Below are positions 1-33,978 of a stretch of DNA of 33,978 nt, one piece after another. The notes under the pieces are model-generated. The model was not told where the DNA came from. It ran no database searches and saw only the letters and a program-made list of their open reading frames with translations. A program made the translations under genes and the position numbers. Numbering within the stretch: the stretch's first letter is position 1; each line of letters begins with the position of its first letter. Source of the stretch: an uncultured Bacteroidales bacterium (GTDB lineage Bacteria; Bacteroidota; Bacteroidia; Bacteroidales; P3); NCBI GenBank assembly GCA_947168515.1, contig CAMVMF010000038.1, forward strand, positions 1 through 33,978. Direction: 5' to 3'.

Positions 1-56
1 CAATCGTATTTCATCTGGTTAAGAATCTTTCAACCGCTAATGATTGCAAATCCTTA

Positions 57-166
57 TACTCAATTGGGCAGGATTGCAAATCCTGCCCAACAACAAAGGA
101 TGTCTCGTTGCTGGGTGGCACATAGCCTTCCGTTGTGGCGGATTTGCAATCCGCCACAATTGAGTA
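57..166. repeat. REP-like inverted pair of palindromes
   Basis: Two 12-bp perfect hairpins lie in inverted orientation. The first has arms 64-75 and 79-90 with loop GCA; the second has arms 133-144 and 148-159 with loop TGC. Each is flanked on its outer side by the same 9-mer in opposite orientation (TACTCAATT at 57-65, AATTGAGTA at 158-166). Both share the core GGATT-GCA-AATCC or its complement, while the stem bases outside the core differ in a compensated way. A lone core copy, GATTGCAAATCC, sits at 42-53. This layout matches bacterial REP/BIME elements. Whether it is mobile, or acts as a transcript 3' end for the minus-strand operon ending at 213, is inference. Confidence 0.7.
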
Positions 167-185
167 GGGGAATTTGTAATTCCCC
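167..185. repeat. Third short palindrome next to the REP-like pair
   Basis: This is an 8-bp perfect stem (167-174 with 178-185) with loop TGT, directly abutting the REP-like pair. Its centre, GGAATT-TGT-AATTCC, resembles a degenerate form of the neighbouring core. It lies 27 bases past the stop codon of the sialidase-like gene. It may help end that minus-strand transcript, but no T-run follows it. Confidence 0.45.
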
Positions 186-212
186 AAGCCACACAGCAGT
201 TACATGAGGTTG

Positions 213-1259
213 CTAGTTATTGGCTGACAGCTGAACGTGGACGTGCTTGATGTGGGTGCGGCGGTAGGTGTAGACGATGTGGAGGGTGCCGTCGTCGGCC
301 TGGATGATGCTGGGATAGGAGTACTCGCCGTCGCCGTCTTCGAGGGTGAGCACATCGTGCCACTGGCGGCCATCGGCAGAAAGGGCCAACACCAACGGAG
401 TGCGGGGGCCGAACTGGCTGCCGGGAGTGAGACCTCGCGGGGTGTAGACCATGGCATGCAATCCCGAGGAGAGGGTCATGGCGTCGATGCCGGAGTTGTT
501 GTTGGGGATAGCGGTGAGGTGCATGGGGGTCCAATGGAGTCCTTTGTCGGTACTGTAGGTCTCGGCTAGGAAACCATTTTTGGTACGCATCAAGGCCAGG
601 AGGGTGTCGCCAGGCAGCGTAAGGATGGCGGGCTGAATGGCCTTGATGGTGGTGTCGCGCGGCACCTCCACCCGATGCCAACGGAGTCCGCGATTGATAG
701 AAATCTCGAAATGAGGCTGCCAGTCGGGCTCGTCGCTGGAGGGGGCTAACATCCGCCGGCCCAATGAGAGGGGTTTGTTCTTGATGGCCCCGAGCAACCC
801 TTTGGGGAGGGTCTGGGGTTCGGACCATGTGCGGCCACCGTCGGACGAACGCATGGTATGGCCCACCCATTCGGGGATATAGACCCCCGTCTTATAGAAG
901 AGCATCAGCTCGCCTTTCTGGCCCGGCACACGGCAGAGCACGGGATTCCAACAAGGGTGCTGCGTGGCGGAGTCCACCCATCCCGTGGCGATACGCTGGG
1001 GCTGGCTCCACGCCTGCGCCGCCTTGTCCTTGCGGCAGGACCAAATGCAGACATCCTTATTGCCCTCGTAGGAGCCACCGAAGAAGGCCACGACCAAGTC
1101 GCCTTCCGCGGTTTGGCAGAGGGTGGGCGCATGGCAGGAGGGGAACTGGGCCTGCCGATAGAGCAAGCCTGAATCTAACACCGCAGCCCTGGGCAGGGAC
1201 TGTGCAGAAATGGCGCAAGCCGACATCGCCATCGTTAGCAGGAGCAATAACCTATTCAT
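213..1259 (-). CDS. Exported BNR-repeat (BNR_2) sialidase-like protein
   Basis: A 348-residue protein with an N-terminal signal peptide (hydrophobic residues about 3-17, likely cut near the AISA-Q site at 19/20). Asp-box motifs of beta-propeller sialidases are visible: SSDGGRTW at 138-145, STDKGLHW at 236-243 and a weaker SINRGLRW at 187-194. The N-terminal part (SCHAPTL at 41-47, then FFGGSYEG and DVCIW) is typical of the BNR_2 family, which is often annotated as exo-alpha-sialidase. I do not see the classical FRIP arginine motif of GH33 sialidases, so true sialidase activity is uncertain. It is probably periplasmic or surface-associated and acts on glycans. It starts 2 bases after the stop of the S1/P1 nuclease gene, so the two are almost certainly co-transcribed. 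Confidence 0.8.
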   Translation of the reverse strand: MNRLLLLLTMAMSACAISAQSLPRAAVLDSGLLYRQAQFPSCHAPTLCQTAEGDLVVAFFGGSYEGNKDVCIWSCRKDKAAQAWSQPQRIATGWVDSATQHPCWNPVLCRVPGQKGELMLFYKTGVYIPEWVGHTMRSSDGGRTWSEPQTLPKGLLGAIKNKPLSLGRRMLAPSSDEPDWQPHFEISINRGLRWHRVEVPRDTTIKAIQPAILTLPGDTLLALMRTKNGFLAETYSTDKGLHWTPMHLTAIPNNNSGIDAMTLSSGLHAMVYTPRGLTPGSQFGPRTPLVLALSADGRQWHDVLTLEDGDGEYSYPSIIQADDGTLHIVYTYRRTHIKHVHVQLSANN

Positions 1260-1261
1260 CG

Positions 1262-2044
1262 TCAGCCGTAAATATCGTTAAGCAACATGGCCAGGCGGAT
1301 GCCGCTGGCATAGAGCTGCCACTCCATCTTGGGGGTGAAGTGATAGAGGTAGTGCCAACAGTTGCCGTCCCAGTCGGCATAGTAGTCGTATATCTCGTTG
1401 GTGAGGGCATAGTTGTGGCGCAGGAGGTCGGCATCGGTCATCCGCCGGATGGCGCGGGCCTGGTCGGAGAAGTGGTCTTGAAGGTATTCGGCATACTCGC
1501 TATAGCTGTAGCGGGAGGCCTCGATGAGGCCATCGTCCCAGATACGGTGGAGGTTGTAGGGCTGCTTGAACCACTGCAGAAAGACCCTGTTGCCTCCAAG
1601 GTCGTCGAGGTGGGCGGTGTGCATGGGACAGAAGCGGTCGCCCATGAGGTGGACGACAAAGCGCAGCGCATCGGCATTGGAAGGGTCGTTGTGCAGGAGA
1701 GCCACCAGGCTGTCCATGGCCCTGAAGAGGTTGCCACCTTCCTGAGGGTAGTGGGTGAGGCAGGCGACGAGGGCCGAGTCGGAGAGGCCGGGGTCGAAGT
1801 CCTGGTAATGCCAGTCGTAGCTGTCGGGATAGATAGTGTCGCTTTTAATCTCGTCGGCCCAGTTGGAATAATACACTATGCCGTGTTTGCCGAGGATGCG
1901 GTCGACCTGGCGGCGCGCACGAGGGGTGAGATTGTCGTAGGCCACTTGGGCGATGACGCGATGGCCCGTCTTGCCCCAAGCCAGCAGGTGCTGCGTGGGC
2001 CACAAGAGCAGGAGCAATAAAAAGAATAATCGTATACTGCGCAT
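1262..2044 (-). CDS. Exported S1/P1 family nuclease (zinc-dependent)
   Basis: A 260-residue protein with a leucine-rich signal peptide. Predicted cleavage after A22 leaves W23 as the mature N-terminus, as in the S1/P1 family, where the N-terminal Trp is itself a zinc ligand. The expected trinuclear zinc ligands can all be assigned: W23, H28 (WGKTGH), D64, H79 (WHY), H132 and D136 (VVHLMGD), H142 (MH), H166 and D170 (NLHRIWDDG). The family cleaves single-stranded DNA and RNA and can have 3'-nucleotidase activity. A periplasmic or extracellular role in nucleotide and phosphate scavenging is likely. It is the first gene of a two-gene minus-strand unit with the sialidase-like gene. I found no clear TAnnTTTG box upstream. 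Confidence 0.9.
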   Translation of the reverse strand: MRSIRLFFLLLLLLWPTQHLLAWGKTGHRVIAQVAYDNLTPRARRQVDRILGKHGIVYYSNWADEIKSDTIYPDSYDWHYQDFDPGLSDSALVACLTHYPQEGGNLFRAMDSLVALLHNDPSNADALRFVVHLMGDRFCPMHTAHLDDLGGNRVFLQWFKQPYNLHRIWDDGLIEASRYSYSEYAEYLQDHFSDQARAIRRMTDADLLRHNYALTNEIYDYYADWDGNCWHYLYHFTPKMEWQLYASGIRLAMLLNDIYG

Positions 2045-2486
2045 GAATATTATGTGTAAAGGATACGTTGATAAGAAATTGTTTTAAATATAATGCAAGT
2101 TCAGTTAATCAAGAATTAAGGACCTATTAACTTATGAACCAGCCAATAATTATTATTAACTATCTTTTATTATTTGTATTTTTCGTCTTTTTAGATGTTC
2201 CCATAATTAAATATGATTGTCCGCGATTGGCTTATACAGGAGGTCCGTTCTCTCCGAGGCGCCTGAGGCGTATCGATTACCAGTCACAGCACCGCGGCTC
2301 CACTGAGTACCATATAAATACCCCGAGGTGATTTCTATAAAACATCTTTTTCGTTCTTTGTTAGCATGAAGACCCATAAAATAAAACCGTTAGATTCGTG
2401 CAAAGGTGTTTATAATAATACATAGAGACTGTATGAAGTGTAGTGATAATTGGATGCAAAAATACATATTTTTTCGCAATCAACAA
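2045..2486. other. AT-rich intergenic region without a convincing gene
   Basis: About 440 bases separate the start of the nuclease gene from the terminator of the giant surface-protein gene. A 65-codon plus-strand reading frame (2134-2331) begins with a hydrophobic stretch and then turns into an arginine-rich tail; it has no recognisable domain and no ribosome binding site. I treat it as chance. The minus-strand promoter of the nuclease gene should lie here, but no consensus box was found. Confidence 0.4.
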
Positions 2487-2522
2487 AGAAAAAAAGGAGA
2501 CACCCTACATAGGGGTATCTCC
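2487..2522 (-). terminator. Intrinsic terminator of the giant T9SS surface-protein gene
   Basis: A hairpin with arms around 2496-2505 and 2512-2522 (one mismatched pair, loop TACAT) is preceded on the plus strand by an A-rich tract at 2487-2495. Read on the minus strand this is a stem followed by a T-run, about 30 bases past the stop codon at 2550. Confidence 0.75.
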
Positions 2523-2549
2523 TTGTGATAAGAACGGCAATGAAAAAGC

Positions 2550-5500
2550 CTAGCGGACCACTAATTTGCGGACCACGCTGATTTCGTTGCTCGTGATGTG
2601 GACAAAGTAGGTGCCTTGTGACAATCCTTCGACCTGCATTTCCTTGTTGCAGTCGCCGGCGCATTCCATGACCTCGCTACTGACCATGCGGCCATTGATG
2701 TCGACCACAGAAATTTGGACCTTGCCCTCGACACCGCTGACCGAGATGGTAGTGGCTTCGCTGGTGGGGTTAGGATAGATGCTGTATGCAAACCCATCTA
2801 CAACATCGGCTATGCCGACGGCACGAGGAGTACTGAAGGAGAACTGTGTAGACCAGATGCTGCTCACCTCTTCGGTGCATGCCGCCCTGATGTAGACATC
2901 GTAGTCGGTCTCATCTTCCAAGCCAGTGATGGTGTAGGGATGAGAGGTGACGGTGACGGTGGTGCCGCCGCCTTGGGTGAATCCTTGGTAACCGTAAGAA
3001 ATCTCCCAAGTGGACTCCTCGCCATTGACAGTCCAGTCGACAACAGCGGAATGGGCAGTAATGTCGCTGACAGTGACATTAGAGACCGGGGTACAGACAG
3101 GGGTGGTGAAGTTTACGGTCTCGCACCAGTCGCTATAGGTAGTGGCGGAACACATCGACTGCACGGCGACACCATAGGTGACACCCGGTTCCAAGCCGCT
3201 GATGGTGACGGTGGTGCCGTACACCGTGTCGGAGCTGCTGAAGGCACTGTTGGAAATGCTGACCACGTAGGCCACGGAGTTGCCACTGGGATCGGCATTC
3301 CAGTTGATGGTAACGTCTTGGAAGTCAGACTCCACGACATTCAGACCTTCCACCACATAGCAATGGAGCGTATCGGTGACACAGTTGCTGGTAGACCAGA
3401 AGGACAGGGCGGTATCGCTACAAATGCTCCGCACACGATATTCGTAGCGGGTGTTGGGTTCGAGGCTGCTGAAGGTGTAGGTGTGGGCCGTGATACGCGT
3501 GGGCGCGGGCCATGCTTGGTCGGGAGTGCGGACAGATACATCGAAACTGCTGGCAGGGCTGTTCCATGTGACAGTGATGGAAGTGGCCTCGACATTGGCG
3601 TTGGTGAAGACAGGACGAGTGCAGGACTCGGAGCCGTAGACCACCACGCTGTCGAGCAAGATGCCCAAACCGAAACCACTGTGGGCCTTAAAGCCTACCT
3701 GATAGGTGGAAGTGGTGTTGGGGAGCATGACAGTGTCGGCCTGCCAGTTGGTAATGCTGGTGTTCCACGATGCCAGATAGTGCCAAGCAGAATCGGGATG
3801 CACACGGTAGAGGACGGCAAGGGTGTCTTGGTCGGTGCCCCATGCTGGCTGGGCATGGAAGAAGGTCATCATCACCTCGTCGTCGCTCTGGATGTCGAGC
3901 ATGGGCGAAACAAGGGTGGTGGTATAGCCCGAATAGCTATTGACAGAGAAACGGGCATTGTACTGGCCGGTGGCAGCACCTGACATACCGCCGTAGGCAT
4001 TGCCGCCGCGTCCGGTGGTCCAGCCCACATCGCCTACCTGGTAGTTCTGAGACCAGCAGGCAATACCATTCTCGAAATCCTCCACCCAGGGGAAGATGGT
4101 GACGATGCTGTCGCATCCCGTCAGGCAAGTGACCGTGGATGCGAAGCCTGTGTCGGAGGCAGAGCAAATGGGCAGCACAAAAATGTCGTAGGAAGTGGTG
4201 GGGGCCAAGCCCGTAAGGGTGACATGACTATTTGTGGCCAGCAGTCTGGTGCCCATTCCGGTGGTGAAACCAGAGACACCGTATTCGACTATCCAACGAG
4301 TGGCCGAGCCGTCGTCCCAGTCGACATCAATGGTGGAGGCCGAAGAGGAGCTGGCGGTAAGATTGGTCGGGGAAGGACAGGTGATGAGTTCCATGCTGAT
4401 ATTGTCGATGGCGGCAGGGGGATTGGAGCCCATGGCACCGTCGTTAGTCCAGACAATGGTAAGGTAGTAGTTGCCGGCTTGGAGGTCGACGCTGTGCTGG
4501 TCGTACTGCCATGTGTTGCGCAGATTGCGCTTGCCGCCGTCGAGGGCTATCCAGCCAGTGGGCAGGGTGTTGCTGTAGCGGTTGACAGCAGAGAAGGAGG
4601 TGGTAAAGTCATAGTCTTCGGGGACTAAGGCCACGCGCATGAGGTCGTAGCTGCCCTCGCCCTGGCAACGCCAGTTATAGCTGATGGAATAGGAGCTGTC
4701 GTAAGGAACCTGTATATAAGTCATGGCAAAACAAATCGACTGATTGGTATTGGTGTAGGCATTGGTGGTGCCACCGTCGTTGGTGACATACATGCAGTTG
4801 GTGCCACCATTGCTGACGGCGTTGCCGATATACCACCCGTTGGAGCCGATGCGCTGATAGATGGTGAAGGTGTTGGTGCTGTCTTCGAAGTCGTTGAAAT
4901 AGGGCAGGAAGTGGGGGTCGGCAGCCAAGGTGGAGAAATGGGTTGACAGCAAGTCGCTGGTGCCGTTGGGGCAGTTGTTGACCACCCAGACATAATAGCT
5001 GGTGACAGCAGAGAGTCCGGTGAAGCTATAGCTGGTGGTGGCGGCGGTGTCGGTAAGGAAAGCCGACGACAAGTCGTTGGTAGTAGAAATAGAGACAATG
5101 TAGCTGCCATTGCTGCTGGTGTCGGTCCACTGGATGGTGGCCGTTGTCATACCTACGGCACTGACGGCCAAGTTGCTCAGTTCGGCGCAGCCGTTGTTGT
5201 AGTTGAGCGAGAGGTCATCGATATAGAAGCTGCTGTAGCTAGAGCCAACGGTGCGGATGCAGAGGAAACGACAGCTGTCGGGAGCTCCGCTGAGGTCGAC
5301 ACGCATACGTTGCCACTCGCTACCGTCGCCGGTATAGGTGACCGTGTCGAGGGAGACAAAGGTCGACTGGTCGTTCTGATTGCTCAGCACGCCGACCTCT
5401 GCCTGATAGGTATAGCTGGAGGGATAGGGTCCATACATATAGAATTTCAATATCAGAGAGTCCAGACCTTGCATCTCTGGCAGAGCCAGCCAGCAGTTAT

Positions 5501-8500
5501 AGTAGGGGTACATATACATGCTGTTGCTGCCGCCCTCGGTGTGGTTGTTGTAGGTATAAAGGTAGGGATAGGAGCTGTAAGTGCTGCTACTGCCACGGCT
5601 CCAGCACTGCTGTATGGGAGAGCCGGTAGAGCTGCTGGCCACGAAGTTCTCGAAGTCCTCGCTCCAGGGGAAAGTGGAAACAACGTCGCAAGCGGTGGTG
5701 AAATGGGTAATATTGGCATCGCTCAGGCCGAAAGGACAAATGGAGTGGACAAAGATGTAGTATTCCGTGGCGGCGGTGAGACCCGTGAAGGTGTGACTGG
5801 TAGAGGTGGTGACAACAGAGTCGAAAGCGGCTGTCTCGTCGTTGGAGGTGGCAATGTATAGCTTATAACTGCCCACAGCAGCGGTGTCGGTCCAAGAAAG
5901 GGTAACGCTGTTGGTGCCGAAGGAGTCGATGTGGAGGTTGCGCACCGAGTCGCAGGCATTGGGAATATAGAGCACAAAGTCGTCCAAGAAAACAGTGAAA
6001 CGGCCACTCTTAACAGCCCTGAAGGCCACACGGTTGCCATTTCCGCTATAGCTGATGAGCACATTTTTCTTGACATAGGAGTAGAGGCTGTTGCAGTCGG
6101 AAATATCGATAGTGTCGATTGGCTGGAAATCAGAGTCGTTGGTCAGGACACCAAGTTCCAGCACCGTGGGGGCATAGGAGGAAGTAGTGGCGATATAAAA
6201 CTCTAGAGCCAGACCGTCGATAGTGTCGAACGCAGGCAGTGCGAAGATTTCGGTACCGCCATTGGAGGCCTCCATCTCAAAGTAGACATTGCCAGTGCGG
6301 GCATTGCTGCTGTAGTTGTAGCAGCTGGGGAAGGTGCCGCTGCCGCTGGTGCCTGTGGCAGTGCGGATCCAGCAGTTGGGCATGTCGCCCGTTTGATAGC
6401 CCTCAAAGCCCTCCACCAAAGGCAGCGAGCTGCGAGACATGGTGGCACATGCCGTGCGGGCCGAGACATGGCCGTAGGGCACATTGGCACTGCCGGGGCA
6501 GAGGCTACCCACGCGGAAGTCGTAAAGCACATTGGCACTGAGGCCGGTGACCACCGAGGTCTGGGATGTGGTGGCACTCTCTGCCACCGTCCAACTGGTG
6601 TCGGTGGCGGGTTTGTATTCCACCGTCCAGCTGCTTTCACTCATACCGGGTACCCAAGCCAGCGTGACGCTGTTGGCCGCAGCACCAGCAACCGAGACAT
6701 TAGGAGCCACGCAGCTGGCATCGCCACAGGGGGAGACGAAAACCACATTGGGGCGGGAGCTGGAGGAACTGATGGACGTTGGGGAAGCGGGGTCGATGTT
6801 GGTACCATCGCTATACTGATACAGCACGGTGCCCGTCAGTCCGCTGGTTGACTGCCAATTGGTAGTGCTGTAATAGGTTCCCGTGTTGTTATCGATGGTG
6901 ATGACAATGTTGCTGGTGGTGTTGGGACGGACCCAGGGGGTGTCGAAGGTGAACTCGTTTTCACCCGTCTGGAAGGTACGTGTGGCCGAATAGACCCGCT
7001 TGGTGGAATCCATGACGATGGGGGTGCCGCTGAGGCTGCTGGCAGAGGTGGTGTCGATATAGATGTCTATGTCGAAGCTGCCAGAGGAGGCACTGGTGGA
7101 GGTGAACTTGAGACCGAAGACGGTGTCTAAGAGGTTGTTCAACTCGCTGGCCTGGAAAAGTATCTGGCTGAAACTGTAGCGGTAGTAGGTGTTCAAGGGA
7201 GAGTTAGCCGTGGTGCTGGTACCGTCACCCACATGGACTTCGCCACCAACAAAGCAGATGGTGGTGAAATAAAGGCCCACGGGGTTGCTGACCTCGCTGG
7301 CGGAGCAGTTGGCGGTGACGGAAACATAGTAGGTGGTGGTTTGGTTCAAACCGCTGACCAAAAAACTACGCACGCTGTCGGCCACAGTGTAGCTGGAGGA
7401 TGTGCCAGCAGCCGTATCGGTGACGGTGATGGTGAAGCCCTCGGGGGTGGCAGTGGTGCTGTAGTTCCATGTCACCTGGGCCGAGCCGCCGGCTATGTCG
7501 CTCACGCTTACGTCGTAAGGGTCGAGACAGGAGGGCAGGTCGTAGCAACTTACCGTCAGGGCAAAGCCAGCAGAGCTATTGTAGGAAGCTGTTTGGAACT
7601 CGATGGTAAGGGGACCCTCGGTAGAAGCCACATTGACGCTGTCGTCGGTGGTGATGTCGCAGAGCTGACGACCAGAGGTACCTACACCATCATATATTTT
7701 CAAGTGAGACACATAGTAGGAGCTATAGTAGATATTGGCATAGCCGCTCAGCCGCACAGCCTGGGTGTTGTCGGTTGGATAAACCACCAGATAGGATGTT
7801 TGGCTGTTGGAATAGTTGCCGCTCAGGCCACCGTCGTCGGTGATGGTACCACCACACATCTGCACGGTGTCGGTCTGGTTGGCCGCCATCACATACAGGT
7901 TGGGACGGGCGGTGACAGGTCCTACCCAGTAACTCTGTTCGCCACCACAGTTGGCGCGGAGGTAGAAATCATAGGTGAGCGAGTCGGCCAACCCTGAGAC
8001 TGTGCCATAGGAGTCATAGAAAGTGACGGTGTTGGTCATCACGGTGTCGGGATTCATGCCCACGGGGCCGTAGACCACTTCCCACTCGTTGGCATTGGTG
8101 TCGCTCCAAGACAGGTCCATGGTGCCAGAAGCCGTACCGGTGGTATGGAAACCCCATGGCAACTGACAGTTGCGGACGGTACGGATAGTGATATTGTCGA
8201 GATAGATAGCGTAATAGTTGCTACTGGGACAGAACTTGCGGTAGACAATGTAGCCCATGTCGGTTGTGGGCAGGTCGGCAAAACTGACCGAATACTCGGC
8301 CCAGCTGTCGGTGATGTCGAAGGTGTCCAGCATGACGGCATTGGCTATGGAGTCGAGGCTGGTGACGTAGCCCACGGCCACATGGACGGTGTAGTAGTTG
8401 TAGGACTTCTTGGCCCAGAAACGGGTCTCAAAGGTGTTGATGGGGGCATACAGATAGGGTGAAGCAATGGAGACGGTACTGCTGTTGCTGCCCATATTCA

Positions 8501-9446
8501 GGGCGCTGCTGCCATCCAACCCCTGTCCATTGGAGATGGAAGGATAGCTGCCGCTGGGTTCGGTGATGTTCCAGCAGCTGGGGAAGCTGACATCGTAGCC
8601 CTCCATAGTCTCGACCAAAGGAAAGACCGGCATGCCACAGCTGGTTCGGAAACTGAAATATACTCCCTCGCTGGTGTCGTTGCCAGTACAGTTGTTGTAG
8701 AGGTAGCCCGAATACAATGTGTTGGGTTCTAGACCACTGAAGCTATAGCTGTTGGTGGAAGGATAGTACCAGGTACTGTCGTTGTTGAGATAGAGGAGAT
8801 AGCCAGCCGACACAGTGGCGGCAGCCCAACTGAGGGAGGCGCTATTGCTGTCGACCGTGGCACTGACGTTGCCAGGCAGATAGGCGCAGCTGGGAGCGTT
8901 GGAGATGGTCATGTCGTCAATGAATACCGTGTAGGTGCCCGAGCCGGTGTAGGTGGCGCGGAAACCGATGCGGTGGCCTGGGCCGCTATAGTCCACCAGA
9001 TAGACACGGCAGGGCTGGTAGCTGCCTGAATAGGAGGAGCCTAGGATGGTGTCGACAGGCACAAAGGTGGAGTCTTCCATCACGCCTATTTCCAAGGTGG
9101 TATGGCTGTAGTCGTTCAGGAAACGGATATAGAAATCCAACATCAGGTTGGACGGATTGGCAAACTCAGGCGTGGCACACAACTCTGTCACACCGGTGTT
9201 GCTCTCCAATTCAAAGTAATAGCTGCCCGTACGCGCGTTGGGCGCATACTGGTAGCAGCAGGGAAAAACGCTGGACGCTCCGGATGAGCCAATCAAATAG
9301 TTCACCCAGCCCGTTGGCAGATGAGTAGTGGCATCAGGATTCTCAAATCCTTCGCTATACGGCACCGACTGATAAGACTGCGCCATGACTGTCATGGGCA
9401 GCAGCAATGCCACAAGCAATAAAACTTTTTTTATAATTTCATTCAT
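2550..9446 (-). CDS. Giant modular fibronectin-III/jelly-roll surface protein with T9SS sorting domain
   Basis: About 2298 residues. I chose the ATG at 9446 because a clear signal peptide starts there (MNEIIKK, then a Leu/Val core ending VMAQ); an upstream in-frame Met at 9488 would add 14 residues before it. By eye the protein alternates about six MAM/cleaved-adhesin-like jelly-roll modules (each with an xFPxxExFE-type start and an xxIDDxxI-type end) with about ten fibronectin type III modules (GL-xxxT-Y patterns). It also has one CUB-like module around residues 535-645 (CGGTITDDGG, then HLKIYDGVG) and one module opening with GDGTSTT. The last roughly 85 residues form a type A T9SS sorting domain (YPNPTSEATTISVSG to the terminal RKLVVR). 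It is therefore expected to be exported, cleaved and attached to the surface or secreted. An adhesive or substrate-binding role is inferred; no catalytic domain was recognised. Confidence 0.88.
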   Translation of the reverse strand: MNEIIKKVLLLVALLLPMTVMAQSYQSVPYSEGFENPDATTHLPTGWVNYLIGSSGASSVFPCCYQYAPNARTGSYYFELESNTGVTELCATPEFANPSNLMLDFYIRFLNDYSHTTLEIGVMEDSTFVPVDTILGSSYSGSYQPCRVYLVDYSGPGHRIGFRATYTGSGTYTVFIDDMTISNAPSCAYLPGNVSATVDSNSASLSWAAATVSAGYLLYLNNDSTWYYPSTNSYSFSGLEPNTLYSGYLYNNCTGNDTSEGVYFSFRTSCGMPVFPLVETMEGYDVSFPSCWNITEPSGSYPSISNGQGLDGSSALNMGSNSSTVSIASPYLYAPINTFETRFWAKKSYNYYTVHVAVGYVTSLDSIANAVMLDTFDITDSWAEYSVSFADLPTTDMGYIVYRKFCPSSNYYAIYLDNITIRTVRNCQLPWGFHTTGTASGTMDLSWSDTNANEWEVVYGPVGMNPDTVMTNTVTFYDSYGTVSGLADSLTYDFYLRANCGGEQSYWVGPVTARPNLYVMAANQTDTVQMCGGTITDDGGLSGNYSNSQTSYLVVYPTDNTQAVRLSGYANIYYSSYYVSHLKIYDGVGTSGRQLCDITTDDSVNVASTEGPLTIEFQTASYNSSAGFALTVSCYDLPSCLDPYDVSVSDIAGGSAQVTWNYSTTATPEGFTITVTDTAAGTSSSYTVADSVRSFLVSGLNQTTTYYVSVTANCSASEVSNPVGLYFTTICFVGGEVHVGDGTSTTANSPLNTYYRYSFSQILFQASELNNLLDTVFGLKFTSTSASSGSFDIDIYIDTTSASSLSGTPIVMDSTKRVYSATRTFQTGENEFTFDTPWVRPNTTSNIVITIDNNTGTYYSTTNWQSTSGLTGTVLYQYSDGTNIDPASPTSISSSSSRPNVVFVSPCGDASCVAPNVSVAGAAANSVTLAWVPGMSESSWTVEYKPATDTSWTVAESATTSQTSVVTGLSANVLYDFRVGSLCPGSANVPYGHVSARTACATMSRSSLPLVEGFEGYQTGDMPNCWIRTATGTSGSGTFPSCYNYSSNARTGNVYFEMEASNGGTEIFALPAFDTIDGLALEFYIATTSSYAPTVLELGVLTNDSDFQPIDTIDISDCNSLYSYVKKNVLISYSGNGNRVAFRAVKSGRFTVFLDDFVLYIPNACDSVRNLHIDSFGTNSVTLSWTDTAAVGSYKLYIATSNDETAAFDSVVTTSTSHTFTGLTAATEYYIFVHSICPFGLSDANITHFTTACDVVSTFPWSEDFENFVASSSTGSPIQQCWSRGSSSTYSSYPYLYTYNNHTEGGSNSMYMYPYYNCWLALPEMQGLDSLILKFYMYGPYPSSYTYQAEVGVLSNQNDQSTFVSLDTVTYTGDGSEWQRMRVDLSGAPDSCRFLCIRTVGSSYSSFYIDDLSLNYNNGCAELSNLAVSAVGMTTATIQWTDTSSNGSYIVSISTTNDLSSAFLTDTAATTSYSFTGLSAVTSYYVWVVNNCPNGTSDLLSTHFSTLAADPHFLPYFNDFEDSTNTFTIYQRIGSNGWYIGNAVSNGGTNCMYVTNDGGTTNAYTNTNQSICFAMTYIQVPYDSSYSISYNWRCQGEGSYDLMRVALVPEDYDFTTSFSAVNRYSNTLPTGWIALDGGKRNLRNTWQYDQHSVDLQAGNYYLTIVWTNDGAMGSNPPAAIDNISMELITCPSPTNLTASSSSASTIDVDWDDGSATRWIVEYGVSGFTTGMGTRLLATNSHVTLTGLAPTTSYDIFVLPICSASDTGFASTVTCLTGCDSIVTIFPWVEDFENGIACWSQNYQVGDVGWTTGRGGNAYGGMSGAATGQYNARFSVNSYSGYTTTLVSPMLDIQSDDEVMMTFFHAQPAWGTDQDTLAVLYRVHPDSAWHYLASWNTSITNWQADTVMLPNTTSTYQVGFKAHSGFGLGILLDSVVVYGSESCTRPVFTNANVEATSITVTWNSPASSFDVSVRTPDQAWPAPTRITAHTYTFSSLEPNTRYEYRVRSICSDTALSFWSTSNCVTDTLHCYVVEGLNVVESDFQDVTINWNADPSGNSVAYVVSISNSAFSSSDTVYGTTVTISGLEPGVTYGVAVQSMCSATTYSDWCETVNFTTPVCTPVSNVTVSDITAHSAVVDWTVNGEESTWEISYGYQGFTQGGGTTVTVTSHPYTITGLEDETDYDVYIRAACTEEVSSIWSTQFSFSTPRAVGIADVVDGFAYSIYPNPTSEATTISVSGVEGKVQISVVDINGRMVSSEVMECAGDCNKEMQVEGLSQGTYFVHITSNEISVVRKLVVR

Positions 9447-9487
9447 AATTGCTATCTTTATCTGAAAAGACCATACTATATGGCACA

Positions 9488-11182
9488 TTATCTAACACTG
9501 AACTTGCGTGCCACATTTATTGTTTCATTATACAATCTCACCAAGTAAGTCCCCTTGGCCAAGCCGTCCACATCGATAACCATCTCGCAATCGGAGGGAC
9601 ATTCTTTGACGAAACTTTGGACCGTGCGGCCATCCAAGCCGATGACGGTCACATTCACGCGGCCTTCGACACCGCTCACGCTGATGGTGGTGCGGGTGTC
9701 GGCAGGATTGGGATAGACCGATACACGCAAACCGTCGGCATCTTCTATGCCCTGCTGCTGTTCCTGACCGGTGGTGAACATGACATTGGTGTACTCGCTA
9801 TAGCGGTTGTCGGCACATAGGCTGCGCACCTTGGCCATATAGCTTGTGTTGGCATTGAGGTTGGTCAACGTGGCCTGGGGCGTGCCGCTCACTTGCAGCA
9901 GGCCTAACTCCTGCCCGTCGACAAAGCCGGGCAAGCCATAAACGACCTCCCATTCGGCACCCTCATTGGCATTGTCGGACCAGGAGATAACGGCTTCATG
10001 GACGGTGGGGGCGGCGGTTACATTACTCACCACAAAACAGCTGCTGGTGGTCACCATCATAGTGTCGCTCCAAATGGAGGTGCTGTTAGCATCACACATC
10101 GAGCGCACAGAGACGCGGTAGTTGGTACCATAGCTGAGACCGGTAACGGTGTAGCTGTTGGTATTGGCGGTAAAAGTGCGGTTGTAGCCGCTGTTGAAGA
10201 CATGCACTTCCCACGAGGTAGCCGTACCCACGGCAGTCCAAGTGAAGGTGGCAGTGGTGTTGGTGATGTCGCTCAGTATCACGTCCTGAGGCATACGGCA
10301 GTGTTCGGCATCGGTAACGAAATAAACGGTGTCGGACCAATCGCTATAGCCATTGTATGCCAGAGAGCAGTCCTGACGTATACGCGCCATATAACGGGTC
10401 TCAGGCAAGAGCACATTACTCAAGGTCAAGAAGCAACCCGTAGCGTTGACCAAAGTCCAGCTGCTGTCGTCGACGGCCTTATATTCAAACTCGACATGGC
10501 CTGAGTGGTACTGGTTCCAGTTGAAAGAAGCCGACATGTCGCTAATGTTATAAACGCGCAGGTCGTGGGGTACCATGCAGTGGTCGTTGAAGTCAAAAAC
10601 CAGGCTGTCGATGGCTAGGAAGTTGACCCCCGAAGACATGATGGGACAGGACTTGAAACAGAAATAACGTCCGGTGTCGTTGTAGGCGGCAAAGTCGACA
10701 GTGAAACGCGCCATGGTGTCGGGAGAGCAGTATGGAATGGCCAGCAAGGTGTCCAAGGGAACAAAGTTGGCATCACTGGGATTGGTAGGATTGGTGGTGA
10801 TGCCGATAATCAGGTCGGAGTTGTGCGATGGACTGGTGCTGGACTTGCCGGCGCTGAAGGTCACCTGCAGATGGCTGATGTCCAGCGACTCTGCAAAAGG
10901 ATTCTGCAACACAGCCCAAGTGACACCCGTGCTGTAGAGGTCCAGGATGCAGGTCATATAGCCGTCATGGACATTGTACTGGCCGATGGAAGGCTCGTTG
11001 GTGCCCTGGAAATGCCAGCAGAAAGGCTCCGTCGGCGGAGTGGTGTTGTGGGGATAGGCCTGGAAGTCTTCCCACCAAGGCAGATTTCTGATGCTGTCGC
11101 AGGGTTTGTCCTGCGCATCCACCACCCTAGGCAAAGCCAAAAGCGTGGCACAAAGGATAAAAAATAGTAGTTTTTTTCTCAT
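9488..11182 (-). CDS. Fibronectin type III surface protein with T9SS sorting domain
   Basis: A 564-residue protein with signal peptide MRKKLLFFILC...VDAQ. It has a jelly-roll/MAM-like module (about residues 25-200), three fibronectin type III modules (about 200-480) and a C-terminal T9SS type A sorting domain (VYPNPADTRTTISVSG to the terminal FSVR). It is a shorter relative of the 2298-residue protein encoded 41 bases downstream, and both sorting domains share the decapeptide TTISVSGVEG and an EC-x2-DC cysteine pair. The two genes look like one operon, with this gene first. T9SS export is inferred from the sorting domain, since no secretion-machinery gene is in the window. No enzymatic motif was seen, so an adhesin or scaffold role is a guess. 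Confidence 0.85.
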   Translation of the reverse strand: MRKKLLFFILCATLLALPRVVDAQDKPCDSIRNLPWWEDFQAYPHNTTPPTEPFCWHFQGTNEPSIGQYNVHDGYMTCILDLYSTGVTWAVLQNPFAESLDISHLQVTFSAGKSSTSPSHNSDLIIGITTNPTNPSDANFVPLDTLLAIPYCSPDTMARFTVDFAAYNDTGRYFCFKSCPIMSSGVNFLAIDSLVFDFNDHCMVPHDLRVYNISDMSASFNWNQYHSGHVEFEYKAVDDSSWTLVNATGCFLTLSNVLLPETRYMARIRQDCSLAYNGYSDWSDTVYFVTDAEHCRMPQDVILSDITNTTATFTWTAVGTATSWEVHVFNSGYNRTFTANTNSYTVTGLSYGTNYRVSVRSMCDANSTSIWSDTMMVTTSSCFVVSNVTAAPTVHEAVISWSDNANEGAEWEVVYGLPGFVDGQELGLLQVSGTPQATLTNLNANTSYMAKVRSLCADNRYSEYTNVMFTTGQEQQQGIEDADGLRVSVYPNPADTRTTISVSGVEGRVNVTVIGLDGRTVQSFVKECPSDCEMVIDVDGLAKGTYLVRLYNETINVARKFSVR

Positions 11183-11293
11183 TTTACATATATTTTAAAC
11201 ATAATTACTATCTGTACACTATCATGCAAACAGAGGAGGCATCATGCATTTCCACCTACTCACGTGTTAACCACCCTCTTGCCAAAAATCGGG

Positions 11294-11301
11294 CAAAAAT
11301 A
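11294..11301 (-). promoter_or_regulatory. Candidate -7 box for the T9SS surface-protein operon
   Basis: On the minus strand this reads TATTTTTG, a match to the Bacteroidota TAnnTTTG -7 element, about 110 bases upstream of the ATG at 11182. No good -33 TTTG lies at the usual distance, so it is a partial match. Confidence 0.4.
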
Positions 11302-11953
11302 CACAAAAAAAATGACTTATCTCCCCATCCATGAAAAATTAACTTTTAGACAAGTTGATGAGAAGAAAAGGAATTCATCACCATGACACTCCTACAAACA
11401 GCAATAACAGCCACTAGAAGAAAAACACATCATATAGCAACCTGTAAATGAAGGTAGTATAATATTTGTAAGGGAATCTGCACAACGGCTGTACATAAAA
11501 GCCAACCACGACCTACTACTGCATACACGACCTGATTCAATATAACTAGTTACTCTTTTGGGCTCACCTGCAAGGATGGAAACGCGCTGAGTGACGGTAA
11601 AATCATACAGATAGCCTACAGCAAAGCTCTGACGGGCTCAGGCACCGATACTACGGTAGGCTTCACCTGCAGAAAACCAGCTAGAGCACCCAATCCCCTG
11701 TGCCAAAGAACACGTTTTTTCAAAAAGGACTGGAGCGTTATCTTTTTCGCCTACCACAGTTTCTGAGGCATCTCGTCGCACCCGAGGGTAGGATAAGAAG
11801 CCATCCGGTCGTGTCCATCATAAAACCTCTTTCGGACATGACCTGTTTCTTAAAAAAAACAAAAAAAATATCATGGAATCCTCCAAACCATATTTTTTAT
11901 ATACCTTTGTAATGTGGAAAATAGTCCTAAATAGAATTTAAATTATTATTCTA
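11302..11953. other. Gene-poor region with a possible decayed coding remnant
   Basis: About 650 bases with no convincing complete gene. A plus-strand frame stays open from about 11538 to 11765 without a plausible start codon and reads like protein (FGLTCKDGNALSDGK, then TTVGFTCRKP). It may be the 3' remnant of a lost gene or chance. A 70-codon frame at 11700-11912 has a different phase and no domain. The right end carries the -7 box of the phosphate transporter gene. Confidence 0.35.
11902..11909 (+). promoter_or_regulatory. Candidate -7 box of the Na+/phosphate cotransporter gene
   Basis: TACCTTTG matches TAnnTTTG and lies 44 bases before the ATG at 11954. No clear -33 element is seen at the expected spacing. 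Confidence 0.5.
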
Positions 11954-13690
11954 ATGAATTTTATAGAAATCCTTATCATCTTACTCAACTTTGCAGGTGC
12001 TCTTGCCATTTTCCTTTTTGGTATGAAATTGATGAGCGAAGGTCTACAGAAATTCGCCGGGAATAAAATGCGCTCAGTACTTGGAAAAGTCACGGGCAGT
12101 CCCGTACGCGGAATTCTCACCGGCGCTCTTGTCACCACCGCCATCCAATCATCCTCGGCCACCACAGTCATGGTGGTTTCTTTTGTTAATGCCGGACTAC
12201 TCACCCTCTCTGGAGCAGTTGCCGTCATCATGGGAGCCAACATCGGCACCACGGTCACCGCATGGATAATCACGCTCTTTGGCCTTGGCGAGTCCTCCAG
12301 TGCTTTCAGCCTTCCGATGTTCCTAGGTGCCATCTCATTGGTGTTTATGTTCCTCAAGCGCGACCGCATTAAATCTATCGGCGAGTTTGTAATGGGTTTG
12401 GCACTACTGCTTATCGGCATGGGGTTCCTTCAAAAAGCAATGCCCAATCTCGAAGAGTATCCCAATTTCCTGCACGCCTTGGCCACGCTCTCCGACTTCG
12501 GTTTCTGGTCCATCTTAATCTTTGTTATCATCGGTACACTGCTCACCTGCTTGGTACAAGCATCGGCAGCCATGATGGCCATCACCCTGGTGATGTGCTA
12601 TAACGGTTGGATAGGTTTCGATGCCGCCGTGGCCCTTGTCATGGGTCAGAACATCGGCACCACCATCACCGCCAACCTGGCAGCAATGGTAGCCAACGTC
12701 AACGGCAAAAAGGCTGCCCGTTCCCACTTGGTTTTCAACATGATTGGCGTGATTCTCACACTCATTTTCTTCCGTCCAGTACTCAATGTCATTGCCAACG
12801 CCACCGTAGGCATGATGGGTAGCAGCCCATACGTGGCGGTGGGTTCTGAGGGTTATAATCCTCAGTCCATCCCCATGGCCCTTTCGTTCTTCCACACCTT
12901 CTTCAACGTAGTCAATACCATCATCTTAGCCTTCTTCATCCCACAGATTCTCAAGATTGTTGACTGGATGGTGAAAGAGAAACCCGAAGAAGAGGAGGAT
13001 GTATTCAAACTCAAATATATTACCGGCAACTGGATGAACACATCCGAGCTCAACCTACAGGCCGCCGAAAAAGAAATCGAGGAATTCTCTAAACGAGTCC
13101 TACGCATGTTCACCTTCCTACCCAACCTCCGCACTGCCAAGGACGACGAGGAGTTTAACAATACCGTTGCCCGAATATCCAAATACGAGGAAATCACCGA
13201 CCGTATGGAGATGGAGATATCCAACTACCTCACCCATGTCTCCACCAACGAACTCTCTGACAAGGGCTCTCACCGCATCAGCTCGATGCTTCGCATTGTG
13301 GACAACCTCGAAAGCATCGGCGACAGCATCTATCAGGTAGCCATCACCCGCAAGAACAAACGAGAGACTGAGGTCCACTTCGACCAGCACCTCAATGACA
13401 ATATCGACCACATGACCCAACTGGTATGGAAAGCTCTGAACGTGATGGACAACAACCTCAGGGGCGACTACGACCATGTAGACATGACCAGCGCCAATGA
13501 AGCCGAAGCCGCCATCAACCAATATCGCGACGAGCTCCGCGCCGAATACGTCAACGCCATCAAGGATGGTTCCTACGACTACAGCATCGGCAGCCTCTAC
13601 AGTTCCCTCTTTGCCCTCTATGAGAAAATCGGTGACTACGTCATCAACGTCAGCGAAGCCATCGGTGTGAAATTCAAAGACAAAAAGTGA
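11954..13690 (+). CDS. Na+/phosphate cotransporter family protein with C-terminal PhoU-like domain
   Basis: A 578-residue membrane protein of the Na/Pi cotransporter (NptA/YjbB-like) family. The two inverted Na_Pi_cotrans repeats are visible: QSSSATT at 65-71 with GANIGTT at 94-100, and the degenerate VQASAA at 201-206 with GQNIGTT at 231-237. About eight hydrophobic segments fill residues 1-340. After an acidic linker (EEEED) a soluble helical PhoU-like region runs from about 365 to the end. It is predicted to import phosphate with Na+ across the inner membrane. It stands alone on the plus strand with its own -7 box and a strong terminator. The nqr operon downstream could supply the Na+ gradient it needs. 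Confidence 0.92.
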   Translation: MNFIEILIILLNFAGALAIFLFGMKLMSEGLQKFAGNKMRSVLGKVTGSPVRGILTGALVTTAIQSSSATTVMVVSFVNAGLLTLSGAVAVIMGANIGTTVTAWIITLFGLGESSSAFSLPMFLGAISLVFMFLKRDRIKSIGEFVMGLALLLIGMGFLQKAMPNLEEYPNFLHALATLSDFGFWSILIFVIIGTLLTCLVQASAAMMAITLVMCYNGWIGFDAAVALVMGQNIGTTITANLAAMVANVNGKKAARSHLVFNMIGVILTLIFFRPVLNVIANATVGMMGSSPYVAVGSEGYNPQSIPMALSFFHTFFNVVNTIILAFFIPQILKIVDWMVKEKPEEEEDVFKLKYITGNWMNTSELNLQAAEKEIEEFSKRVLRMFTFLPNLRTAKDDEEFNNTVARISKYEEITDRMEMEISNYLTHVSTNELSDKGSHRISSMLRIVDNLESIGDSIYQVAITRKNKRETEVHFDQHLNDNIDHMTQLVWKALNVMDNNLRGDYDHVDMTSANEAEAAINQYRDELRAEYVNAIKDGSYDYSIGSLYSSLFALYEKIGDYVINVSEAIGVKFKDKK

Positions 13691-13710
13691 ACTCAGTGAA
13701 TATCTCACCA

Positions 13711-13747
13711 AAGAAGGCTGCCGTGGTATAATCGCGGCAGCCTTCTT
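13711..13747 (+). terminator. Strong intrinsic terminator, possibly bidirectional
   Basis: A perfect 13-bp stem (13711-13723 with 13735-13747) with an 11-base loop, followed by TTC. It begins 20 bases after the stop of the phosphate transporter gene. On the minus strand the stem ends in CTTCTTTGG, so it may also end the convergent endonuclease transcript. Confidence 0.85.
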
Positions 13748-13793
13748 TTCATACGCTAAGCTTCAAGCAGCAGCACTTTGGCCTATCCCAATC

Positions 13794-14594
13794 TTAGTTC
13801 CAGTACATCCATTTCACCTCGCTCTCCACCTTTTTCTCAATCTTATCGTCTAACTGAAAAAATAAATCCCTCCCGATTGCCTCCTCCAACTCATCTACCG
13901 TGCAGGCATATTCCTTCCACGGGTGATGCTTGGCCTTGTTGGGCATCACGAAAGCGATGGCAGAATAATCGCTGCCGCTCTTAACCAACAGTGCCTTGAA
14001 AAATTGGTCGGGTATATGCACCTTGGCGGCTCCAATGGTGCCAAACTCATTGTTGGTAAAAATGGGGCCGCAGACCACCCAAACGCTTCCGTATTTTTTA
14101 GCCCAACCGCGTACCTTTTGTTCCAGTGAATTCCAGTCGCCGGCGTTGAGGGTATGATTCTGAGGACAGATATTGGTGAAATAATGGCTCTGCCAATACG
14201 TCACCGACGACCACCGCATATCGGCTTTAGGTGCCATGTGACCCTTGTCCCAACCGGAGTGGGCATAGTCTTCTCGCGATGCTTGCCGACCCTCGAGATT
14301 GGGGTCACGACTGAAATTAGAGCTGCGGGTGTCATACACACCATTCAGCTCCGACTCTTGCAGTTGGTACGCCACCCAATTAGGCACCAGCGTGGTATGG
14401 TTATAGGAGACAGTGAAACCTTCATACTCCAACACATGCTCGTTCTGGTTGATGGCCGGCAACTCAAGCATCTTGGTTTTATTGTCAACCCGTGATACTG
14501 GGTCAGCAAACGTATCACCACGTCCCGAACTAGAGACGCAACTATTTATAGACATAGCCATCATGGCTAACAACGACAACACAAGGAATTTCAT
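13794..14594 (-). CDS. Lipoprotein DNA/RNA non-specific endonuclease (NUC1/Serratia nuclease family)
   Basis: A 266-residue protein. The N-terminus is a lipoprotein signal with C19 after MAMSINS as probable lipobox, so the enzyme is likely membrane-anchored outside the cytoplasm. The nuclease signature is DKGH at 116-119, a variant of the usual DRGH with H119 as general base, followed by MAPKAD. The metal-binding Asn is probably N150 and the accompanying Glu E158, in NICPQNHTLN-xxx-WNSLE, matching the N-x7-E spacing of the Serratia enzyme. It is expected to degrade DNA and RNA. It converges on the phosphate transporter gene and shares its terminator hairpin. It is the second exported nuclease in the window, beside the S1/P1 enzyme. 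Confidence 0.9.
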   Translation of the reverse strand: MKFLVLSLLAMMAMSINSCVSSSGRGDTFADPVSRVDNKTKMLELPAINQNEHVLEYEGFTVSYNHTTLVPNWVAYQLQESELNGVYDTRSSNFSRDPNLEGRQASREDYAHSGWDKGHMAPKADMRWSSVTYWQSHYFTNICPQNHTLNAGDWNSLEQKVRGWAKKYGSVWVVCGPIFTNNEFGTIGAAKVHIPDQFFKALLVKSGSDYSAIAFVMPNKAKHHPWKEYACTVDELEEAIGRDLFFQLDDKIEKKVESEVKWMYWN

Positions 14595-14802
14595 ATACTG
14601 CTATTTAAGGATAAAAAAATAGAGCAAAAGCTAATGCATTTTACAACGGGGTGGTGTTGAGATACGCTGGCTACTTGGTAGAATAAAGGCAACTACAATC
14701 TAAGAGGTTGAACACGAATTGTACGTTTATATTTTGGACCTTCTTACAGGGGTGAGGACAAATAAAACGGATATCTAGAAGTATGCCTAAGAATCTCACA
14801 TA
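14595..14802. other. Short intergenic region, nothing recognised
   Basis: About 200 bases between two minus-strand genes. I found no open frame with recognisable content, no clear hairpin with a T-run and no consensus -7 box for the endonuclease gene. Confidence 0.4.
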
Positions 14803-15132
14803 CTATTGCTCGGGCACCACCGCCCAAAACTCCAATACCCCGTCGGAGTCGTTGATAAGACTGTGCGAATGACCCTTATGGCAATAGTGCACCAGGCCTG
14901 CGGCAACAGGAAGCATTGAACCATCGTATAGCACATGGCCATGTCCTTTGGTGAAAAAGAACACCTCGCTGGAAGTGTCATGGGTATGGAGGCCGATAGA
15001 AGCACCGGGGTCCAGCCGTGCTTTCATAATGCGGTTGAGACCATCGAAAAACATGTGAGCGTGGAGTTCCTTTTCGCCTCCCTTGAAATGTTCGAGGGCC
15101 TGTTCCTCTATAGTATCGAAATCAATTATCAT
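14803..15132 (-). CDS. Small single-domain cupin protein
   Basis: 109 residues when started at the ATG at 15132 (MIIDFDTIEE); an in-frame Met 9 codons upstream would add a hydrophobic stretch that does not fit the family. Cupin motif 1 is GLHTHDTSSEVFFFTKG (H49, H51, E56), and motif 2 is HKGHSHSLIN (H90 followed by N94), so a bound metal ion is expected. The protein fills one double-stranded beta-helix and no other domain. Such small cupins include isomerases, dioxygenases and sugar-binding proteins, so substrate and reaction cannot be named. It stands alone on the minus strand. Confidence 0.82.
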   Translation of the reverse strand: MIIDFDTIEEQALEHFKGGEKELHAHMFFDGLNRIMKARLDPGASIGLHTHDTSSEVFFFTKGHGHVLYDGSMLPVAAGLVHYCHKGHSHSLINDSDGVLEFWAVVPEQ

Positions 15133-15191
15133 AATCAAAAAAAAATAGCTATTTAACAAATAAGTCCTTTTGAATTATAACGACCAAATGC

Positions 15192-15199
15192 CAAAATTA
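15192..15199 (-). promoter_or_regulatory. Candidate -7 box of the cupin gene
   Basis: On the minus strand this reads TAATTTTG, matching TAnnTTTG, about 60 bases upstream of the ATG at 15132. A TTTG on the same strand ends about 25 bases further upstream, slightly farther than the usual 19-21. Confidence 0.4.
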
Positions 15200-15396
15200 T
15201 TGCATGGCCACTCGACACCCTGCTCAAATCGCAACTATTCACGTCATTTAAGAATCTAATTAGACAGGATTTATCGCATTTCGATAGGGCTGAGGCAGGA
15301 GATAGACCTTTGTCACTTGGGGGCATCTTGTCAAATTTGCCTCATAGATACAATAATTCTTCCCCTGCCACGTTATGTCATGAAAATAATGGAGCT

Positions 15397-16392
15397 ATGA
15401 GTATCTCAGATTCACAAGAACGTTACGTCAACTTCTACACCGATTTTGCCTTCAAGAAACTCTTCGGCACCGAGGCCAACAAGGAGCTGCTGATCAGCTT
15501 CCTTAACTCCATGTTCGACGGAAGGGAGGAGGTCTTGGACCTTGAGTACCTCAACGTGGAGCATCTGGGACCCTCAGCCGTGGAGCGCAAGGCGGTCTTC
15601 GATGTCTACTGTCGCAACAGCCAGGGCGACCGCTTCCTCATCGAGATGCAGAAGGCCGACCAGAACTACTTCAAGGACCGCAGCATCTACTACTCCACAT
15701 TCCCTATACAGGAGCAGGCCGTCAGGGGCGACTGGAACTTCCGGCTGGACAAGGTCTACACCATCGGCATACTCAACTTCACCTTCGACGACGACCCTGA
15801 GTACTTCCACCACGAGGTCAAGCTGGTGGACGTGAAAAAGAAAAACGTCTTCTACGACAAGTTGACTTATATCTATTTGGAAATGCCCAAATTCCATAAG
15901 AGCGAGGACGAATTGGAGACCCTTTTCGACAAGTGGCTCTATGCGATGAAGAACTTGGGCCGTCTGATGGAGCGTCCGCAAGCGTTGCAGGATGCCGTCT
16001 TCACCCGCTTGTTCGAGCAGGCCGAGATAGCCAAGTTCAGCCCCACGGAGCAGCGCGGCTACCGCGAGAGTCAAAAAGACTTCTGGGACCTTTTCAGCGT
16101 CAAGGAGACAGCGGAAATGAAAGGTCATGCCAGAGGCTTGGAAGAAGGCTTGGCCAAAGGCATGAAAGAAGGGCTGGCTAAAGGCATGAAAGAAGGGCTG
16201 GCTAAAGGCAAGGCTGAAGGTATCGAAGAAGGCCTGGCTAAAGGCAAGGCTGAAGGTATCGAAGAAGGGCTGGCTAAAGGTGAGAAACGCAAGGCTTACC
16301 AGATAGCCAGAAGTTTAAAATCATTAGGTCTCCCTCTAGAGACGATTGTTCAGACTACGGGACTGTCCCAGGAAGAAATAGACAGACTGTAA
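15397..16392 (+). CDS. Rpn family PD-(D/E)XK nuclease, copy 1
   Basis: 331 residues, started at the ATG at 15397 because the paralogue at 16593 begins at the equivalent MxISDSQERYVN; an in-frame upstream Met at 15310 has no counterpart there. It belongs to the Rpn / PDDEXK_2 'family transposase' group. The nuclease core is visible: FDVYC with D69, then IEMQ with E83 and Q85 (D...E-x-Q). Residues 90-235 complete the family domain (RSIYYS, YTIGILNF, KLTYIYLEMPKF). From about 247 the protein turns into tetrad repeats (EEGL-AKGM-KEGL), then a conserved tail ending SQEEIDRL. E. coli Rpn proteins cut DNA and have been reported as anti-phage toxins held in check by a separately translated C-terminal fragment. 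A matching internal start is present here. No consensus promoter was recognised upstream. Confidence 0.87.
   Translation: MSISDSQERYVNFYTDFAFKKLFGTEANKELLISFLNSMFDGREEVLDLEYLNVEHLGPSAVERKAVFDVYCRNSQGDRFLIEMQKADQNYFKDRSIYYSTFPIQEQAVRGDWNFRLDKVYTIGILNFTFDDDPEYFHHEVKLVDVKKKNVFYDKLTYIYLEMPKFHKSEDELETLFDKWLYAMKNLGRLMERPQALQDAVFTRLFEQAEIAKFSPTEQRGYRESQKDFWDLFSVKETAEMKGHARGLEEGLAKGMKEGLAKGMKEGLAKGKAEGIEEGLAKGKAEGIEEGLAKGEKRKAYQIARSLKSLGLPLETIVQTTGLSQEEIDRL
16117..16392 (+). CDS. Candidate gene-within-gene: C-terminal Rpn fragment, copy 1
   Basis: An in-frame ATG at codon 241 of Rpn copy 1 is preceded by AAGGAGA (16102-16108) at a good Shine-Dalgarno distance, 8 bases from the ATG. It would give a 91-residue protein (MKGHARGLEE...) containing only the tetrad-repeat helix and the conserved tail, without the nuclease core. 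This mirrors the RpnS antitoxins reported inside E. coli rpn genes. AAG-GAG also simply encodes Lys-Glu, so translation here is inferred, not shown. Confidence 0.45.
   Translation: MKGHARGLEEGLAKGMKEGLAKGMKEGLAKGKAEGIEEGLAKGKAEGIEEGLAKGEKRKAYQIARSLKSLGLPLETIVQTTGLSQEEIDRL
16132..16284 (+). repeat. In-frame tetrad-codon repeat array in Rpn copy 1
   Basis: Twelve-base units coding for four residues of the types EEGL, AKGM, KEGL, AKGK and AEGI are repeated in tandem. A 24-base unit encoding MKEGLAKG is perfectly duplicated near 16162-16209, and a 36-base unit encoding KAEGIEEGLAKG is duplicated, with a single-base difference, at about 16210-16281. Slippage or recombination could change the repeat number without a frameshift. 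Confidence 0.85.
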
Positions 16393-16592
16393 TCCTCCCC
16401 TATCGCATCACAAGAGGTCGCGTCCCTTGTCCGTATATATCAGCTTCGCGTTATAGAATAATTGCAATAAAATCCGTGCAATCCGCATGATTTATGTGTG
16501 GTTGATGAAGTCCAGGGAACTGACGAATTACACAGATTTACTGGCAATACAATATTTCTGATTTCTCCTCGTTATTAATAAAAATTGCTGCT

Positions 16593-17552
16593 ATGGGTAT
16601 TTCTGATTCTCAAGAACGTTACGTCAACTTCTACACCGATTTTGCCTTCAAGAAACTCTTCGGCACCGAGGCCAACAAGGAGCTGCTGATCAGTTTCCTC
16701 AACTCCATGTTCGACGGAAGGGAGGAGGTTTCTGACCTTGAGTACCTCAACGTGGAGCATCAGGGGCCTTCCGCCGTGGAGCGCAAGGCGGTCTTCGATG
16801 TCTACTGTCGCAACAGCCAGGGCGACCGCTTCCTCATCGAGATGCAGAAGGCCGACCAGAACTACTTCAAGGACCGCAGCATCTACTACTCCACATTCCC
16901 TATACAGGAGCAGGCCGTCAGGGGCGAATGGAACTTCCGACTGGACAAGGTCTACACCATCGGCATCCTCAACTTCACCTTCGACGACGACCCGGAGTAC
17001 TTCCACCACGAGGTCAAGCTGGTGGACGTTAAAAAGAAAAACGTCTTCTACGACAAGCTGACCTACATTTATCTGGAGATGCCCAAGTTCCACAAGAGCG
17101 AGGATGAGCTGGAGACCCTTTTCGACAAATGGCTCTACGCGATGAAGAACCTGGGCCGATTAATGGAGCGTCCGCAGGTGCTGCAGGATGCCGTTTTCAC
17201 GCGTCTCTTCGAGCAGGCCGAGATAGCCAAATTCAGCCCTACGGAGCAACGCGGCTACCGCGAGAGTCAAAAGGACTTCTGGGACCTTTTCAGCGTCAAG
17301 GAGACAGCGGAAATGAAAGGTCATGCCAGAGGACTGGAAGAAGGACTGGCTAAAGGTAAGGCCGAAGGACTGGCTAAAGGTAAGGCCGAAGGCTTGGAAG
17401 AAGGGCTGGCTAAAGGTATCGAAGAAGGGCTGGCTAAAGGTGAGAAACGTAAGGCCTGCCAGATAGCCCAGAGCTTAAAATCATTAGGTCTCCCTCTAGA
17501 GACGATTGTTCAGACTACGGGACTGTCCCAGGAAGAAATAGACAGACTGTAG
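16593..17552 (+). CDS. Rpn family PD-(D/E)XK nuclease, copy 2
   Basis: 319 residues, a tandem paralogue of the gene ending 200 bases upstream. The nuclease core residues D69, E83 and Q85 are at the same positions. Only a handful of amino-acid changes separate the two copies over the first 240 residues (for example LDLE/SDLE, HLG/HQG, GDWN/GEWN, QAL/QVL), while many synonymous sites differ in patches. The C-terminal repeat array is shorter and differently ordered, and the last 77 coding bases are identical to copy 1. The start has no Shine-Dalgarno (AAATTGCTGCTATG). Both copies are intact, which argues that both are used. Function as for copy 1: probable toxic or anti-phage DNA nuclease, by family. 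Confidence 0.87.
   Translation: MGISDSQERYVNFYTDFAFKKLFGTEANKELLISFLNSMFDGREEVSDLEYLNVEHQGPSAVERKAVFDVYCRNSQGDRFLIEMQKADQNYFKDRSIYYSTFPIQEQAVRGEWNFRLDKVYTIGILNFTFDDDPEYFHHEVKLVDVKKKNVFYDKLTYIYLEMPKFHKSEDELETLFDKWLYAMKNLGRLMERPQVLQDAVFTRLFEQAEIAKFSPTEQRGYRESQKDFWDLFSVKETAEMKGHARGLEEGLAKGKAEGLAKGKAEGLEEGLAKGIEEGLAKGEKRKACQIAQSLKSLGLPLETIVQTTGLSQEEIDRL
17313..17552 (+). CDS. Candidate gene-within-gene: C-terminal Rpn fragment, copy 2
   Basis: The same internal arrangement as in copy 1: AAGGAGA at 17298-17304, then an in-frame ATG at codon 241. The product would be 79 residues, made of the repeat helix and the tail. The site is identical in both paralogues although flanking synonymous sites differ elsewhere. 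Separate translation is inferred. Confidence 0.45.
   Translation: MKGHARGLEEGLAKGKAEGLAKGKAEGLEEGLAKGIEEGLAKGEKRKACQIAQSLKSLGLPLETIVQTTGLSQEEIDRL
17328..17442 (+). repeat. In-frame tetrad-codon repeat array in Rpn copy 2
   Basis: Twelve-base units encode EEGL, AKGK, AEGL, EEGL, AKGI and so on. A 24-base unit encoding KAEGLAKG is directly repeated near 17344-17391. The array has fewer units than that of copy 1, which shows that the number varies between paralogues. Confidence 0.82.
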
Positions 17553-17923
17553 CCCTCCTCATACACAGGGACGCTGGTATTGCATAATCCACTATTGGTA
17601 CCCAAACTCTGCCACTAGAAAGCTCGGGAAGGCCCACTTAATGGTAGGGGCTTGTTTTTGTAAGTTTTTTTTGTTAATATGAATAATATTCAATTTTTTT
17701 TGTTATATTTGCAGCGCATATTGTTGGTGTATAGAATTGGATAAGATACTACTCATTAGCATTATAGCATAATTTTTAACACATTGGGAATCGAAAAAAA
17801 AGTTTCCCTACCCAATTTGTAAATGAAAACGATTTTAATTCGATTCATTTTATAATGTTTCGACTCAAAATATTAAAGTAAAAGAAAAATAAAATAGTAA
17901 CAAATCATTAAAAGCATTTCAAC
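17553..17923 (+). promoter_or_regulatory. aspA upstream region: -7 box and structured leader
   Basis: This 371-base gap holds no gene. TATATTTG at 17704-17711 matches TAnnTTTG and would give a leader of about 200 bases. Inside it, GGG at 17786-17788 can pair either with TTCCC at 17804-17808 or with CCCAAT at 17811-17816, and a second hairpin (AAATGAA 17821-17827 with TTCATTT 17844-17850, plus an inner CGA/TCG) follows. No -33 element at the standard spacing was found. Confidence 0.45.
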
Positions 17924-19351
17924 ATGGCAGAACAAAAATTCCGTACTGAAAGCGACCTCTTGGGCGAAAAACAAATCCCCGAAGAGGCTTACTATGGTGT
18001 ACAAACCCTCCGCGCTGTCGAGAACTTTAAAATCTCCGGCCACATCCTGAGCGATTTCCCCAACTTCATCAAGGGTCTCGCTATCACCAAGAAGGCTGCC
18101 GCTATCGCAAACGGCAAGGTTGGTATGATTACTCCCGAGCAGAGCAAGGCCGTCCAGGAGGCTTGTGACGAGCTTCTTGCTGGCAAATACTGGGACCAAT
18201 TCCCCGTGGACATGATTCAGGGCGGTGCCGGTACTTCCACCAACATGAACGCCAATGAGGTCATCGCCAACATCGCTCTCGAAAAGATGGGCCACAAACG
18301 CGGCGAATATCAGTACTGTTGGCCTAATGATACCGTCAACGGTTCTCAGTCGACCAACGATGCTTATCCTACTGCAATCCATATGGGCATGTACCTCGAG
18401 CACCTCGAATTCATCCCTCATCTGGAGAAACTCGCTGAGAGTCTCGAAAAGAAGGCCGAAGAGTTCAAGAACGTCATCAAGATGGGCCGCACCCAGCTGC
18501 AAGACGCTGTTCCCATGACCCTGGGACAGACCTTCGGTGGTTTTGCCGCTACCATCCGTATGGAAATTGAGAATCTGAAACACGCATCCGAAGAGTTCCT
18601 CGTTCACAACATGGGCGCAACCGCTATCGGTACCGGTATCTGCGCATGGCCCGGTTATGCCGAGGCTTGCGACCAAGCTCTCCGCGACATCACTGGTTGG
18701 AACTGCCATTTGGCCGACAATTTGATTGAAGCCACTAGCGCTACCACCTGCATGATTCAGTACCATGGAGCCATGAAACGCCTGAGCCTGAAGATTAACA
18801 AGATTTGCAACGACCTTCGCCTCATGGGTTCCGGTCCCCGTTGCGGTCTGATGGAAGTACATCTGCCTGAGCGTCAGCCCGGTTCGAGCATCATGCCCGG
18901 TAAGGTCAACCCCGTCATCCCCGAAGTGATGAACCAGATCAACTACAAGGTCATTGGCAACGACACCTGCATCGCCATGGGAGCCGACAATGCCCAGCTG
19001 GAGCTGAACGTCATGGAGCCTGTTATGGCTTACACTCTGTTTGAGAGCATCCACCTGTTGATGAACGGCGTAGACACCCTGCGCACCCTCTGCATAGACG
19101 GCATCGTCGCCAACGAGAAACGCTGCAAGGAGCTGGTTGAAAACAGCATTGGCATCGTAACCATGCTGAACCCCTACATTGGCTACAAACAGTCCACCAA
19201 GGTCGCCAAGGAAGCCACCCAGACTGGCCGCGGCGTGTATGAGTTGGTGCTTGAGCACGGTTACCTCACCAAGGAGCAGCTGGACAAGATCATGCAGCCC
19301 GAAAACATGCTCAAACCCATTTTCGTCGAAGGTGTTCCCCTGAACCACTAA
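17924..19351 (+). CDS. aspA: Aspartate ammonia-lyase
   Basis: 475 residues, the usual length. It converts L-aspartate to fumarate and ammonia in the cytoplasm. The superfamily signature GSSIMPGKVNPVIPEV is present (about 325-340), and the N-terminus (ESDLLGEKQIPEEAYYGVQTLRAVENF) together with MDxxQGGAGTSTNMNANEV and GRTQLQDAVPMTLGQ places it with AspA rather than class II fumarase. Its fumarate product can feed the fumarate reductase encoded about 6 kb downstream on the same strand, with the nqr operon between. It has a long upstream leader with a candidate -7 box, and 257 bases separate it from nqrA. Confidence 0.95.
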   Translation: MAEQKFRTESDLLGEKQIPEEAYYGVQTLRAVENFKISGHILSDFPNFIKGLAITKKAAAIANGKVGMITPEQSKAVQEACDELLAGKYWDQFPVDMIQGGAGTSTNMNANEVIANIALEKMGHKRGEYQYCWPNDTVNGSQSTNDAYPTAIHMGMYLEHLEFIPHLEKLAESLEKKAEEFKNVIKMGRTQLQDAVPMTLGQTFGGFAATIRMEIENLKHASEEFLVHNMGATAIGTGICAWPGYAEACDQALRDITGWNCHLADNLIEATSATTCMIQYHGAMKRLSLKINKICNDLRLMGSGPRCGLMEVHLPERQPGSSIMPGKVNPVIPEVMNQINYKVIGNDTCIAMGADNAQLELNVMEPVMAYTLFESIHLLMNGVDTLRTLCIDGIVANEKRCKELVENSIGIVTMLNPYIGYKQSTKVAKEATQTGRGVYELVLEHGYLTKEQLDKIMQPENMLKPIFVEGVPLNH

Positions 19352-19517
19352 TCATTACTGACACTAAAAAGACAATCTATAGATAACAAATTCATTCCTA
19401 TGATTCCGGCTTTGAATTCTGAGTCATAGATGGCGAGGTTTAAACGGCCTCGGTCAGAAGATTGATTCAAAATCAAAGTTCAAAATAGGATTATAAAGAG
19501 TAGGTATCTATTCTATT

Positions 19518-19573
19518 CCAGGTTTCAAACTGGCATTGCCACCCACTGGTGGCGATGCCAGCGTGGAACTTGG
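19518..19573 (+). promoter_or_regulatory. Long stable hairpin in the nqrA leader
   Basis: Arms 19518-19527/19564-19573 (10 bp) and 19530-19543/19548-19561 (14 bp) are separated by a 2x2 internal loop and closed by the tetraloop CACT. All three non-Watson-Crick positions (19521, 19525, 19537) are G-U wobbles when read as plus-strand RNA. No T-run follows, so it is not a standard terminator. It ends 35 bases before the nqrA ATG and could be an attenuator, a processing or stability element of the nqr mRNA, or an inactive palindromic repeat. Confidence 0.7.
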
Positions 19574-19608
19574 ATTTAGTCACTACAAAACAATACTATC
19601 AATCCTCT

Positions 19609-21015
19609 ATGGCAAATATTATTAATATAAAAAAAGGCCTTGACCTGCCGATAGATGGCTCTGCCGAGCTGAGGACCACCGATGCTCGTACAATAGCCAC
19701 CTACGCCCTAAAGCCTACCGACTATGTCGGCCTAGTGCCGCGCCTGTTGGTATCGGAGGGCGACACGGTGAAAGCGGGCGATGTGCTGTTCTGCGACAAG
19801 AAGAACGAGCGCATTCGTTTCTGTGCCCCTGTGGCAGGCCGTGTAAAGGCCATAGTGAGAGGTGCCAAACGCCTCTTGCTGGCCGTGGTGGTAGAGAAAG
19901 ACGAAAACGCAGCAGTCAGCCCCCTGCCCAAAGCAGAGAACCCACGGGAGCAAATGCTCCAATGCGGTTTGTGGACTATGCTGCGCCAACGTCCTTTCGG
20001 CACCGTGGCCAATCCCGATGACAATCCCAAAGCCATTGTGGTGAGTTGCTTCGACAGCGCCCCTCTAGCCCCGGACTACGACTACCTGCTGCAAGGGCGT
20101 GAAGACGATTTTGCCCACGGCGTGGAAGCACTGGCTTCGCTGACACAAGGCAAGTTGCACCTCTGTTTCCGCAATGGTCAGAAACTGATGGACAAAGTGG
20201 CCCATACCCAGGCTAAGAATGTGGAGTTGCACATCGTTAATGGCCCCCACCCTGCTGGTAACGTGGGTACCCAGATTGCACAAATCTGCCCCATCAACAA
20301 AGGCGAGGTGGTGTGGACCATGAACCCACAGGACATAGCCACCCTAGGCCATTTGGCTACCACGGGTGTCTATAGCCCCGAACGCGTGGTTGCTGTTGCA
20401 GGCCCACAGATCAAGAATCCCCACTACTACCGCACATACATGGGTGCCTGCGTAGAGACCTTAGTGGCTGGGCAAGCCAGCAACAGCGGATATCCCAAAT
20501 TGGAAAGCTCCGCTAGCATGAACGGTAGCCGACTTATCAGCGGCAACGTACTCAGTGGCACACAGATCGACGCAAACGGTTACGTTGGCGGATACGACAG
20601 TTTGCTGAGCATACTGCCCGAGGGCAACTACTACGACTTTATGGGATGGCTGATGCCGGGTCTAAGAAAGTTCAGCTTCAGCCGCACCTTCCTCAGCGGC
20701 TTCTTTGCCAAATGCAAGAAAGCCCAGCAAATGCTGCCCAGCTGTACCAAACCCATCTTCGACACCAACACCCACGGCGAAGTGCGCCCCTTTGTTTTCA
20801 CAGGCAACTTCGAACAAGTGTTCCCCTTCGACATTTATCCTCTCCAACTCATCAAAGCCTGCATCATTGGCGACATGGAACTCCAAGAGAACCTAGGCAT
20901 CTATGAAGTAGAACCCGAGGACTTTGCCCTGTGCGAATTTATTGACACATCTAAGACTGACATCCAGCCCATCATCCGTGAGGCACTGGAGACATTAAGA
21001 AAGGAGGCCATGTGA
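19609..21015 (+). CDS. nqrA: Na+-translocating NADH:quinone reductase subunit A
   Basis: 468 residues, started at the ATG at 19609 because MANIINIKKGLDLPIDG is the canonical NqrA start; an in-frame Met 20 codons upstream lies inside the leader hairpin region. NqrA is the cytoplasmic subunit of the Na+-NQR complex, which oxidises NADH, reduces quinone and pumps Na+ outwards. It is the first gene of a complete, tightly packed nqrABCDEF operon: its TGA shares one base with the nqrB ATG. The leader contains a long hairpin, and a separate promoter was not found, so read-through from aspA is possible. Confidence 0.95.
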   Translation: MANIINIKKGLDLPIDGSAELRTTDARTIATYALKPTDYVGLVPRLLVSEGDTVKAGDVLFCDKKNERIRFCAPVAGRVKAIVRGAKRLLLAVVVEKDENAAVSPLPKAENPREQMLQCGLWTMLRQRPFGTVANPDDNPKAIVVSCFDSAPLAPDYDYLLQGREDDFAHGVEALASLTQGKLHLCFRNGQKLMDKVAHTQAKNVELHIVNGPHPAGNVGTQIAQICPINKGEVVWTMNPQDIATLGHLATTGVYSPERVVAVAGPQIKNPHYYRTYMGACVETLVAGQASNSGYPKLESSASMNGSRLISGNVLSGTQIDANGYVGGYDSLLSILPEGNYYDFMGWLMPGLRKFSFSRTFLSGFFAKCKKAQQMLPSCTKPIFDTNTHGEVRPFVFTGNFEQVFPFDIYPLQLIKACIIGDMELQENLGIYEVEPEDFALCEFIDTSKTDIQPIIREALETLRKEAM

Positions 21016-22196
21016 TGCAAATGAATGGTTTAAGAAACTTTATCGATAAAATCAAACCCACCTTCAGCGAGGGCGGCAAACTGAGCTGGCTCTCTCAGAC
21101 TTTTGGAGGTTTTGAAACCTTTGCCTTCACACCCAACAAAGTAACCCAGCGAGGCAGCCACGTGCGCGATGCCGTAGACATGAAACGCGCTATGATTACC
21201 GTGGTTATCGCTTTGGTGCCCGCCATGCTCTTTGGCATGTGGAACATCGGATACCAAACTTCTGAGGCCCGTATGGCCATGGGACTGGAAGGTTTTGGCT
21301 GGTGGTATTGCCTGTGGTTTGGATTTGTACGCATGCTGCCCATGCTTGTGGTCAGTTATGTGGTTGGACTTGGCATCGAGTTCACCTATGCCCAAATTCG
21401 CGGCCACGAGGTTTATGAAGGCTATCTAGTCTCTGGTTTCATCATACCGATGATAGTGCCTGTCACCACCCCCCTGTGGCAGCTGGCACTGGCCGTGGCC
21501 TTTGCCGTCATCTTTGCCAAAGAAGTGTTCGGCGGCACCGGCATGAACTTCCTGAATCCAGCCCTGGTGGCACGTGCCTTTTTATTCTTCAGCTATCCCA
21601 CACACATGTCGGGAGACAAGGTGTGGATTGCTGCTGACAGGTGGGGCAGCGATGCTCTGACAGGTGCCACTCCTATGGGAGACCTGGCTACGGGTCTGAA
21701 ACCTCAGGCCTCTGCCTTGGACATGATTATCGGCACCATCCCTGGCAGCACATGCGAGACCTCGGTCATCGCCATTGCACTGGGAGCTCTCATCCTGCTG
21801 ATCAGCGGTATTGCTAGTTGGCGCACCATGTTGGCCGTTTTTGTGGGCGGTGGAGCCATGGGGCTGCTGTTCAATGCCATCGGAGCCAACGAATACATGC
21901 AGCTGCCCTTCTATTACCACTTCATCATGGGTGGTTTCGCTTTCGGTGCCGTTTTCATGGCCACCGACCCCGTCACCAGTGCCCAGACCAATTGTGGTAA
22001 ATGGATCTACGGCATCCTGATAGGGGCTTTCGCCGTGCTGCTGCGCGTGCTGAATCCCGCCTATCCGGAAGGCATGATGTTAAGCATTCTACTGATGAAC
22101 TGTTTTGCTCCATTGATTGACCACTGCATCATCCAGCAGAACATCAAAAAACGCCAGCGCCGTGCGTTGGCAGAAGGAAAGGAGGTGAAAGCATGA
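21015..22196 (+). CDS. nqrB: Na+-NQR subunit B
   Basis: 393 residues from the ATG at 21015, which overlaps the nqrA stop by one base (TGATG) and has AAGGAGG (21001-21007) 7 bases ahead; a GTG three bases upstream is also in frame. It is an integral membrane subunit with about ten hydrophobic segments. The covalent FMN attachment motif is visible as LTGATP at 215-220, with T219 as acceptor. NqrB carries FMN and riboflavin and forms part of the Na+ path and quinone site. The TGA overlaps the nqrC start (ATGA), so translation is probably coupled. Confidence 0.96.
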   Translation: MQMNGLRNFIDKIKPTFSEGGKLSWLSQTFGGFETFAFTPNKVTQRGSHVRDAVDMKRAMITVVIALVPAMLFGMWNIGYQTSEARMAMGLEGFGWWYCLWFGFVRMLPMLVVSYVVGLGIEFTYAQIRGHEVYEGYLVSGFIIPMIVPVTTPLWQLALAVAFAVIFAKEVFGGTGMNFLNPALVARAFLFFSYPTHMSGDKVWIAADRWGSDALTGATPMGDLATGLKPQASALDMIIGTIPGSTCETSVIAIALGALILLISGIASWRTMLAVFVGGGAMGLLFNAIGANEYMQLPFYYHFIMGGFAFGAVFMATDPVTSAQTNCGKWIYGILIGAFAVLLRVLNPAYPEGMMLSILLMNCFAPLIDHCIIQQNIKKRQRRALAEGKEVKA

Positions 22197-22999
22197 AAAA
22201 GTTTAGCAACGCCTATATATTTATCTATTCTGCCGTCATCGTAGCAGTGGCTGCCGTATTGCTGTCCGTTGTGGCTATGAGCCTCAAGGAAAATCAGAAC
22301 AATAACATCCGCAACGAAAAGATGCAGGTGCTGTTGCAAGCCATTGGCATCGACTGCTCGCGCGAAGAAGCCGCACAACTCTACCAGCAATATTTCGACC
22401 AAGAGTTGACCGTTGGCACCAACGGCGAGACCTTGAGCATATACAACATCAAAGACAGCAAGTTGGAACAGGGCGAGACCCGCGCTTTCGACATCAAGCT
22501 GAAAGAACAGCAGAACTTGGAGAAAAGCGGGCAGCAGGGAGCATTCCCCGTGTACGTCTTCAACAAGGAAGGCAAGAAAGGCTATGTCATTCCAACACAA
22601 GGTAACGGTCTCTGGGGCCCCGTGTACAGCAATATTGCTTTGGACGAGGACCTATGCACCGTTATCGGCGTTACCTTCAGCCACGACAGCGAGACCCCAG
22701 GACTGGGTGCTGAAATCACTACGGAAAAATTCCAAGCCCCATTCATCGGCAAGCAGATTCTTGACGAGAACGGCCAAGTGGTCTCCATCGCCGTGAAGAA
22801 GAATGCTGACGCAGCTGCCATGCATGAGGTTGATGCCATCACCGGTGGCACCATGACCTCTAACGGTGTAGACGAAATGCTACGAGTAGACCTGATGCGT
22901 TATCAGAAATTCATCGATATCAACCGTGCCGCCCTTTCCAAAGAGGAAGTGGCCGGCAGTGTAGAAAATGCAATTGAAGAGGAGGTAAGCCATGAGTAA
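22193..22999 (+). CDS. nqrC: Na+-NQR subunit C
   Basis: 268 residues, with one N-terminal membrane anchor (about 7-29) and a periplasmic FMN domain. The conserved SETPGLG is at 166-172. The FMN-binding site reads TGGT at 217-220 instead of the common SGAT, and T220 is the expected covalent acceptor. It overlaps nqrB by 4 bases, with a strong AAGGAGG just ahead, and overlaps nqrD by 8 bases. It passes electrons from NqrF via the membrane iron centre towards NqrB. Confidence 0.95.
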   Translation: MKKFSNAYIFIYSAVIVAVAAVLLSVVAMSLKENQNNNIRNEKMQVLLQAIGIDCSREEAAQLYQQYFDQELTVGTNGETLSIYNIKDSKLEQGETRAFDIKLKEQQNLEKSGQQGAFPVYVFNKEGKKGYVIPTQGNGLWGPVYSNIALDEDLCTVIGVTFSHDSETPGLGAEITTEKFQAPFIGKQILDENGQVVSIAVKKNADAAAMHEVDAITGGTMTSNGVDEMLRVDLMRYQKFIDINRAALSKEEVAGSVENAIEEEVSHE

Positions 23000-23615
23000 A
23001 TTTTCTGAAGTATTCACCACTCCGCTGGCCAAGAACAACCCTATCACCGTGCAGGTGCTGGGTATCTGTTCCTGTCTGGCTGTTACAGCACAACTGAAGC
23101 CCGCAGTGGTGATGGCCATCTCGGTCATCGTCGTGGTGGCCTTGTCCAACCTAATCATCTCTTTGCTCCGCAACACCATCCCACCACGTATCCGAATCAT
23201 CGTGCAACTGGTGGTGGTGAGTACCCTTGTCATTTTGGTCAACCAGGTGCTGCAGGCTTTCGTCTACGACGTCAGCAAGCAGTTGTCGGTGTACGTAGGA
23301 CTGATTATCACCAACTGTATCGTCATGGGCCGACTGGAAGCCTTCGCCATGAGCCGTAAACCGCTGGAGTCGGTAATGGACGGCATTGGCAATGGCATGG
23401 GCTACGGCATCATTTTGGTCATCCTTGGCTTTTTCCGCGAGCTCTTCGGCAGCGGTACCCTGTGGGGTTTCCCCGTCATGGAAAAGCTCGGGCTATACAA
23501 CATTGGCTATGAGAACAACGGATTGGTCATCATGGCCCCTATGGCCCTAATACTGGTAGGCGTTATCATCTGGATTCAGCGCACTAAGGACAAAGACCTG
23601 CAAGAGAACAATTAA
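22992..23615 (+). CDS. nqrD: Na+-NQR subunit D
   Basis: 207 residues, six hydrophobic segments. It has the conserved half-membrane cysteines that, with those of NqrE, hold the intramembrane iron centre: C26 in GICSCLAVT and C109 in IITNCIVMGR. An extra Cys (C28) sits next to the first. The start overlaps the end of nqrC by 8 bases, and GAGGAGG lies just ahead of the ATG. NqrD and NqrE are inverted-topology homologues related to RnfE/RnfA; the surrounding nqr gene order fixes this as NQR. Confidence 0.95.
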   Translation: MSKFSEVFTTPLAKNNPITVQVLGICSCLAVTAQLKPAVVMAISVIVVVALSNLIISLLRNTIPPRIRIIVQLVVVSTLVILVNQVLQAFVYDVSKQLSVYVGLIITNCIVMGRLEAFAMSRKPLESVMDGIGNGMGYGIILVILGFFRELFGSGTLWGFPVMEKLGLYNIGYENNGLVIMAPMALILVGVIIWIQRTKDKDLQENN

Positions 23616-23645
23616 TAGAACACATACCGATTAAAAGAAAACATT

Positions 23646-24260
23646 ATGGAATATATCAATATATTTATCAAGTCGATTTTCATCGACAATATGATTTTCG
23701 CCTTCTTCCTCGGCATGTGCTCTTATCTGGCCGTCTCGAAGACCGTGAAAACCTCTGCGGGTTTGGGCATCGCAGTCACCTTCGTGCTGCTGATTACCGT
23801 GCCCGTCAACTACCTGCTGAATAAGTATATTCTGCAGCCGGGTGCCATGACTTGGATTAGTCCCAGCATGGCCAACGTAGACCTCTCATTTCTAAGCCTC
23901 ATCATGTTCATCGCCGTCATTGCTGCCATCGTGCAGATTGTTGAGATGGTGGTGGAGAAAATCTCCCCGGCTTTGTACAACTCACTGGGTATCTTTCTGC
24001 CCCTGATAGCCGTAAACTGTGCTGTAATGGGAGGTTCGCTCTTCATGCAGCAGCGTGACTATAGCAATGTTGGCGAAGTCATCAGTTTCTCTTTGGGCAG
24101 TGGTATTGGTTGGTTTCTTGCCATCGTGGGCATCGCAGCCATCCGAGAGAAACTGCGCTACTCCCACATTCCCCCTGCACTGAAAGGCGTGGGCATCACC
24201 TTTATCATCACTGGCCTGATGGGCTTGGCATTCATGAGCTTTATGGGTATCAAACTTTAA
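23646..24260 (+). CDS. nqrE: Na+-NQR subunit E
   Basis: 204 residues, six hydrophobic segments, homologous to NqrD. Iron-centre cysteines are C25 ([13 protein letters not shown]) and C125 ([10 protein letters not shown]). It is separated from nqrD by 30 bases, the widest gap but one in the operon, and followed by nqrF after 13 bases. It pairs with NqrD in the membrane part of the complex. Confidence 0.95.
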
Positions 24261-24273
24261 ACAACGATTAGAA

Positions 24274-25563
24274 ATGACACAAACAATAATAACTGCATTA
24301 GTCGTTTTCTTAGTGGTCATCCTAATCCTGGTGGCCCTGCTGTTGTTGCTTCGCGCCAAGCTGATGCCCTCAGGCAATGTGACGATTACTATCAACGACG
24401 AAAAGAAACTGGAAGTGCCTACGGGCAACTCACTCATCTCTACCCTCTCCGAGCAGAAAATATTCCTTCCCAGTGCCTGCGGTGGTAAGGGAAGCTGCGG
24501 ACAATGCAAGTGCCGTGTGCTCGAAGGCGGCGGCTCCATCCTCCCCACCGAAGTGGGTTTCTTCACCCGCAAACAGATTCAGGACCACTGGCGTCTGGGG
24601 TGCCAAGTGAAGGTAAAAGAGGACATGAAGATTGCCGTACCCTCTTCAATCCTAAGTATTAAGAAGTACGAGTGCACCGTCATCAGCAACCGCAACGTGG
24701 CTACCTTTATCAAGGAGTTTAAAGTTCAGTTGCCCGCTGGTGAGCACATGGACTTCGCCCCTGGCTCGTATGCACAGATTGAGATTCCCCAGTTCAGCAT
24801 CAACTATGCCGACTACGACAAGGAACTCATCACGCCCGAATATCTGCCCGCTTGGGAGAAATTCAAGATGTTCGACCTCAAATGTGTGAACACCGAGCCC
24901 ACCATCCGCGCCTACTCCATGGCCAACTATCCGGCCGAAGGCGATGTGTTCATGCTCACCGTGCGTATTGCCACGCCCCCGTTCAAACCCGACCGTTCGG
25001 GCTTCATGGAGGTGAACCCCGGCATCGCATCTTCCTACATTTTCAGTCTCAAACCTGGCGACAAGGTAATCATGTCGGGTCCCTACGGCGACTTCCACAT
25101 CAAGGAGCACCCTGCCGATATGCCCAACAAGCCCGAGATGATATGGGTTGGCGGTGGCGCCGGTATGGCTCCGTTGCGTGCTCAGATCATGCACATGACC
25201 AAAACGCTTCACACTACCGACCGTACAATGCATTACTTCTATGGTGCACGCGCACTGAACGAAGTATTCTATCTGAACGATTTCCTGGGTCTGGAGAAGG
25301 AATTCCCCAACTTCAAGTTCCACCTGGCCCTCGACCGTCCCGATCCTGCAGCCGATGCCGCAGGCGTGGCCTACACACCGGGCTTTGTGCATGACGTAAT
25401 GTACAACACCTATTTGAAAGACCATCCTGCACCTGAAGACATCGAATACTATATGTGCGGTCCTGGCCCAATGAGTGCCGCAGTAGTAAAGATGCTGGAC
25501 AACCTTGGCGTACCGTCCGAAATGATAGCATACGACGATTTCGGCGGCGGCGGGAAGAAATAG
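24274..25563 (+). CDS. nqrF: Na+-NQR subunit F (NADH dehydrogenase/reductase subunit)
   Basis: 429 residues. One N-terminal membrane helix (about 4-28) is followed by a [2Fe-2S] ferredoxin domain with C69, C75, C78 and C110 (SACGGKGSCGQCKC). The FAD-binding motif RAYSMANYP is at 212-220 and the NADH-binding motif GGGAGMAP at 293-300, with YMCGPGP near the end. It accepts hydride from NADH and starts electron flow into the complex. It is the last gene of the operon, followed by a hairpin at 25574-25614. Confidence 0.97.
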   Translation: MTQTIITALVVFLVVILILVALLLLLRAKLMPSGNVTITINDEKKLEVPTGNSLISTLSEQKIFLPSACGGKGSCGQCKCRVLEGGGSILPTEVGFFTRKQIQDHWRLGCQVKVKEDMKIAVPSSILSIKKYECTVISNRNVATFIKEFKVQLPAGEHMDFAPGSYAQIEIPQFSINYADYDKELITPEYLPAWEKFKMFDLKCVNTEPTIRAYSMANYPAEGDVFMLTVRIATPPFKPDRSGFMEVNPGIASSYIFSLKPGDKVIMSGPYGDFHIKEHPADMPNKPEMIWVGGGAGMAPLRAQIMHMTKTLHTTDRTMHYFYGARALNEVFYLNDFLGLEKEFPNFKFHLALDRPDPAADAAGVAYTPGFVHDVMYNTYLKDHPAPEDIEYYMCGPGPMSAAVVKMLDNLGVPSEMIAYDDFGGGGKK

Positions 25564-25573
25564 CAGCCAAATG

Positions 25574-25614
25574 ATAGGGTTTTAGGGTCGTTTATTTCCG
25601 ACCCTAAACCCTAT
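25574..25614 (+). terminator. Hairpin at the end of the nqr operon
   Basis: A 16-bp stem (25574-25590 with 25599-25614, one bulged T) with an 8-base loop begins 11 bases after the nqrF stop. The T-run after it is weak (TCTAATTCTT), so it may slow transcription or stabilise the nqr 3' end rather than fully separate it from frdC. Confidence 0.65.
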
Positions 25615-25671
25615 TCTAATTCTTACAGACAAGATAGTTAAAAGAAAAAATAATCCTAAACAACTAAATAG

Positions 25672-26655
25672 ATGAATTTACCACAAATCCATTCCATTAC
25701 CAAGAAGATCCTGGTAGCTCTGATAGCTGCCTTCTTAATGATCTTCCTGTTGTTCCATGCCTGCGCCAACCTCTGCATCTTGCGCAACGACGACGGTGCC
25801 TGGTACAACGCATTCTGCCACTTTATGGGTACGAATATCTTTGTTAAAGTATTCGAGATTATCCTGATGGCATGCTTCTTGCTTCACATGTGCCTCACAC
25901 TCTGGTTAGTAATTACCAACCGTCAAGCCCGTGGCACCGAACGCTATCATCAGCGCAGCAAGACCAAGACCCACCCCTATTCTAAACTTATGCCTTGGAC
26001 CGGTGTGCTCATCCTGCTTCTGCTGTTCGTTCATTTCCATGATTTCTACTTCGTGAAAATGGGCTGGGTTCCGGGTAACTATATGGTACAGACCAAAGAA
26101 CTTTTCACTAAGCCCGAGCTGAACCAAATGGTACAGGTGTGCCAGCAGTATAACATGACTCCCCAAGACTATATCGCCGCCAACGACCAACAGTTGGAAC
26201 AGGTGAAGAGCCAAGGACAGATCGGCGAACAAGAGCTGGCCGAAATCAACGAACAACTCGACAAATTGCGTGAACTGGTACCCGTTGCCGACGTCGTCAT
26301 CAACGCCCAAGCCGACAAAAAACTTTCCGAAGACGGCCAGTACATCAACCAACTCTCCTATGAAGAGCGCAATGCCATCAATGCCGTTTACGGCAAAGGC
26401 ACAGCCGAGCCCGACTTCTACCACATGGCACGAGTGAAATATACCAAATTGTACATTGTGCTGATTTACCTCCTGTTCTTCGCCGTTGTTGGTATCCATC
26501 TCCGCCACGGTTTTTCCAGTGTATTCCAAACCTTGGGTCTGAACAACTATAAATACAACAAAGCCATAGAAATCATCGGCATCATCTATATATGGGCCGT
26601 GTGCTGCATCTTCTCTCTGGTTATTCTTGGTGTGTATATTCCCTCCCTTTTCTAG
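25672..26655 (+). CDS. frdC: Fumarate reductase/succinate dehydrogenase cytochrome b subunit with a large inserted loop
   Basis: 327 residues, about 100 longer than five-helix Wolinella/Bacteroides-type subunits. Five membrane helices lie at about 13-36, 56-81, 107-129, 257-277 and 299-323. Candidate haem ligands are H29 (LLFHAC), H72 (LLHMC), H121 or H123 (FVHFHDF) and H276 (VGIHLRHGF), as in dihaem type B subunits. It anchors the flavoprotein and iron-sulfur subunits and exchanges electrons with the quinone pool. The extra length is one insertion at about 130-252, rich in Glu, Gln and Asn and probably helical (QLEQVKSQG, EIQ-rich). The positive-inside rule puts it on the periplasmic side. 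It is the first gene of frdCAB; the direction of the enzyme (Frd or Sdh) is inferred from context. Confidence 0.92.
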   Translation: MNLPQIHSITKKILVALIAAFLMIFLLFHACANLCILRNDDGAWYNAFCHFMGTNIFVKVFEIILMACFLLHMCLTLWLVITNRQARGTERYHQRSKTKTHPYSKLMPWTGVLILLLLFVHFHDFYFVKMGWVPGNYMVQTKELFTKPELNQMVQVCQQYNMTPQDYIAANDQQLEQVKSQGQIGEQELAEINEQLDKLRELVPVADVVINAQADKKLSEDGQYINQLSYEERNAINAVYGKGTAEPDFYHMARVKYTKLYIVLIYLLFFAVVGIHLRHGFSSVFQTLGLNNYKYNKAIEIIGIIYIWAVCCIFSLVILGVYIPSLF

Positions 26656-26700
26656 ACCCTAAGCACTACCTCTCTATAAACTAATATCAAAATAAAAAAT

Positions 26701-28653
<1,953 letters not shown>

Positions 28654-28702
28654 CATGTAGTTCGTGTTAAATCACTTTTAAACATCAAAAAAATACCGAA
28701 AA

Positions 28703-29464
28703 ATGAATTTCACACTACATATATGGCGTCAGGAGAATGCCCGTGCCAAGGGCCATTTCGAGACCTACAAGGTCGAAAACATCTCCACCGAGTGCTCCTT
28801 TCTGGAGATGCTCGACATCCTGAACGAAAGTTTGCTCAACGACCACATTGCCCACCCCGTCTGTTTCGACAATGACTGCCGCGAGGGCATCTGCGGCATG
28901 TGTGGCCTCTACATCAACGGCCGTCCCCACGGCAACGACGACGGTGTCACCACTTGTCAGCTTCACATGCGCAAGTTCAATGACGGCGACGACATTTGGA
29001 TTGAGCCTTGGCGTGCCAAACCCTTCCCCGTCATTCGCGATCTCGTGGTCGACCGCACCGCCTTTGACAAAATCATCCAAAGCGGCGGCTACATCAGCAC
29101 CACCACCGGTGGCGTGCCCGATGCCAACAGCATCCTCATTCCCAAGCACAAAGCCGATATGGCCATGGATGCCGCTGCCTGCATCGGCTGCGGAGCCTGC
29201 GTGGCAGCCTGCAAAAACGCCAGTGCCATGCTCTTCGTCAGTGCCAAGGTGAGCCACCTCGCACTCCTGCCCCAGGGACAGGTCGAAGCCGCCGACCGCG
29301 TACGTAAGATGGTCTGCAAGATGGACGAACTCGGTTTTGGTGCCTGCACCAACACCTACGCCTGCGAGGCCGAGTGCCCCAAGCAAATCAAACGTCAGAA
29401 CATTGCCCGCCTCAACCGCCAGTGGATTGGTTCTGGCTTTGGCCGCGACCGGAAGAAAGACTGA
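28703..29464 (+). CDS. frdB: Fumarate reductase/succinate dehydrogenase iron-sulfur subunit
   Basis: 253 residues. [2Fe-2S] ligands are C59, C64, C67 and C85 ([10 protein letters not shown], then TTC). The C-terminal ferredoxin-like half has C160-x2-C163-x2-C166-x3-C170 and C215, C221 and C225 ([11 protein letters not shown]) for the [4Fe-4S] and [3Fe-4S] clusters. It carries electrons between the haem/quinone subunit and the FAD subunit. It is the last gene of frdCAB and is followed 22 bases later by a strong terminator. Confidence 0.96.
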
Positions 29465-29486
29465 ACAGTCTTCTACTAATCGAAAT

Positions 29487-29533
29487 AAAAAACAAAAGGG
29501 TCTCACAAAAGAGGTGGGACCCTTTGTTTTTGT
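29487..29533 (+). terminator. Intrinsic terminator of the frdCAB operon
   Basis: The stem is about 29491-29506 with 29514-29528 (one bulged A and one G-U pair), loop AAAAGAG, followed by a T-run reaching 29531. It begins about 22 bases after the frdB stop. Its T-run also supplies the -33 element of the metK promoter. Confidence 0.85.
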
Positions 29534-29559
29534 TATATCAGATATTTTTTGTATTTTTG
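29529..29559 (+). promoter_or_regulatory. Bacteroidota-type promoter of metK
   Basis: TTTG at 29529-29532 and TATTTTTG at 29552-29559 are separated by 19 bases, the spacing expected for the -33/-7 elements of Bacteroidota promoters. Transcription would start near 29566 and give a leader of about 160 bases before metK. This is the best-formed promoter in the window. Confidence 0.72.
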
Positions 29560-29618
29560 CAAATGCAAAGTGGACAGATTTGTAATGATTGCAACCACTG
29601 AAAAATAATGCTAAATAC

Positions 29619-29699
29619 ATGATTTTCAAAACTTCAATCACACTCTTCACCCTCTTTGCTTTTTTATGTTCGGTGGGCAAAAACCACCAGTATTACTAA
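29619..29699 (+). CDS. Possible 26-residue leader peptide upstream of metK
   Basis: ATG at 29619 to TAA at 29697-29699 encodes a short hydrophobic peptide ([17 protein letters not shown], then a polar tail). It lies between the metK promoter and the metK ATG and ends 25 bases before it. A small hairpin GGTGG/CCACC (about 29672-29688) lies inside it. It could be a leader peptide, a tiny exported peptide or chance; there is no homology I can name. Confidence 0.25.
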
Positions 29700-29724
29700 T
29701 AAACATCAAAAAAGTAAAAGTACT

Positions 29725-30981
29725 ATGAGCTATTTTTTTACATCGGAATCGGTCTCTGAAGGCCATCCCGACAAAATTGCAGACCAAATCTCTGACGCAC
29801 TACTCGACGAGTTCCTGCGCCGTGACCCGGAAAGCCACGTGGCTTGCGAAACGATGGTCACTACGGGTCTAGTCGTCCTTAGTGGCGAAGTCACCTGCAA
29901 TGGTTATGTAGAAATAACCGATACGGTGCGAGATGTCATCCGCCACATTGGCTATACCAAGGGCGAATATAAGTTTGAGGCAGACTCCTGCGGAGTCCTC
30001 TCCACCATCCACGGACAAAGCTGCGACATCAACCGTGGGGTTGTGCGTGCCAAAGCCGAAGAGCAAGGAGCCGGCGACCAGGGTATGATGTTTGGCTATG
30101 CCGTCAACGAAACGCCAGAGTTTATGCCCCTGCCCATCACCCTAGCGCATATCTTTTTGCAGGAACTGACCAAGATACGCAAAGAAGGGCGCCTGATGAA
30201 ATATCTACGCCCCGATGCCAAGAGCCAGATAACCATCGAATACAGCGACGAAGGAAAACCCATGCGCGTTGCCGCAATTGTCATATCTACTCAGCACGAC
30301 GACTTCGACGAGGAGGAAAAGATGCTGGCCAAAATCAAACAGGATGTCCGCCGGATACTCATTCCGAGGGTAATGAACCGTCTCAGCGAGGCCAATCGAG
30401 ACCTCTTCTCGGGTCGTGACTATAAACTATATGTCAATCCCACCGGCAAGTTTGTCATCGGTGGTCCCCACGGCGACACAGGCCTGACAGGTCGCAAAAT
30501 CATTGTAGACACTTACGGTGGGCGTGGAGCACACGGTGGCGGTGCCTTCTCAGGCAAAGACCCCTCCAAAGTCGACCGCTCAGCTGCCTATGCCACACGA
30601 CACATTGCCAAAAACATGGTGGCCGCAGGACTCTGCGACGAGGCTCTGGTGCAGGTGGCCTACGCCATCGGCATGGCCGAACCCGTCGGTTTCTACATCA
30701 ACACCTATGGTACCAGTCATGTCGACATGACAGATGGCGAGATAGCTCAAAAAATCAGTTCGCTCTTCGACATGAGGCCCTATGCCATCATAGAACGTTT
30801 TGGTCTCAAAAACCCCATCTACCGTCCCACCGCAGCATACGGACACATAGGGCGTGACCCCTATCGGGACGTGGTGACCCTCTACGATCCACAAGGAAAC
30901 GAATACCAACAGGAGGTGCAATTCTTCGGTTGGGAATTGCTGGACATGGTCGAACCCATCAAGAAAGCCTTCGGCCTATAA
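29725..30981 (+). CDS. metK: S-adenosylmethionine synthetase
   Basis: 418 residues, started at the ATG at 29725 ([17 protein letters not shown]), the canonical MetK start; an in-frame Met 23 codons upstream lies in the leader. It makes S-adenosylmethionine from ATP and methionine in the cytoplasm. Signatures are GHPDKIADQ at 13-21, [12 protein letters not shown] from 115 and [19 protein letters not shown] from 271. A strong promoter lies about 165 bases upstream. It is followed 45 bases later by a nitroreductase-family lipoprotein gene, probably on the same transcript. Confidence 0.97.
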
Positions 30982-31026
30982 TCATCACATCTCTAGAGTC
31001 AACTTATTCAAAACGAAAACATAAAA

Positions 31027-31662
31027 ATGGAAAAGACCGCCCTACTCTTGGCTGCCGCCGCACTGCTTGCCGTCGGATGCCAATGCAAACAAGAGCCCAC
31101 AGCCACCACGGCCGAAACCGTCATGGCCAACATCCTGCAGCGAAAAAGCGTCAGATCCTATACAGCCGACACCATTCCATCCCAAGTGATGGAAAACCTG
31201 TTGCGGGCTGCCATGGCAGCTCCTTCGGGCCGCAATCTACAGCCTTGGAGTTTTATCGTTCTGACAGACAAGAGTCGCTACGACAGCATTTTCGCCGGCA
31301 ACTTCAACCTTCCTATGTTCAAGGCATCTGCCGCCATAGTGGTTGTCTGCGCCGACACCATGGCCATGATGTCACCACGCGACAACCGCGATGCAGCTCC
31401 TTCTCTTCAACCCAACTACCTGTGGCGCGACGATATGGGAGCCGTAACTGAGAACCTGCTGCTTGCAGCCGAAGCCCACGGTCTTGGTGCCTGCTGGACA
31501 GCATGTTACCCCTACCCCGACCGGATGGAGCCTGTCAGAAACAGTTTGGAAATACCTGCCACTGTGGTACCCTACTGTGTCGTCCCGATTGGCTATCCCG
31601 CTGGCGACAATCAGCCTAAAGACAAATGGGACCCCAACCGCATCCACTACAACCGTTGGTAA
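31027..31662 (+). CDS. Nitroreductase family protein with a lipoprotein signal
   Basis: 211 residues. The N-terminus is a lipoprotein signal: MEKT, an Ala/Leu core, then the LAVG-C18 lipobox. The FMN-dependent nitroreductase domain starts at about residue 33 (RKSVRSY 39-45, APSGRNLQPW 65-74) and ends with a VPIGYP motif near 195. These enzymes normally use NAD(P)H in the cytoplasm, so a membrane-anchored exported form raises the question of its electron donor. A start at M33, giving a cytoplasmic form, has no Shine-Dalgarno before it, so I keep the long start. The substrate cannot be named. It follows metK by 45 bases. Confidence 0.85.
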   Translation: MEKTALLLAAAALLAVGCQCKQEPTATTAETVMANILQRKSVRSYTADTIPSQVMENLLRAAMAAPSGRNLQPWSFIVLTDKSRYDSIFAGNFNLPMFKASAAIVVVCADTMAMMSPRDNRDAAPSLQPNYLWRDDMGAVTENLLLAAEAHGLGACWTACYPYPDRMEPVRNSLEIPATVVPYCVVPIGYPAGDNQPKDKWDPNRIHYNRW

Positions 31663-31679
31663 AAACATTGCTCACCCAC

Positions 31680-31723
31680 AAATCGCTTGGCAGCCATACA
31701 CATCGGAGGCCAAGCGATTTTTC
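31680..31723 (+). terminator. Intrinsic terminator between convergent genes
   Basis: A perfect 11-bp stem (31680-31690 with 31710-31720) with a 19-base loop is followed by a short T-run. It ends the metK/nitroreductase transcript 17 bases after the stop, just before the convergent aat gene. Confidence 0.8.
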
Positions 31724-31755
31724 TTTACGAGCTATAAAGCCACACACTCGTGTCG

Positions 31756-32448
31756 CTAACCCAGCGAAGTCCACTTGCCTCGGAGCGTATTGGTTGGGGT
31801 TATATCGGAAAGATGGTTCAGGAACTGGCTACGTGGAATGGAACGCGCTCCAAAAGAGGCCAGATGCGGAGTCTCCTGCTGTGCATCGATTAAACGGAAA
31901 TGGTGTTTACGGCAGAAATCGACCAACCGCACAAAGGCCACTTTAGAGGCATCGGTCATGGTATGGAACATACTCTCGCCAAAAAAGAAGGGACCGAGGC
32001 TGACACCATAGAGTCCTCCTACCAACTCACCCCTAAAGTAAGTCTCGAAAGAATGGGCAAAACCCAATTCGTGCAACTTCACATACGCTTGCACCATCTC
32101 CTCGGTAATCCAAGTGTCGTCTTGTCCCTGGGCAGTACGGTCAACTTGGGCACAGCTGCGCATAGTCAGCTCGAACTGAGTGTCAATTCGCACTTCAAAC
32201 TTATTTGATTTCACCACCCTACGTAGACTTTTGCTTAAGCGAAACTCATCAGGAAAGAGTACCATGCGAGGGTCCAACGACCACCACAGAATGGGGTCAC
32301 CGCTGTTGTACCAAGGGAATATGCCATTGGCATAAGCATGGATTAGCCTTAGGGGTGACAAATCTCCACCTACGGCTATCAGACCATTGGGCTCAGCCTC
32401 TTTCGGGTCGGGGAAACCGGGGTAGTCAGGGTCAAGTTGATAGATCAT
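31756..32448 (-). CDS. aat: Leucyl/phenylalanyl-tRNA-protein transferase
   Basis: 230 residues. It transfers Leu or Phe from tRNA to N-terminal Lys or Arg of proteins, marking them for N-end-rule degradation by ClpS/ClpAP. Family signatures are clear: GLIAVGGDLSP near 22-32, NGIFPWY, WWSLDPRMVL, TWIT followed by YVKLHELGFAHSFE, GGLYGVSLG and FFGESMFH. It starts 3 bases after the stop of the upstream phosphatase gene, so both are one transcription unit. It converges on the nitroreductase gene. Confidence 0.95.
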   Translation of the reverse strand: MIYQLDPDYPGFPDPKEAEPNGLIAVGGDLSPLRLIHAYANGIFPWYNSGDPILWWSLDPRMVLFPDEFRLSKSLRRVVKSNKFEVRIDTQFELTMRSCAQVDRTAQGQDDTWITEEMVQAYVKLHELGFAHSFETYFRGELVGGLYGVSLGPFFFGESMFHTMTDASKVAFVRLVDFCRKHHFRLIDAQQETPHLASFGARSIPRSQFLNHLSDITPTNTLRGKWTSLG

Positions 32449-32451
32449 CTC

Positions 32452-32925
32452 TTATGCTCCGGTATATTTGTCTAGAAGAGCACGGCAGCCAAGAAGTATA
32501 TCACGATAGGCTGTTTCAAAATCACGTGTGTACCATGGGTCCGCGACATCAAGACTTCGCCCGTTTAAAAGTTCTGGTGCCACATGAGAAAGTAAAAGGG
32601 ACACTTTGCCCTCAGGGTCGTTCGGAATAATCCGACGAAGATTACGCAGGTTATAATTCTCCATCAGAACCAATTCATCGAAAAAGTCATAGTCCGCCAG
32701 CGTCACCTGTCGGGCGTTATGTTGGGCATTGGCTATGCCATGGTGACGCAGACACTGGAGTGCCTGCGGATAGATGGGGTTGCCTATCTCCTCAGTACTA
32801 GTAGCGGCAGAGTCAATCTCAAAACAGTCAAGCACCCCCTTTTGAGCAGCCAAGTGCTTGAAGATAAACTCGGCCATCACACTACGGCAGATATTACCAT
32901 GGCAGATAAAGAGTATCCTATGCAT
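32452..32925 (-). CDS. Low-molecular-weight protein-tyrosine phosphatase
   Basis: 157 residues from the ATG at 32925 (MHRILFICHGNICRS); an in-frame Met 8 codons upstream overlaps the promoter palindrome and was not used. The P-loop CX5R is C8-HGNIC-R14, and the general-acid loop is D129-P130 (ADPWY). It is a cytoplasmic enzyme that removes phosphate from phosphotyrosine or small phosphate esters. In many bacteria it partners a tyrosine kinase in polysaccharide export, but no kinase is nearby. It is the first gene of a two-gene unit with aat. Confidence 0.94.
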   Translation of the reverse strand: MHRILFICHGNICRSVMAEFIFKHLAAQKGVLDCFEIDSAATSTEEIGNPIYPQALQCLRHHGIANAQHNARQVTLADYDFFDELVLMENYNLRNLRRIIPNDPEGKVSLLLSHVAPELLNGRSLDVADPWYTRDFETAYRDILLGCRALLDKYTGA

Positions 32926-32940
32926 ACTTTTTGTAATTGA

Positions 32941-32981
32941 AAAATGCAAAAATACGAAAAAAAAACGTATTTTTGCATTTT
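32941..32981. promoter_or_regulatory. Palindromic divergent promoter region
   Basis: A perfect inverted repeat with 16-bp arms (32941-32956 and 32966-32981) around an A9 spacer. Each arm carries a TATTTTTG -7 box: 32968-32975 for the plus-strand GH20-like gene and 32947-32954 on the minus strand for the phosphatase/aat unit. No -33 TTTG was found at standard spacing for either side. The two promoters overlap face to face, and each lies close to its gene (37 and 22 bases from the ATG). Confidence 0.6.
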
Positions 32982-33011
32982 CATACTACACGCAAGCAAA
33001 CACACCCACCT

Positions 33012-33978
33012 ATGAAGAGAATATTAGCACTCTTGCTACTGGCCCTAAGCCTCAACACCATGGCACAAGGCGATAAGGTCAATATCGGCATCATCCCTAC
33101 CCCACAAAAGATAGAGATGGGACAAGGCACCTACAACCTATCCACCATCAATCCACCTCGCCACTTCGTATCCCAAATCGAAGGGGCTCAGAACCAGCGT
33201 CAGGCCTACCGCATTGAAATCTCCGCTGCTGGCGTGGCAGTAGAAGCCACCAGCAACGAAGGGTGGGACTACGCCATCCGCACGCTCACTCAGCTCAAGA
33301 AGATCTTTAATGGCCAGGTGCCCTGCATGACCATCACCGACTGGCCGGCCTACGAGTATCGCGGATGGCTGGACGACATCAGCCGCGGTCCCATTCCCAA
33401 CAAGGACTTCCGCTACCGGACCCGTCAATTCTGCGATCAGTTCAAGATGAACTTCGGCAACTACTACACCGAGCACACACTCTATAATGAGGACTATCCC
33501 GACATTTCAGGCAATAGTGGCCTTAGCGACTTCGAGTACGCCAACGACCCCTACATGATGGCCAACCTACAGTGCTTTGCCCATTTTGAGAAGACCCTGC
33601 GCATTCCTTTCTATCAGAGCCTCATGGACGGACCCGCCAATGTCAATCCCTCTAAAGAGGAGACCTACTCCTTTCTGCGCAACCAAATAGAAAACACTGT
33701 GGCGGCCTACCACAGCAGCCGTTTCTTCAACATCAACTGCGATGAGACCGAGGGACTGGGCAGTGGCCGTGCCCGCCAGTATGTGAGCGAACGCGGAGCC
33801 GACGAGGTCTACTGCCAGCATATCAACCGCGTGTATGACATGATTCAGGAGGCCTACGGTGAGGCGCACGACGGCAAGAAAATGGAGGTGCTCATGTGGG
33901 GCGACATCGTGGGCAAGAATCCAGCCATGCTCAAGAAACTGCCGCGCGAGATGCAGTACATCGTCTGGAGCTACGGCG
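33012..33978 (+). CDS. GH20-like glycoside hydrolase (beta-N-acetylhexosaminidase family), cut by the window edge
   Basis: 322 residues are visible and the gene runs off the right end. A signal peptide (MKRILALLLLALSLNTMAQ) indicates export. An N-terminal GH20b-like part (IPTPQKIEMGQGTYNL, then EGWDYAIRTLTQL) is followed by the start of the catalytic barrel (YRGWLDDISRGPIPN). A DE pair at about 244-245 (NINCDETEGLG) matches the Asp-Glu catalytic pair of GH20, in which the substrate 2-acetamido group assists catalysis, though the usual GGDE context is changed. Removal of terminal GlcNAc or GalNAc from glycans is likely but not certain. It is divergent from the phosphatase gene. Confidence 0.75.
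   Translation, partial: MKRILALLLLALSLNTMAQGDKVNIGIIPTPQKIEMGQGTYNLSTINPPRHFVSQIEGAQNQRQAYRIEISAAGVAVEATSNEGWDYAIRTLTQLKKIFNGQVPCMTITDWPAYEYRGWLDDISRGPIPNKDFRYRTRQFCDQFKMNFGNYYTEHTLYNEDYPDISGNSGLSDFEYANDPYMMANLQCFAHFEKTLRIPFYQSLMDGPANVNPSKEETYSFLRNQIENTVAAYHSSRFFNINCDETEGLGSGRARQYVSERGADEVYCQHINRVYDMIQEAYGEAHDGKKMEVLMWGDIVGKNPAMLKKLPREMQYIVWSYG

Follow-up and report, generated by a model that had tools for sequence, protein, structure and literature searches.

A tandem pair of full-length Rpn-family nuclease genes in a Bacteroidales contig and separate genes for likely RpnS-like antitoxins in related genomes

Tandem rpn genes and their copies in the genome

The window, i.e. the whole 33,978-nt stretch of DNA analysed here, contains two full-length genes in tandem on the + strand that are predicted to encode RpnL-like nucleases: copy 1 (15397..16392, 331 aa) and copy 2 (16593..17552, 319 aa), the latter being three tetrads shorter. 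In agreement with their initial annotation as Rpn proteins, both scored above the curated cut-offs for PF12784 and TIGR01784. The Pfam match covers aa 14–239 of each protein and places the PD-(D/E)XK nuclease domain at 15436..16113 (+) in copy 1 and at 16632..17309 (+) in copy 2. Residues D69, E83 and Q85, which we take to be the catalytic residues of the PD-(D/E)XK fold, are present in both copies, as had been noted, and were invariant in a 76-row alignment. On the basis of sequence, both products are predicted to be DNA-cutting PD-(D/E)XK nucleases. No PADLOC family was assigned to either copy or to 10 other proteins of the window, and the earlier suggestion of a defence locus was not borne out by this search.

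Seven near-identical rpn copies, spread over five contigs, were found in the genome from which the window derives. They include another tandem pair with a homologous intergenic stretch, in line with the proposed local duplication. The number of repeats in the tetrad-repeat helix differs among the seven copies, as the initial annotation had noted for E. coli: six have a length of 315+4k residues (k = 0, 1, 2, 4, 6, 7), and the seventh (C85) has 315+16 plus one residue. The tails also differ between copies, and strong purifying selection acts on the nuclease core (omega 0.015 for the seven copies). Both window copies are preceded by a leader of their own, and their starts resemble the real starts of this genome. 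The leader block, located at 15349..15396 (+) for copy 1 (TACAATA..CGTTAT..AAAATAAT..ATG) and at 16548..16592 (+) for copy 2, is common to all seven copies, and the sequence farther upstream has mostly diverged. When the window was scanned for the promoter motif TAnnTTTG, neither rpn gene and neither leader contained an exact match, and the motif was not more frequent than expected by chance, so that the role of the leader block of each copy as its promoter is one that we infer.

In the structure model of copy 2, a long C-terminal helix begins at aa 216 and spans aa 216–297, which defines, together with the tail, an RpnS-like unit (aa 216–319; 17238..17549, +). Transferring this boundary to copy 1 gives a unit of aa 216–331 (16042..16389, +), whose tail resembles PDB 7TH0 and whose counterpart is present in the separate S genes described below. 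The similarity of the tail to E. coli RpnA-S was seen as a weak match of copy 2 to 7TH0 (E = 0.008); an S profile matched the same entry at 2.4e-4, with six unrelated repetitive or designed chains ranking above it. The confidence of the models was moderate (best pLDDT 76.9, others 54.7–65.2) and that of a separate S protein modelled alone was low (pLDDT 57.7). A Foldseek search of the copy 2 model against PDB folds returned nothing at E <= 0.001, and its weak top matches include restriction-endonuclease-like EndoMS, XisH-type and EcoO109I structures.

The in-frame ATG at codon 241 and Shine-Dalgarno use

The initial annotation had proposed that each copy harbours an internal start at codon 241 giving rise to a small C-terminal antitoxin. 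The pattern itself is there: AAGGAGA lies at 16102..16108 (+) in copy 1 and at 17298..17304 (+) in copy 2, both copies carry an in-frame ATG at codon 241 (16117..16119 and 17313..17315, +), and products starting there would measure 91 aa and 79 aa, respectively. Its frequency is no more than that expected by chance, and it is not conserved outside this genome. In 400 kb of the genome, AAGGAG was found at positions −18 to −4 of 12 of the 1810 in-frame internal ATGs and upstream of only one of the 198 real starts. The mean Shine-Dalgarno (SD) pairing energy at these sites was −0.36 kcal/mol for real starts versus −3.08 kcal/mol for internal ATGs; starts in this genome avoid SD pairing and SDs are rarely used. 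At twenty candidate starts that overlap the end of an upstream gene, SD pairing was comparable to that at internal ATGs (mean −1.9; 20% at or below −6, compared with 17% of internal ATGs). According to PMC9976891, ribosomes of Bacteroidia do not recognise SDs, and strong SDs at rpsR in Bacteroidales are reported there as well. The window does contain strong SDs at nqrB and nqrC (−10.9 and −16.8 kcal/mol), as previously stated, and also at nqrD (−12.7 kcal/mol), and all three are kept in a genome of the same genus (NqrC 74% identical), where they served as a positive control. Together with the rpsR report, they suggest that SDs may work in special cases.

A start model trained on this genome's own starts (cross-validated AUC 0.94) gave scores of 5.6 and 8.96 for the starts of copies 1 and 2 and of −6.62 for codon 241, a value biased against any internal start because the model learns A-richness, which is limited by coding sequence. 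Codon 241 was close to the median, with 50.6% of the internal ATGs scoring at least as high. The full-length start of copy 2 indeed lacks an SD, which is normal here, and by the start model it scores above that of copy 1. All seven own-genome copies carry M241, preceded by AAGGAG in six and by AAAGAG in one. For codons 236–240, the putative ribosome-binding site, the rate of difference between copies was 0.39, compared with 0.21 gene-wide. The caveat that AAG GAG is ordinary Lys-Glu coding proved justified: in codons 1–240 of the seven paralogues, Lys is encoded by AAG in 106 of 133 cases and Glu by GAG in 128 of 164. This region contains just one further Lys-Glu pair, at codons 29–30, which reads AAGGAG in four of the seven copies.

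Among 124 homologous genes, just two have an ATG at codon 241, both without an SD. Among homologues the protein is thus conserved but the ATG and the motif in front of it are not, an outcome that the initial annotation had itself named as counting against its proposal. An in-frame start combined with an SD core was present at aa 213–250 in nine of the 124 homologues, and in 29, 4, 8, 2 and 9 of them in five control windows of equal size. An ATG at aligned column 236 (44 of the 124 homologues) was considered as another internal start and set aside, the density of start-plus-SD combinations at aa 230–244 not being raised. SD avoidance, start score, variable ribosome-binding-site codons and poor conservation among homologues all argue against an antitoxin start at codon 241. 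The start model and the homologue alignment leave both ATGs unsupported as starts, the SD and codon statistics indicate that both AAGGAGA motifs are likely plain Lys-Glu codons, and ATG and AAGGAGA together are probably part of the normal coding sequence and not the start of an antitoxin.

Separate S genes in Bacteroidales relatives

Genomes of Bacteroidales relatives contain separate RpnS-like genes in which the native Rpn start peptide is fused in frame to the C-terminal unit, the nuclease part being missing. About ten different fusion junctions were observed, all of them keeping the reading frame and all lying upstream of the position of codon 241. Candidate frames were required to be intact at the 5' end, to lack the nuclease core and to be at most 260 aa long, which left 16 candidates; nine mid-contig genes were counted (L048, L108, L125, L145, L147, L161, L164, L166 and L223), representing six assemblies by record name (L108, L161 and L164 in one, L125 and L147 in another). 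Most S genes retain the native start peptide, and L108 and L161 also the native leader. Five of the nine lie downstream of a full-length rpn gene (five loci, four assemblies; gaps to the adjoining rpn of 14, 46, 12, 12 and 555 nt), an example being L108, where the S gene (2358–2609) is found beside a full-length rpn. In four of these five loci the S tail is nearest to that of the adjoining full-length protein, the exception being L147.

All 17 aligned S proteins keep the Y, E, S, K, F, W and V of YRESQKDFW....V, and the YxxSxK block lies about 20 residues upstream of the codon-241 position; judged by eye, L125 and L147 carry other residues at the Y and S positions of this block. Two S pairs, each consisting of paralogues inside one assembly, gave omega values of 0.10 and 0.18 at dS of 0.46 and 0.63. 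No intact separate S gene was found in the window or in the remainder of its own genome (93% complete), just a decayed remnant on contig C19, and the reading of a separate antitoxin therefore draws on the relatives and not on the two window copies. What is new are separate RpnS-like genes in Bacteroidales, which apparently arose through deletions that removed the nuclease part, and an S boundary at about aa 216–222 is now available for this protein family.

Several other frames were not counted. Among 20 short S-like frames taken from genomes of the family, 17 run off the contig end; of the other three, L214 is truncated and of a distant type, L217 is a broken copy and L218 is a fusion. The gene search across the order yielded ten places with short frames, nine of which were examined; the filter retained just L223 and L226, and L226 was left out because its frame resembles a truncated rpn. 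L156, in which the nuclease is just partly removed, and L162, which consists of two frames separated by a frameshift, were also dropped. Furthermore, 28 S-sized database proteins were found; among the 24 that were read, P0131 and P0133 appear to be full-length genes cut short, and many are located on short contigs.

Proposed explanation, alternatives and comparison with E. coli

We consider it probable (roughly 0.6) that the window contains two full-length PF12784 nuclease genes in which the codon-241 ATG is ordinary coding, and that the RpnS-like antitoxins of the relatives are separate, nuclease-deleted genes. The full-length protein would be a PD-(D/E)XK nuclease whose helix (aa 216–297) and tail form a pairing surface; a separate C-terminal unit would pair with it via the helix, with the tetrad number setting the register, and this pairing would keep the nuclease off, like RpnS in E. 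coli. If, after a tandem duplication, one copy lost its nuclease domain in frame, a nuclease–antitoxin pair would result, and the twin array of the window may represent the stage preceding such a deletion. The known Rpn mechanism needs an internal ribosome start, and since Bacteroidia largely lack SD-driven starts, another antitoxin source would be expected, which nuclease-deleted genes would offer. A broader proposal, to which we give slightly less than even odds, is that in Bacteroidales, with ribosomes ignoring SDs, the gene-within-gene antitoxin was replaced via repeated in-frame nuclease loss in tandem copies that kept the native promoter and start, with repeat number and tail choosing the nuclease to be silenced. 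If true, a toxin family can produce its own antitoxins through simple deletion within duplicates.

The separate S genes of the relatives likely encode RpnS-like antitoxins, judging from their sequences. The chance that they are functionless, decaying rpn fragments appears small: many short matches are contig-end truncations, L162 is frameshifted and L156 has lost only part of its nuclease, but the frame is kept through about ten junctions, the omega values are low at appreciable dS, and the native start peptide (in L108 and L161 also the leader) is retained. It is doubtful, too, that the full-length proteins have no antitoxin at all and are silenced either at the transcriptional level or through their C-terminal helices associating with each other, to be activated by infection or DNA damage, with the relatives' S genes being optional. 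The missing intact S gene in the own genome, the conserved leader on each copy and the strong purifying selection on the core are consistent with such a scenario, whereas purifying selection on the relatives' S genes, most of which have neighbour-matched tails, speaks against it, as does the growth inhibition caused by E. coli RpnL lacking RpnS (PMC10327210).

That ribosomes initiate at codon 241 and so produce a small antitoxin like that of E. coli, as a recent and lineage-confined trait, is unlikely, a little more so than silencing without an antitoxin. M241 in all seven own copies, AAGGAG in six of them, the strong SDs of nqrB–D in this genome, the AAGGAG that precedes the internal ATG in E. 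coli rpnA and rpnE, and the demonstration that RpnS arises by internal initiation in E. coli and in the case of a C. difficile gene (PMC10327210) would fit. Against this stand the sequence context of the codon, the avoidance of SDs, the variable synonymous sites and the poor conservation described above; moreover, the product would start inside the predicted continuous helix and without the YxxSxK block kept in the 17 aligned S proteins. Least probable is that the genes are a transposase or some other mobile element, a reading prompted by the name 'putative transposase' given to the family and by the seven copies on five contigs; only the 5' leader is common to all copies, the 3' flanks differ except for the two tandem intergenic stretches, and the E. 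coli study saw neither terminal repeats nor target duplications (PMC10327210).

The RpnL–RpnS systems of E. coli (RpnA–E and RpnP2; Zhong et al. 2023, PMC10327210) share with the window copies TIGR01784, a PD-(D/E)XK-type nuclease domain, C-terminal four-residue repeats of varying number and, in the case of RpnA-S (7TH0), a similar tail. They differ in that the window copies belong to PF12784 and RpnA to PF04754, and in that the E. coli genes have an internal start with a ribosome-binding site, for which the sequence tests gave no support in the window copies; in one alignment, the internal-start M244 of RpnA matches F233 of the window proteins, not M241. E. coli also possesses separate rpnS genes, namely ypaA/rpnES behind rpnE and, in some strains, rpnCS, located, like five of the nine Bacteroidales S genes, downstream of a full-length gene; in K-12, whose record marks ypaA as a pseudogene, the gap between rpnE and ypaA is 12 nt. 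While ypaA has the internal-start Met as its own start, with the SD repeated as well, most Bacteroidales S genes carry the Rpn start peptide and about 20 extra residues ahead of the codon-241 position. Compared with the Bacteroidales PF12784 proteins (PDDEXK_2, 'Rpn family recombination-promoting nuclease/putative transposase'), the window copies match fully over aa 14–239 and differ in repeat number and tail, and in nothing else. The Rpn/PF12784 proteins of gut Bacteroidales form a large and little characterised family, and at least 7777 relatives scored at E <= 1e-60.

Full-length rpn genes of the window and their copies in the same genome

Two adjoining full-length rpn genes were called as ORFs on the plus strand, copy 1 at 15397–16392 (331 aa) and copy 2 at 16593–17552 (319 aa). 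Their assignment to the Rpn family in the initial annotation was borne out by profile matches to PF12784, spanning aa 14–239 in both copies, and to TIGR01784, all above cut-off; D69, E83 and Q85 are found in both and do not vary in a 76-row alignment. In the genome, which spans 3.26 Mb on 112 contigs at 93% completeness, there are seven near-identical full copies (the two of the window, a tandem pair on contig C29 and single copies on C13, C15 and C85) as well as two distant Rpn relatives, on C3 and C36. Homology between the two tandem pairs extends to their intergenic stretches (65% over 197 nt, E = 2e-7), so both pairs likely stem from one ancestral array. All seven copies share a leader of about 45 nt 5' of the start (in the window, 15349–15396 and 16548–16592; approximate consensus TACAATA..CGTTAT..AAAATAAT..ATG), the conservation of which suggests common regulation. 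A decayed C-terminal rpn part on C19 (L021, about 1887–2264) begins MFTRLFEQAE and has lost its tail; it lies downstream of a tRNA-like stretch and runs into what we take to be the end of an IS30-like transposase.

Over codons 1–240, any pair of the seven copies differs at 24–78 nt yet at 0–5 residues, with a pooled omega of 0.015 across 21 non-independent pairs. In the tail (the final 34 residues), pairs differ at 2–16 positions and pooled dS is 1.9, versus 0.43 in the first 240 codons. Because residues and synonymous sites are both far more diverged there, the tails have a separate history, which probably arose through recombination in the four-residue repeats (tetrads). Six copies have lengths of 315 + 4k residues (k = 0, 1, 2, 4, 6, 7), and the C85 copy corresponds to k = 4 plus one residue; copies 1 and 2 differ at 2 of 34 tail residues and in length by exactly three tetrads. 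For E. coli RpnC-S, a preprint reports that one additional repeat abolished neutralisation of the unmatched partner (PMC10327210).

The ATG at codon 241

The in-frame ATG at codon 241 and the preceding AAGGAGA (16102–16108 and 17298–17304) were confirmed in both copies, but the central claim of the initial annotation, that these are conserved internal start sites, is unsupported, with six sequence tests going against it. Among 198 first-ATG starts and 1810 in-frame internal ATGs from 400 kb of the same genome, mean anti-Shine-Dalgarno (SD) pairing was weaker at real starts (−0.36 versus −3.08 kcal/mol), and AAGGAG was located upstream of 1 of the 198 and 12 of the 1810, respectively. SDs are reportedly not recognised by Bacteroidia ribosomes owing to sequestration of the 16S tail; a handful of ribosomal genes with strong SDs are exceptions (PMC9976891). 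A position model trained on the genome's own starts (cross-validation AUC 0.94), which is biased against starts embedded in coding sequence, scored the full-length starts of copies 1 and 2 at 5.6 and 8.96 and codon 241 at −6.62, a score that 50.6% of internal ATGs match or surpass. Codons 236–240 showed a variation of 0.39 among the seven copies versus a gene average of 0.21 (89th percentile of five-codon windows). Since AAG and GAG dominate Lys (106/133) and Glu (128/164) codons in these copies, AAGGAG before codon 241 is predicted by codon use, and the other Lys-Glu pair is also AAGGAG in four of the seven.

Among the best 120 database proteins listed plus the two window copies, the residue aligned with codon 241 is Met in 8 and Lys in 55 of 122. 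In the homologue comparison proposed by the initial annotation, ATG occupied this codon in 2 of 124 unique homologous genes with DNA, both without an SD; the site reads TQTAENKG in a same-genus relative (G013, L022) and KETAEKKG in the C19 fragment. A start with an SD core was present at aa 213–250 in 9 of 124 homologues and in 29, 4, 8, 2 and 9 of 124 in equal-sized control windows, and is thus not enriched. E. coli RpnA M244 aligns on F233 of the window proteins, at low similarity. In favour of the start, M241 is kept in all seven copies and AAGGAG in six, and E. coli rpnA and rpnE have AAGGAG at their internal start.

Separate C-terminal genes in relatives

Of greater interest is a finding outside the window, namely that genes for an RpnS-like C-terminal unit (tetrad-repeat helix and tail; S genes) were apparently made repeatedly by nuclease deletion in Bacteroidales. 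S-sized proteins were searched with the C-terminal unit as query: the 84-aa S protein of locus L108 retrieved 28 proteins (E ≤ 1e-5), of which 24 were inspected and two (P0131, P0133) resemble truncated full-length genes, and the C-terminal 103 aa of the window retrieved 140 (E ≤ 1e-6), several of the 120 listed being named 'partial' or located on short contigs. Nine S genes lie mid-contig (L048, L108, L125, L145, L147, L161, L164, L166 and L223), in six assemblies by record name. In most S genes a recognisable Rpn start peptide runs in frame into the C-terminal unit, as in (junction marked by a slash) MNTS/NFTAEEQYDYRES, MGISESQE/AIFERLF, MGISESQERYVNFYTDFAFKK/ELHDYRES, MRELTSHERYANF/SLEERRDYRES, MNELTHERYANFYTDF/SLAERRDYRES, MSETRYINPYTDFGFKKLF/EQAEIA, MIMGTSTLQE/QYDYRES and MDLSTKR/ISNQAEIA, the start peptide of the last being putatively native Rpn. 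About ten distinct junctions were counted by eye; L145 has no Rpn start peptide, and P0137 and P0144 are ambiguous. In another relative (L217, contig C10 of G184), two broken rpn copies lie about 3 kb apart, one with internal stops.

Within the block YRESQKDFW....V, Y, E, S, K, F, W and V are kept in 17 of 17 aligned S proteins, and Y222, S225, K227 and D231 are invariant across the 76 full-length rows; L125 and L147, outside the 17-protein alignment, retain the segment by eye with Y and S altered. The best of five models of copy 2 (pLDDT 76.9; others 54.7–65.2) predicts a single helix at 216–297, which would place the block at the helix start and M241 25 residues inside.

Five of the nine S genes follow a full-length rpn in the same orientation, at gaps of 14 (L108), 46 (L145), 12 (L125), 12 (L147) and 555 nt (L048), and in all of these except L147 the S tail is closer to the adjoining full-length gene than to those of other loci. 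The S pairs L108/L161 (omega 0.10, dS 0.46) and L125/L147 (omega 0.18, dS 0.63), each from one assembly and therefore paralogues, point to purifying selection. The L108 S gene retains the final bases of the full-length gene's leader, and the L161 leader much resembles that of the L108 full-length gene. Together with the E. coli work, these features suggest by analogy that Bacteroidales S genes may neutralise full-length Rpn. The window's own genome yielded no intact S gene; a twin full-length array like that of the window could give rise to such a pair through one in-frame deletion. The order is the same in E. coli, where a separate gene, ypaA (a pseudogene according to its record), follows rpnE after 12 nt, but ypaA opens with the Met of the internal start and carries the same SD again. 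The one open-access paper found on Rpn mechanism, Zhong et al. 2023 (PMC10327210), reports that tetrads vary in Bacteroides fragilis and that rpnS can exist as a separate gene, in some cases annotated DUF4351; we found no mention there of nuclease-deleted S genes in Bacteroidales.

Neighbourhood and strong SDs at nqr genes

PADLOC gave no match for ten other window proteins. Searches of plasmid and phage records gave 127 plasmid matches, all below 60% identity and mostly from Priestia (best, a Bacteroides faecis plasmid at 52%), and five phage matches at 35% identity or less. Two large proteins with fibronectin-like repeats and a sorting-like domain at the C-terminus are presumably encoded on the minus strand at 2550–11182. 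Very strong SDs precede nqrB (21012–21017), nqrC (22193) and nqrD (22992), at −10.9, −16.8 and −12.7 kcal/mol, and stand out in a genome that otherwise avoids SDs. They are also present in the same-genus G007 (L232; NqrC 74% identical), and their conservation served as positive control for the SD tests; in eight other nqr loci the strongest SD within codons 1–70 is weaker or away from the apparent start. Coupling or regulation through SDs is a possible role of the nqrB–D sites in this Bacteroidales.
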